Source: Thermicanus aegyptius DSM 12793 (GTDB lineage: Bacteria > Bacillota > Bacilli > Thermicanales > Thermicanaceae). Taken from it: 64,000 bases of DNA. Location: assembly GCF_000510645.1 (NCBI RefSeq), contig NZ_KI783301.1:40001-104000 (forward strand). The letters run 5' to 3'. The notes below the pieces were generated by a model, which saw only the letters and a program-made list of their open reading frames with translations, did no database searches and was not told the origin of the DNA. Positions 1-64,000 of the stretch are shown piece after piece; positions within the stretch are counted from its first letter, which is position 1; each line of letters opens with the position of its first letter. Both the position numbers and the translations under genes were made by a program.

Positions 1-519
1 AAACGATCCATTATTAAAATCATCGGTTTATTCTTTTCAACTCTGGGATTGATTCTTGTATTAGGATTGACCATGGAGGGGCTTAACCTACTTGGTATCT
101 TGTTGGCACTTGGTTCGGCTGCGGTATATGCGGTGTATATTTTGGTAAGCAATCACGTGTTAAATTCCGTTAGCCCGTTGCTAAGTTCGGCAGTCATCTC
201 CACTGCAGCTTCTCTAACTTATGGGTTATCGGGTTTAATCCAGGGTTTCACTTGGAACATCTCGGCCTCAACATGGCTGGGCATTTTGGGGATTGCCGTT
301 TTTTCGACCATAATAGCGATCATAACCTTTTTTTGGGGACTTCAGAAAGTCGGACCGACTACAGCCTCAATTGTAAGTACTTTAGAGCCGGTGATGACTG
401 TAGGTTTAGCTTACGTGTTCCTCGGTGAATATTTAACCTTGGCGCAGATGATTGGTGCGGTGTGTGTGGTGTTAGGTGCGATTTTGGCAGCCTTGCCTCG
501 TCCTGAAAAAATCAATTGA
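1..519 (+). CDS. EamA/DMT-family transporter, C-terminal part (5' end outside window)
   Basis: The reading frame is open from base 1, so the gene starts upstream of the window and only about 172 C-terminal residues are seen. They contain about five hydrophobic segments. A glycine-rich repeat ends in 'STLEPVMTVGLAYVFLGE', the signature of the second EamA repeat in drug/metabolite transporters (10-TMS inner-membrane exporters). The protein ends in a short basic tail (RPEKIN), as usual for the family. The substrate cannot be inferred. The stop (517-519) overlaps the start of a small ORF in another frame. Confidence 0.85.
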   Translation, partial: KRSIIKIIGLFFSTLGLILVLGLTMEGLNLLGILLALGSAAVYAVYILVSNHVLNSVSPLLSSAVISTAASLTYGLSGLIQGFTWNISASTWLGILGIAVFSTIIAIITFFWGLQKVGPTTASIVSTLEPVMTVGLAYVFLGEYLTLAQMIGAVCVVLGAILAALPRPEKIN

Positions 520-701
520 TCAAAGAAGAAGATATTGCAGATTGTGAAGTGCGTGCTCTCCTGAAAAAGATCTTCTCCGAAGCTAAGGACCAAGTGATTG
601 TTGCGAACCGAGCTTCCAAAGCGCTCCAGGAGACCCACGTGCAAGGCATTGGACACGAGTTTTGGGTGAATGAGACCACCGGTTTTACGAAAGAGGAGTA
701 G
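516..701 (+). CDS. Short hypothetical protein, possibly prematurely stopped
   Basis: I do not recognise this 61-aa ORF. It would start at a TTG that overlaps the stop of the EamA gene by a few bases, which suggests translational coupling, but no strong ribosome binding site is visible. The sequence is charged with no membrane segment and ends FWVNETTGFTKEE. After the TAG (699-701) the same frame stays open for a plausible VALIKYMLSLGF-type continuation up to a TGA near 770. This may be a longer gene carrying a nonsense mutation. It could also be a chance ORF. Confidence 0.35.
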   Translation: MIKEEDIADCEVRALLKKIFSEAKDQVIVANRASKALQETHVQGIGHEFWVNETTGFTKEE

Positions 702-741
702 GTAGCACTCATCAAGTATATGTTATCCTTAGGTTTTTCCT

Positions 742-1707
742 CTAAACATCCGTGGACGGAGTTGATTTGAGGGGCAGGGAATATGAAGAATAAAAATCTT
801 TAATCACTTTTTCCGCCGGTTTGCCATAAACACCATACCCGCCATCACAAGCAGCTTCTTCCTCGTCATATAATAACGCGCTCCAATCCCACAAGGCGAA
901 TCCCTTTACCCACTCTTTTGATCTCGTTTTTTCAAACATCACTTTATAATACTGGGCTTGTTCCTCTAAATTTACTTTTCCTTTTATACTCCAGTCATTG
1001 GGAATGGAGGATGAACCGGTTCGGCTCATGCATCCGGCTTCCGCGAAAAAGAAAGGTTTGTTATAGGTCAGGATAACCTTCTCGATTCGCTCTAACTGGT
1101 TATCCCAGTCCTCCATAGGATAATATCCGCTTGAAGAGATCACATCAACGGCATCCCACCACTTCACGTGATCCTCTTGATATTTATCCGTGTTGTATGA
1201 GATCAGTCCACGATAATTTTTTCTAACCTCCTCGATCAACCTTCTCCACTCTTGTTCCCGGCGTTCGGCTTGCACCATCTCGCAGCCCACAATCAACATC
1301 TCACAATGGGTCCCTTCTGCAATGAGGGCATAATGGCATTGGTACCTGGTATAACTTTCAAACCATTCACCCCATGTTGGTTCGTTCGGAACATCCAAAT
1401 CAAAAAAGTTGATATGGGCCCGCCAAGTCCCGTTTCTAACGTTTACTGTGGGCTTTAAGATGGTTCGTAAACCCAAGGATCGGGCATATTGAATCATGCC
1501 GATTAATTCCTCGTCGCTTACCATATGATCCCCGGAAAAATCGATTTCGGTCGATTGGGGGGTATCTTGGAGGGCGGCCAATGCAAAAATAACGGTGTTT
1601 ATCGCGGTTCTTTCCTTCAACAGACGAAGGGAATCCCTTGCCTCCGGTTTGAGAAAATCACCTTTTTTGCTCATCCAACCGAATGTAAATCCTTTAATGT
1701 ATTCCAT
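742..1707 (-). CDS. Cytoplasmic GH113-type endo-beta-1,4-mannanase
   Basis: Predicted 321-aa glycoside hydrolase of family 113 (clan GH-A TIM barrel), the family of the Alicyclobacillus acidocaldarius mannanase. The start ATG at 1707 follows a good ribosome binding site (GGTGAGGAGG), so a longer upstream start is rejected. There is no signal peptide, so it should hydrolyse imported manno-oligosaccharides in the cytoplasm. Candidate acid/base Glu143 (VGCEMV) and nucleophile Glu223 (FFAEAG) are 80 residues apart, the same spacing I recall for the Alicyclobacillus enzyme (Glu151/Glu231). The gene is divergent from the large secreted mannanase gene. It has its own sigma-A promoter and a cre-like box in its leader. 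Confidence 0.85.
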   Translation of the reverse strand: MEYIKGFTFGWMSKKGDFLKPEARDSLRLLKERTAINTVIFALAALQDTPQSTEIDFSGDHMVSDEELIGMIQYARSLGLRTILKPTVNVRNGTWRAHINFFDLDVPNEPTWGEWFESYTRYQCHYALIAEGTHCEMLIVGCEMVQAERREQEWRRLIEEVRKNYRGLISYNTDKYQEDHVKWWDAVDVISSSGYYPMEDWDNQLERIEKVILTYNKPFFFAEAGCMSRTGSSSIPNDWSIKGKVNLEEQAQYYKVMFEKTRSKEWVKGFALWDWSALLYDEEEAACDGGYGVYGKPAEKVIKDFYSSYSLPLKSTPSTDV

Positions 1708-1729
1708 TTTTATCCTCCTCACCTTGTAG

Positions 1730-1743
1730 AGGAAACGGTTACA
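1730..1743 (-). promoter_or_regulatory. Candidate cre (catabolite repression) box in the GH113 leader
   Basis: Read on the minus strand the site is TGTAACCGTTTCCT. It fits the CcpA consensus TGWNANCGNWNNCW at nearly all positions. It lies between the GH113 promoter and its start codon, where CcpA would block elongation. The match is by eye only. Confidence 0.4.
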
Positions 1744-1840
1744 GCTGTTTTAATGACTCTTATAAGATTGCGAGATCAAAGCGCCATCTCCAAATCGGCC
1801 GCTTACTTCATGCGTTCCCCTACGGTACTTTCATGTCGCT

Positions 1841-1869
1841 ATTATATTAAACTTACTTTATACCATCAA
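1841..1869 (-). promoter_or_regulatory. Sigma-A promoter of the GH113 mannanase gene
   Basis: On the minus strand, TTGATG (1869-1864) and a perfect TATAAT (1846-1841) are separated by 17 bp. A CGATAACTTTAT element resembling the locus operator lies just upstream, at 1883-1894. Confidence 0.65.
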
Positions 1870-1882
1870 TAAAAAAATAAAT

Positions 1883-1894
1883 CGATAACTTTAT
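1883..1894 (+). promoter_or_regulatory. Weak copy of the mannan-locus operator-like motif
   Basis: CGATAACTTTAT resembles the AACGATAARCTWAT element found downstream of three other promoters in the locus, but it lacks one base in the middle. It sits between the divergent promoters, upstream of the -35 of the GH113 gene. Confidence 0.3.
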
Positions 1895-1996
1895 ATAAAC
1901 TTAAAACCCTAAAACCTTTTTGAAAAAAAAAAGCAGAAGGAGGAACCTATCAAAAATCGGCGCCGCCGAATGAAGATCGTGTCGTCTTCGAAGAGA

Positions 1997-2026
1997 TTGA
2001 CAAAGGAAAAGAAAGCAACGTATAAT
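1997..2026 (+). promoter_or_regulatory. Sigma-A promoter of the SLH/GH26 mannanase gene
   Basis: Perfect TTGACA (1997-2002) and perfect TATAAT (2021-2026), 18 bp apart. It is followed 7 bp downstream by the proposed LacI operator. The 5' leader before the chosen start at 2267 would be about 230 nt, with nothing else recognised in it. Confidence 0.75.
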
Positions 2027-2033
2027 TAAGCGT

Positions 2034-2047
2034 AACGATAAGCTTAT
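2034..2047 (+). promoter_or_regulatory. Proposed LacI-type operator, mannanase gene
   Basis: AACGATAAGCTTAT, within the imperfect palindrome AAGCGTAACGATAAGCTT (2028-2045) centred on CG as in LacI-family operators. The same element recurs at 8143-8156 and 11821-11834, each time just downstream of a -10 box. Confidence 0.55.
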
Positions 2048-2266
2048 ATTAATTTATTATCTTAGCTAATATTTTACCTAAAACAGAAAGGGGGACTCAG
2101 GCGGCGTGAGGAGACATAAACAATGGAAGAAGGGAGGTATGTATTGAAGTTGCGGTGGGGCATTTTTGTGCGAAATCTAGAAAGCGGTTTCAATGATCGG
2201 GACGTTATTTTTTCCAGAATTGGTCTCAATTTAAGAGATACTTACCACTTGTGGGAGGGGATGAAG

Positions 2267-5200
2267 ATGAGAAGTGGTAGGAAATGGATATCCACAGTAT
2301 TTGCTTTGTTATTGGTATTTTTCACGATTCCTCATGCTTATATGGAAGGAACCGTTCCATCTCTCGGAATATCTTCTCCGTTGATCGATGTGGACGATCA
2401 CTGGGCTCAAAACAGTATCGAAACATGGCGGGGGTATGGTGTAATGACCGGATATCCGGATGGATCGTTTCAGCCGGACAAGGCCATTACTCGTGGGGAA
2501 TTTGTAAAAGTGATCAATATGATTTTTGGGCTTACCGCAAAATCGGATCGGCAGTTCTCCGATGTTTCTCCAAACGCCTGGTATGCGGATCAGCTTTCGA
2601 TTGCCAGAGAAGCCGGTTACTATATAGGATTTCCAAACAATAGGGCGAAAGCAGAATCGGAGATCACGCGGGAGGATGCGGTAACTTTGGCGGCACGGAT
2701 TTTTCATTTAGAGCCGACGGAGGGTTCCACTTTCGCAGATCGGTTTAAAGATGCCGATCAGATTTCAGGGTACGCCAAGGATGCGATCAATGCCTTGTCG
2801 GGGATGATAAACGGTTACGGTGATGGGACATTGCGACCAAAAGAGCCCATGACCCGAGGAGAATTTGCTGCTCTCCTTGACCGATTATTATCCGGATATT
2901 ATTCTCAGGCAGGAGAACATTCGGGGAGCACATTTAGCGGTAATGTATTGGTAAACTCCGATGGGGTGGCAATGAGGGATACGGCGATTGCCGGAAATTT
3001 GTATCTCGCGCCAGGCATCGGTGACGGGGAAATTACACTGGAAAATGTAAACGTTAACGGCAGACTCTTTGTATCGGGAGGAGGGGAACATTCGATTATC
3101 CTCAAAAACTCTAACGTTAAATCGATAATCATTAATCGTCCTGACGGCAGAGTCCGGGTTGTCACAGGAGGGAATACTCAAATCGGCGATATTGTGATGA
3201 ACAGTGATTCACGCCTGGAACTAAATGACCAAACCCGTGTGACCTCTATTGCAGCAAACAAACCGGTGGCGCTTACGATCGCTGAGGGGGTGGAAGTCTT
3301 AAGGTTTACGGCCAACCGTTCTGCTCAAGGATCCACGGTCAGCGGAAAAGGGACGATCCGGTTGGCGGTCATTCAAGCCGACCATGTTACACTAAACGGT
3401 ATTGGCATGGAAAAGGGCAGTTTCGCTATCCGTGAGGGCGAAGCGATACCGACAAGCGGAAACTACTCAAACATACCGAATGGAGACGACATTAGCGGCG
3501 GAGGAAGTATTGGTAAGAGACGGGTGGAAGATTTGGTTGACCCGCAAGCGACCGATGAAACAAGATCGTTGTTTGCATATCTAAAAGATATTCGGGGCGA
3601 ACAGGTATTGTTTGGACACCAGCACTCCACGGATGTTGGGATGACGCTTACCGGGTCGGTTCAACCAGAATCCGATGTGAAAAATGCGGTGGGTGATTTC
3701 CCGGCCGTATTTGGTTGGGATACCTTAAGCCTCGAAGGAAAAGAAAAACCTGGTGTACCGGGCGATATTGAGCAGAGTCGGGCCAATCTGGTCGCCTCGG
3801 TGAAGGCGATTCATAAACTTGGGGGAATCTTTACGTTCAGCGCTCACATGCCTAATTTCGTAACAGGGGGAAGTTTCAACGATACGACAGGCGCGGTGGT
3901 GGAGAATATCCTTCCCGGCGGAGAATATAACGATGAGTTTAACGCTTTCTTGGACAACATCGCCCTTTTTGCTAAAGAGTTACAAGATGATGAAGGCCGT
4001 CCGATTCCTGTACTATTCCGTCCTTTTCACGAACAGAATGGCGGATGGTTCTGGTGGGGAGCCAAAACCACGACGCCTAGCCAATACATCGAACTTTACC
4101 GATACACGGTTGAGTATCTCAGGGATAGGAAAGGCGTTCACAATTTCCTGTACGTTTACTCACCGAATGGTCCTTTTGGAGGTGATGAAACCAATTACTT
4201 GGCCACATATCCGGGCGACGATTATGTAGACATTCTCGGGATGGATCAATACGATAATCAGTCAAATCCTGGAACGGAACAGTTCCTTAACAATCTGGTG
4301 AGCGATTTGGCGATGATCTCCAAATTGGCCGACGCCAAAGGTAAGATTGCAACCCTATCTGAATTTGGTTACAGCCCTCAGGGAATGAAGACGACAGGTA
4401 ATGGGGATCTTCATTGGTTCACTCGTCTCCTAAATGCCATAAAGGGAGACCCGGATGCGAAGCGCATTGCCTATATGTTAACGTGGGCCAATTTCAATCT
4501 AAATGGGAACCTTTTTGTCCCGTATAAAGGGGCTCCTGAATGGGGTGATCATGAACTGCTGCCTGACTTCATTGAGTACTACAAAGATCCTTACACCGGA
4601 TTCCTTCATGAGGTGAGTGGAGTTTATACCAAAAAAGTAGATACCGTGGAGAAAAAGCCATTCATGCATATCGCTTCGCCAACGGATGATGCGACGGTTA
4701 AAACGACTACGACTAAAATACGGGCGCGTGTGCTGAATTTCACTCCATCGAAGGTTGTTTACGAAGCGGATGGAACCGATGGCGAAGTGACGATGAGACT
4801 GGATGAAGATGGTTATTATACAGCAGATTGGTCTCCGGCTGCTCAGTTGAATGGTAAGACGGCAAAAATTACGGTTAAAACCTATTCCGGAGATAAGATT
4901 CTCTTTGAACAGACGGTGACGGTGTTTATCAAAGTTCCAGAGATCTTAATGAAGGAATATCCATTTGACGGTGATATTAACGGTATTCTGAACAACGGCA
5001 CCTATCCAAGTTCCATGAAAATGAACCTGGCGTATGCCATGCTTAGCGGCGACGGCAAGTTGAAAATCACAGTAACCGGCATGGTATATTCCGACACATG
5101 GCAGGAACTGAAATTGGAACTTGCAGGAATTCAGGATTTAGTTCCGCTGACCGATGTGAAACGGGTGAAATTTGAAGTGCTTGTTCCTGTCTCCGCCGGT

Positions 5201-6514
5201 GCACAGAACTCCAACGCCAGCCTACGGGGAATCGTTATGCTTCCTCCCGATTGGGATACAAAATACGGAATGACGACAACGGAGAAAAAAATGTCTGAAT
5301 TGGAGAAAGTGACCATCGATGGGATAGAATATGCCAAATATCCCGTTTCCATCGATTTAAACGATCCGGATAAGTTAAAGACTGCAACTGGGTTGGCCCT
5401 CTCTGTCGTCGGAAATGGTTTAGGGTTTGAAGGAGAGGGAGTGATATACGTTGACAATATCCAATTGCTGAACACTTATGTGGAAGCGCCTGCCGACCCG
5501 GCCCTGGTGGATGATTTTGAGTCTTATCAGGGAAGCGATACGTCGTTGCGCACCAAATTCGTGAAGGCGGGAGGAGATGATATATCGGTTTCCTTGGATG
5601 GATCCCATCAAAGTGGCGGGATGTATGCCATGAGGGTGGATTACAGACTGGCGGGTTCGGGGTATGCAGGGGTTACGAAATCGCTGGGCGGGGTAGACTG
5701 GTCCGGGTATAACAAACTGAAATTCTGGCTGGTGCCGGATGGAAGCAAACAGAAACTGGTGATCCAGCTTAAGATCAATGGTATCTATTTCGAAGCCTAT
5801 CCATCGCTCGCTTCCACTACACCGGGGTGGGTGGAGATTCACTTTAACCAATTTTCCGTTGCGCCTTGGGATACGGCAAATCAAGGAAAACAGATCGATA
5901 AGGAAAGTCTAAAAAACGTACAGGAGTTTTCCATCTACATTAATTCGGTCGACGGTACCACCAAGAGTAACACCCTTTACTTTGATGATATTAAAGCATT
6001 GAATGACGGGACAGGGGGGGTACCTAATGGTGGCACCGGCCCAGGGAGTACGCCCGCAAAGCCGGGAACGCTGTACGATTTTGAAACGGGTGTGGAAGGA
6101 TGGATCGTAGAGGTGAATCAAGCCGATGCCACATCACCAACCGTCACTTCCGATGCGGCCGCAAAAGGAAGCTACTCGCTGACGTCCAGTTTTAATGTAA
6201 CCAAGACGGCAGGATTTGAGCTTACAAAGGTGGAGGCCATCGATCTATCCGCTGTTAAATCGATCAGTGCTAAAGTAAAGCTCTCGGCCGGAAAGGCAAA
6301 TGCACGCCTGTATATTAAGACGGGCCCAAATTGGGAGTGGCACGACAGTGGTTTCGTCATCGTTGATGCCGGTGAATTTAAAACGTTAACGATTCAGCTT
6401 GATCCGGCATGGGGGTTGGATAACGTGAAGTCGATCGGGGTTAAAATCGAACCGACGGAGGGGTCCGGTACGGTCAATGTGTATGTGGATGACGTGTCAC
6501 TCTCCGATGCATAA
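2267..6514 (+). CDS. Cell-surface modular endo-beta-mannanase: 3x SLH, beta-helix, GH26, carbohydrate-binding modules
   Basis: About 1415 aa. I chose ATG 2267 because GGGAGGGG lies at the right distance and a signal peptide (basic RSGRK then a hydrophobic stretch) follows at once. Three SLH domains occupy roughly residues 40-205 (with TRGEF/TREDA motifs) and should bind the enzyme to the cell wall. A repetitive Asn/Gly-rich region (about 210-405) looks like a parallel beta-helix. The GH26 catalytic domain (about 420-785) shows the acid/base Glu589 in FRPFHEQNGGWFWWG and the nucleophile Glu699 in TLSEFGY. A beta-sandwich Ig-like domain (about 800-890), a CBM27-like module (about 893-1070), a DFESYQGS-type CBM (about 1075-1255) and a final DFETG-type CBM follow. 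It should depolymerise mannan outside the cell for the ABC importer downstream. Confidence 0.92.
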   Translation: MRSGRKWISTVFALLLVFFTIPHAYMEGTVPSLGISSPLIDVDDHWAQNSIETWRGYGVMTGYPDGSFQPDKAITRGEFVKVINMIFGLTAKSDRQFSDVSPNAWYADQLSIAREAGYYIGFPNNRAKAESEITREDAVTLAARIFHLEPTEGSTFADRFKDADQISGYAKDAINALSGMINGYGDGTLRPKEPMTRGEFAALLDRLLSGYYSQAGEHSGSTFSGNVLVNSDGVAMRDTAIAGNLYLAPGIGDGEITLENVNVNGRLFVSGGGEHSIILKNSNVKSIIINRPDGRVRVVTGGNTQIGDIVMNSDSRLELNDQTRVTSIAANKPVALTIAEGVEVLRFTANRSAQGSTVSGKGTIRLAVIQADHVTLNGIGMEKGSFAIREGEAIPTSGNYSNIPNGDDISGGGSIGKRRVEDLVDPQATDETRSLFAYLKDIRGEQVLFGHQHSTDVGMTLTGSVQPESDVKNAVGDFPAVFGWDTLSLEGKEKPGVPGDIEQSRANLVASVKAIHKLGGIFTFSAHMPNFVTGGSFNDTTGAVVENILPGGEYNDEFNAFLDNIALFAKELQDDEGRPIPVLFRPFHEQNGGWFWWGAKTTTPSQYIELYRYTVEYLRDRKGVHNFLYVYSPNGPFGGDETNYLATYPGDDYVDILGMDQYDNQSNPGTEQFLNNLVSDLAMISKLADAKGKIATLSEFGYSPQGMKTTGNGDLHWFTRLLNAIKGDPDAKRIAYMLTWANFNLNGNLFVPYKGAPEWGDHELLPDFIEYYKDPYTGFLHEVSGVYTKKVDTVEKKPFMHIASPTDDATVKTTTTKIRARVLNFTPSKVVYEADGTDGEVTMRLDEDGYYTADWSPAAQLNGKTAKITVKTYSGDKILFEQTVTVFIKVPEILMKEYPFDGDINGILNNGTYPSSMKMNLAYAMLSGDGKLKITVTGMVYSDTWQELKLELAGIQDLVPLTDVKRVKFEVLVPVSAGAQNSNASLRGIVMLPPDWDTKYGMTTTEKKMSELEKVTIDGIEYAKYPVSIDLNDPDKLKTATGLALSVVGNGLGFEGEGVIYVDNIQLLNTYVEAPADPALVDDFESYQGSDTSLRTKFVKAGGDDISVSLDGSHQSGGMYAMRVDYRLAGSGYAGVTKSLGGVDWSGYNKLKFWLVPDGSKQKLVIQLKINGIYFEAYPSLASTTPGWVEIHFNQFSVAPWDTANQGKQIDKESLKNVQEFSIYINSVDGTTKSNTLYFDDIKALNDGTGGVPNGGTGPGSTPAKPGTLYDFETGVEGWIVEVNQADATSPTVTSDAAAKGSYSLTSSFNVTKTAGFELTKVEAIDLSAVKSISAKVKLSAGKANARLYIKTGPNWEWHDSGFVIVDAGEFKTLTIQLDPAWGLDNVKSIGVKIEPTEGSGTVNVYVDDVSLSDA

Positions 6515-6545
6515 AGTTGGATCTCAAATCAGATGATGTCGTTTA

Positions 6546-6600
6546 GGCATCCCCTCGTCACGATCCCTATGGGCTTTCGTGGGGATGCCCCTTCTTTTTT
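6546..6600 (+). terminator. Rho-independent terminator after the mannanase gene
   Basis: GGCATCCCC (6546-6554) pairs with GGGGATGCC (6581-6589) and is followed by a T-rich run. Confidence 0.85.
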
Positions 6601-6723
6601 CATTTTACCCTCTTTATTTTAAGTTATCGATTAAGATATAATTAGAGATGCTGTACCGATTAGAAACACAGGATTAAGGTTAGTAGATGTGTAGAGAAAA
6701 AAGATCACGGGGAGAAACGATCC

Positions 6724-8088
6724 ATGGAAGAGAATGCGGAAGAAAAAAGCAGGGAACGGAAAGCTTTTTTCCATACCATGCTTTCATATGCCGTCCCCAT
6801 TACGGTTCAAACCCTCATCATATCCAGTCTCAACATGATTGATACATTAATGGTAGGTCAATTGGGTGTGGATAGCATTGCAGCGGTGGGTGTCTCCAAT
6901 AAGATCACCTCCATCTTGAACCTTGTTTTGCAAGGCTTCGCCAGTGGGGCGTTGATTTTCTCATCGCAATATTGGGGGCAAAAAGATAAGGTTGGGATTT
7001 CCAAGGTCTTTGTGATCACTTTCCTGATCGTTACTCTATTTTCTTTACTGTTTACGGCGATCATCTTTCTCTTTCCCCACCAACTGATCCGCCTTTTTAC
7101 AGACGAACGGCAAGTGATTCAATTAGCCGCCGGTTTTATTCGCATTTTATCCTTCAGCTATTTATTGACGGCATTTACCGTCCTTTTTTCTGCCATCCTG
7201 AAATCGATGGGAATCGTTCAAATTCCCATGTATATTAGCGTTTTTGCGATTTTGCTCAATACAGCACTAAATTATGTCCTTATTTTCGGCCATTTCGGCA
7301 TGCAGGCCCTGGGAATCGATGGTGCGGCGATTGCAACGGTGGTCGCCCGACTGACCCAAAGCCTCATGTTATTTCTCCTGCTCTGGAAAAATGAATTGAT
7401 ATCAATGTCGTTAAACCTTAAGTGGAAGGAACTGTTTAACCATAGCCTGTTTCATCGCTTTTTTGCGATCACGGCGCCTTCGGTGTTAAATCATATTCTC
7501 TGGACCTTGGGAGAGACCGCTTTTTTTTGGATTTATGCTCAAATGGGAACGGAAGAGATCGCTGCCGTTACGCTTATTGATCCATTAACCTTTGTGTTTA
7601 TGGCTCTTTTTATCGGCGTTGGTGATGCATCCGCGGTGATGGTGGGGAATAGTATCGGTGCCCAGAAGAAAGAGATGGCCTACCTTTATGCAAAGCGATT
7701 CCTCGCTCTCACCTTGCTACTGTCGTTGCTCGCGGGTGTGGGGATTCTGTTGATATCACCACGATTTATCTCTTTATACAACATTTCTGCCGAAGTAGCC
7801 AGCGTGGCAAACAACCTCCTCATGGTGTACTCTTTGATCCTAACGGCCAAGATGCTTAACATGGTGAATAACATCGGCGTCTTGAGGGCGGGAGGAGATA
7901 CCAAATTCGTTCTTTATCTTGATGTATTAGGGGTGTGGTTGGTGGGCATTCCCCTTGCGGCTCTGTCCGCATATCTGCATGCACCGATAGATCTGGTCTT
8001 TGCGTTGGCGAACTTCCATGAATTGGTACGAGCTTTTTTCGGCATTAAAAGAACGCTCACCCAAAAATGGATCAACCATTTGATCTAA
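6724..8088 (+). CDS. MATE-family multidrug/metabolite efflux transporter
   Basis: 454-aa polytopic membrane protein with about 12 hydrophobic segments. It has the two-fold repeat of the MATE family: an N-terminal half with LIISSLNMIDTLMVGQLG and IAAVGVSNKI, and a second half with FMALFIGVGDASAVMVGNSIGA and GVLRAGGDTKF. MATE proteins export cations, drugs or metabolites in exchange for H+ or Na+. The ATG at 6724 follows GGGGAG. It sits inside the mannan locus between two mannan genes, preceded by a terminator and a TATAAT box (6637-6642) whose spacer holds an ATCGATTAAG element only loosely like the operator. Whether it belongs to the mannan pathway is open. Confidence 0.88.
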   Translation: MEENAEEKSRERKAFFHTMLSYAVPITVQTLIISSLNMIDTLMVGQLGVDSIAAVGVSNKITSILNLVLQGFASGALIFSSQYWGQKDKVGISKVFVITFLIVTLFSLLFTAIIFLFPHQLIRLFTDERQVIQLAAGFIRILSFSYLLTAFTVLFSAILKSMGIVQIPMYISVFAILLNTALNYVLIFGHFGMQALGIDGAAIATVVARLTQSLMLFLLLWKNELISMSLNLKWKELFNHSLFHRFFAITAPSVLNHILWTLGETAFFWIYAQMGTEEIAAVTLIDPLTFVFMALFIGVGDASAVMVGNSIGAQKKEMAYLYAKRFLALTLLLSLLAGVGILLISPRFISLYNISAEVASVANNLLMVYSLILTAKMLNMVNNIGVLRAGGDTKFVLYLDVLGVWLVGIPLAALSAYLHAPIDLVFALANFHELVRAFFGIKRTLTQKWINHLI

Positions 8089-8102
8089 CCCCATACGGCA
8101 TA

Positions 8103-8131
8103 TTGACAAAAGGGGAAAGGTAAAGTACGAT
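8103..8131 (+). promoter_or_regulatory. Sigma-A promoter of the epimerase-phosphorylase unit
   Basis: Perfect TTGACA (8103-8108), 17-bp spacer, TACGAT (8126-8131). The proposed operator starts 11 bp downstream. Confidence 0.7.
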
Positions 8132-8142
8132 TTAATTAAGTT

Positions 8143-8156
8143 AACGATAAACTAAT
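8143..8156 (+). promoter_or_regulatory. Proposed LacI-type operator, epimerase unit
   Basis: AACGATAAACTAAT, identical over 14 bp to the copy at 11821-11834 in front of the ABC importer. Confidence 0.6.
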
Positions 8157-8175
8157 ACATGCGGGGGACTATCCA

Positions 8176-9360
8176 TTGGTTAAACTACAAAAAATGAAAG
8201 AGGAAATCAGGGAGGAACTGGTTGGCCATATCCTGCCTTTTTGGATGAAGCTAAAAGATGAGGAAAACGGGGGCTTCTACGGTTTGGTTCATTATGATCT
8301 GAGCGTTGACAAACTAGCGGACAAAGGGGCGATTCTCGCAGCCCGCCTGTTGTGGAGTTTCTCGGCAGCGTACCGCGTCACTGGAAACTCGGAATACCTC
8401 GATTATGCTCATCATGCCTACCGTTTTTTGATCGATAAAATATATGATCATGAGTATGGTGGCCTTTATTGGATGGTAGATTATCGGGGAAGACCGGTCG
8501 ATGACCGGAAACATGTGTATTCCCAGTCTTTCGGAATCTATGCCCTAAGTGAATATTACATTGTAACAGGAGCTCAGGAAGCATTAGATTATGCCGTACG
8601 GTTGTATCGGCTCATCGAGACAAAAGGATTCCACCATGAACGCAACGCATATAAGGAGGAATTTAGCCGTCACTGGAAAGTAGTACCCAATGAAAAATTA
8701 AGTGAAAACGGCCTCCTGGCGGAAATTACCACAAACACCCATCTGCATATTCTGGAAGCATACACGAACCTGTATCGGGTTTGGCCGGAAGAAGAAGTAA
8801 AAGATCGGCTCATCAACTTACTCGGCATTTTTTATCATCGGATTTTCCAAAAGGAGACCAAATTCCTGAAAGTTTTTTTTGATAAAGATTGGAATTCCCT
8901 GACGGATCTAAAATCCTACGGGCATGATATTGAAGCGAGCTGGTTAATGGATGATGCATTAAAAGTTCTTCATTTGGAAAAAGAAGAGTATAAACAAATG
9001 GTGATCGATATCGCCTATAACATCTCGGATCACGCCGTTTTACAAGATGGATCGCTGGCCAATGAAAAAGAAGGAGACCGTACGGATGTTACGAGGGTCT
9101 GGTGGGTTCAGGCGGAAGCGGCCGTTGGATTTTTAAACGCCTACGAGCGAACCAAGGATGAGAAATTTCTTGTTTTGACTAAGAACTTGTGGGAGTACAT
9201 CAAAAATCATTTGATTGATCAAAGGCAAAACGGGGAATGGTTCTGGTCCGTCGAAGCCGATGGTAAGCCTGAACAAAGACCTGTGGTAGATCCCTGGAAA
9301 TGCCCATACCATAATTCGAGATTTTGCCTTCAAGTGATGGAAAGGGTGGGAGAAGGATGA
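8176..9360 (+). CDS. AGE-family mannobiose/cellobiose 2-epimerase
   Basis: 394-aa protein of the N-acylglucosamine 2-epimerase superfamily, with the (alpha/alpha)6-barrel pattern of cellobiose 2-epimerases (for example EENGGFYG near the N-terminus, [29 protein letters not shown] and a C-terminal [12 protein letters not shown] segment). It starts at TTG 8176, 7 nt after GGGGGA. These enzymes interconvert glucose and mannose at the reducing end of beta-1,4 disaccharides. The neighbouring GH130_1 mannosylglucose phosphorylase overlaps its stop codon (ATGA), so the most likely reaction here is mannobiose to mannosyl-glucose. Substrate preference between mannobiose and cellobiose cannot be read from the sequence. 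Confidence 0.88.
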
Positions 9361-10550
9361 TCCACGAAAAATATTATGAGCTTCTGGAAAAACAAAACGA
9401 ACTATTAAATCGAAAAAACAGGAAAAAAACCGATTTCTACAATGGAATCTATGACCGCTATGAGTATCCGGTTCTAACACGCCATCATGTCCCCCTCCAT
9501 TGGCGGTATGATCTCAACAAGGAGACGAATCCTTATTTTATGGAGCGTTTGGGTGTAAATGCCACGTTTAATCCGGGGGCCATCTACCTGAATGGGAAAT
9601 ATTATCTGGTGGTCCGTGTCGAAGGGGTTGACCGTAAATCCTTTTTTGCCATTGCGGAGAGTGACACGGGCATTGACAATTTCCGTTTTTGGGATTATCC
9701 GATCCTTTGGGAAGATAAAATAAAGGATGAGACCAACATGTACGACATGCGTCTTGTACAACATGAAGACGGCTGGATCTACGGAATCTATTGCTCCGAA
9801 CGAAAAGACCCAAAGGCCTCACCCCACGATACCTCAAGTGCTGTCGCCCAAGCCGGACTGGTCAGGACCAAAGACCTGAAACATTGGGAACGATTGCCTG
9901 ATATTAAAACTCCTTCGCCGCAACAGCGCAACGTGGTTTTACATCCCGAATTTGTTCGGGGGCATTATGCTTTCTATACACGTCCACAAGATGATTTTAT
10001 CTCCACGGGAACAGGAGGGGGAATTGCCTTTGGGTTATGCCGGGATATCTTACATCCTGTCATTGAGGAGGAAAAGGTCATTGATGAACGAAAATATCAC
10101 ACCATCAATGAAGTAAAAAATGGAGAGGGCCCGGCCCCCATTAAAACCGAAAAAGGGTGGATCCATATCGCTCACGGAGTCCGGAATACCGCAGCCGGTT
10201 TGCGATATGTTTTGTATACCTTCGCAACCGCTTTGGATGATCCTGCGAAGGTAATCGCAAAACCGGGAGGGTATCTCATCGCCCCCTATGATGAAGAGCG
10301 AGTTGGCGATGTGAGCAATGTGGTATTTAGCAATGGGGCGGTCGTAAACGAAAAGAATGAAGTCTTCATCTATTATGCTTCCAGCGATACGCGGGTGCAT
10401 GTAGCCACCACGACCATCGATCAACTCGTGGATTATACCTTTAATACCCCTGAAGATCCTCTCCGTTCTTTAGATTGCGCGAAACAGCGGTTCGCATTGA
10501 TAGAGAAAAATCTGCGCTTGTTAACGGACATGAACCGGCGAAATGAATGA
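9357..10550 (+). CDS. GH130_1 4-O-beta-D-mannosyl-D-glucose phosphorylase
   Basis: 397-aa five-bladed beta-propeller enzyme of GH130. The start ATG overlaps the preceding TGA (ATGA), indicating tight translational coupling with the epimerase. The general-acid aspartate is Asp130 in NMYDMRL, next to the position I recall for the Bacteroides fragilis enzyme (Asp131). Phosphate-pocket signatures ([27 protein letters not shown]) are present, and the length is close to the known enzyme. It phosphorolyses mannosyl-glucose to alpha-mannose-1-phosphate and glucose in the cytoplasm, the second step of the epimerase-dependent mannobiose pathway. Confidence 0.9.
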
Positions 10551-10577
10551 ATTCTCAGAGAGATCTGCGGCGAAGGC

Positions 10578-10606
10578 TTTACCACTTCATCCACATTTCA
10601 TATAAT
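10578..10606 (+). promoter_or_regulatory. Sigma-A promoter of the lacI-type gene
   Basis: TTTACC (10578-10583), 17-bp spacer, perfect TATAAT (10601-10606). No copy of the proposed operator is visible here, so the regulator may not repress its own promoter. Confidence 0.55.
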
Positions 10607-10665
10607 TTAAAGCAGCAAGAAACCCGTTTAAAAAAATGTGGAGGCGGAAAGTCGGAGGTATCCTC

Positions 10666-11679
10666 ATGAAAACCAATGTGACGATGAAGGACATCGCGGA
10701 AAAAATCGGGGTAAGCAGCGTAACGGTTTCAAAAGCGTTAAACGATAAAGAAGGGGTAAGTGAAGAACTTAGGGATCGGATTAAACGGGTCGCCTCGGAG
10801 ATGGGTTATCGCATTAACACAACGGCGAAATCGATGAAAGAAGGGTACACCTACAATATCGGCGTGATTATTCCTGAGCGGTTTATCGGGCGCAACCAAT
10901 CCTTCTATCTTCATTTTTACCAACAGATAACCGCAATGCTGGAAGAATATCATTATTATGGCATATTGCACATGTTAAGCTCTGAAGATGAAGAGAATTT
11001 AACCCTTCCCAGGATATACTACGAGAAAAAAGTGGATGGATTCATCATTTTAGGTCAAATCAGCAATAGCTACGCTGAGTTATTGAAAAAAACGGAAGTT
11101 CCTTTTGTTTTTTTGGATTTTTACACCGACCAGGCGGAAATCGATTCGATTATCTCCGACAGCTTTTACGGTGTATACGAATTGACCAATTATCTAATTG
11201 ATCAAGGCCACAGAAAGATCGCCTTTGTGGGTAACATTTACTCAACAAGCAGCATCCAAGATCGGTTCTTGGGTTATTATAAATCTTTATTGGAGCATAA
11301 GATAGAACTTAATAAGGATTATATTATCCCGGACCGCGATGATCGTGGAGAGTATATCGATATCCGGCTTCCGGCCGACTTGCCCACCGCCTTTGTATGC
11401 AATTGTGACGAAGTAGCCTATAACCTGATCAACAAGTTAAAAAAAGCGGGCTATCACGTCCCGGATGATTTTTCAGTGGTAGGGTTCGATAACGACATTT
11501 ATTCGACAATATCCGATCCGAAAATTACAACCATTGAAGTGAATGTAGCGGAAATGAGCAGGATAGCTGTCAGAACCATCATTCATAAGATAAAAAATAA
11601 AGAACGGAAATTTGGCAGGCTAATGGTGAAAGGGAAAGTAATTTACAGGGATTCCGTAAAGAATCTCCGAGCGAGGTAG
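10666..11679 (+). CDS. LacI-family transcriptional regulator of the mannan locus
   Basis: 337 aa. The start ATG at 10666 has GGAGG 7 nt upstream. The N-terminal HTH reads MKDIAEKIGVSSVTVSKALN, a canonical LacI recognition helix pair. It is followed by a hinge helix and a periplasmic-binding-protein-like sugar-sensing domain (INTTAKSMKEGYTYNIGVIIPE, then GHRKIAFVGN and DDFSVVGFDND). It lies between the phosphorylase and the ABC importer genes, and a hairpin terminator overlaps its stop. I infer that it represses the mannan genes through the AACGATAARCTWAT sites and is released by a manno-oligosaccharide or a breakdown product. Confidence 0.92.
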   Translation: MKTNVTMKDIAEKIGVSSVTVSKALNDKEGVSEELRDRIKRVASEMGYRINTTAKSMKEGYTYNIGVIIPERFIGRNQSFYLHFYQQITAMLEEYHYYGILHMLSSEDEENLTLPRIYYEKKVDGFIILGQISNSYAELLKKTEVPFVFLDFYTDQAEIDSIISDSFYGVYELTNYLIDQGHRKIAFVGNIYSTSSIQDRFLGYYKSLLEHKIELNKDYIIPDRDDRGEYIDIRLPADLPTAFVCNCDEVAYNLINKLKKAGYHVPDDFSVVGFDNDIYSTISDPKITTIEVNVAEMSRIAVRTIIHKIKNKERKFGRLMVKGKVIYRDSVKNLRAR

Positions 11680-11698
11680 AGTGATCTACCTTTTTTTA
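11674..11698 (+). terminator. Terminator of the lacI-type gene
   Basis: AGGTAGA (11674-11680) and TCTACCT (11685-11691) with a GTGA tetraloop and a run of T. The stop codon is inside the left arm. Confidence 0.8.
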
Positions 11699-11777
11699 TT
11701 AGAGTCGATCTCGGTTCCGGTTAGTCACAAGAAGGCTGATAGGATGCAGGTTCCCTCAAATTATTTCTTTGTTGCAG

Positions 11778-11806
11778 TTGACGGGTAAGCGCTCACATGA
11801 TAAGAT
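11778..11806 (+). promoter_or_regulatory. Sigma-A promoter of the mannooligosaccharide ABC importer
   Basis: TTGACG (11778-11783), 17-bp spacer, TAAGAT (11801-11806). A cre-like box fills the spacer and the proposed LacI operator follows 14 bp after the -10. Confidence 0.7.
11784..11797 (+). promoter_or_regulatory. Candidate cre box inside the importer promoter
   Basis: GGTAAGCGCTCACA matches 11 of 14 positions of the strong CcpA site TGTAAGCGCTTTCA. Between -35 and -10 it would block RNA polymerase when bound. Confidence 0.5.
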
Positions 11807-11820
11807 TAACATGTAAGCTA

Positions 11821-11834
11821 AACGATAAACTAAT
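11821..11834 (+). promoter_or_regulatory. Proposed LacI-type operator, ABC importer
   Basis: AACGATAAACTAAT, identical to the 8143-8156 copy and located at the expected transcription start region. Confidence 0.6.
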
Positions 11835-11847
11835 TGGGGGTGTTCAA

Positions 11848-13191
11848 ATGAGGGGAAAGCTACTTTCTATTACCTTAGTAGCTGTATTCGTCCTCAGCCT
11901 AATCGCGGGTTGCGGCAGTACACAAAACGGTAGCGGCACTGGCACGAACACGAACGGAGGTGAACAGGGAGTTTCCCAGAACGCCGGAGGCAATGACATT
12001 AAGGGAGAAATTACCGTTATTACTCAAAGGACCGACATCGTGGATACGGTTTTTAAAGAGTACGCCAAGAAATTTAACGAGAAGTATCCTAATGTAACCG
12101 TAAAGTTTGAAGCGATAGCCGACTATGAAGGTCAAATTTCCATCCGCATGAATACGAAAGATTACGGAGATGTCCTCCTAATCCCCACCAGTATCCCTAT
12201 CGCGGATATTCCGGATTTCTTTGAACCGCTTGGGGATTTGACGGATATGCAACAGAACTATTTGGGCATTGAAGAAAGGGCCGTAAATGGAAAGGTTTAC
12301 GGAATTCCGATCGCAATCAACTATTCAGGGATTGTATACAACAAGAAGGTATTTGAGAAAGCAGGCGTAACCAAAGTTCCGACGACGCCCGATGAATTTA
12401 TTGCCGCTTTGGAGAAAGTGAAGGAAAATACGGATGCGATTCCGCTTTACACCAACTATGCGGCGGGGTGGCCTTTAACCCAATGGGAAGCGGATTTGCC
12501 TACGGTGGCGGGTGACCCTGATTATGTAAATATTACACAAGTTAATGAACAAGATAATTTCGTGCCTGGCAAACCTCATTATGAGCTTTATAAGTTGATG
12601 TATGATGTGGCAAAGAAAGGATTAATCGAAAAAGATCCGACCACCACGGACTGGGAGAATTCCAAGAGGATGATGGCACAGGGGAAAATTGCCACTATGG
12701 TGTTAGGATCCTGGGCGATTGGGCAGATTCAGGGTTTTGCCGAGAATCCCGATGATATCGGGTACATGCCGTTCCCAACCAATGCGAAACGGATTATTTT
12801 CCCATTGGGGGCAGATTATAACTTAGCTATTAATGTGAACAGCAAAAACAAGCCTGCCGCAAAAGCCTGGTTGGATTGGTTCATCCATGAGTCGAATTAC
12901 GCTACGGAGCAGGCATACGGATTAAGCCCCGTCAAGGATGCCCCGCTTCCGGAAGCCCTTAAACAATTTGAAGGGACAAACATCGAATTTGTATTTAATA
13001 CTCCAGCAAAACCCGGCCAAGAAGGATTGGTGGATAAGATAGATAAAGCTGCCGAAATCGGTTTATGGCAACCGGATTTCAAAAAGAGGATTATTGAGGC
13101 GGCCATCGGCAACACCAACGAAACCTATGATGAGATTATGAAAGATTTGAATGATCGATGGGTAAAAGCGAGAGCGGAGATCATGAAATAG
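11848..13191 (+). CDS. Extracellular sugar-binding lipoprotein of a CUT1 ABC importer (manno-oligosaccharide)
   Basis: 447 aa. ATG 11848 follows GGGGGTG and begins a lipoprotein signal peptide with the lipobox LSLIAGCGS. A Gly/Ser/Asn-rich linker precedes a family 1 solute-binding domain (ITVITQRTDIVDTVFKEYAKKFNEKYPNV, then YGIPIAINYSGIVYNKKVF). It should capture manno-oligosaccharides released by the surface mannanase and deliver them to the two permeases that follow. It is first in its operon and is separated from the permeases by a hairpin, consistent with higher expression of the binding protein. No ATPase gene is present in the locus. Confidence 0.9.
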   Translation: MRGKLLSITLVAVFVLSLIAGCGSTQNGSGTGTNTNGGEQGVSQNAGGNDIKGEITVITQRTDIVDTVFKEYAKKFNEKYPNVTVKFEAIADYEGQISIRMNTKDYGDVLLIPTSIPIADIPDFFEPLGDLTDMQQNYLGIEERAVNGKVYGIPIAINYSGIVYNKKVFEKAGVTKVPTTPDEFIAALEKVKENTDAIPLYTNYAAGWPLTQWEADLPTVAGDPDYVNITQVNEQDNFVPGKPHYELYKLMYDVAKKGLIEKDPTTTDWENSKRMMAQGKIATMVLGSWAIGQIQGFAENPDDIGYMPFPTNAKRIIFPLGADYNLAINVNSKNKPAAKAWLDWFIHESNYATEQAYGLSPVKDAPLPEALKQFEGTNIEFVFNTPAKPGQEGLVDKIDKAAEIGLWQPDFKKRIIEAAIGNTNETYDEIMKDLNDRWVKARAEIMK

Positions 13192-13218
13192 AAGAATGAA
13201 AAAACAATCATTCGGGAT

Positions 13219-13248
13219 AAGGGAAGTTGCATCTTTGCAGTTTCCCTT
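13219..13248 (+). terminator. Intra-operon hairpin between binding-protein and permease genes
   Basis: AAGGGAA (13219-13225) pairs with TTCCCTT (13242-13248) around an imperfect inner TTGCA/TGCA stem. There is no clean T run, so it is more likely an mRNA 3'-end stabiliser or partial terminator than a full stop. Confidence 0.5.
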
Positions 13249-13294
13249 CCCCTTTCTCTATCATTATCCAAATAAAGCCAGGGATGTGTGAAAT

Positions 13295-14176
13295 ATGCTA
13301 CGATTTTCAAATCTGAGTTACAAAACTCAGAGGAAGCTCATTATCATCGCCTTTTCCATCATTCCGGTTGCGCTGCTGATCACCTTCTCCTATTTGCCGG
13401 TGTTAAATATGTTTGGCTACAGTCTTACCGATTGGAACGGGATCAGCAAGCAAAAAGATTTTGTCGGCTTAGAGAATTATAAAGTCTTTTTTACGAATCC
13501 CAAGTATTATTCGGTCTTTAAAGTGAGCTTGTATTATTTCGTTGCCTCCTTTGTGCAATTAGGGCTCGCTCTCTATTTTGCAACTCTATTAAGTTTTAAT
13601 GTGAAATTTAAGAACTTTTTCAAGGGAGTTTTGTTTTTCCCCTATTTGATTAATGGCGTGGCGATCGGTTTTATCTTCCTGCTCTTCTTCAGACCTGACG
13701 GTACACTGGACACCCTACTGCGATGGCTCGGATTGGGCGACTACATCCAGCTTTGGTTGGGGAATCCGGATATCATTAATATCTCACTGTCGGGGACATC
13801 GATCTGGAGATACATGGGATTTAATTTTATCATTTTTTTAGGAGCGATTTCTTCCATCCCACGGGATTTATATGAAGCGGCCGAACTGGATGGTGCGAAC
13901 AGGTGGCAACAATTTACTCACATCATTCTTCCAAGCATTAAGCAGATTATCCAACTCAATTTAATTCTGTCCGTTAGCGGCTCCATCAGCGTTTTTGAAA
14001 TCCCGTACATCATGACGGGTGGTTCCAATGGGAGCAATACTTTCGTCATTCAGACGGTTGACCTCGCGTTTAAATACGGAAAGTTTGGATTGGCCTCAGC
14101 CATGGCGGTCATCTTGCTCATTATCGTTGTGGTGGTAACCCTTATCCAGAAAAAATTGGTTCGGGAGGAGGCATAG
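13295..14176 (+). CDS. ABC sugar permease, MalF/UgpA type
   Basis: 293-aa inner-membrane protein with six predicted membrane segments. It carries the CUT1 EAA loop near residues 190-205 (DLYEAAELDGANRWQQF), which docks the ATPase. It pairs with the MalG-type permease starting 3 bp after its stop. The ribosome binding site in front of ATG 13295 is weak. Context places it in manno-oligosaccharide uptake. The energising ATPase is not encoded here, so a shared MsmX-like ATPase elsewhere in the genome is expected. Confidence 0.9.
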   Translation: MLRFSNLSYKTQRKLIIIAFSIIPVALLITFSYLPVLNMFGYSLTDWNGISKQKDFVGLENYKVFFTNPKYYSVFKVSLYYFVASFVQLGLALYFATLLSFNVKFKNFFKGVLFFPYLINGVAIGFIFLLFFRPDGTLDTLLRWLGLGDYIQLWLGNPDIINISLSGTSIWRYMGFNFIIFLGAISSIPRDLYEAAELDGANRWQQFTHIILPSIKQIIQLNLILSVSGSISVFEIPYIMTGGSNGSNTFVIQTVDLAFKYGKFGLASAMAVILLIIVVVVTLIQKKLVREEA

Positions 14177-14178
14177 GG

Positions 14179-15009
14179 ATGAACTTCAAACAGGTGATTC
14201 TAAGCACGCTGAAATACTTGTCATTGCTTCTTGGCGTTGTCTTTGCCCTTCTTCCTCTCGTTGTGGTTTTTTTCTCCTCACTGAAAACAGGGGAAGAGAT
14301 GGCAAATACGAGCCCTCTCGATCCGCCCGGAAATTGGTTCAATTTCAGGAACTACCTCAGGGCCTTCCTTGAAGGAAACATGTTAACAGGTTTTCTAAAC
14401 ACGGCCTTCATTCTGGCGGTCTCCATAGCGGGGGCAACCTTAATGGGGGCGATGATTGCCTACGTTTTACATCGCTTTAATTTCAGAGGGAAAACACTGC
14501 TCACCGGCGCATTTCTGCTGGCGGCTCTTATACCAGGAGTAACGACCCAGGTCGCCACCTTTCAAATCATTAATGCTTTAGGTCTGTTCAACACCCATTG
14601 GGCTGCCATTCTTCTCTATATGGGAACGGATATTATCTCCGTCTATATCTTTCTTCAATTCTTGGAAAACATTCCCGTTTCCCTGGATGAAGCGGCCATG
14701 TTGGACGGAGCCTCTTATATTACGATCTTTCGAAAAATCATTTTCCCCTTGCTGAAACCGGCCATCGTCACAGTGCTCATCGTGAAAGGGGTCGCTATTT
14801 ATAACGACTTTTATACACCGTTCCTCTATATGCCAAAGACCGAACTACAAACCATTTCTACCGCCCTGTTCAAGTTTAAAGGGCCGTATGGATCTCAATG
14901 GGAGGTTATTAGTGCCGGTATCATGATCGCCATCATTCCGACCCTGATCGCCTTCCTCTCCTTGCAAAAGTATATTTACAACGGATTTACCCAAGGGTCT
15001 GTAAAATAA
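14179..15009 (+). CDS. ABC sugar permease, MalG/UgpE type
   Basis: 276-aa membrane protein with six segments and the EAA motif (VSLDEAAMLDGASYITIF). The start ATG is 2 nt after the upstream stop, with GGAGGAGG inside the preceding gene, so the pair is translationally coupled. It forms the heterodimeric channel with the gene before it. The stop at 15009 is followed 48 nt later by the GH130_2 gene in the same operon. Confidence 0.9.
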   Translation: MNFKQVILSTLKYLSLLLGVVFALLPLVVVFFSSLKTGEEMANTSPLDPPGNWFNFRNYLRAFLEGNMLTGFLNTAFILAVSIAGATLMGAMIAYVLHRFNFRGKTLLTGAFLLAALIPGVTTQVATFQIINALGLFNTHWAAILLYMGTDIISVYIFLQFLENIPVSLDEAAMLDGASYITIFRKIIFPLLKPAIVTVLIVKGVAIYNDFYTPFLYMPKTELQTISTALFKFKGPYGSQWEVISAGIMIAIIPTLIAFLSLQKYIYNGFTQGSVK

Positions 15010-15057
15010 GATAACCATAATCAAGAAACGATCATCCTATGAAAGGAGCAATCTACC

Positions 15058-16080
15058 ATGAAAGAGGTAAAAATCATCGGCGAAAAATTGTCCAATATTC
15101 CGTGGCAAGAAAAACCGGAAGGATATGATGGGCCGGTATGGCGTCATTCTGAAAATCCTATCATCCGTAGAAATCCTGTAAAAGGAGTTTCCCGCATATT
15201 TAACAGTGCGGTGGCACCGTTTGACGGGAAATTCGTCGGCGTATTTAGAGCGGAAACCGTCAATGGCCGCCCTCATTTGCATTTGGGATGGAGCGAGGAT
15301 GGCTTACACTGGAAGATTGATGAAGAGCGCATTCTATTTGTGGATGAAGAAGGAAAGCCTTATCAACCCCGTTATGCTTATGACCCGCGTCTCGTAAAAA
15401 TAGAGGGTTCCTATTATATTATCTGGTGTACCGATTTTTATGGCGCCTCCATTGGATTGGCAAAAACCGATGATTTTAAAACCTTTATACGCCTGGAAAA
15501 TCCCTTCCTTCCCTTTAATCGTAACGGCGTTTTATTCCCGAAGCGGATCAATGGAAATTACGTTATGTTATCTCGCCCGAGCGACAGTGGCCATACGCCG
15601 TTTGGTGATATTTTTCTGAGTGAGAGTCCCGACCTGAAATATTGGGGGAAACATCGTCATGTGATGAGTAAAGGCGGCAAAGGCTGGTGGTCCAATGTGA
15701 AGATTGGAGGAGGCCCGGCGCCTATTGAAACGACAGAAGGGTGGCTACTCTTTTACCACGGGGTTACGGGCACATGCAATGGATTGGTTTACAGCATGGG
15801 TGCGGCCATTTTGGATCCGGACGAGCCGTCCAGGGTGAAATACCGTTCAGAGAACTTTGTTCTTACCCCGGAAGAATGGTATGAAGAAAAAGGATTTGTC
15901 GATAACGTCGTCTTCCCATGCGCAACCTTAACGGATGCGGAGTCCGGAAGAATCGCCATTTATTATGGGGCGGCGGATACCTACGTGGGGATTGCGTATA
16001 CGACCGTGGATGAAATAGTGAAGTACGTGATAAATACCGGTGAGGAAGTGGCTGACGACCGTGAATTGGGAAGAATGTGA
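15058..16080 (+). CDS. GH130_2 beta-1,4-mannooligosaccharide phosphorylase
   Basis: 340-aa beta-propeller enzyme, shorter than the GH130_1 protein upstream and typical of subfamily 2. The catalytic aspartate is Asp109 in YAYDPRLVKI. Other family signatures are NPIIRRNP, SRIFNSAVAPF, GGGPAPIETTEGWLLFYHG and IYYGAADT. It releases mannose-1-phosphate from the non-reducing end of beta-1,4-mannooligosaccharides. It follows the importer genes with a good GAAAGGAG ribosome binding site. GH130_2 also includes enzymes acting on mannosyl-GlcNAc and on beta-1,2-mannosides. The mannanases nearby make beta-1,4-mannan the best guess. Confidence 0.85.
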   Translation: MKEVKIIGEKLSNIPWQEKPEGYDGPVWRHSENPIIRRNPVKGVSRIFNSAVAPFDGKFVGVFRAETVNGRPHLHLGWSEDGLHWKIDEERILFVDEEGKPYQPRYAYDPRLVKIEGSYYIIWCTDFYGASIGLAKTDDFKTFIRLENPFLPFNRNGVLFPKRINGNYVMLSRPSDSGHTPFGDIFLSESPDLKYWGKHRHVMSKGGKGWWSNVKIGGGPAPIETTEGWLLFYHGVTGTCNGLVYSMGAAILDPDEPSRVKYRSENFVLTPEEWYEEKGFVDNVVFPCATLTDAESGRIAIYYGAADTYVGIAYTTVDEIVKYVINTGEEVADDRELGRM

Positions 16081-16129
16081 TTGTCAACTTGACGCTATGC
16101 GATTGACTAGATTTTTATCAAGTTGATAA
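16081..16129 (+). promoter_or_regulatory. Two operator-like palindromes in front of the CE7 esterase gene
   Basis: A perfect palindrome TTATCAAGTTGATAA (16115-16129) and a related half-conserved copy TTGTCAACTTGACGC (16081-16095) have centres 34 bp apart. They differ from the AACGATAA motif of the other units. A TTGACT (16103-16108) lies between them. They may be binding sites for a second regulator, or arms of an mRNA hairpin. Confidence 0.4.
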
Positions 16130-16178
16130 GATCGTAATAGAGTATGCTGAGAGGAGACCAAATAGGGGGGTTGGCGCA

Positions 16179-17138
16179 TTGATTAATGATATGCCTTTGG
16201 ATCAGTTGTTCACCTATCAAGGGAGTAGCCCAAAACCGGCCGATTTTGATGAATATTGGCAAAGGGGACTTGATGAACTGAAAAAGCAGCCGTTGGATTA
16301 TGAATTAATCCCGGCGGAAATACAAACCGATCTGGTAGAGAGCTTTCATTTGTATTTTACCGGAGTGGGTGGAGCAAGAATCCATTGTAAGCTGGTGAGA
16401 CCGAAACGTTGGCAAAAAAAAGGACCGGGTATTGTCTATTTTCATGGGTATTCGGTGAATAGCGGAGATTGGCTTGATAAGATCGCTTACGCGGCACATG
16501 GGTTTACTGTGATCGCGATGGACTGCCGCGGTCAGGGGGGATTATCCGAGGACAATTTGACGGTGAAAGGGACCACCCTTAGAGGTCAAATCATTCGGGG
16601 ATTAGATGACCCGAATCCGGACAACCTGTATTATAGGAATGTGTTCTTGGATACGGTGCAAACGACCTGGATCCTTATGTCGATGGAACAAGTTGACCCG
16701 GAACGTATCGGTGTTTTCGGATTTTCACAGGGAGGAGCCCTTACGGTAGCATGCGCCGCCTTAGAACCAAGAATAAAAATGGCGGTGGCAGGGTACCCCT
16801 TCCTCTCTGATTACAAAAGGATGATGGAGCTTGACATGAACCATTCCGCCTATGAGGAGATTGCTTATTATTTTAGGCAGTTTGATCCGAATCACGAGAG
16901 GGAAGAGGAGATTTTTCGTAAGTTGGGGTATATCGATATTCAGAATCTTGCCGACCGTATTCAGGCCAAGGTATTATGGGTTACCGGATTGGCCGATATC
17001 ATATGCCCGCCTTCAACCCAGTTTGCAGCCTATAATAAGATAAAGTCTGAAAAAGAGATTCTTCTCTATCACGAGTATGGGCACGAATACCTGCCCAACA
17101 TGGCGGATAAAATGTTTCAGAGATTCTTAAGGTTGTAA
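16179..17138 (+). CDS. CE7-family acetyl (xylan/mannan oligosaccharide) esterase
   Basis: 319-aa alpha/beta hydrolase of carbohydrate esterase family 7 (cephalosporin-C deacetylase/acetyl xylan esterase). It has CDCRGQGG-type and GFSQGG motifs. The likely triad is Ser183, Asp273 (GLADIICPP) and His302 (YGHEY). It starts at TTG 16179, 8 nt after GGGGGG. There is no signal peptide, as usual for CE7, so it acts on imported acetylated oligosaccharides. Natural glucomannan is acetylated, so removing acetyl groups before GH113/GH130 attack fits the locus. The last 13 bp including the stop are tandemly duplicated downstream (17127-17152). Confidence 0.87.
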   Translation: MINDMPLDQLFTYQGSSPKPADFDEYWQRGLDELKKQPLDYELIPAEIQTDLVESFHLYFTGVGGARIHCKLVRPKRWQKKGPGIVYFHGYSVNSGDWLDKIAYAAHGFTVIAMDCRGQGGLSEDNLTVKGTTLRGQIIRGLDDPNPDNLYYRNVFLDTVQTTWILMSMEQVDPERIGVFGFSQGGALTVACAALEPRIKMAVAGYPFLSDYKRMMELDMNHSAYEEIAYYFRQFDPNHEREEEIFRKLGYIDIQNLADRIQAKVLWVTGLADIICPPSTQFAAYNKIKSEKEILLYHEYGHEYLPNMADKMFQRFLRL

Positions 17139-17152
17139 ATTAAGGTTGTAAA
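17127..17152 (+). repeat. 13-bp perfect tandem duplication at the CE7 gene end
   Basis: TTAAGGTTGTAAA occurs twice in direct succession (17127-17139, 17140-17152). The first copy contains the stop codon. The encoded protein is unaffected. Confidence 0.85.
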
Positions 17153-17187
17153 AGCCGAAGCGGAGAAAGTTTTATTACGGATGCGCA

Positions 17188-17216
17188 TCGACAGTTTTAT
17201 AGACCATACCTATAAT
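17188..17216 (+). promoter_or_regulatory. Orphan sigma-A-like promoter with -10 inside a palindrome
   Basis: TCGACA (17188-17193), 17-bp spacer, TATAAT (17211-17216). The -10 is embedded in TACCTATAATAGGTA (17207-17221), a 6-bp inverted repeat. No gene follows until the marR start at 17383, which has its own promoter. A weak GGCGATG/CATGCC hairpin plus a T run near 17310-17328 could end a transcript of about 100 nt. Confidence 0.4.
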
Positions 17217-17332
17217 AGGTAATAGGAACATCCTTCTAAAGAAAAGGGGTTCGTCAAAGAGATTTGCGGGAACATGGATGGTTTAGCGTGGCGATGGACG
17301 TCATGCCGTATCCTGTTCTTTTTTTGTTTAAT

Positions 17333-17349
17333 ACTTGCAAATTGCAAAT
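17333..17349 (+). promoter_or_regulatory. Operator copy 1 of the Cys-rich MarR regulator (overlaps the -35)
   Basis: ACTTG-CAA-ATTGCAAAT matches 14 of 17 bases of an inverted second copy at 17851-17867. It overlaps the -35 hexamer TTGCAA (17335-17340) of the marR promoter, whose -10 is TATAAT (17358-17363). Binding here would repress the gene. Confidence 0.55.
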
Positions 17350-17382
17350 AAAAGGAGTATAATCCTCTCCGAGGTGAACATT

Positions 17383-17832
17383 GTGGAGGATTTAAGACCC
17401 ATCTTTCAACTTCTCGAACGGAAATTAGGCTTTTTAAACGCAGAATGCTGCGACACCTGCTGCGGGCAAGAAATCTCAGTCATCCAAAGCCATATTCTTT
17501 ATGAGATTCACCGGCGCCATCATCCCTCCATGCAGGAGGTGGCCGGTGCATTGGGGATGGATATCAGCACCTTTAGCCGTCAGATCAAAACCTTGGTGGA
17601 GAAAGGGATTGTGAAGAAGACGCCGAACCCAGACGACCAACGGGTTCAGAATTTATCCCTCACTCCCGAAGGGGTTAGTATGGAGAACCGTATTCATGAT
17701 TATGTGAATACCCAATTGAATGCTCTTTTTTCCCGAATGACCCCCTTTGAGAGAGAGACGGTCCTCCGCTCCCTTCAGTTGCTGATCCAGACGATGGAGA
17801 AGGCTGGTTCTTGTTGTATTCCGCTAAGATAA
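17383..17832 (+). CDS. MarR-family regulator with CC-x2-CC thiol/metalloid-sensor-like cysteines
   Basis: 149 aa. I chose GTG 17383 because GAGGTG stands 6 nt upstream and the promoter -10 (17358-17363) would cut off any earlier start. The winged HTH spans about residues 45-110 (MQEVAGALGMDISTFSRQIKTL, KKTPNPDDQRVQNLSLT). Unusual features are a cysteine cluster at Cys22, Cys23, Cys26 and Cys27 just before the DNA-binding domain and a C-terminal Cys144-Cys145 pair. These could bind a soft metal or metalloid or react with thiol oxidants. The gene precedes an FCSCS permease and a Cys-rich mini-protein, and a second operator sits in front of the permease. Confidence 0.85.
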   Translation: MEDLRPIFQLLERKLGFLNAECCDTCCGQEISVIQSHILYEIHRRHHPSMQEVAGALGMDISTFSRQIKTLVEKGIVKKTPNPDDQRVQNLSLTPEGVSMENRIHDYVNTQLNALFSRMTPFERETVLRSLQLLIQTMEKAGSCCIPLR

Positions 17833-17850
17833 AACGGTTTTTTCGGAGAT

Positions 17851-17867
17851 ATTTGCAATAATCAAGT
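17851..17867 (-). promoter_or_regulatory. Operator copy 2 of the Cys-rich MarR regulator
   Basis: On the minus strand it reads ACTTG-ATT-ATTGCAAAT, matching the copy that overlaps the marR promoter. It lies in the 55-nt gap between marR and the permease gene, so it could control a second transcript start or act as a roadblock. Confidence 0.55.
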
Positions 17868-17887
17868 AAATAGAAAGAGGGGTACCC

Positions 17888-18754
17888 ATGATTTGGGAGA
17901 TCGTGCAAAACTTCTTTTGGATTGGATTGGAATTAACCGCATTCTTTATTGGCATCACATTTCTCATCCAATTGTTACAAGGACTCATTCCCATAGAGAA
18001 GTTGAAAACGTACATGTTTAGCGAGAATGTATTTTTAGGTGCCGCCGTTTCTCTCCTTCTGGCCTTTGTAACCCCATTTTGCTCCTGTTCCACCATCCCG
18101 ATCGTTGTCAGTTTGCTGAATCAGAAAATAAGATTTGGCTATGTGATGATCTTTCTGTTTGCTTCCCCGCTCCTGGATCCGACCATTTTCACATTAATGG
18201 CTGCGACTTTGGGCATAAAAGTATCCGTGGTTTATCTGATCACAACCTCCCTCTTCTCCGTTCTGATCGGTTTCATGCTTGAAAGGTTGAGATTTGAAAA
18301 GCAGGTGAAAAAAGTGATGGTTGCCGATCTACCCATGGTCGCGAACAAGTTGGATGCCAAGGGGACATTTATGGAGACAATTCATCTGCTGAAATCTGTC
18401 TATCCTTACTTAATCATTGGGGTTTTCTTAGGAGCCGTGATCCACGGCGCCGTTCCTGCCGAGTGGATCTCCATGTATCTGGGGGGAGGGCAATGGTGGC
18501 TTGTCACCTTAGCGGCACTGATCGGGATTCCCCTCTATATTCGACTATCTACCATGATTCCTATCTCTCAAATCTTGATTGCGAAAGGGATGGCCTTGGC
18601 TCCTGTCATGGCCCTTATCATCAGTTCCACCGGCGCAAGCCTGCCGGAAGTGGCCATGCTACACTCCATCTTCCATAAAAGATTGGTCGCTGCCTTTCTC
18701 CTCTCCGTCTTTTCGATGGCGACCCTCTCCGGACTGCTCTTCTATTTGCTATAG
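17888..18754 (+). CDS. Permease of the DUF318/UPF0718 (ArsP-like) family
   Basis: 288-aa membrane protein with about eight to nine hydrophobic segments in two halves. It carries the family hallmark TPFCSCSTIPI with two cysteines in the first half and GIPLYIRLSTMIPI in the second. Members of this superfamily export organoarsenicals (ArsP) or are uncharacterised. The start ATG follows AAAGAGG with normal spacing. It lies between a Cys-rich MarR regulator and a Cys-rich mini-protein. Export of a trivalent arsenical, another soft metalloid or a thiol-reactive compound is therefore my inference. A separate acr3-arsC-arsR operon lies at 56910-59065. Confidence 0.8.
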   Translation: MIWEIVQNFFWIGLELTAFFIGITFLIQLLQGLIPIEKLKTYMFSENVFLGAAVSLLLAFVTPFCSCSTIPIVVSLLNQKIRFGYVMIFLFASPLLDPTIFTLMAATLGIKVSVVYLITTSLFSVLIGFMLERLRFEKQVKKVMVADLPMVANKLDAKGTFMETIHLLKSVYPYLIIGVFLGAVIHGAVPAEWISMYLGGGQWWLVTLAALIGIPLYIRLSTMIPISQILIAKGMALAPVMALIISSTGASLPEVAMLHSIFHKRLVAAFLLSVFSMATLSGLLFYLL

Positions 18755-18873
18755 GTTTTACCTCTCAAGAAACTGGAATAGGAAGGCATTTCTCATCGTG
18801 TTTTTCTTTACTCTAGGTTTTAGTCCCGCAGCTACAGGGATTAAAATAATCGAATATAAAGGAGGATATGACC

Positions 18874-19068
18874 ATGTTTAAATTATTTAAAAAAGAGCTT
18901 GCTTCTTCAAAGGACTCCTGTTGTAACGTGAAGATCCTGCCCGTAACAGAGGGATATCCCTCGGATAAAGTGAAGGTCGATGGACAGGACTCTTCTAGAT
19001 CGATGAGGGGAGAAGGGGGATCAAAAGAAGTTACCAAAAGTTGTACAAGTTGCTGTTGTGTGGGATGA
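18874..19068 (+). CDS. 64-aa cysteine-rich protein of unknown function
   Basis: The start ATG at 18874 has AAAGGAGG 8 nt upstream. An in-frame ATG at 18868 is too close to that site. The protein begins MFKLFKKELASSKDSCCNVK and ends KSCTSCCCVG. Six cysteines (16, 17, 57, 60, 61, 62) flank a soluble charged middle. It has no signal peptide or membrane segment. Two clusters of vicinal cysteines suggest it binds a soft metal or metalloid, perhaps handing it to the permease encoded 119 bp upstream. A strong terminator follows. I do not recognise a named family. Confidence 0.7.
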   Translation: MFKLFKKELASSKDSCCNVKILPVTEGYPSDKVKVDGQDSSRSMRGEGGSKEVTKSCTSCCCVG

Positions 19069-19096
19069 ACGATCTTGGTGATGATGATTCAATTTT

Positions 19097-19140
19097 AAAA
19101 AGGGGGAAAAGCGAAGGCCTGCGCTTATCCCCCTTTTTGG
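19097..19140. terminator. Strong bidirectional terminator
   Basis: AAAAAGGGGG (19099-19106 region) pairs with CCCCCTTTTT (19129-19138) with an inner AGCG/CGCT stem. It separates the Cys-rich module (+) from the hemerythrin gene (-). Confidence 0.85.
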
Positions 19141-19175
19141 GTCAGGAAATCGTCATCTCCCCAAACGATAATGAA

Positions 19176-19736
19176 TCAGGAAAGACCGAACGCGCGGCTG
19201 AGCTCTTCCTTCTCCTCCGAGTTCAAGATGTTTTCCGCCATCGGAAAGAGCACGGTTTCTTCTTTCATGAAATGATCCGTTAAGACGGCATGAGCCTGAA
19301 GCGCATAGGAAGCGATCTCTTTCGCGCGGGCGGTATTTACCGGCTCCTTCACTTGTTCCACCGATTCACGAAACATCTTCAGGTTTAGCTTGGCCTGTTC
19401 ATGTTCAAATTCCATCACGGCAATCGGCCCCGTTTCACTCCCGATGTATTTGGCCATGAGCGGAAAGAGGTATTCTTCCTCCCGTTCTGAGTGAGGGTCA
19501 AGCCCCCGGACAAAGGCATCCACCTTTTCTTTCAATCCGGAGAGCGCACGGCTCCAATCGGCTATTTCGTAAGACATCCCAATCTCCGCTGCCTCCCGGG
19601 CAAAGGAATTCATCTGTTCCCTGAGCGGTCCATGTTCGCGCTTAAGTTGCGCCAGCGGTTCGCAAAGTGTCATTTCTGTTCTCTGTCCTTGGCTTCCCGG
19701 CATCGTGCCGCCGCCATGATGAGGGATTTGACTCAT
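19176..19736 (-). CDS. Hemerythrin-like (HHE) domain protein
   Basis: 186 aa. ATG 19736 has AAAGGAGTG upstream. The HHE signature repeats twice: REHGPLREQ, then PHSEREEEYLFP, then FEHEQAKLN and DHFMKEETVLFP. Four such His/Glu helices bind a di-iron centre that senses or stores O2 or NO. An N-terminal Gly/His/Pro tail (SQIPHHGGG) is not part of the fold. It lies 85 nt after the RIC gene on the same strand and probably shares its transcript, which points to a role in nitrosative or oxygen stress. Confidence 0.88.
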   Translation of the reverse strand: MSQIPHHGGGTMPGSQGQRTEMTLCEPLAQLKREHGPLREQMNSFAREAAEIGMSYEIADWSRALSGLKEKVDAFVRGLDPHSEREEEYLFPLMAKYIGSETGPIAVMEFEHEQAKLNLKMFRESVEQVKEPVNTARAKEIASYALQAHAVLTDHFMKEETVLFPMAENILNSEEKEELSRAFGLS

Positions 19737-19821
19737 ACGATTCACTCCTTTGGGTAATCGTTCCATTCCTATGGATTCGCGGGTCACCAGGTCGTTTGAG
19801 ATGATGTGACGTTGCCACAGT

Positions 19822-20541
19822 TCAAATTCGGCGCAAACTAGGATGCCCCAACCGTTGGAAAAGTACATTATTTTCCAGATGAATGTGCTGGAACATATCC
19901 GATTCCAATTCGACAAGCTTCTGAAACGACAAAGTGTACGTCCGGCATGCGCCCTCCGGCAGCCTGTAGTTGTCGGTGATCTGCCGCATTTCTTTTAATA
20001 CATTGCCGACAGTGCTATGTTCGGCTTCCAACTTCACAATCGCTTCGGCTGCCTGGGATCGGGCGATTCGGTTCCCCGTCAGTTCGGCTTCTTTGATGAG
20101 GGGAAATACGGTTTCTTCTTCGGTGATCAGATGCTGCTCCAGTTCCATTTTCATTAAGTGGAAAAGATGATGGAGTTGGGCCAATTCACGATGTGCAGAG
20201 CCGTGAACCTGGAGAATTTTGGTGACAACCTCACTGAGCAAGGGCAATTCTTTGAGCAAATAGGCATGATGGGTTTGCACAATGTGGTCGATCAAATCGC
20301 TCAAAGGCGCTTCCCGCCAATCTTTATCCTTCTCCGGTTTTTGTTTGGCGTTGTGAAACAACCGATTCAATCGTTCCAAAAAAAGCCCTTCATCAATCTG
20401 TTGTTCACGCAGCGCTGTGGATAAGATGCGGTTTCCGCCACAGCAAAAATCGATCCGATATTCCTTAAACAAATTGCTTGCGCCGGGAAAAGAGGAAACA
20501 ATGTCGCCAATCGTTTCGGATCCGGTAAATGGATACTCCAT
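19822..20541 (-). CDS. ric: RIC-family di-iron protein (iron-sulfur cluster repair)
   Basis: 239-aa ScdA/YtfE/RIC protein. The N-terminal DUF542 domain carries YRIDFCCGGN with the paired cysteines. The C-terminal hemerythrin-like four-helix bundle carries THHAYLLKELP, AHRELAQLHHLF, EEETVFPLIKEAE and LEAEHSTVGN. RIC repairs Fe-S clusters damaged by NO or peroxide. The ATG at 20541 follows GGAGGTTGAGG. An FNR-like palindrome at 20625-20640 lies about 41 bp upstream of a plausible start site, a class II activator position. The gene is therefore expected to be induced without oxygen. Confidence 0.9.
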   Translation of the reverse strand: MEYPFTGSETIGDIVSSFPGASNLFKEYRIDFCCGGNRILSTALREQQIDEGLFLERLNRLFHNAKQKPEKDKDWREAPLSDLIDHIVQTHHAYLLKELPLLSEVVTKILQVHGSAHRELAQLHHLFHLMKMELEQHLITEEETVFPLIKEAELTGNRIARSQAAEAIVKLEAEHSTVGNVLKEMRQITDNYRLPEGACRTYTLSFQKLVELESDMFQHIHLENNVLFQRLGHPSLRRI

Positions 20542-20624
20542 GTTTGGTCCTCAACCTCCTGAAATGCGATTTCAAAGAGTTGAATACGTCTGTGATAAGT
20601 TTACCTGGATCGGACTATAAATGC

Positions 20625-20640
20625 TGTGATGCGTATCACA
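20625..20640 (-). promoter_or_regulatory. FNR-type binding site upstream of the RIC gene
   Basis: TGTGATGCGTATCACA is an inverted repeat matching the Bacillus FNR consensus TGTGA-N6-TCACA. A TAAACT (revcomp of 20598-20603) could serve as the -10, placing the box centre near -41. Confidence 0.6.
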
Positions 20641-20672
20641 TAATTCCTTTTTTATTTTCAAATTTGAAAAGG

Positions 20673-20745
20673 CGTTAAAGGATCACTTTCATCGATTGAC
20701 GATCCTCACCAATTCCTTTTCCATCACCCTGAGTTGACCGAAAAA
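20673..20745 (+). pseudogene. Degenerate fragment of a DeoR-family regulator gene
   Basis: About 73 bp here are nearly identical to 23703-23776, the part of the intact deoR-type gene encoding ALKNHFNRLTILTNS and the residues just after it. By eye there are about ten differences including a single-base loss, which moves the remnant out of frame. It is an isolated scrap with no flanking similarity that I can see. Confidence 0.7.
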
Positions 20746-20747
20746 AA

Positions 20748-20793
20748 TAGGTTTTCCTCGGAACTGTCGACATCCCAAAGAGAGGAGAACCTA
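20748..20793 (+). promoter_or_regulatory. Hairpin that would sequester a ribosome binding site
   Basis: TAGGTTTTCCTC (20748-20759) pairs with GAGGAGAACCTA (20782-20793), 11 of 12 pairs. The right arm contains GGAG, the Shine-Dalgarno sequence for an ATG at 20797, so translation of the following mini-ORF could be switched by this structure. Confidence 0.45.
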
Positions 20794-20796
20794 CTT

Positions 20797-20871
20797 ATGT
20801 CATCTGCGGAAAAGAAAGCAGCACAGAACCACCCTATATATAGCCACGAAAAAGAATCAGGGAGGTATTGA
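20797..20871 (+). CDS. 24-aa mini-ORF behind an RBS-sequestering hairpin
   Basis: The 24-residue frame starts MSSAEKKAAQNHPIYS and ends at a TGA. It is hydrophilic with no recognised family. The ribosome binding site GAGGAG is inside the preceding hairpin. It could be a leader peptide, the start of a decayed gene or a chance frame. The rest of the gap to 20946 shows nothing further. Confidence 0.25.
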   Translation: MSSAEKKAAQNHPIYSHEKESGRY

Positions 20872-20946
20872 GCAAAACATGAAGAAAATCTAGCAAGCCG
20901 AAACCTATGATGACACGAGAGAGCTCTTCAATCAGATCCCACCATG

Positions 20947-21684
20947 TCACTCCAATCGAAACCCTTGCCCTTCCAGGAAGGAGCGCAGGTGCTTGCGGTT
21001 CGGTTGGCGCATGATGGCGGCCATTTCCTTCGACCATGTGGTATCCCGGCTATGATGGGTCCGATTCAAATAATAGCGCCTCATCATTTGGTCATATTCT
21101 TCAATCCCCTTTTTCGCTTTTTCAGGATCATAGCGGTTTTCGTGGTAAATCAACTCCAGGGGCAATCGTGGACGTTGTCCCGGGTCATGGTCGGGCATGC
21201 CAACGCACATGCCGAAGACGGGATAGACCAACTCCGGCAGATGAAGGAGCTTTGCCACCTCTTTGGGGTTATTGCGGATCCCGCCGATGTAGACAATCCC
21301 TAATCCCATCGATTCGGCAGCGATTGCGGCGTTTTGAGCCGCCAGCGCCGTGTCAACGGTGGCCACGATAAAGTTCTCCGTCGTACCGGCCACCATCTCC
21401 GTATCTTGCAGGGAACAAGCCACCTTGAGACGATGTAAGTCGGCACACCAAACGAGGAATAACGGGCACCGTTCGACGTATACTTGGTTACCCGCCAGGA
21501 TGGCCAGTCGTTTTTTTACATTTGGGTCAGTTACGCCAATGACACTGTACGCTTGCATATGGTTGGAGGAAGAGGCCATCTGAGCCGATTGGATGATCGT
21601 TTCCACCTGCTCATTTGTCAAAGGGGTATCTTTATATTTTCTGATCGATCTGTGACTTTGGATTAGTTCAATGACTTGGTTCAT
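20947..21684 (-). CDS. NfrA-type NAD(P)H-dependent flavin reductase / nitroreductase
   Basis: 245 aa. ATG 21684 follows AAAAGGAGAAG, so the 33-residue upstream extension is rejected. Nitroreductase fold motifs are HRSIRKYKDTPL (FMN phosphate binding), SSSNHMQAYSVIGV, GLGIVYIGGIRNNP and the C-terminal GMCVGMPDHDPGQRPRLP, typical of NfrA/Frp enzymes. These use NADPH to reduce nitro compounds, FMN, quinones or disulfides and are stress-induced in Bacillus. It is monocistronic. The 344-nt gap to the next gene contains an imperfect hairpin at 21874-21898 (GCATAT/ATATGC). Confidence 0.9.
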   Translation of the reverse strand: MNQVIELIQSHRSIRKYKDTPLTNEQVETIIQSAQMASSSNHMQAYSVIGVTDPNVKKRLAILAGNQVYVERCPLFLVWCADLHRLKVACSLQDTEMVAGTTENFIVATVDTALAAQNAAIAAESMGLGIVYIGGIRNNPKEVAKLLHLPELVYPVFGMCVGMPDHDPGQRPRLPLELIYHENRYDPEKAKKGIEEYDQMMRRYYLNRTHHSRDTTWSKEMAAIMRQPNRKHLRSFLEGQGFRLE

Positions 21685-22028
21685 GGGGATCACTTCTCCT
21701 TTTCCAAATGGTAGCTTGTCCCGGAAAGAATAGGTTTCAGATGTACCATACCCTCTTTTACGAGAGATGCTTCCCAAAATCATTTTCTTCTGCCTTCATT
21801 ATCCTAATATTTAACAACCTGGTCAACATGCTTATATTTTAACGTGAGCTTTGATCGCTCGATCCGTTCATTCGCATATGCCCCGAGAGCGGATATGCAT
21901 ATTTTAATACCACGAATGAAGGGAATATGGTAAAATGATGGTACTGCAAATTGGATCTGGCCATCCGGTCATGAAATGTCACGACTTTTTTTCCTCATTT
22001 TAAAATCTTTTCATGTGGGGGAGTGCGC

Positions 22029-23219
22029 ATGCCCTATTCCTTCGATGAAAAAGTGGAGATGAGACAAACCGGTTCCATCAAGTGGGAGCATCTCCATAAA
22101 ATTTTTGGTGCCGAGGATTTGACCCCCATGTGGGTGGCCGATATGGATTTTAAAGGTCCGGAGCCTGTGATCGAGGCCGTGAAGCGGAGAGCGGAGCTTG
22201 GCATCTATGGCTATACCAAACCCCCGGAGTATCTCTTCGAGTCCGTCTCCCGTTGGATGGAGAACCGGCATGGTTGGTTTGTGTCGACCGAGTGGCTGAG
22301 CTACTCGCCGGGGGTTGTAACGGCGCTAAGCGCGAGTGTCCGGCTCTTTACCTCCGTGGGGGATCCTGTCGTCATTCAGCCTCCCGTATATCCCCCGTTC
22401 TTTAAGGTGGTAGAGGAGAACCGGCGGCAATTGGTCTTAAATCCGCTGAGATGGGTTGACGGGAAATATCGAATGGACTTTGATGATTTGCGGGAAAAGG
22501 TGAAGGTGAGCGGGGCGAAAATGCTTATTCTATGCAGTCCCCATAACCCGGTGGGACGGGTTTGGGAGAGAGAGGAATTGGAGGAGTTGGCCCAAATCTG
22601 TCTCGAGCATGATCTGATGGTCGTATCCGATGAAATCCATGCCGATCTGGTCTATAAACCGAACCGGCATATCCCGTTTCTTTCTCTTTCTGCGGAATTG
22701 GAAGAGAGAACCATCGTCTGTACGGCTCCCAGCAAAACCTTCAACATGGCGGGTCTTCAAGCCTCCTTCATCATCATCCCGAACCCGAACCTTCGGGAAA
22801 GTTTCAATGCCTATATGGAGAAGGAGCATCTGGCTGTCATCAACCCTTTTGCCGTGGTTGCCGCTGATGCGGCATATCGGCATGGCGACGAATGGTTGGA
22901 TCAAGTGTTGGACTATCTCCGGGGCAATCTGGAGTTTCTGGTCGATTTTGTGGAAAAACGAATCCCCCCATTGAAGGTGATCCTCCCTGAAGGGACGTAT
23001 TTGGTCTGGATCGATTTCCGACCCCTGGGACTTGCACCGGGTGAGTTACAAGAATTTCTGGTGAAGAAAGCGAAGGTCGCTTTAAACGCGGGCAGTACTT
23101 TCGGAGAGGAAGGAAAGGGATTTATGCGGATGAACATAGCCGCTCCCCGCTCCATCCTGGAAGAAGCCCTCATGAAGATCGAAACGGCCGTCGCATCAAT
23201 AAAGCCTGCGGAACGGTAA
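22029..23219 (+). CDS. MalY/PatB-type PLP aminotransferase (cystathionine beta-lyase)
   Basis: 396 aa. I prefer ATG 22029, 6 nt after GGGGGAG, over the GTG at 22023. This is fold-type I aminotransferase class I/II. SPHNPVGRVW and DEIHADLVY hold the Asp and Tyr contacts of PLP, and SKTFNMAGLQ holds the Schiff-base lysine. MWVADMDF near the N-terminus is diagnostic of the MalY/PatB C-S lyase branch, which cleaves cystathionine or cysteine conjugates. A hairpin terminator follows at 23257-23300, so it is a single-gene unit. Confidence 0.9.
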   Translation: MPYSFDEKVEMRQTGSIKWEHLHKIFGAEDLTPMWVADMDFKGPEPVIEAVKRRAELGIYGYTKPPEYLFESVSRWMENRHGWFVSTEWLSYSPGVVTALSASVRLFTSVGDPVVIQPPVYPPFFKVVEENRRQLVLNPLRWVDGKYRMDFDDLREKVKVSGAKMLILCSPHNPVGRVWEREELEELAQICLEHDLMVVSDEIHADLVYKPNRHIPFLSLSAELEERTIVCTAPSKTFNMAGLQASFIIIPNPNLRESFNAYMEKEHLAVINPFAVVAADAAYRHGDEWLDQVLDYLRGNLEFLVDFVEKRIPPLKVILPEGTYLVWIDFRPLGLAPGELQEFLVKKAKVALNAGSTFGEEGKGFMRMNIAAPRSILEEALMKIETAVASIKPAER

Positions 23220-23256
23220 CAAAAGAAGAGGATGTATCAAGAAGGATGATGATAAC

Positions 23257-23300
23257 TGGGGAAGGCTTTATACTTGTATGCACTTCCCCATCTTTTTTTT
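23257..23300 (+). terminator. Terminator of the MalY-type gene
   Basis: TGGGGAAG (23257-23264) pairs with CTTCCCCA (23283-23290), followed by T8. Confidence 0.88.
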
Positions 23301-23375
23301 GTATGATATGATAAACAAAATAGGATTTATTTGTATTTATGTGGAATGGAGAGTAGGAGAGAGAGGAGATTTGGA

Positions 23376-24140
23376 GTGCTGGCATCGGAAAGGCATAGAG
23401 AAATCCTGGAGGAGCTGCGAAAAAATAAATCGGTGAAAGTATCCCAGCTGGTGGAGCGATTTAATGTATCGATTGAGACCATTCGCAGGGATTTGGAGTA
23501 TCTTGAAAAAGAAGGATTGTTAAAAAGAGTTCATGGGGGAGCGGTCTTAGATGAGGTGAACAGTAGAGAGTTAAGCTATCTTGATCGCGAGACCAAAAAT
23601 ATCGACGAAAAAAGGGAGATCGCAGAACGGGCGATCCGGTTTGTCACCGAGGGACAATCGATTGCATTAGACGTGAGTACCACCAATACCGAATTTGCAA
23701 AAGCATTAAAGAATCACTTTAATCGATTGACGATCCTCACCAATTCCCTTCCGATCACCCTTGAGTTGGCCGAAAAACCCCATTTTACCGTTATACTCAT
23801 TGGAGGCGTGTTGCGGAATGAGGAATTATGTACGGTTGGGGATATGGCTGCTCAGTTTCTATCTCAATTCAGGATCGATACTTTTTTTATGAGCATGAGC
23901 GGCATCTCTCTTTCCGAGGGATTAACCGATTATGGAATTGGAGAGGTACAGATTAAAAAGAAAATGATGGAAATTTCTCAGAGAAAAATCGTGTTGGCGG
24001 ATAGCAGCAAATTTGATGTGATTTCCTTATTAAAGGTATGTGATTTTGAGCAGATCGACCAAATTATTACAGATTCTAAAGTGAATGAAAAGATTGTTGA
24101 GAAATACATAAACAGAGGGATTGAGATCATTTATAAGTAG
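23376..24140 (+). CDS. DeoR-family transcriptional regulator (GlpR-like)
   Basis: 254 aa. GTG 23376 is 7 nt after AGGAGA and gives the usual start (LASERHREILEELRK). The N-terminal DeoR HTH is VSQLVERFNVSIETIRRDLEYLE followed by RVHGGAV. The C-terminal sensor domain of the DeoRC type shows LDVSTTNTEFAKAL, LTNSLPITLELA, LIGGVLRNEELCTVG and VLADSSKF. It typically responds to a sugar or glycerol phosphate. It lies just upstream of the Ugp-like operon, from which a strong hairpin separates it, and is its likely regulator. A decayed 73-bp copy of its middle lies at 20673. Confidence 0.9.
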   Translation: MLASERHREILEELRKNKSVKVSQLVERFNVSIETIRRDLEYLEKEGLLKRVHGGAVLDEVNSRELSYLDRETKNIDEKREIAERAIRFVTEGQSIALDVSTTNTEFAKALKNHFNRLTILTNSLPITLELAEKPHFTVILIGGVLRNEELCTVGDMAAQFLSQFRIDTFFMSMSGISLSEGLTDYGIGEVQIKKKMMEISQRKIVLADSSKFDVISLLKVCDFEQIDQIITDSKVNEKIVEKYINRGIEIIYK

Positions 24141-24171
24141 CCATCTCCTCCTCCTATACTAAAAAACAATT

Positions 24172-24217
24172 AAAAACACGCTTTACATCATAAATACATG
24201 ATGTAAAGCGTGTTTTT
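24172..24217. terminator. Perfect 20-bp-stem bidirectional terminator
   Basis: AAAAACACGCTTTACATCAT (24172-24191) pairs perfectly with 24198-24217 around AAATAC, and both ends are A/T runs. It ends the deoR transcript. A perfect repeat this long could also serve as a protein-binding site. Confidence 0.85.
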
Positions 24218-24376
24218 GTTTGTAAAAATATGCATTTACAATTTATTAACCATAAATTCACTCATTTTCAATACAGAAAAAGTAAAATGGAGGGGAGGTC
24301 AACGAGGGGGTCTTGGCGAAAAGTAGAACTTCGCGAGTTGGATTTATGTGGATATACACAGAAAGGAGGGTGGACA

Positions 24377-25261
24377 TTGATTTCCGAAAAACAAAATCAC
24401 TCATTCTTTACGGTGCTCATATATATCTCACCTGCCTTGGTGCCGTTAAGTCTCTTTTGGTTTTGGCCCATGCTCTATTCCCTCTATATAAGCTTTACGA
24501 ATTGGGATTATATGAGTCCCACGTATGATATCGTCGGATTTCGGAACTACCTCAATCTATTCGGAGATCCGGAATTTTACCGTGTGCTGGGGAACACGTT
24601 TTATTTCACCGCGGGAACGGTGTTCCCGACTATGGTGGGAGGATTATTCTTCGCGGTCTTATTAAACAAGGAATTTAGAGGAAACCACCTGTACCAGGCG
24701 ATCCTCTTCTCCCCGTGGGTTACGCCTACCGTTGCCGTTTCCATTGTATGGTCCTGGATTTTTCAACCGGAAGTTGGTTTGGCCAATTGGCTGCTCTCCC
24801 TTTTTCATCTTCCTAAGTTGGAATGGGCCGGCAGTTCAACTTGGGCCATGCCCATGATCCTCATCGTTACGGTCTGGAAGGGGGTGGGATGGGCCATGAT
24901 CTTTTACCTGGATGCGTTAAAAAAAGTGCCGAAGGAACTCTATGAGTCTGCTGAGACGGATGGGGCATCCTGGTGGAGTAAATTAATCCACATTACCATC
25001 CCCCTCATTTCACCCACCTCTTTTTTCCTGGCGGTTATTCTCATGGTCGATGCATTGCAAGCCTTTGACCAGATTCAGATTTTAACGCAGGGGGGACCGG
25101 CCGGGAGCACCCGTACCCTTCTATATCTCTATTACCAGTCCGCCTTTGAGCAATTTAACATGGGAGAAGCAACAGCGGTTGCAACCATCTTGGTACTGCT
25201 GACGGCCATGTTATCCCTCGTTCAATTTATCATGGCGAAGCGTTGGGTTCATTATGAGTAA
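24377..25261 (+). CDS. ABC permease, UgpA type
   Basis: 294 aa from TTG 24377, 6 nt after AAAGGAGGG. The longer frame upstream is rejected. It has six membrane segments with the CUT1 EAA loop KELYESAETDGASWWSKL and the UgpA-like SFTNWDYMSPTYDIVGFRNY. First gene of a five-gene operon with a UgpE-type permease, a binding lipoprotein, a PHP phosphoesterase and a HAD phosphatase. That company suggests import of glycerol-3-phosphate, a glycerophosphodiester or another organophosphate. A different carbohydrate cannot be excluded. No ATPase gene is present. Confidence 0.88.
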   Translation: MISEKQNHSFFTVLIYISPALVPLSLFWFWPMLYSLYISFTNWDYMSPTYDIVGFRNYLNLFGDPEFYRVLGNTFYFTAGTVFPTMVGGLFFAVLLNKEFRGNHLYQAILFSPWVTPTVAVSIVWSWIFQPEVGLANWLLSLFHLPKLEWAGSSTWAMPMILIVTVWKGVGWAMIFYLDALKKVPKELYESAETDGASWWSKLIHITIPLISPTSFFLAVILMVDALQAFDQIQILTQGGPAGSTRTLLYLYYQSAFEQFNMGEATAVATILVLLTAMLSLVQFIMAKRWVHYE

Positions 25262-25351
25262 CAGGAAGAAGAGGGTTCGAAGAAAAACCAACGGGCATGA
25301 CCCATGGAACCCTTCATGATGAGTAAACGATGGGAAGGAGGTCTCCACCTG

Positions 25352-26185
25352 ATGGTAAGCACATTGTCAAAAAATGTATTGCGACACATCCTGCTCTTTC
25401 TTTTATCCTTCTTCATTGCCTTTCCATTTTTGTGGATGGTAAGTAGTGCGATCAAAACGAAGGAGGAGATATGGCATTTTCCTCCCACATGGTGGCCGAA
25501 GGTTCCTCAATGGCATAATTTCATCGAAGCATGGAATTCCGCTCCTTTTGGATTATACATCTTTAACAGTACTTTTACCGCGCTCATAATTGTATGTTTA
25601 CAGGTAGTCAATTCCTCCATGATGGCTTATGCCTTGACGCAATTGAAATTTAAGGGGAAAGAGGTTCTCTTCTTTAGCATTCTCGTCACCTATATGTTGC
25701 CGGTAGCCGCCACCTATGTACCCAGCTATATCCTTCTTGCCCATCTGGGCATGTTGGATTCCTATCAAGGAATTATTGTATCAAATGCCGTTAGCGTCTT
25801 TGGCATCTTTCTCATCAGGCAGGCATTCATGCAAATCTCGAAGGAGGTGATCGAAGCGGCCAAACTGGACGGGGCCGGGCACTGGACGCTTTTATGGAGA
25901 ATTATGTTCCCATTAGGAAAATCAACCATAATCACGTTTGCATTCATCAGTTTTGTTCAGATGTATAACAACTACTTATGGCCATCCCTGATTCTGAGCA
26001 GCCAGGAGAAATTTTTAATTACGATCGGACTACGGCAATTTTTTATTGAGGATGGCGCCTATGGGATTAAATGGCCCCTCGTGATGGCCGCAAGCACATT
26101 TGCCATTTTTCCTTTATTGGTACTATTCTTCGTCGCGGAAAAGTGGTTCATCAAGGGGATAGGGGATCGGGGTGTGAAAGGCTAA
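25352..26185 (+). CDS. ABC permease, UgpE type
   Basis: 277 aa. ATG 25352 follows AAGGAGG at about 10 nt. A longer frame from 25304 has no ribosome binding site. It has six transmembrane segments and an EAA loop (SKEVIEAAKLDGAGHWTLLW). It forms the membrane channel with the gene before it. The gap of 90 nt between the two permease genes contains nothing else recognised. Confidence 0.88.
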   Translation: MVSTLSKNVLRHILLFLLSFFIAFPFLWMVSSAIKTKEEIWHFPPTWWPKVPQWHNFIEAWNSAPFGLYIFNSTFTALIIVCLQVVNSSMMAYALTQLKFKGKEVLFFSILVTYMLPVAATYVPSYILLAHLGMLDSYQGIIVSNAVSVFGIFLIRQAFMQISKEVIEAAKLDGAGHWTLLWRIMFPLGKSTIITFAFISFVQMYNNYLWPSLILSSQEKFLITIGLRQFFIEDGAYGIKWPLVMAASTFAIFPLLVLFFVAEKWFIKGIGDRGVKG

Positions 26186-26280
26186 AAATGAGGGTTGGTC
26201 ACATGTTCAATGGGCAAACGAATTCCGAGTGGTATTTGATGGGGATTAAGAAGTGAGGATATTAAGGAGGTTTTAACGAG

Positions 26281-27651
26281 ATGAAGAAAATGATTTTGTC
26301 TATGCTGACCCTTGCGTTGGTTCTCTCTATTTTGGTTGGATGTGGTTCCAATGTTCAGACGAGTAGTTCTCAAAACATCCAAGGAGACTCATCGAATCGT
26401 AACGCACCCGCCCAATCCAACACCTCAACCAATGCCACCGTATCCGAAAAACCTGTAGAAATTGAGTTTTGGTACGGTTTGGGAGGGAAATTGGGAGAGA
26501 ATGTGGAGAAATTTATTCAGGAATTTAACGCCATGCAGAATGAAGTGAAAGTAAAGGGAGTTGCCCAAGGGAATTACACCGAGACCTACCAAAAACTGCA
26601 AGCCGGCATTGCCTCGAGAAAGGTTCCGGCGGCGGTTCTTTTAGATGCGAGCACAATACATGCCCTGGCCAATAAACAGGTGCTCGCATCCATGGATTCA
26701 TTGATCAACGCGGATCAAAACTTTCATCCGGAAGATTTTGTTCACGCATTCTACAGTTTAGGAACGATCAATGGGTCGCAATATGCGTTACCGATTTACG
26801 GAACGACACAGGTTCTCTATTACCGGAAAGATTTCTTCGAGAAGGAAGGGATTTCTCCCGATGTGTTAAATACCTGGGAGTCCCTGAGCAAGGCGGCGGC
26901 CCAATTAACCAAGAAGAATGGGAATGAAGTTCAACGTTATGGCTGGGAGCCGATGTGGGGCAGTGGAAACTTAATTGATGCCGCCTTAAGCAACGGCGCA
27001 AAATTCGTAAGCGACGACGGAAAGAAGGTGCTCATCGATTCCCCCGAGTGGGTGGAGGCATGGGAATTTTTCCGCAAAGCGATTCATGAGGATAAAATCA
27101 TGCGGATTCATTACGGTGGACAAGGCTGGGAGTACTGGTACAAGACCATTGATGATGTGATGCAGGGAAGGGCCGCAGGATATACCGGTTCCAGCGGGGA
27201 TCAGGGAGATCTTGATTTCTCCATCATTGCCGCCCATACGCAGCCCGGTTGGGAGGGGAAGCCGGCCAAACCCATTGCAGGAGCTTTAATGGTAAGCATC
27301 CCGGCTCTTGCTTCTCCTGAAGAGCAGGCAGCCGCATTTCAATGGATCAAATTCTTTACCAGTCCGGAGAAGACGGCGGAGTGGTCCATGAATACCGGAT
27401 ACATCGCCGTTCGCAAATCGGCTCGTGAAGTAGAAGCTTATAAGAAATTTGCAGAAGAGCATCCCCAGATCCTCGTTCCTCTCAAACAGGCGGAAACCGC
27501 AAGCCCACTCTTTACTGATCCCACCGGTGGAAAGATTACGGATGCTCTCTCCAAAGCGGCGGATCGGGTGGAAATTGAAGGTGTGCCTGCCGCCGATGCC
27601 TTACGGGCCGCAAAAGAAGAAGCGCAAAAAGCATTGGATCAAGTGAAGTGA
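26281..27651 (+). CDS. Solute-binding lipoprotein, UgpB-like
   Basis: 456 aa. ATG follows AAGGAGG. A lipoprotein signal ends in the lipobox LSILVGCGS, and a Ser/Asn/Thr-rich linker follows. The family 1 binding domain begins VEIEFWYGLGGKLGENVEKF and contains ALPIYGTTQVLYYRKDFF and PIAGALMVSIPALASPEEQ, as in glycerol-3-phosphate-type binding proteins. It is anchored outside the membrane and delivers solute to the two permeases. Its stop overlaps a possible GTG of the next gene, but the ATG at 27666 is the better start there. Confidence 0.9.
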   Translation: MKKMILSMLTLALVLSILVGCGSNVQTSSSQNIQGDSSNRNAPAQSNTSTNATVSEKPVEIEFWYGLGGKLGENVEKFIQEFNAMQNEVKVKGVAQGNYTETYQKLQAGIASRKVPAAVLLDASTIHALANKQVLASMDSLINADQNFHPEDFVHAFYSLGTINGSQYALPIYGTTQVLYYRKDFFEKEGISPDVLNTWESLSKAAAQLTKKNGNEVQRYGWEPMWGSGNLIDAALSNGAKFVSDDGKKVLIDSPEWVEAWEFFRKAIHEDKIMRIHYGGQGWEYWYKTIDDVMQGRAAGYTGSSGDQGDLDFSIIAAHTQPGWEGKPAKPIAGALMVSIPALASPEEQAAAFQWIKFFTSPEKTAEWSMNTGYIAVRKSAREVEAYKKFAEEHPQILVPLKQAETASPLFTDPTGGKITDALSKAADRVEIEGVPAADALRAAKEEAQKALDQVK

Positions 27652-27665
27652 GGCGGAGATTCTTC

Positions 27666-29171
27666 ATGGTTCATGAGATTTTTCATCAGCAAATTGGCGG
27701 TAGTCAGCTACCGCCCGTGTATACCCATTCGTTTCGGTTGGACGAGAAGGTAGATTGGCTCTCTTTCCAAGTCTCTCTCTTCCGGAAATGTTGGTTTGGG
27801 TTTTATGTGTGGGATCCTGACAGAGTTTTGCGCGTGCAATACCTGTATGGGCAAGCTCCCCCCATCCTTCTCCTTCACAGAGAACCGGAGAAATCAAGCG
27901 GTTTAACGTTATCCGGTGACCTTCCCTTGGGGGAATGGAAAATCGAAGTGACCGGTGTAGATACCCCGTTAAGCGAAGGTTCTCATCATCCCATTGAGTA
28001 TCGAATCGAAATGAAGGGTGGCAGGGGAGAGCCTGAAGGGGGGCTCTCCATCCTTCCCCAGGGGTCACAGGTATGGGCGACAAAGGAGAAACAGAAGAAT
28101 GGATTTGAACTTTTTGATTATCCATGGGAGCGGGAGATCGATAGCGATGAACGATGGTATAAAGGAGATTTTCACACCCATACCCGGTTTTCCGATGGGA
28201 AAATGAGTCCCAGAGAGGGGATGGATCAGGCGCTTAAAATGGGTTTAGACTTCTTTGTCGCGACGGATCACCATGTAGTCCCGACAGGCTGGATTGAAGA
28301 TAAGGTGCTGGTTATTCCAGGAATCGAAGTCACTTCGACGAAGGGGCATTTTAATGCCTTGGGCATTCGCAAGTGGTTGGATTACCGTATTACTTCCCCT
28401 GATGGAGGGATGGAAAAGGAAGAAGGAATGATGAGGCTTCTGCGGGAGACGAGGGAAAATGGAGGACTCACATCGATTAACCATCCCCGGTTGGAACCAT
28501 GGCATTGGCAATTTCGGGATACCCCATTGGAACTGATCGACACCATCGAGATCTGGAACGATCCCACCTACCCCTTCAACCCGCAAGCAACGGAAGAAGC
28601 GCTAAAGCTATGGAATCTTTTATGGAACGAGGGCTATCGGATCTGGGGGATTGGCGGGTCTGATTCCCATCTAAGGCCCGATGAAAGCTATACGGAAGGG
28701 GGAGAACCTTCCCTGATCGGGGATCCGGGAACCTACGTCTTTGCGGATGGGTTATCGGCTTCTAAAATCCTGGATGCCGTGAGGAAGGGAAGAGTCTACG
28801 TGTCGAGAGGCCCGCTCATGGACGTTTTTGTACAGATTGGCGAGAAGATCTTTCCCCTTGGCAGTGATATAACGGAGGGGCTAAACCGTTCGGAACAGGG
28901 CCGATTTACCTATGGGGTTCAACTTTCTTATTCTAGTTATCCCGTTATACTCCGGTGGGTTGTAAATGGGGAAGAGGTGTTTCACCAGGCGGTTACCGGC
29001 GATGGACTCTACCGGCAGAGTTTTGAATGGGGGGAGCGCGGGTACGATTGGATGAGGGTGGAGGTACGGGATGAGGAGGGAAGACTTCTCGCCTTTACCA
29101 ATCCGATCTATCACGGAGAAAGGAAACCGCAGATTTTTACATGGGGAGAATTGCTAGAAAGGGCTAGGTAA
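27666..29171 (+). CDS. PHP-domain metallohydrolase (CehA/McbA type phosphoesterase)
   Basis: 501 aa from ATG 27666 (GGAG 9 nt upstream). An N-terminal beta-sandwich region (about 1-160) precedes a PHP domain. Its metal-binding motifs are KGDFHTHTRFSDG, VATDHHVVPTG, GIEVTS, INHPRLEP and GGSDSHLRP, with the histidines and aspartates of a trinuclear site. PHP enzymes hydrolyse phosphoesters. With a Ugp-like importer in front and a HAD phosphatase behind, it probably breaks an imported phosphodiester to a monoester. No signal peptide, so it acts in the cytoplasm. Confidence 0.87.
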   Translation: MVHEIFHQQIGGSQLPPVYTHSFRLDEKVDWLSFQVSLFRKCWFGFYVWDPDRVLRVQYLYGQAPPILLLHREPEKSSGLTLSGDLPLGEWKIEVTGVDTPLSEGSHHPIEYRIEMKGGRGEPEGGLSILPQGSQVWATKEKQKNGFELFDYPWEREIDSDERWYKGDFHTHTRFSDGKMSPREGMDQALKMGLDFFVATDHHVVPTGWIEDKVLVIPGIEVTSTKGHFNALGIRKWLDYRITSPDGGMEKEEGMMRLLRETRENGGLTSINHPRLEPWHWQFRDTPLELIDTIEIWNDPTYPFNPQATEEALKLWNLLWNEGYRIWGIGGSDSHLRPDESYTEGGEPSLIGDPGTYVFADGLSASKILDAVRKGRVYVSRGPLMDVFVQIGEKIFPLGSDITEGLNRSEQGRFTYGVQLSYSSYPVILRWVVNGEEVFHQAVTGDGLYRQSFEWGERGYDWMRVEVRDEEGRLLAFTNPIYHGERKPQIFTWGELLERAR

Positions 29172-29175
29172 TCAC

Positions 29176-29925
29176 TTGAGAGAGATCAGAGGAATCTTAT
29201 TCGATAAGGACGGCACGCTATTAAACTTTCACACCTTTTGGCCGCCGATTGTGCTAGAGGTAATCGACAGGCTTTTGGAACGAATCGGGGCTCAAAAGAA
29301 TGAAGGACTTAAGGAAGAATTGTTGAAAAGGATCGGATATGTGAACCACCAGATAGAGGAGTATGGAATTTTAGCCTCCGGCACAACAAAAGACTTGGCC
29401 GTAGCCTTCCAGAATGTCCTCGGCAACCGATCTGTTTTCCAGAGTCATTTAACTTTAGAAGATTGGCTCTCTGAGCAATTGAGAAGGTTGACACGTCAAA
29501 ATCTGCACCGAATCAGACCAACCGCATCTTTTTCTAACCTGTTTCAACGTCTTAAAGGGGAAAAAATGCGCGTCGGCCTTTCCACCGCGGACGATTACGT
29601 GGCGACGATCTTAAGTTTAAAGCAATTAGGGATTTATTCCTTCTTTGACTTTATCGGCACCTCTGATCGGTATAAAGGCAAGCCGGATCCGGAAATGTTT
29701 TCCGCTTTCTGTGAAAAATTAGGATTAGCTGCTTCCGAAGTAGCTGTGGTAGGGGATACCGTGACGGATCTGTTGTTTGCCAGGAATGGCGGAGCCGGGC
29801 TGGTGATCGGCGTCTTATCCGGGGTTGGGAACAAAGAAGTTTTAGAGAAAGAGGCCGATTTTCTTCTCCCTTCCGTCTCCGGTTTAATCAGAGCGGATGG
29901 GCGTTTCATCTGGGACGGTGTATGA
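29176..29925 (+). CDS. HAD-superfamily phosphatase
   Basis: 249 aa from TTG 29176, 5 bp after the PHP gene's stop. The ribosome binding site is poor, suggesting coupling. HAD motif I is FDKDGTLL, motif II is VGLSTAD, motif III uses the Lys in RYKGKPDPEMF and motif IV is VVGDTVTDLLFARNGG. The cap domain is helical, like phosphoglycolate-type phosphatases. It likely removes phosphate from the product of the upstream PHP enzyme. It is the last gene of the Ugp-like operon. Confidence 0.88.
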   Translation: MREIRGILFDKDGTLLNFHTFWPPIVLEVIDRLLERIGAQKNEGLKEELLKRIGYVNHQIEEYGILASGTTKDLAVAFQNVLGNRSVFQSHLTLEDWLSEQLRRLTRQNLHRIRPTASFSNLFQRLKGEKMRVGLSTADDYVATILSLKQLGIYSFFDFIGTSDRYKGKPDPEMFSAFCEKLGLAASEVAVVGDTVTDLLFARNGGAGLVIGVLSGVGNKEVLEKEADFLLPSVSGLIRADGRFIWDGV

Positions 29926-30056
29926 ATTGTCCAATAAAGCAGTTCATCTTTTATTGACGATGGAAAGATCATCCTTAATAATGAATATATTCCTTCACTT
30001 TCAACACGAGAGGGATGATTCAGCTCAGTTTTAATACAAAAGGGAGAGAGTGTACG

Positions 30057-30434
30057 ATGAAAAAACTGATTTCCATCGTCGTGATAGGGTTGGTATGGCT
30101 GTTGCCCGGCTGTGGAGGGAACCCATTGCTTCAACCTGATTCGCCGACGAACACCTCTTTGCTTGTGATGCAAGCGGTGAGGACCAATGACTTCATGTCA
30201 TACCGGTCCCTTTTTAGTGAAAGGCGCAAGGAGTACGCCTCCCGCGAAACGTTTGACCGGTTGAGAGGGATGTATGGTGGCGGTGCGGAATTTTCCCATT
30301 ATGAGCTCGTCACCCTTGCTAGCGGGGAGATGGCTTTGGTTCGCCTCACGCCGAAAAATAACGCAGGAAGAGTGGAGGTCGAGGATGTGATCATCGTTCC
30401 GGAGGAAATGAGAAAACTGTTCCGTTTGGAATAA
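30057..30434 (+). CDS. Small lipoprotein of unknown function
   Basis: 125 aa from ATG 30057 (GGGAGAG upstream). It has a short lipoprotein signal with the lipobox WLLPGCGG. The mature part looks like a small alpha+beta domain (VMQAVRTNDFMSYRSLF, FSHYELVTLASGEMALVRLTP) similar in size to NTF2-like folds, but I cannot assign a family. It is monocistronic between the Ugp-like operon and a convergent redox gene. Confidence 0.75.
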   Translation: MKKLISIVVIGLVWLLPGCGGNPLLQPDSPTNTSLLVMQAVRTNDFMSYRSLFSERRKEYASRETFDRLRGMYGGGAEFSHYELVTLASGEMALVRLTPKNNAGRVEVEDVIIVPEEMRKLFRLE

Positions 30435-30476
30435 GGGGTACTCAAGCGAAAGAAAGCATCGGCGGCAGTTAAGCAC

Positions 30477-30520
30477 TTATCCACAGAATGTGCATAACGA
30501 GTTGTGGATTTTGTGGATAA
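30477..30520. promoter_or_regulatory. Cluster of four DnaA-box-like sites
   Basis: TTATCCACA (30477-30485) is a perfect DnaA box. TGTGCATAA (30489-30497), TGTGGATTT (30503-30511) and TGTGGATAA (30512-30520) are inverted boxes, the last one perfect. They are packed into 44 bp in a convergent intergenic gap. A CCGCTTAAAAGCGG palindrome follows near 30540-30553. Confidence 0.6.
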
Positions 30521-30569
30521 TGGTTCTTTTTGAGGCGAGCCGCTTAAAAGCGGATAGGATGTATCCGGC

Positions 30570-31622
30570 TTAGCGATGAGAATAAGAGTGCAGAATCCCT
30601 CTCCCTTCTAGGAACCTTGTGCCGGGCGCATCCTCCAATGAAATGCATCGATCCCAACATACCTCTTCACAAAGTTTGCAGGCGAGGCAACGGAAAGGGG
30701 TTAGGTAGACCAGGGTTTCCTCTTCCGTCTCTACCTGTTCCAAAGCCTGAGTGGGGCAGAGAAGAGAACAAGCGTGGCAAGGTTCGCACGTTTCGCGGAT
30801 CATGGGGAGCTGGACGGAAATCTTTTGGGCCACCTCCTCATCCTCGTGAAGGATTTGGAGGAGGAAAGCTCTTCGTTCTCCATATGGCCGGTCATCTTTG
30901 CTGAAAAGGGTTTGGTGGAGTCCGGTTTCTTCTTTTATCATCGGCAATAGATTAGGAGATTTCATCCATTCTTTTATTGCTTCCTTCGGAGTCTCTTTGA
31001 TTTCGTGGAAGAAGGAGGTGAGGAATTGGCGCCGGCCGAGGTCCAGTGCTTTTTTCTCTTCCTTTTTATTCCTCTCTTTTATGGGAGGGGAGAGGAGAAT
31101 GGGGACCTCTCTCCCCATAATCTCTTCTGCTCTATTCATCCTTTCTTTCCAGATTTGTTCACCCTCAGGCGTTGGGCATGTTGTGCAAGTACCTGGAGGC
31201 AGATAGATGGAGAGGGACGGGAAGCTCTTCATGAGTCCGACCCATATCTCCCAGGAGAGGAGGGCGAGGCAGGGGAGCCGGATAACCGGGAGGGAATGAG
31301 GGAGGACCGGCGAGCGGGAGCAGGCCAGTATAAATCCTCCCTCTTCCTGTACGGCCTCCTTAGCCAAGTCGATGATTTCCCGAAGGGAGGGGTGTTTCCA
31401 TGTCAGAGCTTCGGTGGGACAGACGGCGGCGCATAAACTGCAGACCAAGCAGTCGGTTATATGAATCTCCCCATCGGATATTGAGATTCCCTGGGTGGGA
31501 CAAACCTCCTGACAGGCGTGGCATGAACTGTTGTCGGAACGCACCCGGGCGCAGCGCTTCGGATCAATGGAAAGAGGCGACAATTTTTGTTCCAAAAGAC
31601 TCAACCACCCTAGCCCAAACAT
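30570..31622 (-). CDS. Four-cluster ferredoxin-like protein of the Mo-oxidoreductase region
   Basis: 350 aa from ATG 31622 (GGAGGAAAG upstream). An N-terminal pair of Fe-S motifs (SCHACQEVCP and CLVCSLCAAVCP) and a C-terminal pair (CEPCHACSLLCP and CLACKLCEEVC) bracket a central region of about 200 residues. That region holds a PPGTCTTCPTPEGEQIW segment, so four [4Fe-4S] clusters plus extra cysteines are expected. No signal peptide or membrane helix, so it acts in the cytoplasm. It sits after the DMSO-reductase-like operon and may pass electrons to it or help assemble it. The arrangement is not a standard family that I can name. Confidence 0.8.
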   Translation of the reverse strand: MFGLGWLSLLEQKLSPLSIDPKRCARVRSDNSSCHACQEVCPTQGISISDGEIHITDCLVCSLCAAVCPTEALTWKHPSLREIIDLAKEAVQEEGGFILACSRSPVLPHSLPVIRLPCLALLSWEIWVGLMKSFPSLSIYLPPGTCTTCPTPEGEQIWKERMNRAEEIMGREVPILLSPPIKERNKKEEKKALDLGRRQFLTSFFHEIKETPKEAIKEWMKSPNLLPMIKEETGLHQTLFSKDDRPYGERRAFLLQILHEDEEVAQKISVQLPMIRETCEPCHACSLLCPTQALEQVETEEETLVYLTPFRCLACKLCEEVCWDRCISLEDAPGTRFLEGRGILHSYSHR

Positions 31623-31682
31623 CTTTCTTCCTCCTTTCTTCACCGGGAAGGATTAAAGACGAGCAGATCTCACCGCTCGGGG

Positions 31683-31780
31683 GTTCGCTTCGACACGAAT
31701 TGTGTCGGCATTCAGCTCTGACCATTTTCCATCCTCGACGCCCATATAAGTTCGCTTCGATACGATTGTTGTCGGCATTC
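31683..31780. repeat. Pair of 31-bp direct repeats, each with an internal palindrome
   Basis: Copies at 31683-31713 and 31750-31780 match at 27 of 31 positions (both start GTTCGCTTCGA and end GTCGGCATTC). Copy 1 contains the inverted repeat CGACAC-GAATT-GTGTCG. They lie 67 bp apart, directly upstream of the ferredoxin-like gene and downstream of the anchor gene. Confidence 0.7.
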
Positions 31781-31820
31781 CCGGTCTTCTAGCCTGTTTT
31801 CCGGTGAATTTGGTAAAATC

Positions 31821-32624
31821 TTACAAGTGAATTGCCGTTTCATAGAAAAGGATTCGCCCCATAACCTCACTGATCAGGAGAAGGGTAAAGGGAAGGCCCA
31901 TTGCGACCAGGGAGCCTCTCTTCATTACGTTCACCCGGATGAGCAGGAGATAGGCAAGGATAAAGGTAAGTCCCCGAATCCAGAAGAAGGGGTCATTCAG
32001 CATCAGATGGGCGGCTAGGTTTGCTTCCGGGAGTCCGGCAAGAAGGGCGGTTACATAAAGGACGAAGAGGAGAAAGGCAAGGGTCATCCCTCTGAGCACC
32101 AGGGATGAGAAGGAAACCTTTGGTTCCCGGCGCCAAGTCAGAAATACGCCTGCCGTAAAGGGTCCCAACATGAAAGCTGTGAGAAAGAAGGAGAGGGTCG
32201 GAAAGGCGTTGTTCCAGGCCGGAACGGCCGGGATGGTGTAAATCATGGCCGAGGAGATGAGGGTCGCCACGCCGAAAAATGCGGAAAGAATGCCGGACCA
32301 TCTCCTCAAGATCCTTCTTTCCCACCGCCAGGCGAAGGTGTAAAGGAGAACAAACAGGATGAAAAGTGCGAAAAAGGTGACTTCCCGGCTGAGCCAGGAT
32401 TCTCTAAAGTTCGCCAATGCCCGATAAGCTTCAAAGGGATGGCCCAGATGGAAGAGGGAGGCGAGCACAGCCGCCATTGAGATTCCGGCAAAGATGCCGT
32501 TGAGCAGGAACCCGGTTTTTAGGGAGGGGCTTTTCCCTTTCAAATCGAGTATCCACAGCGTGATAAATCCCCCGATGGCGATTTGTGAGAGGATGGTGAA
32601 TAGGACAAGGGGCATTTCATTCAT
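31821..32624 (-). CDS. DmsC-type membrane anchor subunit
   Basis: 267-aa protein with eight predicted membrane helices, matching the DMSO reductase anchor family (MPLVLFTILSQIAIGGFITLW, SLFHLGHPFEAYRAL, TIPAVPAWNN). It should hold the catalytic complex in the membrane and oxidise menaquinol. Its ATG overlaps the stop of the Fe-S subunit by 8 nt, so the pair is translationally coupled. The short length compared with NrfD/PsrC anchors supports DmsC. Confidence 0.87.
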   Translation of the reverse strand: MNEMPLVLFTILSQIAIGGFITLWILDLKGKSPSLKTGFLLNGIFAGISMAAVLASLFHLGHPFEAYRALANFRESWLSREVTFFALFILFVLLYTFAWRWERRILRRWSGILSAFFGVATLISSAMIYTIPAVPAWNNAFPTLSFFLTAFMLGPFTAGVFLTWRREPKVSFSSLVLRGMTLAFLLFVLYVTALLAGLPEANLAAHLMLNDPFFWIRGLTFILAYLLLIRVNVMKRGSLVAMGLPFTLLLISEVMGRILFYETAIHL

Positions 32625-33204
32625 GATTTAACCCTCCTTGGAAATTGGATTGTAGGAATTGCAACCCGGTCTTCGGCAGGACGAAACGGGTGCTGGGGTG
32701 GGTGATGGACGGATCGGCATATCCGGGAACCCGATCCACCAGATCCCCCCTATTTTCCTTCTCCATATCTACGATCTCGATGGCTTCCATGGGGCATTTC
32801 AAAACACAGATGGGCAGTTCCCCTTTGTCTAGTCGCTCGAAGCAGAGACTGCACTTATCCGCCTTCTTCTTCACAGGATCGAACTGGGGCACACCGTAGG
32901 GACATGCTTTTATACACATCTTGCAGCCGATGCAGCGGTCCTGATGGTGGACGACGATGCCGTCTTCTCTTTTGGAGTAAGCGCCCACAGGACATGCCTT
33001 TTTACAAGCGGGGTCATCGCAGTGATTGCAGGCGGTGGAGAGGTAGGCACGCGTAGGTGCGCCGGTAATGGTTTCGGGCATTTCTTTAACCCTTCTCCGT
33101 ACCATGCCCGGCTGAAGCCGGTAATAGCTCTTACAGGCGAGGGTACAGGCACTGCAGCCAATACAACGATCCATGTGGATGACAAATGCATACCGTTTAC
33201 CCAT
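32617..33204 (-). CDS. DmsB-type 4x[4Fe-4S] electron-transfer subunit
   Basis: 195 aa from ATG 33204 (AAGGAGGAAGAG upstream). Four ferredoxin-type cysteine motifs are visible: CIGCSACTLACK, CNHCDDPACKKACP, CIGCKMCIKACP and CSLCFERLDKGELPICVLKCP. It transfers electrons from the membrane anchor to the molybdenum subunit. There is no signal of its own, so it should be exported by the Tat pathway together with the catalytic subunit. It follows the catalytic gene by 13 nt. Confidence 0.9.
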   Translation of the reverse strand: MGKRYAFVIHMDRCIGCSACTLACKSYYRLQPGMVRRRVKEMPETITGAPTRAYLSTACNHCDDPACKKACPVGAYSKREDGIVVHHQDRCIGCKMCIKACPYGVPQFDPVKKKADKCSLCFERLDKGELPICVLKCPMEAIEIVDMEKENRGDLVDRVPGYADPSITHPSTRFVLPKTGLQFLQSNFQGGLNHE

Positions 33205-33217
33205 TTTCTCTTCCTCC

Positions 33218-35422
33218 TTACGCCTTTTCAATCGTTACGAAATTGTCGTGAAAGGCGATGCCGGGCATCCCGGTTTGGAATCTTCCCATATCGGCAGGTA
33301 TCGCTTTTACGGTGTAATTCACGTTGTAATCCTTTCCCTTGTACCAGGCCTCATAAACGGCAATGGTATCCATCGGCACGGTTTGGGTGATCTTGGCCGG
33401 GGCGATAAAGTAACCCAGGTCGTTATACACCTTCACGAAATCTCCTTCGCGAATCCCTTTTTCCCGGGCGAGAACGGGGTTCATCTCAACAAAAGGAGTA
33501 TCATGTATGTTTTCCATCCAGTCCAGGTTTTGGAATTGACTGTGCAGTCCGTATTTCCAATGGGGCGAGATGAGGCGGATAGGGTATTCTTTCGGTTTTT
33601 TCATCTCTTCTACATAGACGGGGAGAGGATGGTTCCCAAACTGGACGGCTTTATCCGACCAGAATTCATATTTTCCCGATGGGGTGGTAAATTTCAGATC
33701 TTTCCATGCCGTTTCCATCCCGATGGCTTTCGCCGTCCCGTTTTTATAGAGATCCTTCCAGCTTGTCAAACCAAACATCTTGCAGATGTTATCGTTAAAT
33801 TCTTTCCCTACCCATTCTTCCAGATCGCCGGAGGTGGGGTAGGTGCAGGAGCCCGGTTCAAGCTCATTTAGTTTCTTGGAAAGTCCCATAGCAATCTCCA
33901 CATCGCTTTTCGTTTCGTGGAGGGGCTTAATCGCCTGCTGATTTAGGTTGATCCAATAATGCCAGTAACTTACGTTAATACCCGGCGTTTCAAAAGGGGT
34001 GGTCACCGGAAGGACGATGTCGGACATGGCGACGGTACGATTCATGAAGAGATCGGCGGTCACGACGAGGTCCATCGCTTCGAAGGCTTTCTTTACCACT
34101 TCGGCTTCCGGATCCTGAGAGAGGGGATTGCGGCAGGCGATCCAGAGCATTTTTATGGGAGGATCGTCGGCAGCCAAAACTTCCGCGCCGAAATTGTTAA
34201 TGTTGATCAAGCGGTCCTTTTCCCCTTGGCTCCCTTCCGGAGGTTTTTGTCCCATGGCGTGATAATTAAATCCCCAGGTGACGAGCTGGGCGTAATTTAC
34301 TCCCCCTCCGAGAATCCCGATATTGCCGGTCATGGCCCCCAGGGCGTCGATGGCCCGGACGTTGGCACCGCCGTTGGTGTGGCGCTGCATGCCATAGCCG
34401 ATCCAGATGTTGGCCGGTTTCGTCGTTGCATATTCCCTGGCTAAACGTTCAATGACCGGGACAGGGACCCCCGTCTTTTCCGCAGCCCATTCTACGGTGA
34501 TGTTTTCTTTCAGGTAGGCAAAGAATTCCTGGTACCCCTTCGCATTCCGCTTAAGCCATTCGCTATCGTAGAGGGCGTGGTCCAGGATATAGCGGGCCAT
34601 CCCTAGGGCCAAAGCGCCATCGGTACTTGCCCTGATCTGGATATATTCATCGGCTTTGGCGGCCGTCTGGGTGAGCAGGGGATCGATCACCACCACTTTG
34701 CATCCCTTTTCCTTTGCCCTCTCCACGATGGCCATGGAGTGAACGGCGCACCAGGCCGGGTTCGCGCCCCAGATGATCAGATATTTGGAATGAACCATCT
34801 GTTCCGGATCCGAATTGAAGATCATTCCCATGTCGAAAGACTGGGAATCGATCCCTGCCGGCCAGCAAGGAGTTCCGGTAGCCCGGGTGGTGTAACCGAT
34901 GCTGGACATCATCCCCTCTATCCCGTAATTCAGGATGTTAAAGTTGCCTGAGTATTTGTTGAGGCAGATGGGCAGGGTGCTGCCGTATTTTTTCTTAATA
35001 TCCAATATTGTAGTGGCAATCTGGGTGAAGGCTTCGTCCCAACTGATCCGCTCCCAATTTCCGCTGCCCCTACCCTTTTGCCGCATAGGGTATTTAATCC
35101 GGTCCGGAGAATAGACCATGCGGGGATAGGAATTTCCTTTGACACAGAGCCGACCGTTGGTGTAGGTGTTCTTTTCGTTTCCGGTTACGAAGGTGATGAC
35201 CCCATCCTTTACGGTGGTTACCATGGAACAGGTATCGTAGCAATTGCGGGGGCAAGCGTTAAAAAACGTCATTTCCTTGCCTGCCGCCCTTCCCTTATTG
35301 GGAGCTAGTCCCATCAGTTTAAATTCTTTCGCCGCCCCCATACCGGCCATGGCTCCTAGGGTTGCGCCCACCGCCGCCCCTACTTTTAAAAATGTGCGCC
35401 GGGTTAATTTTTCATTTAGCAT
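33218..35422 (-). CDS. DMSO-reductase-family molybdopterin catalytic subunit with Tat signal
   Basis: 734 aa. A twin-arginine signal (TRRTFLKVGAAVG) sends the folded enzyme across the membrane. The [4Fe-4S] motif is Cys57, Cys61, Cys65 and Cys93. Molybdopterin-binding blocks include WGANPAWC, VVIDPLLTQTAAKADEYI, GYGMQRHTNGG and TPFETPG. The residue at the expected Mo-ligand position appears to be Cys186 in GTPCWPAG. That is more like polysulfide/thiosulfate-type or nitrate-type enzymes than the serine of E. coli DmsA. The anchor gene, however, is DmsC-like. The true acceptor (S-oxide, polysulfide, other) is unknown. Confidence 0.88.
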   Translation of the reverse strand: MLNEKLTRRTFLKVGAAVGATLGAMAGMGAAKEFKLMGLAPNKGRAAGKEMTFFNACPRNCYDTCSMVTTVKDGVITFVTGNEKNTYTNGRLCVKGNSYPRMVYSPDRIKYPMRQKGRGSGNWERISWDEAFTQIATTILDIKKKYGSTLPICLNKYSGNFNILNYGIEGMMSSIGYTTRATGTPCWPAGIDSQSFDMGMIFNSDPEQMVHSKYLIIWGANPAWCAVHSMAIVERAKEKGCKVVVIDPLLTQTAAKADEYIQIRASTDGALALGMARYILDHALYDSEWLKRNAKGYQEFFAYLKENITVEWAAEKTGVPVPVIERLAREYATTKPANIWIGYGMQRHTNGGANVRAIDALGAMTGNIGILGGGVNYAQLVTWGFNYHAMGQKPPEGSQGEKDRLININNFGAEVLAADDPPIKMLWIACRNPLSQDPEAEVVKKAFEAMDLVVTADLFMNRTVAMSDIVLPVTTPFETPGINVSYWHYWINLNQQAIKPLHETKSDVEIAMGLSKKLNELEPGSCTYPTSGDLEEWVGKEFNDNICKMFGLTSWKDLYKNGTAKAIGMETAWKDLKFTTPSGKYEFWSDKAVQFGNHPLPVYVEEMKKPKEYPIRLISPHWKYGLHSQFQNLDWMENIHDTPFVEMNPVLAREKGIREGDFVKVYNDLGYFIAPAKITQTVPMDTIAVYEAWYKGKDYNVNYTVKAIPADMGRFQTGMPGIAFHDNFVTIEKA

Positions 35423-36081
35423 GTGTTGATCCTCCTTTCGCTTCGTTGTGAGACACTCAAGCGGTCTTGCCGTGTTTCTTCCTCCAAAAATCCTTCCAGG
35501 AGGAAGGCCATCGCTTGGCAGATGGGATGTTTTGTGGATGCGTGAATCAATTCACAATGTGCGGGGCACCAAGGAAGAAGATGTTCCTTCACGAACCGGT
35601 TATACAAGACGGGGAAGTGTTCTTGGTCCCCATGAGCCAAAAGGTAGCAAAGAAATTCCAGCTCCAGGGCCAGGTGGTCGTCGGGATCTCTCCCCTCATG
35701 GGCAACTTGAAGCCCCGCCTGGGAGTAAAAGGAGCGTACCGCCAGGGTTTCTTTCTGCATCAGGCTTCTCTCCGGATTCCGGTAGCTGGATTCATAAGGG
35801 GAAGCAAGTAGCCTGCCGGGGCCCACAAAGAGCCGGTTAAATTCGAAGGGGAGCGATTCGGTCTCCTCATCCGTCACCTGTTGCAAAAGTTCCAATCCCT
35901 TCATAATGGAAGCAGGGACGGGTTCTTCACCCTTCCATAAGGAAACGTATTCCTTTAGGGAGGAGGCCGTTATTCTCCATCCCTCCGCGTTCCACGACAG
36001 CAAGATCCCGGAGTAATAGCGCATCAGCAGGAAGAGAAGGGGGAAAGGATCGCGTGGATTAAATGTTTGGCTTTGTTCCAC
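35416..36081 (-). CDS. TorD/DmsD-family redox-enzyme maturation chaperone
   Basis: 221 aa from GTG 36081. I chose it because GGAGG lies 8 nt upstream. That ribosome binding site is inside the previous gene, which overlaps by 23 nt. All-helical protein with the TorD signature around FNRLFVGPGRLLASPYESSYRN and DHLALELEFLCYL. It binds the Tat signal of the neighbouring molybdoenzyme and helps cofactor insertion. Its stop overlaps the start of the catalytic gene by 7 nt. Confidence 0.85.
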   Translation of the reverse strand: MEQSQTFNPRDPFPLLFLLMRYYSGILLSWNAEGWRITASSLKEYVSLWKGEEPVPASIMKGLELLQQVTDEETESLPFEFNRLFVGPGRLLASPYESSYRNPERSLMQKETLAVRSFYSQAGLQVAHEGRDPDDHLALELEFLCYLLAHGDQEHFPVLYNRFVKEHLLPWCPAHCELIHASTKHPICQAMAFLLEGFLEEETRQDRLSVSQRSERRINTC

Positions 36082-36310
36082 TTTCACCGCCTCCACTCTG
36101 AACATATTTTTGGATGAGAGATTCAAAAACCCTCTGTTGCGCTTCCGTAATCTTGTAGATTTTCTCCACGTGAGGCAACGGATTTCCTTGATACGTTTGA
36201 TTCATGGAACCACTTTCGATTCTCGGCGAGGAAGGATTCTCACCGGAGCAGGCCGCAAGAAAAAGGAGACCCAGGAGAAGAAATAAGGGAATGATTCGTT
36301 TTACGTCCAT
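36059..36310 (-). CDS. 83-aa lipoprotein at the head of the molybdoenzyme operon
   Basis: ATG 36310 has GGAGGTGA at 5 nt. The signal peptide ends in the lipobox LFLAACSG. The short mature part (NPLPHVEKIYKITEAQQRVFESLIQ) looks helical and ends in a Gly/Ser tail. It has no known family. Being first in a unit with torD and the catalytic genes, it may serve the exported complex, for example as an attachment partner. A CGATT-GTGGA-AATCG palindrome (36351-36365) overlaps its likely promoter. Confidence 0.65.
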   Translation of the reverse strand: MDVKRIIPLFLLLGLLFLAACSGENPSSPRIESGSMNQTYQGNPLPHVEKIYKITEAQQRVFESLIQKYVQSGGGESGTKPNI

Positions 36311-36438
36311 GTGACTCACCTCCGGTTCTGGGAGAATTGTAGCATGGAGACGATTGTGGAAATCGCTATAAATAGGGGCGATTGGTTGGAGAGAATTCCT
36401 TTTCGGCAGGAAAAGAGCCGATTGTTCGCAATTTGGTC

Positions 36439-36474
36439 AAAAAAAAACCACAAGTTTTTTAACTTGGGTTTTTT
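36439..36474. terminator. Terminator between regulator gene and molybdoenzyme operon
   Basis: On the minus strand AAAACCCAAGTT pairs with AACTTGTGGTTTT and is followed by T9, ending the PucR-type gene transcript. The A/T tails on both sides suggest function in either direction. Confidence 0.75.
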
Positions 36475-36526
36475 CTACGTTCCTGCAAAACATTCGTTGT
36501 TTCCTTGCCAACGATGCTGGCTATGC

Positions 36527-38260
36527 TCATGGTTTATGGACCATCTGAAAGATTTTTAAGGCGGCGAATAAATTAAGCAGGTCCTCATAGGAGTTTAGAT
36601 TTAGATGTAAGAGGTGTTCGATCTTCTTTAGGCGATTCCGCAACGTATTGGGATGGATATAGAGGAGGTCGGCGGTCCGGTTGATATCTCCATCGGATCG
36701 GAAAAAGGCCTCCAGCGTTTTCATCAGAATTCCATCGTTTTCCCGGTCGTATTCCAGTAGTTCCACCAGGTATTCCCGATAGAAATCGTTGAGAATTTCT
36801 TGATGGATATAGGAGAGGAGACGGATCAGCCCCAGTTCATCAAAGGAGATGACGGGCTCTGTTTTATTGAGAAATTTCCCCATTTCTAAGGCGATTTTTG
36901 CTTCCTGGTAGCTGCGGTAAAGGTCAAGGTTGGAAGGATAAATTCTACCGATGCCGACGGAAAACGATGTTTCCGGAAATAGGGGCGTGAGATATCTCCT
37001 CAAGTCCCTTGCCGTCATCTTCAACCATTCTTTCTCTTCCTTCCTTCCCCGTTCCAAGGAGTCAAAGAGGAGAATCACCAGTTGGTTTTGCAATGGAGTA
37101 ATGACGGTGTTTAATGAAGACCTCCTACAGAAAACCTCAGCTTCCGATTTTATGCCTTCCCATTCGATTTCTCTCTTCCTTGTTCCTCCGAAAGGCTTTG
37201 CTTCCAGGACCATCAGGAGAACCGGCTTGGTAAAATCCCAACCCCAGTACCTGCCCTGGGTGATGAGCGTCTCTTCCGAATCAAATTGGTTAAAGAGCAG
37301 GTCGTGAAGGAAATGATTTTTATATTTTTTATGGGTCTCGGCGATTTCCGCATCCAGGAAAAGACGAAATGAAAGGGCCGAAACCGCCTGCCGGACGAGT
37401 TCAAGGGTAAGGTCCGTTATGCTTCCCTGTTCCTGTCGGATGAGGAGAAAGCCCAATTCTACCCCCTCCTTTTTGATCGGGAAAAGATAGTAGCTCTTTC
37501 CCCCATTCTCGAGATAGACAAAGGTGTAATTTTTCTCCTGTTTTTCCCACCTGAGATATTCCCGCCTCATAGGATGAAAGGAAGTAAATTCTTCCGCATT
37601 CTCCATGGAGGGGTGAAGTTGAAAGGAGGGGGTGAGGAGGAGAAGGGGATGGCCGATCAGGGTTTCCAGGCGGCGCAGCATCTCATGCAGGGGATTACGA
37701 TTCGCCATCTCCAACCAATAGCGGAGCGATTCTTCCCAAACGTAATGAAAAAGCCCCAGGGCTTTCATTCTGGACATTTCCTCAATTTTTCGCTTCAGGT
37801 TTTCCTCGTCTCTCTCTCGAAGGAAAAGAAGAGGTTTTCCTAGGTTATCGATCTTTTCCCGAATGGAAACGGGAATGTAGATTGTCTCGTGCTGGTACAG
37901 AAGAATCCCCTTTACTTCCTCCAACTGTAAGAAGTCAGGCAGTTCTTGCCGGTTTACCTTCTCCGCCGCCAGGAGAAGAAGGGAGGCTTTTCCTTCTTTT
38001 TTCAGGGGAGGAGGGAGCGTCCCGTTCTCCCCGGCTAGGGAGGGAGGCTCCTCTGGGAGACGATGGGGGTCTCTTTTTTCCGGAGGAAGGAGGGAATTTG
38101 TTTTCTGAAAAGAACAGGGACTGCCGGCCTGTTTGGAGTTCGGGAGCGAATCGGTGATGAGGAGGAAGGATTTCTCCTTTCCGCTCCAGCCGGCCAGGAT
38201 CTCCACATGATGAAAGGGGGATCCCATGAGCAGTTCCTGAAACGTAAGGGGGGTATCCAT
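36527..38260 (-). CDS. PucR/CdaR-type transcriptional activator
   Basis: 577 aa from ATG 38260 (AGAGG upstream). The N-terminus resembles the PucR sensor domain (TFQELLMGSPFHHVEILAGW). An acidic, Pro-rich and probably disordered insert covers about residues 45-100. A central GGDEF-like/GAF-like region precedes the C-terminal PucR helix-turn-helix (FRSDGDINRTADLLYIHPNTLRNRLKKIEHLL). Regulators of this type usually respond to small metabolites such as purines or diacids. Here the gene lies between a ferredoxin subunit gene and the molybdoenzyme operon, which it probably controls. That pairing is uncommon. Confidence 0.82.
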   Translation of the reverse strand: MDTPLTFQELLMGSPFHHVEILAGWSGKEKSFLLITDSLPNSKQAGSPCSFQKTNSLLPPEKRDPHRLPEEPPSLAGENGTLPPPLKKEGKASLLLLAAEKVNRQELPDFLQLEEVKGILLYQHETIYIPVSIREKIDNLGKPLLFLRERDEENLKRKIEEMSRMKALGLFHYVWEESLRYWLEMANRNPLHEMLRRLETLIGHPLLLLTPSFQLHPSMENAEEFTSFHPMRREYLRWEKQEKNYTFVYLENGGKSYYLFPIKKEGVELGFLLIRQEQGSITDLTLELVRQAVSALSFRLFLDAEIAETHKKYKNHFLHDLLFNQFDSEETLITQGRYWGWDFTKPVLLMVLEAKPFGGTRKREIEWEGIKSEAEVFCRRSSLNTVITPLQNQLVILLFDSLERGRKEEKEWLKMTARDLRRYLTPLFPETSFSVGIGRIYPSNLDLYRSYQEAKIALEMGKFLNKTEPVISFDELGLIRLLSYIHQEILNDFYREYLVELLEYDRENDGILMKTLEAFFRSDGDINRTADLLYIHPNTLRNRLKKIEHLLHLNLNSYEDLLNLFAALKIFQMVHKP

Positions 38261-38268
38261 GGTTTCCT

Positions 38269-38832
38269 CTAATCTCCTTTCTCTGCCCAAAAGCAAACGG
38301 GTTCATCCTTCTTTTCGACGAAACGGATGGAGGGGCGGGTGAGGCTCCGCATTTCGTAATCATGAAGGATCTCTTGGTAGTTTAACGCCTCCGCGCTGTT
38401 TAAATCGATAATGGAAATAGCTCCCATAATACAGTTGGCGACGCAAATCGGCAGTTCTCCCCTCTTCTGCCTTTCGGCACACATATCGCACTTATCCGCT
38501 CTTCCTGTCTCAGGTAACATGGAGATGGCTCCGAAGGGACAAACGGTGACACATTTTCCGCATCCTGAGCATAGGGAAGAGTTTAAAATGACAATTCCAT
38601 TCCGGTCTTTCCGGATAGACCGTTCCGGACAGATGGCCATACAGGCAGGATTGGCGCAATGGTTACAGGCCATGGAGAGGTAGGCGAAGATATTCCCATC
38701 CTGGTGAGCCAGAGAAGTTACTCTTCTTCGGTGCGTTTCCTTTCTTCCCCGCTCATTCCTGCAGGCAAATTCACAGGTTCTGCAGCCAATGCATTTTTCG
38801 GTATCGATGAGAAAGCCCAGCTGTTTATCCAT
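38269..38832 (-). CDS. Second DmsB-type ferredoxin subunit
   Basis: 187 aa with four [4Fe-4S] motifs: CIGCRTCEFACR, CNHCANPACMAICP, CSGCGKCVTVCP and CDMCAERQKRGELPICVANC. It resembles the DmsB at 32617-33204. It is divergent from the frameshifted molybdoenzyme gene at 38935 and was probably its electron-transfer partner. The pucR-type gene follows after 8 nt on the same strand. No anchor gene accompanies this pair, so the complex would be soluble. Confidence 0.88.
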   Translation of the reverse strand: MDKQLGFLIDTEKCIGCRTCEFACRNERGRKETHRRRVTSLAHQDGNIFAYLSMACNHCANPACMAICPERSIRKDRNGIVILNSSLCSGCGKCVTVCPFGAISMLPETGRADKCDMCAERQKRGELPICVANCIMGAISIIDLNSAEALNYQEILHDYEMRSLTRPSIRFVEKKDEPVCFWAEKGD

Positions 38833-38934
38833 TTTTCTTCATTTTCTCTCCATTATTTCTTCGCTATAATGATTATAAGGGATTCCGGATCGGTTTTGTG
38901 TCACAGAATCGGCAACTTTTCGGGAGGGGAGAGC

Positions 38935-40984
38935 GTGGAAGAGGCCTATCGGATCACCAGGCATGTATGCCCACGCAATTGTTACAGCAACTGCAGCCTT
39001 CTTGGATTTACCAGGGATGGCAAATTGGAGAAAGTGAGCGGAGACCCCTTGCACGGTTATACGAAAGGGAAGCTTTGCCCCAAAGGCTTTAACTATGTGA
39101 ATTTGGTTTATCACCCGGAGCGGATACAAACCCCCATGATTCAGGAAAGGAGGGGAAGTGGAAAGTGGAGACGGATCTCATGGGAGGAGGCGATCGAGAG
39201 GATTACCGGAAAGATGATCGAACTGTACCGAAGGTATGGTTCACATCTCTCTCGCTCTGAATAAGTATTCGGGGAACTTCGGCATTTTGCATCAGGCGGT
39301 GGAAGGGATGTTTAACAGTTTGGGCCCGACGACCCGGGCGGTGGGTTCCCCCTGCTGGTCCTCGGGGCTCGATGCCTTCTATTATGACTTTGGCGAGCAC
39401 AGGACCTCGGATTTGGAGGAGATGATGCAGGCGGATACCATTGTGTTGTGGGGGATCAACCCGGTCTGGACTTCGATTCATGCTCTTCCCTTTCTCTATC
39501 GAGCAAAGGAACGGGGAGCCACACTGATCACCATCGATCCGATCTATACCGCGACGGCGAAGAAGTCTGATCTTTACATCCAGGTAAAGCCTGGAGGAGA
39601 TGGAGCTCTCGCCATCGCCGTCGCCAAAATGCTGATGGAGAAAGGCGAGATTGATTTCCGTTTTATCGCGGAGCATACGGTAGGGTGGGAGGAGCTTCGC
39701 TTCGAACTGGAGAACATTTCCATGGAGAAAGCTTTGCTTCAGGCGGGTCAGCGGCGGGAGACGGTGGAAAGATTAGCCTCCTTCATGGGGAAGGACCGCA
39801 ATCTGTTTATTTGGATCGGCTTTGGATTACAGCGCCACCGAAACGGGGGACAGAATATCCGTTCCATCAATGCGTTGGCGGCCATGACCGGAAATATCGG
39901 AAAGAAGGGGAGCGGAGTCCATTTTGCCCACGATCCCGCATGGAAGTTTCCCCATCGGATTACGAAACATATTCCTGCAGGGTTTGAGGAGAAAGAGATC
40001 ATCCGGCCCGTCGATATCAATAATTTCGCAGAGGAGCTGCTTCGCATGGAGGATCCTCCGGTGAAACTTCTCTGGATTTCCTGCCGCAATCTTCTTACGC
40101 AAAATCCGGACCGGGCCCTTCTGGAAAAGGTTCTTTCCTCGATGGAGATGATTATCACGGTCGATCTCTTCCTCACACCCACGGCTTCCATTTCCGACAT
40201 CGTGCTGCCTGCTGCGACCCCTTTTGAGGAGTGGGATTTGGTTGCAAGCTATTGGCATCATTGGATCAGCATCAACCAACCGGCCATCGCCCCTTATGGC
40301 GAGAGCAAAAGCGATCTGGAGATTGCAAAGGCGATTGCGAAGCGGCTCAATGAACGATCTCCCGGAATGAGCGCCTTTCCGTGGTGGAAGTCGGCAGAAG
40401 AGTTTATCGAGGAGGAATTTACGGAGGAAATTTGTGCTAAGCTTCACATCTCCCATTGGCGTGAGCTGTTAAATGGCCCCAGGAAGATTCTCGGAGAAGA
40501 GACCGCCTGGGAAGGCCATCGTTTCTCAACCCCGTCCGGAAAATTTGAATTCTTCTCAAGCCGGGCGAAAGAAGCGGGTCTTCCGCCCCTTTCCATGCAA
40601 TTATCGGAGAGTAAGGTGGAGGAGAAGTATCCTTATGTGCTCCTCATCATCCATGATCCCTACCGATTAAACTCCCAATTCCAGAATATCCCGGCGTTAA
40701 AAAAGGCAAGCGGGGAACCCTTTTTTCTAATTCACCCTTCGCTGGCGAAAAAGAAGGGGATCGAACCGGGCAGGATGGTGCGGATTTATAACGATTACGG
40801 AGAGGTCTTGTTACGTGCCTATCCATCGATAGAAATTTCTCCGGATACACTGCAATTGATCAATGGGAGCAGACTTCCCATTAATCGACTGATCCCTTTT
40901 ATTCCCAGTGATATGGGAAGGGCGGTAACCGGGGCGAGCGGCATGGCTTTCAATGATACCCGGGTAGAAATCGAAAAGATATGA
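38935..40984 (+). pseudogene. Molybdopterin oxidoreductase (DMSO-reductase family), broken by a frameshift
   Basis: Two overlapping frames form one gene. From GTG 38935 (GGGAGGGGAG upstream) the N-terminal part with the [4Fe-4S] cysteines (HVCPRNCYSNC, GKLCPKG) runs to a stop at 39264. The remainder continues in the next frame to 40984 (LALNKYSGNFGILHQ, VGSPCWSSG, GFGLQRHRNGGQN, TPFEEWD). The shift falls in CTCTCTC (39247-39253). Compared with the paralog at 33218 (YGSTLPICLNKYSGN), restoring one CT gives YGSHLSLALNKYSGN with equal spacing, so a CT was probably lost. There is no Tat signal, so the repaired protein of about 683 aa would be cytoplasmic. It could be a pseudogene, phase variation or a sequencing error. 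Confidence 0.8.
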
Positions 40985-41187
40985 AGAATTGACACGGGAG
41001 ATTAGCAGGATCCGGAACGATATCATAATCATATGGTTGCTTCATAGGGGAGTGAATGGATTTTCCCCGAATGAGAATGAATAATTTACTCTTCTAAAAA
41101 ACATGGGAGATCGTGAGGAAAAAGTATATACTAGAAAACATAGGGATTACCATTCTTTAAAAAAGCCTGAAGAAAGGGGGCTTGGAG

Positions 41188-41826
41188 GTGGCCAACACCC
41201 ATACCTATTCTTTGAAAGAGGAGATTGCAAACGCCATTACCCACGGAATCGGCGTACTGCTAAGCATCGCCGCCTTAGTCCTCTTAATCGTTTATGCCAG
41301 TATGAATGGAACGCCCATGCATATTGTCACCTTTGCCATCTATGGAGCGACGATGCTCCTGCTCTACCTGAACTCCACCATTCTCCACAGTCTGCCGCAT
41401 GGGAAGGCAAAAAACCTCTTTGAGATTTTTGACCATTCCTCCATTTATCTCTTTATCGCAGGGACATACACCCCGATCGTCCTTACCGTGATAAAAGGGG
41501 CTGTGGGATGGTGGCTCTTCGGGATTGTCTGGGGATTCGCCATCTTTGGTGTGGCATTTAAAGCCTTCTTTGTGAAACGTTTTTTGTACACATCCACCCT
41601 TGTCTATGTGTTGATGGGATGGATCATCGTTTTCGCCTGGGACTCCCTGGTCCGGAATCTCTCACCATCCGGAGTGGTCCTTCTGGTGATGGGAGGAGTT
41701 CTCTACTCTTTGGGGGCCATCTTCTATGTATGGCGAGGATTTCCCTTCCATCATGCCGTTTGGCACCTCTTCGTCCTGGCAGGTTCCGCCTTCCATTTCT
41801 TCGCGATTCTCTTTTTGGTACTCTGA
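41188..41826 (+). CDS. TrhA/hemolysin III family (PAQR-like) membrane protein
   Basis: 212 aa from GTG 41188, which stands 7 nt after AAAGGGGG. A TTG two codons earlier is too close. Seven membrane segments carry the family motifs (EEIANAITHGIGVLLSIAA near the start, NSTILHSLPHGKAKNLFEIFDHSSIYLFIAGTYTP, and HHAVWHLFVLAGSAFHFFAI). The conserved Ser, His and Asp residues resemble the metal site of PAQR receptors. Bacterial members influence membrane fluidity homeostasis. It stands alone. The 200-nt gap upstream shows nothing clear beyond AT-rich promoter-like sequence. Confidence 0.88.
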   Translation: MANTHTYSLKEEIANAITHGIGVLLSIAALVLLIVYASMNGTPMHIVTFAIYGATMLLLYLNSTILHSLPHGKAKNLFEIFDHSSIYLFIAGTYTPIVLTVIKGAVGWWLFGIVWGFAIFGVAFKAFFVKRFLYTSTLVYVLMGWIIVFAWDSLVRNLSPSGVVLLVMGGVLYSLGAIFYVWRGFPFHHAVWHLFVLAGSAFHFFAILFLVL

Positions 41827-41944
41827 GCTTCCTTCCCGCTAAAGGGATCACCTCTCCCCACTTGATTTGGCCTCCTGCGGCTTGCGCCGTAAAGATGGCG
41901 CCGGGGAATTGCCGCGTGGAGGAATATTCACCATCTGTTAAAAA

Positions 41945-42060
41945 GAACAAAAAAATCCTGTCTTGGGCGACAGGATTTTTATGGCCTGCATTCTCTCCGG
42001 TTCAGGCAGGGTAGCGCATGTTATGCCACCCCGCTGTAAGCCACTCCTATTCGAGTGCCT
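41945..42060 (-). ncRNA. Structured 3' region or small RNA downstream of the SHOCT gene
   Basis: Read on the minus strand, directly after the stop at 42061, three hairpins follow each other. They are CACTC/GAGTG (42057-42042), GGGTGGCAT/ATGCGCTACCC (42031-42009) and GCCTG/CAGGC (42007-41984). A perfect 12-bp terminator stem then ends in T7 (41980-41951). A run of compact hairpins of about 110 nt between a stop and its terminator is unusual for a plain 3'UTR. I cannot match it to a known RNA family. The terminator also serves the convergent TrhA gene. Confidence 0.45.
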
Positions 42061-42306
42061 TTATTTGTTCTTCAGCTTCTCTTTCATCCGTTCAAACTCC
42101 TCATCGGTAATCTCCCCACGGGCATAACGTTCCCGAAGAATGGAAAGCGCCTGATCTTCGCCAGGATTTTCATTTCTAGGAGCTGGTGGATACGGATTCC
42201 GGCGTGTTGCGGTGATGAGGAGATAGATACCGACGCCGATGAGGATGAGCCAGAGGATCCACCCCCACCCCATGCCGAATCCTCCATACCAGCCGTGCAT
42301 GCCCAT
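42061..42306 (-). CDS. Small membrane protein with SHOCT domain
   Basis: 81 aa. A Met/His/Gly/Trp-rich N-terminus (MGMHGWYGGFGMGWGW) leads into one membrane helix, then a Pro-rich linker and a C-terminal SHOCT motif (ALSILRERYARGEITDEEFERMKEKL). SHOCT modules are short helical oligomerisation motifs. The ATG shares one base with the stop of the upstream gene (TGATG), so both are translated together. With the divergent Met-rich sensor kinase, this pair may handle a metal such as copper at the cell surface. That is an inference. Confidence 0.8.
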   Translation of the reverse strand: MGMHGWYGGFGMGWGWILWLILIGVGIYLLITATRRNPYPPAPRNENPGEDQALSILRERYARGEITDEEFERMKEKLKNK

Positions 42307-42563
42307 CAGAGGCTACCTCCATTTCCGCTATTCCCAAAATTTACAGATCCCTTTTGCATAAAACCATTAGGCCCGTGGCAATCATTATACATCTCGTTTA
42401 ATTGATCCGTTGACCAATTGGGATGCATCTGCTTCATGAAGGGAAGCATCTGGTCGAAGTTAAGGTTCCAGGGAGCAGTGGGATTATTTCCTTGGGCGAA
42501 AGCCACGGTGCCAATTCCCAAAAGCCCCACCACAATGAGTGCGATTGCCAATGTTTTTTTCAT
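42306..42563 (-). CDS. Small secreted protein with Met/His-containing motif
   Basis: 85 aa with a clear signal peptide (MKKTLAIALIVVGLLGIGTVAFA, cleavage after AFA). The mature part contains FDQMLPFMKQMHPNWSTDQL, then MYNDCHG and a Gly/Asn/Ser tail. The spaced Met, His and single Cys residues could bind Cu(I). There is no recognised family. It is divergent from the two-component system at 42761 and first in a two-gene unit with the SHOCT protein. The intergenic stretch contains a repeated GAAG.TATGAAGAA-like element that might bind the response regulator. Confidence 0.7.
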   Translation of the reverse strand: MKKTLAIALIVVGLLGIGTVAFAQGNNPTAPWNLNFDQMLPFMKQMHPNWSTDQLNEMYNDCHGPNGFMQKGSVNFGNSGNGGSL

Positions 42564-42760
42564 CGTTTCATCTCTCCTTTCGTTTTACACATTTAGAGTA
42601 TCAGGAAGAAATGAAGATCCTATGTAGGAGATATAAAGAAGTTATGAAGAATTACGGGGGGAGAAACGTTCGCCTCCTATTTGTGGTATATTCAGGGAAG
42701 GGAACTTCATTTGAAATCGGCTGTTCCCGTTAGGATCGTGAAAAGAGAGGGAATCTTCTT

Positions 42761-43468
42761 ATGAAAATTTGTGTGATTGATGATGAGCCCCTCATTGTAG
42801 AGGTACTGAAAGCTTATCTAGAACGGGAAGGGTATGAGGTGTGTTCCGCCTTAAATGGACGGGAGGGACTCTCTCTGATCGAGAAGGAGATCCCCGATTT
42901 CCTCATCCTGGATCTCATGCTGCCGGATTTGTCCGGAGAAGAGATCTGCCGCATTGTACGAGAGAAATCGGAGATCCCCATCCTGATGCTGACCGCCAAA
43001 ACGGCGGAAGAGGAACGTATTCAAGGACTTCTCCTCGGTGCGGATGATTACGTAACCAAACCTTTCAGTCCACGGGAGGTGGTGGTCCGGGTTCAGACCA
43101 TCCTGCGCCGGTTTCACAAAGGGGAAGTTCCCCGGGATCTCCTTTCCTTTGAACAAGGAATCCTTACGATCGATGATCACAAGAAAGAGGTAAAGGTAGA
43201 GGGGAAGGAAATCTCCCTTACGCCGATCGAGTATAAGCTTCTCACCGGGATGGCTCGACATCCTGGGCGGGTATTTAGCCGGATGGATCTATTGGCCTTG
43301 GTCGAGGTGGACCCGTATGAAGGGTATGAGCGGAACATCGATGTTCATATTAAGAATCTTCGCAAGAAGGTGGAGAAGGATCCCAGGCGTCCCCGGTTCA
43401 TTATAACGGTTTTTGGAATGGGATATAAGTTTGGAGGGAAGCCGGATGTTCCGCACGCTGCACAGTAG
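42761..43468 (+). CDS. OmpR/PhoB-family response regulator
   Basis: 235 aa. The receiver domain has the acidic pair DD at residues 7-8, the phosphorylation site Asp in LDLMLPD, Thr in MLTAKT and Lys in YVTKPFSPRE. The C-terminal winged helix shows LTPIEYKLL, HPGRVFSRMDLL, RNIDVHIKNLRKKVE and VFGMGYKF. It is followed by its sensor kinase with a 23-nt overlap. The target is probably the divergent pair of small envelope protein genes. Confidence 0.92.
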   Translation: MKICVIDDEPLIVEVLKAYLEREGYEVCSALNGREGLSLIEKEIPDFLILDLMLPDLSGEEICRIVREKSEIPILMLTAKTAEEERIQGLLLGADDYVTKPFSPREVVVRVQTILRRFHKGEVPRDLLSFEQGILTIDDHKKEVKVEGKEISLTPIEYKLLTGMARHPGRVFSRMDLLALVEVDPYEGYERNIDVHIKNLRKKVEKDPRRPRFIITVFGMGYKFGGKPDVPHAAQ

Positions 43469-44834
43469 GCTTCTCCTCGCCTTTCTCATCGTCTCTGTAA
43501 GCGGTGTGGTGATTCTAACCCTGATCATCCAGATCGGCGTGAGGAACAGTTTCAATCAATATTTGGATGTTCGCCGCGAGGAGCAGATGAATCGCATGGT
43601 AGAGATTTTGGAGGGGGAGTATCGGCAAAAAGGGGAGATTACCGGCGAAGCAATCGGCAGTCTTCTTCACCAGCAAGGAATGACGGAAGGACTCTTTTAC
43701 CAAATCTATGATGAGAAGGGCCGTCTCCTCGCCGATTCCACCCGTATGATGGAGATGATGGGAATGATGGGAAAGATGGGAGGAGTGGGGAGAACGGAAA
43801 CGACCGGGGCTACCGCTACGATCCCCCTGGCGGTAGAGGGGAAGCCGATCGGAAAACTGGTGGTTTATCAGGTGGGAGGAAATGTTGAGAGTCAGACGAT
43901 CTTTCTTCACTCGTTTTACCAATCCCTTTTCCTCTCCGCCCTGGTCATGCTTATCGTCTCTTTTCTTCTGAGTTGGCTCTTTTCCAAAGAGCTTACATCA
44001 GGCCTTCGTCGTCTGGGAGAGGCGGTCCGGGAACTAAAAGGGCATAACTATGCGGTGGAACTAACAGGGAAAGGTACACCCCAGGAGATGCAGGACCTTA
44101 TCTTATCCTTTAATGAATTGGTTCACTCCCTCAATCGGCAAGAGAGGTTGAGAAAAGAGTTTACCAATGATCTCGCCCATGAGTTAAGGACCCCCTTATC
44201 GACCCTTCGCTCCCAGATTGAGGCGTTTCGGGATGGGGTGTGGGAGCCGACACCGGAGCGTCTCGCCGAGACCCATGGGGAGCTGATGCGCTTGGTACGG
44301 TTGGTGAACGAGATGGAACAGCTTCTCATGGCGGAAAATCCCAATCTCCCGCTGAGAAAGGAAAAGATAGATCTCCATCATTTCCTATCTCAACTTGTCG
44401 CACAAATAAGTCCCCTGTTTCAGGAAAAGGGGGTTTCGTTTCATTACGAGAGCCCGGGAAAAGGGGTTTCCATCTGGGCGGACCGGGATCGCCTCATGCA
44501 GATCATGATGAATCTCATCAATAATGCGTTGAAATATACCCCTCCGGAGGGAAAAGTAACGCTTATCCTGAGGAAAAAGGAGGATGAAGCGGAAATTGAG
44601 GTGAAGGATACCGGCGTAGGGATCTCTGAAGAGGATCTTCCCCATATCTTTGAACGCTTCTATCGGGGAGATAAATCGCGGGATCGGCGCACAGGAGGAA
44701 TCGGGATCGGTCTTTCTATCGTGAAGGCCCTGGTTGTCGCGCATAAGGGGCGCATCGAGGTAAAGAGCAAGCCAGGGAAAGGGAGCCGCTTTATCCTTTC
44801 TTTTCCCTCTATCTCTTATCATGAAAATCGGTGA
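43446..44834 (+). CDS. Sensor histidine kinase with methionine-rich extracytoplasmic loop
   Basis: 462 aa from ATG 43446 (GGAGGG 7 nt upstream, inside the regulator gene). Membrane helix 1 is at about residues 9-31. An external sensor domain at about 32-155 contains seven methionines in eleven residues (101-111, MMEMMGMMGKM). Helix 2 is at about 157-180. HAMP, a dimerisation domain with the phospho-accepting His in DLAHELRTPLSTLRSQ and an ATPase domain (NLINNALKYTP, DTGVGISEEDLPHIFERF, GIGLSIVKALV) follow. The Met cluster suggests Cu(I) or Ag(I) sensing. This is not proven. Confidence 0.9.
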   Translation: MFRTLHSRLLLAFLIVSVSGVVILTLIIQIGVRNSFNQYLDVRREEQMNRMVEILEGEYRQKGEITGEAIGSLLHQQGMTEGLFYQIYDEKGRLLADSTRMMEMMGMMGKMGGVGRTETTGATATIPLAVEGKPIGKLVVYQVGGNVESQTIFLHSFYQSLFLSALVMLIVSFLLSWLFSKELTSGLRRLGEAVRELKGHNYAVELTGKGTPQEMQDLILSFNELVHSLNRQERLRKEFTNDLAHELRTPLSTLRSQIEAFRDGVWEPTPERLAETHGELMRLVRLVNEMEQLLMAENPNLPLRKEKIDLHHFLSQLVAQISPLFQEKGVSFHYESPGKGVSIWADRDRLMQIMMNLINNALKYTPPEGKVTLILRKKEDEAEIEVKDTGVGISEEDLPHIFERFYRGDKSRDRRTGGIGIGLSIVKALVVAHKGRIEVKSKPGKGSRFILSFPSISYHENR

Positions 44835-44861
44835 ATAAAGCTTTATTTACCACCTCTTTTT

Positions 44862-45377
44862 TCATAAGGGGACACCACCTAGGAACCGTGAGAATTGCCA
44901 TTCCCATGAATTGTTGCGGAGGATCTTCTTCGCTCCCATTTTCTCTAGCAGATTCTTTGTAGAGGTAAGGATGCGTTGAATCAGCCCTTCCGGATCATGC
45001 AGGATGATACAATGATCCACCATGTCGGGATAGATCGCTTGGAAGGTTAGCGCTTCCTCTTGGGTCAAAATGATGGGGGATAAATCGCATATCATTTCTT
45101 CCCGTTCATAAAGCTCCTGCGCGACCGATTCATGCTTCATTTCAATTTGGGTGATAAATTCATTCAGTCGCTCTCTTCTGCCTGGTCCCTTTTTCAAAAG
45201 GATGAGCAAATCAAAATCAGAATTAAGTCGATTTTCCTTTCGTGCATAGGATCCGAAGACGGCTAAACCGATCAAATTCTCTTTATAATGGTTCACAATA
45301 CTTTCTACGACCCGAGTCAGATAAGTTTTATGAAGAGAAGAAAAGGTACGCAATTGGCTTATTTTTTGTTCCAACAT
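44862..45377 (-). CDS. Nucleotidyltransferase-domain protein
   Basis: 171 aa from ATG 45377 (GGGGTGAGGTG upstream). The polymerase-beta-type nucleotidyltransferase motif is complete: GLAVFGSYARKENRLNSDFDLLILL (GS plus DxD). It is longer than minimal MNT antitoxins and has a helical C-terminal part. Related proteins transfer nucleotides to small molecules or proteins. No HEPN partner gene is next to it, so I do not call it a toxin-antitoxin system. It is convergent with the sensor kinase. Confidence 0.75.
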   Translation of the reverse strand: MLEQKISQLRTFSSLHKTYLTRVVESIVNHYKENLIGLAVFGSYARKENRLNSDFDLLILLKKGPGRRERLNEFITQIEMKHESVAQELYEREEMICDLSPIILTQEEALTFQAIYPDMVDHCIILHDPEGLIQRILTSTKNLLEKMGAKKILRNNSWEWQFSRFLGGVPL

Positions 45378-45452
45378 CACCTCACCCCATTTCATTTTTA
45401 TTATAATCAACTCGTTGTCGAAAAGAAAATCATAACCCGCGTTTGGGCGGCT

Positions 45453-46223
45453 TCACGAGCCATGATGGGGAGCGGGAAAGAGATGGAGAAGGGCTAAGAA
45501 AAAATAGGCGAGGATTCCCCCGACCAAAAGGGTGATGATCCCCAGCCCTTTTCGTTTTTCTCTTTCCCATAAGGGGAGAAAGATTTCGGCGTAGGTGACA
45601 TAAAGGATCGTGCCGATGGAGAAGCCGAGGAGGAGACTGACTGATCCGGGGACGGCATGCCCGAAAAGAGAGCCTGCGTAGGCACCCAGTCCGATCGGGA
45701 TGGCGACGAGGGTAGAAATAAGAAAAAAAGCGAATACGCCGATTTCCGCCAGGACGAGGGGGATCCCGAGGGCGATTCCTTCCGGAACGTTATGCAACAT
45801 CAGGGTGATGGATAAACCGTGGGCTAAAGAAGGGGAGTGGGTAAGGGTGGAGCCTAAAGCGATGCCGCTGGGGAAATTGTGAAATCCTATGGCGATAGCA
45901 AGGAGAAACCCCGACTTCATGAAAGCATCCCATTTCTTAGAATGGGTAGGGAGATGGAAGTGATGGGAGAAGGATTCCAGCCAAAAGGCAAAAAGGGCCC
46001 CTAAGGCAAACCCGATGATTGTCATCCCGAATCCTCCTAAAGCGAGACTCTCAGGGAGGATCTGGGAGAAGACGATCGTATACAAAGCTCCCACCGTCAT
46101 AAAGACGAGGAGGTGAAGAATTTCCTGTTCAAATCTCCCCAGTGAATAAGCCAAGATGCCCCCCATATTCATCCCGACCCATCCCAGAAAGAATCCATAT
46201 CCGACTACGGTCCATACCTCCAC
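45453..46223 (-). CDS. ZIP-family divalent metal transporter
   Basis: 256 aa from a probable GTG 46223, 6 nt after GGGGGG. The ATG seven codons earlier has no ribosome binding site. It has seven to eight membrane segments. The ZIP metal site is evident in helix IV (IGFHNFPSGIALG) and helix V (LHNVPEGIALGIPL). A His-rich loop (SHHFHLPTHS) lies before helix IV. It imports Zn2+ or other divalent metals into the cytoplasm. It is monocistronic. The exact start is uncertain. Confidence 0.87.
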   Translation of the reverse strand: MEVWTVVGYGFFLGWVGMNMGGILAYSLGRFEQEILHLLVFMTVGALYTIVFSQILPESLALGGFGMTIIGFALGALFAFWLESFSHHFHLPTHSKKWDAFMKSGFLLAIAIGFHNFPSGIALGSTLTHSPSLAHGLSITLMLHNVPEGIALGIPLVLAEIGVFAFFLISTLVAIPIGLGAYAGSLFGHAVPGSVSLLLGFSIGTILYVTYAEIFLPLWEREKRKGLGIITLLVGGILAYFFLALLHLFPAPHHGS

Positions 46224-46400
46224 GAGGATCCCCCCATTCTTCAAAAATATATGAAAGGGGTGGACAGGATATGCGGAGGTTGGGCTGAAACCTTTTTCCG
46301 GACCCGGAAATGATGCAAAGATTGACTTTGCTGTAAAAATGATGGTAACATGGAAAGGGTAAGATCAATCGGTTTTTTAAACATGGAAGAGGGGATGAAA

Positions 46401-46907
46401 ATGAAGGCCTACAATATCATCTTTCCCGTTTGGTTTATATGGCTTCTGCCGCCGGTAGTGCTGATCGCCCTTACAGGCAATTTCATCATAGACAGCCTGG
46501 TTATTCTGATCGCCTTTCGTATCTTTAAAGTTACGGAGTTGACTCATCTATCTTTAAAAGAGTTATATACGAAATCGATTTTGCAGGTCTGGGGTTTCGG
46601 TTTTTTGGCGGACTTCATCGGAGTTCTCCTTCTTATTGCGGTCTCTTTTCTCCCCATTCCGAATCCGGTTGCTGGAGCGGTTTTTTTTAATCCATTTACG
46701 AATTTATTGGGCTTCCTCATCATTTTGGCGGGAATCGGTTTGGCCTCCTTTTTTATTTACCTTTTCAATTTTCATTTCACCTTTAAAAAGATCATAGAGG
46801 AAAAAGCGCTGCGGGGCAAAGTATCCCTAACCCTGGCGATGGTCACCGCGCCGTGGACCTTTTTGCTGCCGACCCAATGGTATTACCAATGGTTTAATTG
46901 GGGGTGA
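46401..46907 (+). CDS. Membrane protein of unknown function
   Basis: 168 aa from ATG 46401, 6 nt after AGAGGGG. An ATG at 46395 directly abuts that site. It has four predicted membrane segments (PVWFIWLLPPVVLIALTG at the start, FGFLADFIGVLLLIAVSFL, FTNLLGFLIILAGIGLASFF, and a weaker last one). I do not recognise a family. The lipoprotein gene follows after 4 nt, so the two form an operon and probably a complex at the membrane. Confidence 0.7.
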   Translation: MKAYNIIFPVWFIWLLPPVVLIALTGNFIIDSLVILIAFRIFKVTELTHLSLKELYTKSILQVWGFGFLADFIGVLLLIAVSFLPIPNPVAGAVFFNPFTNLLGFLIILAGIGLASFFIYLFNFHFTFKKIIEEKALRGKVSLTLAMVTAPWTFLLPTQWYYQWFNWG

Positions 46908-46911
46908 GGAG

Positions 46912-48720
46912 ATGAAGCCTAAAGTTATTCTCTCTCTTATCATGATCCTCTTGTTGGCATTTCTGTTACCCGGCTGTTTTGGAGGACGACAATCCCCGCT
47001 TCAGCAGGCGAATCCTCCCTCTCCCGTTACGGAGGAAACGGCAACGAGAACCATAGAGATTACCGACCCGGAGGAAATCGAATATCTCTGGTCTCATTAC
47101 CTATATGACGGAATCTCCACGGTACTCAATGGCGAGTTCGACGACCCCGTCGAGATGAAAGATCAAGGTTATTTGGTTCATTTTGCGCTGGTCCGGCTGG
47201 TGAAGGATGGGGATGTTCCATCGAACCCGTCCGATGCACAGGACACGAGAGAAATTGAGATTCCCTCGGGTAGGCAAGTGGAGCAAAAAATAAAAGAATA
47301 TTTCAATATTGATGTCCCCGTAGATCCGGAGAAACTGATCAAGCAGAGCTATATCTTGTCTGATGATGGCCGGATGATGAAGATTCCCACGGAAGAGGTG
47401 GGGTATGAGGAAAAGCCGTGGGGATTCTCCATAGACAAGATCCTCTATGACCCGGCAAAAGGGGAGTATCGGGTGGCGATGGATCATATCGCCAATCTGA
47501 AAACGGGCAGGGTCGATTATACCATCCAAGTCACCCTGAAAGAGAGGGGAAAAAGGGATCTCTATTATGGGAGTGTAAAACGGGAGTACAAGGAAGAGAA
47601 GGTGGTGGAGCTCCTGGGAGAATATACTCCCCTTCGCGCGGAAGACTTTGGCGCTGAGGTGGTGGAGAATGTCACCCCACTATCCATCTATGGATTCGAT
47701 GTCGGCAGGAACCTGCTCCTCATCGCTTCGTCCGACCGTATGGATACCGTCACGCTCTATCATCCTGAGAGCCATCGGATGGAGCGGCGTCTTGAATTTC
47801 CGATATCTTCGGGAAGTCTGTTCCGGGGAATCCGGAAGTTACCCGATCGGTTGATCTTCAAGATGAACGATTCCTTCTTCGTCACCGATCTCAATTTAAC
47901 GAGGATGGGCGAAGCGGCCACGAAGCTTCCCGATTCGGTGAGAAAGGTCTTGGCAAATCCCGAATATCTATCGGAATACGATGTAAGTCAAGATTTAAAA
48001 AAGATCGTTTATACGGATCGAAGCGGATTATATCTCCATGATCTGGAGAGCGGGAAGACGACAAAGCTTTCTTCCCACATCCTGGTAAAAAGTACACTTT
48101 TGGACACCTCCTATATTCGGACTCCTTATTTTAGCAAGGATGATCAGATGATTATTGCCAAACTTTCCGGTTATGAAGAGGATTACGGTCTATTGGTGCT
48201 TCCCCTCGACCAACCCGCGAAGAGATACATCGAGCGAAAGATCAGCCGTTTTGAAAGCATGGATGAAACCAATGTGATGTTCCCCATCCCTTCGATCGAG
48301 TATATTGATGCCGAAGAGATGCCCGATGGCGAAAAGGCGGAGGGAAGACGTACTTTTGCCATCCGGATGGTGGATTTAAATACAAAGGATCCTTCTTCCG
48401 CCGTAGAAACATCGGTGGCGCGGAAAGTAGATTTTCAGGATGAATGGAACCAGCAGCCTTGGAATCTCAACACCGAGGGAATTCCCCGTTATAATGGCAA
48501 GTATATGGCTTACGTGGCTGCCGAACATGAGGAGGGAATCGTTTATCCCGATGAGAGGGTCTATCATCTTGTCCGGATCAACCTGGAGACGATGAAGGCG
48601 GAGACGGTCTTATCGGTCAAGGCAGGATTCCCTTCCATCCGTGCCCTCACCGGAGACGGACGCATTCTATTCTCTTATGCATTTGAGCGGGAGCAGGGAC
48701 TTGCCATCACAGGCAAATAG
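46912..48720 (+). CDS. Large lipoprotein with beta-propeller-like C-terminal part
   Basis: 602 aa with a lipoprotein signal (lipobox FLLPGCFGG). The mature N-terminal half is acidic, with no recognised fold. The C-terminal half contains repeated strands with TolB/WD40-like spacing (YDVSQDLKKIVYTDRSGLYLHDLESGK, YFSKDDQMIIAKLSGYEEDYGLLVL, YNGKYMAYVAAEHEEG). It is tethered outside the membrane. Co-transcription with the preceding four-helix membrane protein suggests one functional unit. I cannot assign a role. Confidence 0.7.
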   Translation: MKPKVILSLIMILLLAFLLPGCFGGRQSPLQQANPPSPVTEETATRTIEITDPEEIEYLWSHYLYDGISTVLNGEFDDPVEMKDQGYLVHFALVRLVKDGDVPSNPSDAQDTREIEIPSGRQVEQKIKEYFNIDVPVDPEKLIKQSYILSDDGRMMKIPTEEVGYEEKPWGFSIDKILYDPAKGEYRVAMDHIANLKTGRVDYTIQVTLKERGKRDLYYGSVKREYKEEKVVELLGEYTPLRAEDFGAEVVENVTPLSIYGFDVGRNLLLIASSDRMDTVTLYHPESHRMERRLEFPISSGSLFRGIRKLPDRLIFKMNDSFFVTDLNLTRMGEAATKLPDSVRKVLANPEYLSEYDVSQDLKKIVYTDRSGLYLHDLESGKTTKLSSHILVKSTLLDTSYIRTPYFSKDDQMIIAKLSGYEEDYGLLVLPLDQPAKRYIERKISRFESMDETNVMFPIPSIEYIDAEEMPDGEKAEGRRTFAIRMVDLNTKDPSSAVETSVARKVDFQDEWNQQPWNLNTEGIPRYNGKYMAYVAAEHEEGIVYPDERVYHLVRINLETMKAETVLSVKAGFPSIRALTGDGRILFSYAFEREQGLAITGK

Positions 48721-48907
48721 GATCAAGGAAAGGATCAGGAAGGGACTTGATATGGGGCGGAAACCGATTTTACCTATTCACCATTTAGATGCATGAATCC
48801 TTCTTTCATCTACTCATCATTATGTATTTCTGATATAGTAGTAGAGTTGAACAGAGACCTGATTGGATGATCGGGGATTTCTTGGTGAAAAGGGATGGGG
48901 TGTACCG

Positions 48908-50305
48908 GTGAAAGAAAGTGGAATGAAGAGCGGGAAATTATCCCTCTTTTCTCTTACTTGGCCTTTATTTATAGAAACCCTCTTCGGGATGCTGATAGGA
49001 AGCACCGATACGTTCATGCTTTCCTCCCTCTCCGATGAAGCGGTGGCGGCGGTGGGCGTGGCGAACCAACTGATCAACTTTACGCTGCTTCTTTTTAGCG
49101 TTATCGCCACCGGGACTTCCGTGGTGATCGCCCAATACTTGGGGGCAGGAAAACCGGGAGAGGCGGGTAGAGTAGCCGCTATCTCCATTACCCTAAATTT
49201 CTTCATCGGGCTTTTGGTGAGCGGATCCGTGGTGCTGGGACGGGGCGGATTTCTGGGACTCTTTCAATTAAGCGAAACCGTTCATGCGTATGGGGATGTA
49301 TACCTCCTCTGGGTGGGAGCTACCCTCTTTACTCAATCCCTTCTTGTGACCGCCTCTTCCATATTACGAGCTCACGGATTTACGCGGGATGCCATGCTGG
49401 TCTCCCTCTTCATGAATCTCGTTCATATTTTCGGCAACTCCACCGTGATTTACGGTCTTTTTGGTATGCCCAAACTAGGCGTCTTTGGGGTGGCGCTTTC
49501 CACGGGGATGAGCCGAACATTGGCGATGCTCCTCATCTTTTATCTCATGTTTCGCCGCCTTCCCTATTCGTTTACGATCAAAGATCTCCTCTCCATCGAT
49601 GGGCGGCTGCTGAAGCAGATCCTCCACGTGGGGCTTCCCAGCGCAGGGGAACAGATCTCCTACAATACGAGCCAGATGGTGATTACAGGGATGATCGCCC
49701 TTCTCGGGACCGCCGCCCTCTCCACCCGCATCTACGCATGGACCATCATGTCCTTTATTTTCCTGGTTGGGATTTCCATTGGACAGGGGACGCAGATTTT
49801 GATCGGACATTTGGTGGGAGCGGGAGAGTTTAACCGGGCGTATAAACAACTTCTCAGGAGCTTACGGATCAGTTTCTTCGTAACCCTCGCCGTGGCAGGA
49901 TTGGTCGCCTATTTTCGTTTGCCCCTCCTTGATCTTTTCACCGATGATCCTGTGATCCTAGGCATGGGCGGGGTTCTCCTTCTCCTCACCCTCATCCTAG
50001 AACCGGGCCGAACCTTTAATCTGGTGGTCATCAGTTCACTTAGGGCGGCGGGTGATGCACAATTTCCGGTCATGATGGGCATTTTATCCATGTGGGGGGT
50101 GAGCGTCACTCTCTCCTATCTTTTGGGGATTTACTTCGGCTTGGGACTTGTGGGATTCTGGATTGCATTCATGGCGGATGAATGGCTTCGGGGAATCATC
50201 ATGTATTTCCGCTGGCGGAGTCGGATTTGGGAAAGAAAGTCTCTCATTGCGAAAATGGAACCGGAATACGGTTCCTCCTCCGTTCCGTTGGAGAAACCGC
50301 AGTAA
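48908..50305 (+). CDS. MATE-family efflux transporter (second copy)
   Basis: 465 aa. GTG 48908 follows GGGATGGGGTG. The protein shows about twelve membrane segments and the MATE repeats (LFIETLFGMLIGSTDTFML, AVAAVGVANQLI, GTSVVIAQYLGAG; second half VGISIGQGTQILIGHLVGAG and SSLRAAGDAQFPVM). It differs clearly from the copy at 6724. It exports cationic drugs or metabolites by ion antiport. It stands alone, with no regulator beside it. Confidence 0.88.
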   Translation: MKESGMKSGKLSLFSLTWPLFIETLFGMLIGSTDTFMLSSLSDEAVAAVGVANQLINFTLLLFSVIATGTSVVIAQYLGAGKPGEAGRVAAISITLNFFIGLLVSGSVVLGRGGFLGLFQLSETVHAYGDVYLLWVGATLFTQSLLVTASSILRAHGFTRDAMLVSLFMNLVHIFGNSTVIYGLFGMPKLGVFGVALSTGMSRTLAMLLIFYLMFRRLPYSFTIKDLLSIDGRLLKQILHVGLPSAGEQISYNTSQMVITGMIALLGTAALSTRIYAWTIMSFIFLVGISIGQGTQILIGHLVGAGEFNRAYKQLLRSLRISFFVTLAVAGLVAYFRLPLLDLFTDDPVILGMGGVLLLLTLILEPGRTFNLVVISSLRAAGDAQFPVMMGILSMWGVSVTLSYLLGIYFGLGLVGFWIAFMADEWLRGIIMYFRWRSRIWERKSLIAKMEPEYGSSSVPLEKPQ

Positions 50306-50421
50306 ACGTGGGGCGAATCCGATCCTGGATCACTGAGAGAAGGCAAAAATCGATTAAAAGAGGAAAATGAACGGTCGGTACGCAAGACCGTCGGAATGGG
50401 CAAAACCATTTGTATTCTTCA

Positions 50422-50441
50422 TATACCTCGGGTAGTATATA
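50422..50441. promoter_or_regulatory. CsoR/CstR-like operator candidate before the CoA-disulfide-reductase gene
   Basis: TATACCTCGGGTAGTATAT contains the inverted repeat TACC-TCG-GGTA with AT-rich flanks, resembling the ATACCC/GGGTAT half-sites of CsoR-family regulators. No csoR or cstR gene is present in the window. It could equally be a chance repeat. Confidence 0.3.
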
Positions 50442-50479
50442 AGTATATAAGGAGAATACAATTGAGGGGGGTTGGAAAG

Positions 50480-51829
50480 ATGGGTAAGCGCTTCATCATC
50501 ATCGGTGGGGATGCGGCGGGCATGAGTGCCGCAACGCAGATCCGCCGTCTTAAGCCGGATGCGGAGATTCTCGCATTCGAGAAGGGGAGTACCTTATCCT
50601 ATGCGCAATGCGGGCTCCCTTACTATATCGCCGGCGTGGTGCCGGAGGCGAAAGACTTGGTGGCCCGCACACCGGAACAATTTCGGGAGAAGTATGGGAT
50701 CCAAGTTTTTATCCGCCATGAAGTGATCAAGATTGATGCTGATGAACGGCGCGTGACGGTAAGGGCCCTTGATGAGGGTTCGGAAGAAAAATTCTCCTAT
50801 GATACTCTGCTGATCGCCACAGGGGGGCATGCTATTTTTCCCAACTGGGAGGGGCGGGAACTGAATGGGGTTTTCCCTCTGAAGGACATCGAAGACTCCT
50901 ATCGGATTAAAAAATGGCTTCAGGCAGAGATGGTGGAAAAAGTGGTGATCATCGGGGGAGGTTATATCGGTCTGGAGATGGCGGAGGCTTTTCACCTGCT
51001 GAAGAAAGAGGTGACCGTCTTGGACCTGGCACCCCAGCTGGCAGGCACCTTCGATCCGGAGATGGCTCTGCTCGCCAAAGAAGAACTGGAACGAAACGGA
51101 ATCAAAGTAGCCCTGGAAGAAGAGGTAACCTCATTCAGGGGGGAACGTGGACGCGTCATCGGGGTGGAGACGAAGAGGGGATTTTATCCGGCCGATCTCG
51201 TCCTCGTGGCCATCGGGATCCTACCCAATAGCGAATTGGCGAAGGAGGCGGGGATCGAGCTCGGAATCAAAGGGGCGATCCGGGTCAATGAGCGGATGGA
51301 GACGAGCATGCCCGGCATCTATGCGGCCGGAGATTGCGCGACACAATACCATCGGATTAAAGAGCAGGAGGACTATATTCCGCTAGGGACGACTGCAAAT
51401 AAGCAAGGGAGGGTTGCGGGAACCAACATGGGCGGTGGAGAGGCCCGTTTCGCCGGGGTGGTGGGGTCAGCCATTATGAAGGTTTTGGACATGGCGATGG
51501 GACGTACCGGGTTATCGGAGAAAGAGGCGAAAGGGTTGGGCATTCCCTATGAGATCGTCTCCATTCGTTCCCGGGATCACGCCCATTATTACCCGCATGC
51601 AGAACGCCTTCATCTGAAACTCCTTTACCATCGGGAGAATCGGAAGCTCCTGGGAGCCCAAGTCGTAGGCAGGCACGGGGTGGATAAGCGGATCGATGTC
51701 CTGGCGACGGCGTTATACCATGGGATGACCATTGACCAGCTTCAGGAGTTAGACCTCTCTTACGCTCCTCCTTTTAACTCCGTTTGGGATCCGGTACAAC
51801 AAGCCTCTACAGTGGCGCGAAAGATTTAA
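50480..51829 (+). CDS. CoA-disulfide-reductase-like FAD/NAD(P)H flavoprotein
   Basis: 449 aa from ATG 50480. The FAD site is IIIGGDAAGMSAA. The single redox cysteine lies in SYAQCGLPYY, the signature of CoA-disulfide reductases and related NADH oxidases and polysulfide reductases. The NAD(P) site is VVIIGGGYIGLEMAEA, the second FAD motif is GIYAAGDCA, and a C-terminal dimer domain ends SYAPPFNSVWDPV. There is no fused rhodanese domain. Likely activities are CoA-disulfide or persulfide reduction. The upstream repeat at 50422 would fit persulfide control. Confidence 0.87.
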   Translation: MGKRFIIIGGDAAGMSAATQIRRLKPDAEILAFEKGSTLSYAQCGLPYYIAGVVPEAKDLVARTPEQFREKYGIQVFIRHEVIKIDADERRVTVRALDEGSEEKFSYDTLLIATGGHAIFPNWEGRELNGVFPLKDIEDSYRIKKWLQAEMVEKVVIIGGGYIGLEMAEAFHLLKKEVTVLDLAPQLAGTFDPEMALLAKEELERNGIKVALEEEVTSFRGERGRVIGVETKRGFYPADLVLVAIGILPNSELAKEAGIELGIKGAIRVNERMETSMPGIYAAGDCATQYHRIKEQEDYIPLGTTANKQGRVAGTNMGGGEARFAGVVGSAIMKVLDMAMGRTGLSEKEAKGLGIPYEIVSIRSRDHAHYYPHAERLHLKLLYHRENRKLLGAQVVGRHGVDKRIDVLATALYHGMTIDQLQELDLSYAPPFNSVWDPVQQASTVARKI

Positions 51830-51878
51830 CGCCGGTACGTTCGAATGAGACGTTCTGTATATGTTATTTTAGCGAACG

Positions 51879-51913
51879 AATCCTCTTCCTTTTTGTGGAG
51901 GGGATTTTTTTTA
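51879..51913 (+). terminator. Terminator after the flavoprotein gene
   Basis: An imperfect stem between AATCCTCTTCC and GGAGGGGATT is followed by T8. Confidence 0.65.
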
Positions 51914-52081
51914 GGATTGATCTTTTATTCGATGGGGGTAAACAATAGGATTTAGAGCTGCAAAAGTGTTAACAAGGTGAACCAAGATCATGAGATAGGT
52001 CAAAAATGAAAAGAACTTGTTGCGGAAGATGTGTTATCCTTAAAATGATTAGAAAAAGAATGCAAGAGACCGAGGCGAATA

Positions 52082-52822
52082 ATGGTGGGATTCTTATCTT
52101 TACATCACATCTGGAAAAGAAATCGGAAGAAGGAAGCCATCCTCAAAGGGATTACGGGAGAAATTCAGGAAGGGAGTTTCATTGCTCTCATCGGCCCATC
52201 CGGGGCGGGGAAAAGCACGCTCCTCATGCTTCTCAATCGCATGCAGGATCCGGACGAAGGAGAGATCGTCTATAAAGGGAAACCCCTCCCGGAATGGGAT
52301 ATCCTCGTCTTGCGTAGGGAGATCGGCATGGTCTTTCAAAAAGCAACGATGCTGGAAGGGACGGTGGCGGAGAATATTAGGCTGGGATTCTCCCTAAGGG
52401 GGGAAGAGATGGATGATTCCCGCATCGCGGCATGTCTCGAGGAGGTGGGACTGGATGGGAAAATGGCGGAACGGGATGCCCGAACGCTATCCGGGGGAGA
52501 AATGCAGCGGGTTGCCTTAGCCCGCTCTTTGGCGGTAAACCCAATCCTCCTCCTCCTCGATGAAGTGACCTCTGCGCTGGATCCCCATTCCGTGCAGGCG
52601 GTGGAGTCTACCCTCCTTCGTCTCCATCGGGAAAAAGGAAAGACGATCGTGATGATTACCCATAATATCGAACAAGCGAGGAGGCTCTCTTCGGAGGTTT
52701 GGCATTTATCCGGGGGTGAACTGATTGAAACCGGAAAAAACCCTGAGATTTTCCTTCATCCGAAAGATGAGAGAACGAAGGACTTCCTCTCCCGGGGAAA
52801 AGAGGAGGAGATGGTTCGATGA
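52082..52822 (+). CDS. fetA: ABC transporter ATPase, FetA-like
   Basis: 246 aa. It has Walker A IGPSGAGKST, Q-loop VFQKATML, signature LSGGEMQRVALARSLA, Walker B ILLLLDEVTSALDP and H-loop MITHNIEQ. It is paired by a 4-nt ATGA overlap with the FetB-type membrane gene. In E. coli FetAB lowers cellular iron and protects against oxidative stress. The promoter TTGTTG-18-TAAAAT lies at 52017-52046. The ribosome binding site is only moderate (GAGG). The 250-nt gap upstream also holds the terminator of the previous gene. Confidence 0.85.
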   Translation: MVGFLSLHHIWKRNRKKEAILKGITGEIQEGSFIALIGPSGAGKSTLLMLLNRMQDPDEGEIVYKGKPLPEWDILVLRREIGMVFQKATMLEGTVAENIRLGFSLRGEEMDDSRIAACLEEVGLDGKMAERDARTLSGGEMQRVALARSLAVNPILLLLDEVTSALDPHSVQAVESTLLRLHREKGKTIVMITHNIEQARRLSSEVWHLSGGELIETGKNPEIFLHPKDERTKDFLSRGKEEEMVR

Positions 52823-53577
52823 GTCCTCTATCGTTAAGCCTAACCCTTGCTTTTGTACTGGTGACGATGCTCCTCTCATATAGACACCACCTGCGGTTGG
52901 AAAAGGATATTTTCATTGGAACGGTCCGAACCGCCGTTCAGCTTATCGCCGTGGGATACCTCCTCCACTTCATCTTCCTAGAAGGCTCCTGGTGGGGGAT
53001 GGGGGGGATGCTCCTCGTCATGATTACGGTAGCCACGTTGAATGCAGCAAAAAAGGGTAAGGGGATTCCTGGGGTAAAACGGAGGATCGCCCTCGCCATC
53101 TCTGCCGCAGAAGGGGTGGCGATGCTCCTCATGCTGGGACTCCATATCATCCCCCCCGAAGCCCGCTATATCATACCCATCAGCGGGATGATCATTGGGA
53201 ACAGCATGGTGGTATCGGGCCTTTACCTTAACCGGATGCGTGCAGAAGCGAAGGCGAGGGAAGAAGAGATGAAGGTAATCCTCGCCCTGGGAGGTACCAG
53301 CCGAAAGGCTTATGAACGCACATTGCAGAATTCGGTGAAGGCAGCCATGATGCCAAGCATTGATGGGATGAAAACGGTGGGATTGGTCCAACTGCCCGGG
53401 ATGATGACGGGCATGATCGTCGCAGGGGCAAACCCCGTCGATGCGGTCTTGTACCAGATCTTAATTATGTATGCCATCTCCGGGTCGGCGGCGGTAACGG
53501 CCACCATCATGGGTCTACTCTCCCATTCCCTTCTCTTTAACGAACATCACCAATTGAAAGAGATGGGCGAGGGTTAA
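52819..53577 (+). CDS. fetB: ABC permease of the FetB/UPF0014 family
   Basis: 252 aa, about seven membrane segments. Family motifs are IGTVRTAVQLIAVGYLL, PISGMIIGNSMVVSGLYLNRM and the cytoplasmic coupling stretch SVKAAMMPSIDGMKTVGLVQLPGMMTGMI. It partners the ATPase encoded immediately before, with which it overlaps (ATGA). Iron export is the known function of the E. coli pair. Its TAA overlaps the stop codon of the convergent LysR gene by 4 nt. Confidence 0.87.
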   Translation: MSPLSLSLTLAFVLVTMLLSYRHHLRLEKDIFIGTVRTAVQLIAVGYLLHFIFLEGSWWGMGGMLLVMITVATLNAAKKGKGIPGVKRRIALAISAAEGVAMLLMLGLHIIPPEARYIIPISGMIIGNSMVVSGLYLNRMRAEAKAREEEMKVILALGGTSRKAYERTLQNSVKAAMMPSIDGMKTVGLVQLPGMMTGMIVAGANPVDAVLYQILIMYAISGSAAVTATIMGLLSHSLLFNEHHQLKEMGEG

Positions 53578-54476
53578 CAAAACCGCCGTTCATTGGAATG
53601 AAAGAATTGCAGAATCTGGTCCAAATTAGATGGCTTTCTATCTTTACGGGGATAGATGAAAGAAACCTTCCAGGAAAATGTAACTCCCTTTATAGGAATG
53701 TTTGCGAGCTTACCGGTCTGCAATTCCTTCTTTACCATCGGATACGGGAGAAAAGCCATCCCTTGTCCGGATATCACAAGGGATTTTACCGCCTCAAAAG
53801 AGCTTAATTCCATCAGTACATGAAGGTCATAGGGATTTACCCCTTGCGCCATGAGGGCTTCTTCCAACATCTTTCTTGAACAGCAACCCTGTTCCGGAAA
53901 GACCAGGGGCAAGAATGTGAGGTCTTCTGGTAGGAGATTTTTACTGAAGAGATCATTTTGTCCACGAGATGTGACAAGTACAAAGGGGGCGGTGAGGATT
54001 TCCTCCACCGTCAGATCAGGGTGACGGAGGCTTCCCTGAATCATCCCGGCATGGACGATCCCACCGGCTACCGCGTCTAGGATCTCGTCAGAATCCATAA
54101 CAGAGGTCACGATACGAACATTAGGAAGTCTCTCTCTTAAGTGGTAGAGGCTGCAAGGGAGGATATGTTCAGCAATGAGCGGGCAAACGCCTAAGCGAAA
54201 ACTCGTTGAGGCTCCATTGCCCATCGCCCTGATCTCTGCTTCTACATTTTTCGTTAAATCAAGGACCTGTTTTGCATATTGATGGAACACTTTTCCCTGT
54301 GGGGTTAAAACAACTCCTTGACTGCTCCGGTCTAATAACGTAATATTAAGTTCCTTTTCAATGCTTTGGATCTGCATGCTGACCGCAGGTTGGCTTAAGT
54401 GAAGGATTCGGGAAGCACGGCTTATACTTCCGGTAAGTCCGACGGTGTAGAAAGCTCGTAATGCTTCAAGATTCAT
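53574..54476 (-). CDS. LysR-family transcriptional regulator
   Basis: 300 aa from ATG 54476 (GGGGG upstream). The N-terminal HTH is LEALRAFYTVGLTGSISRASRILHLSQPAVSMQIQSIEKELN. The C-terminal effector domain is CysB/CbbR-like (LGVCPLIAEHILP, GIVHAGMIQGS, SSFEAVKSLVISGQGMAFLPYPMV). It is divergent from the amino-acid:Na+ symporter gene, the usual layout for a LysR regulator and its target. The 278-nt gap holds a TATAAT (54701-54706) for the symporter gene. Confidence 0.9.
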   Translation of the reverse strand: MNLEALRAFYTVGLTGSISRASRILHLSQPAVSMQIQSIEKELNITLLDRSSQGVVLTPQGKVFHQYAKQVLDLTKNVEAEIRAMGNGASTSFRLGVCPLIAEHILPCSLYHLRERLPNVRIVTSVMDSDEILDAVAGGIVHAGMIQGSLRHPDLTVEEILTAPFVLVTSRGQNDLFSKNLLPEDLTFLPLVFPEQGCCSRKMLEEALMAQGVNPYDLHVLMELSSFEAVKSLVISGQGMAFLPYPMVKKELQTGKLANIPIKGVTFSWKVSFIYPRKDRKPSNLDQILQFFHSNERRFC

Positions 54477-54754
54477 CACGTCACCCCCGATACGTTTCCT
54501 TATTTCTATCATACGTAAATTTACCTTCCTAAAGCGTTACAATCTTTATACATTTTCGCGGAATCCCTCACCGAATAACCACAGAAACTTCGTTTATTTT
54601 TCTCAATTCGTAAGGGAAAGGGGATCATCTGCTTCTGTGTTTGGAAGGAGATCTCTTAGATTTTTTAAAGATTAACTCTTTCATTTTTAGAGAATTATTG
54701 TATAATTTAATCATTGCAGAAATTATAATTTTATCATGGAGGTGTGCTGTCAAG

Positions 54755-56119
54755 ATGATGGATATCATTAACAGGGTGAATGATGTACTTTGGGGACCTC
54801 CTCTTTTAATCCTATTGGTAGGGACAGGATTATTTTTGACGCTTCGCCTCGGATTTCTTCAGTTTCATCAATTGCCCTATGCTTTAAAACTGGCTTTTAC
54901 GAAACATCAGGATCATAAGTCGGATGGGGACATCTCCCATTTCCAATCGTTAATGACCGCCCTTTCCGCCACCATCGGAACCGGGAATATTGCCGGCGTA
55001 GCTACCGCCGTCGTTTCCGGGGGACCGGGTGCGGTGTTTTGGATGTGGATAACGGCTTTGGTGGGGATGGCTACAAAATATAGTGAGGCCATTCTTGCGG
55101 TGAAATATCGGATTACAGATGATAAAGGGGAGAAGGCGGGGGGGCCGATGTACTACATAGAGAAGGGCCTGGGTTGGAAGTGGATGGCGGTCCTGTTTGC
55201 CCTCTTTGCAACCGTGGCCTCCTTTGGAATTGGAAATATAGTCCAGTCCAACTCGGTAGCCGATTCCATCCAACAAAGCTTTGGAGTCCCCATGTGGGTC
55301 TCCGGCATCATTTTGGCCTTCTTTACCGCGTTGGTCATTTTGGGAGGAATTAAGTCGATCGGAAGGGTAACCGCCTATCTGGTTCCCTTTATGGCGCTCT
55401 TCTACGTGGTGGGAGGTTTCATCATCATTCTCTATAATGTGGATAAGATCGTCCCAGCGTTTTCCCTCATCTTTTCCGATGCGTTCACAGGCCAGGCCAT
55501 GGCGGGAGGGGCGATCGGGACGGTGATTCGATACGGAGTCGCCCGTGGCGTCTTCTCCAATGAGGCAGGATTAGGATCGGCTCCCATCGCCGCTGCTGCC
55601 GCAAAGACCGACCATCCAGGAAGGCAGGCTTTGGTCTCAATGACCGGGACTTTCCTTGATACCATCGTCGTCTGTACGATCACCGGGGTTACATTGGTGA
55701 TCGGTGGACTTTATACCGGTGATTTAAAAGGTGCCGCTCTCACTACGGAGACCTTTAACCAGCTCTTTCCCCTTCTTCCCGGGGTGGGAGGTTGGATCGT
55801 AACGATTGGTCTTATCTTGTTCGCCTATTCCACCATCCTAGGCTGGTCTTATTATGGAGAGAAAAGTTATGAATACCTCTTCGGGACCAAGACCATTGGA
55901 CTTTACCGCTGGGTTTTTGTCATCGTCGTATTTATCGGTACGTTAGGAAAAAGCGATTTGGTTTGGGGATTGGCCGATGTTTTTAACGGATTGATGGCCA
56001 TTCCTAACCTGATTGCCCTCCTTCTCCTCTCCGGCGTCATTGTAACGGAGACCCGCAAATTTAGGGAGCTGATTCGGGAGGAGAGAAGGGTGAGCCCTCC
56101 TGTTCAGAGCAAGGCATAA
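54755..56119 (+). CDS. Sodium:alanine/glycine symporter (AGCS family)
   Basis: 454 aa from ATG 54755 (GGAGGTG about 10 nt upstream; ATG 54758 also possible). About eleven membrane segments and the AGCS signatures: DVLWGPPLLILLVGTGLFLT, SALSATIGTGNIAGVATAV, GGPMYYIEKGLG, GRGVFSNEAGLGSAPIAAAAAKT-type and FAYSTILGWSYYGEKSYEYLFG. It takes up alanine or glycine with Na+. A hairpin terminator follows. It is likely regulated by the divergent LysR protein. Confidence 0.92.
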   Translation: MMDIINRVNDVLWGPPLLILLVGTGLFLTLRLGFLQFHQLPYALKLAFTKHQDHKSDGDISHFQSLMTALSATIGTGNIAGVATAVVSGGPGAVFWMWITALVGMATKYSEAILAVKYRITDDKGEKAGGPMYYIEKGLGWKWMAVLFALFATVASFGIGNIVQSNSVADSIQQSFGVPMWVSGIILAFFTALVILGGIKSIGRVTAYLVPFMALFYVVGGFIIILYNVDKIVPAFSLIFSDAFTGQAMAGGAIGTVIRYGVARGVFSNEAGLGSAPIAAAAAKTDHPGRQALVSMTGTFLDTIVVCTITGVTLVIGGLYTGDLKGAALTTETFNQLFPLLPGVGGWIVTIGLILFAYSTILGWSYYGEKSYEYLFGTKTIGLYRWVFVIVVFIGTLGKSDLVWGLADVFNGLMAIPNLIALLLLSGVIVTETRKFRELIREERRVSPPVQSKA

Positions 56120-56157
56120 GGATGGAAAAACAATAGTAGAAATTTTTTAGATAAGAA

Positions 56158-56190
56158 AGAGGGGACCGGCTGAGAAGTTGGTCCCCTGTT
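56158..56190 (+). terminator. Terminator of the symporter gene
   Basis: AGGGGACC (56160-56167) pairs with GGTCCCCT (56180-56187). Confidence 0.75.
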
Positions 56191-56231
56191 TGCATTGAGA
56201 AAGTTCCCTTTGATCCTTTTGGGTAGATCTT

Positions 56232-56774
56232 TTAGTCCACGATTTCCGTGTGAAAGTTCGCCTTCATCTGTTCCAGCGCGCTTTCCCCTTTATCTGTAAA
56301 GGTGGCTACTCCTTTTCGATGAACGACCGTCTTAAAACCTTCAGCATCAGCCCCTGCCACCGTGAGATAATCGCAGATATCGGTGGCTACGCCTACGACA
56401 TGGACCGTATCCACGCCCATCCGGCGTAGGAGGTCTCCCAGACCTGTCTTATAGAAGGCATTGTAATTCGATTTTGGGATGTAATGAACCTGATCCCGAT
56501 CCTTCCTTTTCTCATACCAATCGTTCAATTCGCCATAGAGTTCCTGCCCTTTGGTTCCTACCACATTATGAACAGGCCAACGTTCAAAGTGAGGGTCATT
56601 TGGCTCATGGGCATCCATGGCAATCACCACATGTCCTCCTTCTTCCAAAAAACGATCGGCTAAGGCAATGATATAGGGAACGATTTCCTGGGCCGGTTTG
56701 CCTACGGTTAACCCACCGTCGTCGGCGACGAAATCATAGCTCATGTCTACGATAATCAGCGCTTCATTCTTCAT
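56232..56774 (-). CDS. Isochorismatase-family hydrolase, nicotinamidase-like
   Basis: 180 aa from ATG 56774 (GGGAG upstream). The catalytic triad is visible: Asp in IIVDMSYDFV, Lys in YIPKSNYNAFYKTGL and Cys in GVATDICDYLT. The metal-binding DAHEPNDPHFERWPVH segment (Asp, His, His) is that of nicotinamidases. It probably deamidates nicotinamide to nicotinate in NAD salvage. Other isochorismatase-type amidases remain possible. It is monocistronic. Confidence 0.85.
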   Translation of the reverse strand: MKNEALIIVDMSYDFVADDGGLTVGKPAQEIVPYIIALADRFLEEGGHVVIAMDAHEPNDPHFERWPVHNVVGTKGQELYGELNDWYEKRKDRDQVHYIPKSNYNAFYKTGLGDLLRRMGVDTVHVVGVATDICDYLTVAGADAEGFKTVVHRKGVATFTDKGESALEQMKANFHTEIVD

Positions 56775-56909
56775 AACAACACTCCCTCTTTCCCAATTCT
56801 TATTCTCCATTCTATCACGCAACCCTTTCCCGTGTAACCATGTTTATGCATACGGTAAGAGGGCACTTCGTGGTTCATCCGGAGGGATAGAAGGTGATCC
56901 GTCCCTTTT

Positions 56910-57365
56910 TCAGTCGATCGCCTTAAGCGAAACATCGATGAGATCGGCTTTTTTATTTCCGATATGGCAGCCTTCCCGCTTCTCCTCGGCCAACAGATGG
57001 CTCAGGTTAGGGAGTGATTCGATGATCAGACGGAGGACTTTTTCCTCTTCCTTCGGTTGACGGAGAGAATAGTGAACCCATTGACCCACTTTCCTTTCCC
57101 GTACCAAATTGGCCAGCTTTAGCTTACGAAGGTGTTGTGAGATGGCAGGCTGGGAGACATGGAGAAGCTCCGTCAATTCACAGACGCAAAGTTCCCTTAC
57201 CTTTAGCAAGGCGAAAATGGTTAACCTCGTCTTATCTCCCAGGAGTTTAAGGAGAGAAGCGATTTCCTCCAGTTCCTCCTTCGCGTTGATTGCGTGGGCG
57301 GAAGGGGATTGCAAGGAGAACCCTTCATGAACTCCATTAAGAGATGCCATTTTCGACTGCGGCAT
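56910..57365 (-). CDS. arsR: ArsR-type arsenic-responsive repressor
   Basis: 151 aa, longer than usual because of a roughly 25-residue N-terminal extension. The winged HTH shows [17 protein letters not shown] and [31 protein letters not shown]. The ELCVCEL stretch carries the Cys pair that binds arsenite. A further Cys is near the C-terminus (REGCHIG). The ATG at 57365 lies inside arsC (29-nt overlap). ATG 57350 is an alternative. It is the last gene of acr3-arsC-arsR, whereas arsR is first in most operons. Confidence 0.88.
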
Positions 57366-57810
57366 TTCCCATCCCTTCTTTCCATTCCTTTCTCGCTTTT
57401 TGGATCAGTTCATAGACCAGATGATCGATCTGATCCCGAACCTGGCGGAAGACGACCGTGATCTCCTCCTCTGTTCCGGAGGCTTTTGCAGGGTCGGGAA
57501 GGGGCCAATGCAGCCGCCTTACGTGTGGAGGGGTGTAGGGGCAGCGCTCCTCGGCGTCGCCGCAAAGGGTGACGGCATAGAAAGAGTGATTGAGAATCTC
57601 CGGATCGATGAGATCGGAGGTCTGCTCACTGATGTCGATGCCGATCTCTTTCATGGCGGTCACCGCCCGGGGGTTTACGCCATGGGCTTCGATGCCTGCA
57701 CTGTAGATCTGGAAATCTTCTCCCCCGTATTTCTTGCCGAAGCCTTCCGCCATTTGGCTGCGGCAGGAGTTGCCGGTGCAGATGAAATAGAGAATCGGTT
57801 TTTCATACAT
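57337..57810 (-). CDS. arsC: Thioredoxin-coupled arsenate reductase
   Basis: 157 aa. I prefer ATG 57810, 8 nt after AAGGATGG, over an ATG at 57822. The low-molecular-weight phosphatase-like P-loop [14 protein letters not shown] has the nucleophilic Cys11 and Cys16. The second redox pair is in [15 protein letters not shown], matching the Cys82/Cys89 relay of B. subtilis ArsC. It reduces arsenate to arsenite for export by Acr3. Confidence 0.93.
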
Positions 57811-57988
57811 GGCTGTTTCCATCCTTTCTTTTCTTTATTTCGTTTCATGCCCGTTATTCGTCTTTAACGCATCAGGTTCGCTTGTTTTCTTTCATAACGG
57901 GCACGCATTTCTTACGTTTTTCATAAAAAGATTGCTTCATATCCAGGAGGTCCGGTTCGCGTGCCGCTTGCGCAGATCACTTCTACGG

Positions 57989-59065
57989 TTAAAGCCGTGG
58001 AACTTCAATCCCCCTGTCGAGGGAACTTCCCCAGCGTCTATGGAGGAAAAAGGCCACATGGACGAGCCCGATCATGACCGGCACTTCCACCAGGGGGCCG
58101 ATCACGGCGGCAAAGGCGGCTCCCGAGTTCATTCCGAAGATTCCCACGGCTACCGCAATGGCCAATTCAAAGTTATTGCTGGCTGCCGTAAAGGATAAGG
58201 AGGTGGTGATCGAATCCTTCGTTCCCATCATCTTATTGATGAAGAAAGAGAGCAAGAACATGAGGACGAAGTAGAGAAGAAGCGGGATCGCGATCCGGAT
58301 CACGTCGAGGGGAAGTTTCACTAAATTCTCCCCCTTTAGGGAAAACATGATCACGATGGTGAAGAGAAGGGCGATGAGGGTAAGAGGACTAATGTTCGGA
58401 AGGAAAATCGTTTGATACCATTCTTCCCCTTTCCGGCGAATGAGCAAAAAGCGGGTGACGATCCCTGCGAGGAAGGGGATGCCCAAATAGATGAAGACGC
58501 TTTGCGCCACTTCCCCCATGGTGATGGGCACGAAAACCCCTTGAAGGCCGATCCAGGAGGGGAAGAGGGTGAGGAAGAGATAGGCGTAAATGGAATAGAA
58601 GAAGACCTGGAAGAGAGAGTTAAAGGCCACCAGCCCTGCCGCATATTCCCGATTCCCTTTGGCCAGATCGTTCCAGACAATCACCATGGCAATGCAGCGG
58701 GCCAGCCCGATCAGGATGAGGCCGGTCATATACTCCGGTTTATCCCGGAGAAAGAGGAGAGCCAGGAAAAACATGAGAAGGGGACCAATGACCCAGTTCT
58801 GCGCCAGGGAGAGGGCTAAGACTTTCTTATCCCGGAATACCTCCCCCAATTTCTCATACCGGACTTTGGCCAGCGGGGGATACATCATGAGGATGAGGCC
58901 TATGGCGAGGGGGATGGAAGTGGTCCCGACCTGGAACTTTTCCAGTACGACTGGAAGATGGGGAAAGAGGTAACCAAGGACGACGCCGAACCCCATCGCC
59001 AGGAAGATCCAGAGGGTGAGGTAACGGTCCAAGAAGGATAAGTTTCGGCTGACCTTTACTTTCAA
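57989..59065 (-). CDS. acr3: ACR3-family arsenite efflux transporter
   Basis: 358 aa from TTG 59065, 8 nt after AAAGGGGAT. It has ten membrane segments. Family motifs are the conserved cysteine in [31 protein letters not shown] and the glutamate in [20 protein letters not shown]. It exports arsenite (and perhaps antimonite) by proton antiport. First gene of the arsenic operon. The AT-rich region upstream (59093-59125) contains the promoter and ATATAAT repeats that may bind ArsR. Confidence 0.93.
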
Positions 59066-59092
59066 GAGCGAGATCCCCTTTCTTTAATGCTT

Positions 59093-59125
59093 TATTATAT
59101 AATCATATGCTAATATAATAATTGA
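59093..59125 (-). promoter_or_regulatory. Promoter/operator region of the arsenic operon
   Basis: On the minus strand a TATAAT lies in a very AT-rich block with two ATATAAT copies around a CATATG core. The -35 is poor. ArsR operators are AT-rich imperfect repeats, so this is the likely binding region. The exact site cannot be set by eye. Confidence 0.4.
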
Positions 59126-59243
59126 ATTGGGAGTCATTTGCAATCGTCAACGTCAATGAAATGATTATTAACGAAGTTTTTGAAATGGATGAAGATCGAT
59201 TCCCCGAGATTGGGCTTGCATTTGAGAAGGCTCACAAAATAAG

Positions 59244-59290
59244 GGACAACCTCCGATCCGAAGGCTTCGATCGAAGGTTGCCCCATTCTT
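59244..59290. terminator. Terminator after the spore coat genes
   Basis: On the minus strand GGGGCAACCTTCGATC pairs with GATCGGAGGTTGTCCC (two mismatched positions), followed by TTATTTT. Confidence 0.75.
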
Positions 59291-59304
59291 CCGGCCCCCG
59301 CTTC

Positions 59305-59640
59305 TTAATGATAGGGGAACTGGGAAGAGTATTGGCTAAATTGTTGATGTGCCTGTTGTAGGTGCTGATCCTCTTCCGCTTCCAGCGTGTACCATCCTTT
59401 TTGAAACATGAGGTTATAGAAATCCCGAGCACTCTGGTGGGTTTCGGTCAAGATTTGCATGAAGTCTTGGTGAAGCTGATCATGGCTCGCTTCTCTGACG
59501 GCGTCGTTCAGGCTATCTGTCAAGTATTTGCAGGTGCTTAAGGCATCATTCAGGTAGTCCCGGTCATTCATCTCCGGCCCTTTTACCTGGGGAACTCCGG
59601 TCGAGGGATTGGCGATTTGGTTCTTCATGGGGTTCGGCAT
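59305..59640 (-). CDS. CotF-family spore coat protein (C-terminal-half type)
   Basis: 111 aa. A Gln/Asn/His-rich helical domain of the Coat F family is present: MNDRDYLNDALSTCKYLTDSLNDAVREASHDQLHQDFMQILTE-type helices and the tail LQQAHQQFSQYSSQFPYH. A flexible Pro/Asn-rich N-terminus precedes it. It is found in the spore coat of Bacillus relatives. The gene lies 14 nt after a second CotF-like gene on the same strand. It supports an endospore-forming host. Confidence 0.85.
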   Translation of the reverse strand: MPNPMKNQIANPSTGVPQVKGPEMNDRDYLNDALSTCKYLTDSLNDAVREASHDQLHQDFMQILTETHQSARDFYNLMFQKGWYTLEAEEDQHLQQAHQQFSQYSSQFPYH

Positions 59641-59654
59641 CTTTTCACTCCCTT

Positions 59655-59957
59655 TTACTGCATGGTTTGAGTTTGTGGTATGTTGGCCATGGCCGACTGA
59701 TTATTGACCGTAAGATGGGTCAGGAGTTTTTGGTAATGGCGTTGGTGCATCTGCCCTGCCTTGTCCAGTGCCTGCTTCACCTGGGGATCCGTTGCTTCCT
59801 GGGCGAAATGATGCATCTTCTTGAAGGCGATGAGCATCCAGGAAAGGGCATCTTTAATGTATAGGGCATCTTTGGTGGTAATCACTCTGGGCGGGTTGGG
59901 GATGGGGGCAGTTTGGATCGAAGGCGCCTCGGTCGGCGGCTTTTGCTGTGTCTGCAT
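59655..59957 (-). CDS. CotF-like spore coat protein (second gene)
   Basis: 100 aa from ATG 59957 (AAAAGGAGCG upstream). The Pro/Gln/Thr-rich N-terminus is followed by a four-helix-like Coat F segment (TKDALYIKDALSWMLIAFKKMHHFAQEA, VKQALDKAGQMHQRHYQKLLTHL) and a Gln-rich tail. It is upstream of and probably co-transcribed with the gene at 59305. Expression late in sporulation is expected, but I do not see a clear sigma-G or sigma-K promoter. Confidence 0.8.
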   Translation of the reverse strand: MQTQQKPPTEAPSIQTAPIPNPPRVITTKDALYIKDALSWMLIAFKKMHHFAQEATDPQVKQALDKAGQMHQRHYQKLLTHLTVNNQSAMANIPQTQTMQ

Positions 59958-60147
59958 GGAATCGCTCCTTTTCCAATGGGATGATTTCTCCTTTTTTATC
60001 CTTTGCAACGGTGATGAGATTATGCATCATAAAAGGGGAATGGAATCTTTAAGATGGGTTTACCGCCTTTTTTTAAGAAATGATATATTTAGATAACGGA
60101 TGGGATGATAATGTTTTTGAACATACTTGAAAAAAAGAGGGATCCAG

Positions 60148-60564
60148 ATGGCTGATTCGGTATTGCGTCGTTTTGGTGTGTCGATGGATGAAGAGCTTTT
60201 ACGAAAGTTCGATGAACTGATCAAGAAGAGAAAGTATGAAAATCGCTCGGAGGCCGTCCGGGATCTGGTCCGGGATGCCCTGGTGCGCCAGTCCTGGGAA
60301 GAGGAAGAGGCGATCGTGGCAGGCAGTATTTTACTTTTTTACCGCCATCAACATGGCGATCTTCTAGAAGAATTAACCGAGTTGCAGCATGATGCCCATG
60401 AGATGATTTTAGCGACGACCCATTTTCATCTGGACCATGATAACTGTCTTGAGATCATCGTGGTGAGAGGGAGAGCGAAAGAGATTCGTGCTTTAAGCGA
60501 CCGGATGATCTCCTTAAAAGGGGTTGACTATGGGAAATTTACCGTCGCACCCATCGGAGATTAA
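60148..60564 (+). CDS. nikR: Nickel-responsive regulator NikR
   Basis: 138 aa from ATG 60148. The ribbon-helix-helix N-terminus is RRFGVSMDEELLRKFDELIKKRKYENRSEAVRDLVRDALV. The ACT-like C-terminal domain has the nickel ligands (YRHQHGD, and THFHLDHDNCLEIIVVRG with His and Cys). It represses nickel uptake when nickel is abundant. Its stop overlaps the stop of the convergent nickel ATPase gene by 4 nt. Confidence 0.92.
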   Translation: MADSVLRRFGVSMDEELLRKFDELIKKRKYENRSEAVRDLVRDALVRQSWEEEEAIVAGSILLFYRHQHGDLLEELTELQHDAHEMILATTHFHLDHDNCLEIIVVRGRAKEIRALSDRMISLKGVDYGKFTVAPIGD

Positions 60565-61403
60565 AGAGAACGCAGATAACCTCTTGCTTCTTCAACACGG
60601 ATGGGCATCTCCTCCGGGTCTCCCCGCCAGATCTCCCTCATTAAGTCCGCCACGGGGGGAAGATGAAGGGAGGCCTGTTCCAGCAGGTGGGGCATGGTAA
60701 AGAGCTTACGGGGACTCATCTGTCCCAGGGAGCTTCCCTGATGGAGGATGATCACTTCCTCGGCCCAGTCGGCCACCAGCTGCATGTCATGGGTGGTGAT
60801 AATCACATTTTTTCCTCTCTGATGGAGTTCCTCCATGATCGCTTGCACCCGCTCCTTCCCTTTAGGATCGAGGAAGGCCATCGGTTCGTCCAAGAGGATC
60901 GTAGGGGGATCGACAGCCAGCAGCCCGGCCAGCGCCACTTGCTTTTTTTGGCCAAAGCTTAATTCATGGGGACTTCTTTCCGCTAACGGTTCAATCTGGA
61001 GAATTTCCATGGCTTCCCTTGCCCTTTCTTTCGCCTCCTCGTAGGAATAACCGAACTGAAGCGGTCCAAAAAGGAGATCCTCCCAAACGGTTAGGGAGAC
61101 AATTTGATCGTCGGGATCTTGAAAGAGGACCCCCACCTCTTTGACGAGTTCTTTTTCCCTCCCCTTCACCTCTCGTCCTCGATAGAAGAGACTTCCCTCC
61201 TGTACGCGGAAGAGGCCATTCATATGGAAGAGTGTGGTTGATTTTCCGGAACCGTTCGCCCCAATGATCGCTGTCTTTACATGCTCACGAATGGTAAAGG
61301 TGAGTTCTTTCAAGGCAAGGGGAGCTTTTGGGGAATAACGGTAAGAAAGGTTTTTAAATTGAAATAAGGGGGTAGGCGATGTTTTGGGGGATTGGTTGGA
61401 CAC
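60561..61403 (-). CDS. nikO: Energy-coupling factor ATPase, NikO/CbiO type
   Basis: 280 aa from GTG 61403 (GAGGAGGG upstream). Walker A is IGANGSGKST, Q-loop VGVLFQDPDDQIVSLTVWEDLLFGP (diagnostic of ECF ATPases), signature LSFGQKKQVALAGLLA and Walker B ILLDEPMAFLDP. It powers nickel uptake through the membrane genes upstream. Last gene of nikMNQO and convergent with nikR. Confidence 0.9.
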   Translation of the reverse strand: MSNQSPKTSPTPLFQFKNLSYRYSPKAPLALKELTFTIREHVKTAIIGANGSGKSTTLFHMNGLFRVQEGSLFYRGREVKGREKELVKEVGVLFQDPDDQIVSLTVWEDLLFGPLQFGYSYEEAKERAREAMEILQIEPLAERSPHELSFGQKKQVALAGLLAVDPPTILLDEPMAFLDPKGKERVQAIMEELHQRGKNVIITTHDMQLVADWAEEVIILHQGSSLGQMSPRKLFTMPHLLEQASLHLPPVADLMREIWRGDPEEMPIRVEEARGYLRSL

Positions 61404-61509
61404 AAGTTTCCCTCCTCTTTTTATTTTCCTCGAGGTTAAATGATTGAGAAAACGAGGGTACTTTTCCCCTCCGTTGTCATATTCTTCGTTTGAAGCAGGG
61501 TTCGGGTCA

Positions 61510-62268
61510 TCACTTGATGTGATGGGCAACCAAAGAACTTTTGTCTAAAAGGAGCAGTAAAAGGAGGAGCAAAAGAAGGAGTCCTGCTCGTATTCTTTCT
61601 TGCAGGCTGCTTTTCGGGAAAGGCTCTCCTTCCCATTTGCCTGCGTAACCTCGGGAGAGAAGCCCTAAATAGATCCGCTCTGAACGGGAAAATGCCCTCA
61701 GCAGGAGGCTGCCTAAAAGGCGTGAGAGCGTCCGATAGTTTTTTGGAGAAAACCACCTCTTTCCTTGATACCCTCTGCTTTTAATCCCCGTCATCATCGT
61801 TGCCGCCTCATGGGCGAATACCTCCATAAAGCGAAGGGTGAAAAAGATGAGCTGGATCAGAATGGGAGAGAGAGATAAGCTCTTTAAGGCGTGAAGGAAG
61901 CGGGGTAAAGGCAATCGGTGAAAAAGGAGGGTAAGCATCTGCATGACGAAGAGAAGCCGGCCTGAGTAGAGGGCCGCCTTCTCTATCCCTGTCATGAAAC
62001 TTCTCTCATAGATGGGGAAAAAGAGAAAAACAAAAAGAAAGAAGAATCCAAGCACCCGAAGGCGAGAAAGAAGAAGGGCAGTCGGGACCTGATCCCATAA
62101 AAGAAGCATCCCCCCCAATAGGAGGAAAAGAAAGAGAGTCCCAAGGTGTGCGGTTAACACACCCAGGACCATGGCGATCAAAAGGGTGAAGACTTTTAAC
62201 GGAGGATGTTCGATAAAAAGGGGTCGCTCGTACGAGATCTCTTTCATCATCATTTTGCCCCTCACCAT
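61510..62268 (-). CDS. nikQ: Energy-coupling factor transmembrane protein, NikQ/CbiQ type
   Basis: 252 aa from a probable ATG 62268 (GGGGAG 8 nt upstream). ATGs a few codons on are possible. It has about five to six membrane segments. The cytoplasmic coupling motifs TGIKSRGYQGKR and LGLLSRGYAGKW are the Ala-Arg-Gly-type helices that contact the ATPases. An unusual run of eleven consecutive leucines sits near the C-terminus, before DKSSLVAHH. The next gene, nikO, follows after about 106 nt. Confidence 0.88.
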   Translation of the reverse strand: MVRGKMMMKEISYERPLFIEHPPLKVFTLLIAMVLGVLTAHLGTLFLFLLLGGMLLLWDQVPTALLLSRLRVLGFFFLFVFLFFPIYERSFMTGIEKAALYSGRLLFVMQMLTLLFHRLPLPRFLHALKSLSLSPILIQLIFFTLRFMEVFAHEAATMMTGIKSRGYQGKRWFSPKNYRTLSRLLGSLLLRAFSRSERIYLGLLSRGYAGKWEGEPFPKSSLQERIRAGLLLLLLLLLLLLDKSSLVAHHIK

Positions 62269-62292
62269 GATGTCACTCCCCATCATCTCCGA

Positions 62293-62571
62293 TCAAGAAT
62301 GGGGCTTTTTGCGAAGAAAAAAACCTAAAAGGAGGAAGAGTCCAAACGTTAGGAGTACGCCGATCATTCCGGCCAATCCTGTGGAAATCCAGGCAGGCAC
62401 TCCCGGAACGGTGTAATCGGGGAAAAGGGAGGAAAAAAAGGAAGTAGCTCCTTTTATAAATCCTGTCTCTTCCCCCGCTTTCTCAAATCCGTCGGGGTAA
62501 GAAGAGGCGAAATAGGAGAGGAAACCGGCAATTCCCAATGAGAGAAGCAGCCAAATCCAGATTTTTTTCAT
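62293..62571 (-). CDS. nikN: PDGLE-domain small membrane subunit, NikN/CbiN-like
   Basis: 92 aa with two membrane helices and the extracytoplasmic YPDGFEKAGEE motif of the PDGLE domain. It is the small subunit that assists metal loading of the NikM component. Its ATG overlaps the nikM stop by 4 nt. A second soluble stretch (SSLFPDYTVPGV) separates the two helices. Confidence 0.88.
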   Translation of the reverse strand: MKKIWIWLLLSLGIAGFLSYFASSYPDGFEKAGEETGFIKGATSFFSSLFPDYTVPGVPAWISTGLAGMIGVLLTFGLFLLLGFFLRKKPHS

Positions 62572-63233
62572 GAATGACCCACCTCGCTTTCTTTCCCCGC
62601 ATCGATCCGCAGCTTCTGGGGAAGCAATTGTAAGGAGGATCTTGAGGCGAAGGGGAGGATTACCGCCGTGATGATTCCTTCTCCGATGCCGATCAAGCTA
62701 TGCCAGAGAAGAAGGGAAGAAAAGGCCACACCGTAAGAGACTACTCCTGAGAGCCCTAAAGCGAAAGCGGCCATCAATGCCGCCGCCACGACAGAGGTCC
62801 AGGCGGAAATAAAGGCCCTCACCGAGGTAGGCAGAGAGATTCGTTCAAGGAGGCGGTAGATTCCGAGGCTAACTGCAGGAGCAATGACGGCCATGTCGAG
62901 GAGGTTAAGCCCCAGGGCTGTTATTCCTCCATCCTGAAAGAAGAGAGCTTGGATCGTCACCACCGTGGTCATGATCAAGGTGGCCGGCCAGAAGCCGAAT
63001 AAGATGGCGGCAAGGGTTCCGCCCAAAAGATGCCCGGAGGCGGCAGCCCCAAGAAGAGGAAAATTAATCATTTGAGCTGCAAATAGGAAGGCGGCCATGA
63101 CACCCATGGTCGGAATCATGGGTGGCTCCAGCTTCTTTTTTGCCCATCTGAATCCATATCCGACGACGGTTGCGCTGATCAGAGCGGAACCGGCTAACAC
63201 GGCAGGAGAGAGAATACCATCCGGGATGTGCAT
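62568..63233 (-). CDS. nikM: Substrate-specific membrane component NikM/CbiM
   Basis: 221 aa. The strictly conserved N-terminus MHIPDGILSP supplies the nickel (or cobalt) ligands through His2. It has about seven membrane segments, including ASGHLLGGTLAAILFG and LWHSLIGIGEGIITAVILPF with the conserved His residues. First gene of nikMNQO. The nearby nikR gene favours nickel over cobalt. The 240-nt upstream region carries GTAACAC repeats that may bind NikR. Confidence 0.92.
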   Translation of the reverse strand: MHIPDGILSPAVLAGSALISATVVGYGFRWAKKKLEPPMIPTMGVMAAFLFAAQMINFPLLGAAASGHLLGGTLAAILFGFWPATLIMTTVVTIQALFFQDGGITALGLNLLDMAVIAPAVSLGIYRLLERISLPTSVRAFISAWTSVVAAALMAAFALGLSGVVSYGVAFSSLLLWHSLIGIGEGIITAVILPFASRSSLQLLPQKLRIDAGKESEVGHS

Positions 63234-63303
63234 GGGAAAACCTCCGATCCGATTATTTTAACATGTCATTCCATTCATGAGTTTCTGCTATCATCTTATC
63301 ACG

Positions 63304-63337
63304 GTAACACGAAATTTAAAATACGTAACACGAAATT
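63304..63337. promoter_or_regulatory. GTAACACGAAATT direct repeats upstream of nikM (candidate NikR region)
   Basis: GTAACACGAAATT occurs at 63304-63316 and 63325-63337, period 21 bp. The GTAACAC cores are separated by 14 bp, the spacing I recall for GTGTTAC-N14-GTAACAC NikR sites in Desulfovibrio, but here both point the same way. A nearby inverted repeat AACACC-GTGAT-GGTGTT lies at 63387-63403. Confidence 0.45.
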
Positions 63338-63474
63338 CTTCCTTTTTGTCTTTATAACGACATAAACCGCCCTGCTTAAAACGATAAACACCGTGATGGT
63401 GTTAGAAACACGCGGATATCTCCAAACCCTGAAATCAGGTATAATGGAATGGGTTGGAAAGGTAGGGAAAGTAG

Positions 63475-63849
63475 ATGATCATAGGGATAGGTACCGATAT
63501 GGTAGAGATTGAAAGAGTTCGTGGTGTGATCCACCGGAATAAGAGATTTCTCGACCGAATCTTGACGGTAGGTGAGCTCGCCTTTCTTCCCTCTTCGGCG
63601 GAGAGAAGGGCGGAGTATGTAGCCGGACGATTTGCTGCCAAGGAAGCTTTCGCCAAGGCGATGGGGACAGGCATCGGTGGATCCCTCTCATGGAAAGATC
63701 TCTCGGTCATTGCAGGGGAGCATGGAAAACCCATGATCCTCCTACAATCCCGCCGCTTTCAGGAGGGAGAGTGGACGAGGCGAAAAATCCATGTAAGCAT
63801 CACCCATGAAAGAAGCATGGCCCTCGCCTTCGTCATCATCGAAGAATAA
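63475..63849 (+). CDS. acpS: Holo-[acyl-carrier-protein] synthase
   Basis: 124 aa. Motifs are IIGIGTDMVEIERV (catalytic Asp), FAAKEAFAKAMGTGIG (the WGxKE-type site with Glu) and HVSITHERSMALAFVII. It transfers phosphopantetheine from CoA to acyl carrier protein. The length is normal. It has its own short leader and is divergent from the nickel transporter operon. A probable nnr gene starts 120 bp downstream, as in many Bacilli. Confidence 0.95.
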   Translation: MIIGIGTDMVEIERVRGVIHRNKRFLDRILTVGELAFLPSSAERRAEYVAGRFAAKEAFAKAMGTGIGGSLSWKDLSVIAGEHGKPMILLQSRRFQEGEWTRRKIHVSITHERSMALAFVIIEE

Positions 63850-63971
63850 GGGGCCGTCTTTCTAGGGGTCTTGAACACTTCATCCGCATATCGTCTTCGG
63901 AAGTTTCCCTGGGGCTAGTCAGCATATTTGGACATGTGGGTACATAAGATGATAACACGTAGGAGGGACTA

Positions 63972-64000
63972 ATGGTGTTTCTGCTTACGGCACAAACGAT
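63972..64000 (+). CDS. Start of a probable NAD(P)H-hydrate repair enzyme (truncated by the window end)
   Basis: Nine codons (MVFLLTAQT) follow a strong ribosome binding site (AGGAGGG). The acpS neighbourhood and the VTAxxM-like opening fit the YjeF N-terminal domain of the bifunctional NAD(P)H-hydrate epimerase/dehydratase. The stretch is too short for certainty. Confidence 0.45.

Follow-up and report, generated by a model that had tools for sequence, protein, structure and literature searches.

A putative MarR-controlled efflux operon for thiol-seeking arsenicals in Thermicanus aegyptius, with a cysteine-rich mini-protein beside an ArsP-type permease

Introduction

What is the function of a compact locus in which a regulator, a permease and a very small protein all carry paired or clustered cysteines? 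The locus lies in a 64,000-nucleotide stretch of the Thermicanus aegyptius DSM 12793 genome (contig NZ_KI783301.1, positions 40,001 to 104,000, forward strand), referred to below as the window; coordinates are counted from its first letter. The original prediction, made from the letters alone, proposed an undescribed sensor-chaperone-exporter for a soft metalloid or a thiol-reactive compound. The operon, its operators, its relatives in other genomes and the surroundings of these relatives were analysed computationally, and the possible ligands are weighed at the end.

Results

Operon structure

The three linked genes and their paired or clustered cysteines were found as originally described. 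They form a closed transcription unit (17332 to about 19140) that encodes a MarR-family regulator, an ArsP_1 permease and a 64-aa protein, and this three-gene unit exemplifies a widespread module. The features are as follows:

17332-17350, + strand: predicted operator 1, a TACTTGCAAATTGCAAATA-type palindrome that overlaps the -35 of the marR promoter
17335-17363: marR promoter from the promoter scan (TTGCAA 17335-17340, 17-nt spacer, TATAAT 17358-17363)
17383-17832, + strand: marR, winged-helix regulator with CC at residues 22-23, 26-27 and 144-145
17850-17868, - strand: predicted operator 2, the degenerate copy ACTTGATTATTGCAAAT, located after marR and before the permease gene
17888-18754, + strand: ArsP_1-family permease, 288 aa, TPFCSCS motif (PF03773, 9.4e-45)
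18874-19068, + strand: 64-aa mini-protein with six cysteines, of the CC-x-[VI]-x-I-x-x-V ... CC family
19090-19140, + strand: probable intrinsic terminator, a long hairpin running into TTTTT, which would close the operon

The marR gene starts with GTG at 17383 behind the Shine-Dalgarno sequence GAGGTGA and stops at 17832. The mini-protein is read from the ATG at 18874, 8 nt downstream of AGGAGG (18860-18865); the start of a 66-aa open reading frame was rejected, being too near to AGGAGG. The terminator hairpin has a predicted fold of -26.1 kcal/mol (z -3.9) and was absent from the list of a stricter pattern scan. For the three operon proteins, no NCBIfam model gave a match above its cut-off. 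The triplet of the window, like those of several other genomes, has no other ars genes inside 5 kb.

Two further observations concern the flanks. A promoter-like site to which no gene can evidently be assigned (17188-17216, TCGACA-17-TATAAT, 11/12 consensus) lies about 150 bp 5' of the marR promoter. After the module, on the opposite strand, come two hemerythrin-domain genes (19176-20541, - strand), one of which encodes a ScdA/YtfE-type iron-sulfur repair protein (TIGR03652, 3.9e-76).

Operators in the genome and in related loci

An operator had been predicted to occur twice, over the marR promoter and before the permease, and the whole-genome search bore this out: in 3.66 Mb, ACTTG-N3-ATTGCAAAT has exactly two exact matches, at 17333-17349 (+) and 17851-17867 (-). 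The reversed control gave 0 exact matches and 1 at up to one mismatch. Six sites with one mismatch were obtained genome-wide, three of them at the locus of a MarR paralog. Exact copies of the palindrome TTGCAANTTGCAA number three, one at the -35 of marR in the window and two at the paralog locus; its remaining one-mismatch copies are a third site at the paralog locus and two within coding sequences. Of the one-mismatch operator sites, one in a transposase-like and one in an RtcB-like gene were rejected as regulatory.

The paralog locus is 2.6 Mb distant and encodes a MarR protein 55% identical to that of the window. Downstream of it, a truncated gene encodes an ArsO-like flavoprotein as far as residue 220 (NF040505, 5.7e-67, below cut-off). 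This gene (L003:769-1431, about C1:2722153-2722815) is the only ArsO-like gene of the genome and would be expected to encode about 349 aa; an inverted-repeat-like sequence after the cut suggests an insertion.

The same palindrome recurs in other genomes. With up to two mismatches, TTGCAANTTGCAA was found before 68 of 82 non-redundant marR relatives (0.014 expected per promoter from flanking DNA), typically 46-56 bp before the start codon, and most of the 82 have a further site shortly past the marR stop. Because the palindrome recurs before the start and after the stop in relatives, site 1, where TTGCAANTTGCAA lies over the -35 of MarR's own promoter, is predicted from the sequence to be an autoregulatory operator, and site 2 a second operator ahead of the permease.

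MarR regulator

The regulator has a MarR winged-helix domain (PF01047, 9.3e-12, 45.1 bits against a cut-off of 24.6), and its AlphaFold2 model adopted the MarR fold (pLDDT 83.7), with the redox-sensing MexR and MarR among the best Foldseek matches. Relatives were detected in 86/399 genomes of the class (E <= 1e-10; the tally includes distant copies) and also on plasmids.

In the window protein the cysteines of residues 22-27 read CC-DT-CC, the CC-x2-CC arrangement to which attention had been drawn originally. Only its first half proved to be a family feature: in the alignment, the N-terminal pair (22-23) was kept in 81/82 and 82/82 MarR relatives, and the second pair (26-27) is lineage-specific (13-14/82). 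The original prediction missed another CC pair at the C-terminus (144-145), kept in 71/82 and 75/82 relatives. In the MarR fold the two chain ends build the dimer interface, and for this reason we infer that both conserved pairs form the ligand site; in the model, which is not confident there, they lie in or beside low-confidence segments (18-25, 146-149).

Permease

The permease belongs to the ArsP_1 family (PF03773, 153.4 bits against a cut-off of 32.3) and is the sole ArsP_1 protein of the genome. The predicted FCSCS pair is present at residues 64-68; C65 and C67 are the only cysteines of the protein and were invariant in 42/42 aligned permeases. CSC 65-67 falls in a transmembrane segment and, in the structural model, at a helix break (pLDDT 77). 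A fold search with this model returned nothing significant (best E 0.12), and no solved structure matched the permease sequence. The C(S/T)C motif occurs in all ArsP homologues, which fall into two clusters according to whether LAV or tPF precedes the motif (PMC4435449); the TPF of the window permease is the tPF-C(S/T)C signature of cluster 2.

Mini-protein family

The six cysteines of the mini-protein are arranged as CC and CTSCCC. Its family was recognised by reading small CC-rich open reading frames beside the MarR relatives; from alignments, members have a short hydrophobic-basic N-terminus, CC-x-[VI]-x-I-x-x-V, a variable middle and a CC at or near the C-terminus. The window protein has the N-terminal CC-x-[VI]-x-I and the C-terminal CC, and its gene adjoins that of an ArsP_1 permease. 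No Pfam or NCBIfam match was obtained for it or for five relatives, and single-protein searches with it gave no match in the plasmids or the other genomes of its taxonomic family that were searched. A profile search of 10,431 small open reading frames gave 45 matches at E<=0.01 (reversed 0, shuffled 0); the window protein, itself in the profile, was matched at 5e-13 in the pooled frames. Some of the genes are unannotated in their records, for example between the permease and ArsN1 at L198.

Conserved linkage of the three genes had been named beforehand as a check, and it was found. Within the class, the mini-protein is encoded just downstream of the permease, on the same strand, in 38/39 genomes examined (those with a permease >=38% identical to that of the window; four further genomes with Staphylococcus-like permeases were left out), with a gap usually <50 bp. 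Directly upstream of the permease-mini-protein associations there is a cysteine MarR in 24 and an ArsR in 10. Phylum-wide sampling of other Firmicutes classes added 17 genomes, with the permease adjacent in most; in some, the permease gene lies on the opposite flank of the mini-protein gene. Staphylococcus plasmids carry an ArsR version of the pair, and a Cupriavidus basilensis plasmid has a PadR-permease-mini-protein arrangement with three CC-A-x-R-I-E-x-V units. The stable pair is thus permease and mini-protein, and the regulator is exchangeable, since the pair occurs under MarR, ArsR and PadR.

Variation within the family included repeats and fusions. CC-x-V-x-I-E-E-V units are repeated at loci L120 and L203, and in family f72 a DUF2703 protein (6.5e-39; in NCBIfam also 'DF family (seleno)protein') that adjoins the permease has the mini-protein as its N-terminal part. 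Such fusions were seen at L205-L208, L214 and L218 (e.g. L206:1489-2235), with an ArsP-type permease adjacent in most. At L128:6404-6763 the mini-protein is fused to a domain that resembles, by eye, the carboxymuconolactone-decarboxylase type; a CC-tagged stand-alone version of this domain is encoded at L021:118-381, and both lie beside the module.

The word 'undescribed' of the original prediction holds for the mini-protein by the Pfam and NCBIfam searches, and for a MarR-type arsenical regulator by the open-access literature, where nothing relevant was found on such a regulator or on a small cysteine partner of ArsP; it does not hold for the permease, whose family is known.

Genes next to MarR relatives

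The genes directly 3' of the 82 MarR relatives were labelled by BLAST to annotated reference proteins ('ArsO-like' denotes matches below the NCBIfam cut-off). They encode ArsP (27), ArsM (13), a 464-aa flavoenzyme distantly related to ArsO (12), an ArsO-like monooxygenase (10), ArsN1 (7), ArsI (2) and ArsR (2), none being recognised in 9. The next gene is therefore arsenic-related (arsP, arsM, arsN1, arsI, the ArsO-like or related flavoenzymes, arsR) in 73/82, and genes of these kinds point to organoarsenicals. ArsM, ArsN1, ArsI, ArsB, ACR3, ArsD or ArsA is encoded within about 5 kb at 58/78 MarR loci, and on annotated plasmids of Cytobacillus, Paenibacillus, Niallia and Stenotrophomonas the surroundings of MarR are similar. 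At least 26 changes of cargo are needed by parsimony on the MarR tree, and 11 when ArsP is set against all other cargo; these 26 changes suggest that one type of sensor and operator serves interchangeable, mostly organoarsenical genes.

These neighbourhoods (ArsM, ArsN1, ArsI, ArsO-like, ArsB/ACR3, ArsD/A) strongly favour the proposed soft-metalloid sensor-exporter, and with this genomic context the class of ligand can be reduced to arsenicals, among which trivalent organoarsenicals are the most likely.

A second family of small proteins (about 53-74 aa) was noticed at MarR loci. The tail of these proteins, at the C-terminus, reads CC-x2-CC (or CC-x3-CC); a W-K-[WY] motif is frequent, and the genes lie between MarR and arsM or arsN1 at most of their loci (L053:5467-5691, L057:4477-4638, L131:3086-3259, L134:4041-4229, also L054:6592-6774). 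The two members searched had no Pfam or NCBIfam match above cut-off.

On a Priestia megaterium plasmid (L199; 1-425, 4449-6044), about 4 kb separate the triplet from a match to ArsL, the radical SAM protein of arsinothricin biosynthesis (4.1e-46), with an ATP-grasp protein and an ArsR encoded in between. The triplet may provide self-resistance by export for an organoarsenical antibiotic cluster.

Discussion

Proposed mechanism

The locus is probably an efflux operon under MarR control. Its substrates would be thiol-seeking arsenicals, of which trivalent organoarsenicals such as methylarsenite are the most likely, and its mini-protein would hand over or buffer the ligand. When the ligand is absent, the MarR dimer would sit on the palindrome over its own -35 and on the second site ahead of the permease. 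A trivalent arsenical would bridge the N- and C-terminal CC pairs, which belong to the dimerisation part of the MarR fold, and the DNA would be released. In the cytosol, the CC pairs of the mini-protein would bind the arsenical, which the mini-protein would either pass to the permease as a chaperone or buffer until export. The permease would carry the arsenical across the membrane via the C-x-C pair at the helix break. Campylobacter ArsP exports MAs(III) and trivalent roxarsone, not inorganic arsenite (PMC6205960), and the neighbourhood is consistent with export of these compounds by the window permease.

This reading is supported by the operator, which in this genome is confined to the window marR and its paralog, the latter next to an ArsO-like gene. 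Several counterpoints were noted. The permease bears the cluster 2 signature. Both here and in several other genomes the triplet has no other ars genes close by. No enzyme of the genome resembles ArsM beyond the similarity common to methyltransferases in general, and the module would therefore defend against arsenicals made elsewhere. Outside its motifs the mini-protein is of low complexity, and it might act as a metallothionein that sequesters the ligand and not as a chaperone.

Alternative explanations

That last point leads to a variant which we regard as doubtful but worth weighing, in which the mini-protein is a stand-alone, metallothionein-like arsenical sponge, co-expressed with the permease and making no physical hand-over. 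A sponge would fit the varying length of the protein, its low complexity and the CC-x-V-x-I-E-E-V units repeated in some members (L120, L203). A permease-linked role is favoured by the association with a single permease family in different phyla and under different regulators (38/39 class genomes) and by the recurrent hydrophobic-basic N-terminus, which could dock at the membrane. The ligand itself might also, or instead, be inorganic As(III) or Sb(III), with the module as a second line beside acr3. Arsenite too binds CC pairs, and many MarR loci lie beside arsB/acr3, arsC or arsDA; such loci, however, already have ArsR-controlled ArsB/ACR3, most of the genes directly behind MarR (ArsM, ArsN1, ArsI, ArsO-like, ArsP) are organoarsenical genes, and inorganic arsenite is not among the substrates exported by characterised ArsP (PMC6205960), so that we judge this unlikely.

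Readings without arsenic fare worse. Export of another thiophilic metal (Hg, Cd, Cu, Zn), with the arsenic genes nearby only through the clustering of resistance islands, would account for the CadA-type pumps in some shared islands (L120-L122, L054, L056) and for the weak match of the permease to the Cu/Zn exporter model SO_0444. It is very improbable in view of the score of that match (74.8 bits against a cut-off of 300) and of the next genes, since none of the 73/82 arsenic-related genes directly behind MarR is CadA. Equally remote is a thiol or electrophile stress system, in which the mini-protein would be a thiol buffer or reductant that keeps the C-x-C of the permease reduced and the MarR protein a thiol-oxidation switch like MexR, MarR and OhrR. 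The Foldseek matches to MexR and MarR, the DUF2703 fusions with their '(seleno)protein' label, and TrxB and flavoenzymes among the neighbours speak for it; against it, the neighbouring ArsN1, ArsM and ArsI are specific for arsenic species, and vicinal cysteine pairs at both termini would look less like a single peroxidatic cysteine than like a metalloid site.

Significance

A broader proposal stands in even balance: the mini-protein would be a dedicated cytosolic arsenical carrier for ArsP-type permeases in Firmicutes and Cupriavidus under any regulator, and the CC...CC MarR proteins would be a new class of (organo)arsenical sensors with a mobile arsP/arsM/arsN1/arsI/ArsO-like regulon controlled via TTGCAANTTGCAA. 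According to a 2025 review, arsP, arsJ and arsK were undetected in Bacillus ars operons, and the existence of organoarsenical permeases there was left open (PMC12607644). The module supplies candidate exporters and a candidate regulator across Bacillales, with an operator searchable in any genome. If the proposal is true, the ArsP carrier is the organic-arsenic counterpart of ArsD, and the MarR protein with its operator would make a ready organoarsenical biosensor.

Comparison with known systems

The window permease shares with the ArsP permeases its match to PF03773, the C(S/T)C in a membrane segment and the association with ars genes; it has the tPF-CSC signature of cluster 2, its clade differs in being nearly always paired with a cysteine mini-protein, and its regulator is here a MarR, not an ArsR. 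The SaoE and SO_0444 Cu/Zn efflux permeases (NCBIfam NF040736, NF033936) belong to the same superfamily and matched weakly, the window permease falling short of both equivalog cut-offs (SaoE 72.1 against 325 bits; SO_0444 as given above).

At the level of control, the module resembles the ArsR-family repressors, including the MAs(III)-selective ArsR (ArsR4), a ligand-released repressor with paired cysteines (PMC9213503): in both, arsP-type genes would be under repression released by the ligand. ArsR takes the place of MarR in ten permease-mini-protein associations; the regulator here differs in being of the MarR family, with a TTGCAANTTGCAA operator.

ArsD is an arsenic-binding metallochaperone that supplies an efflux system (PMC6205960), acting with ArsA/ArsB on arsenite. 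The likeness of the mini-protein to it is in the proposed role, a small cysteine protein delivering arsenic to efflux. The mini-protein and its five relatives have no ArsD match in Pfam or NCBIfam; these proteins, of about 37-90 aa and without a recognisable fold, have a permease as their partner, not an ATPase.
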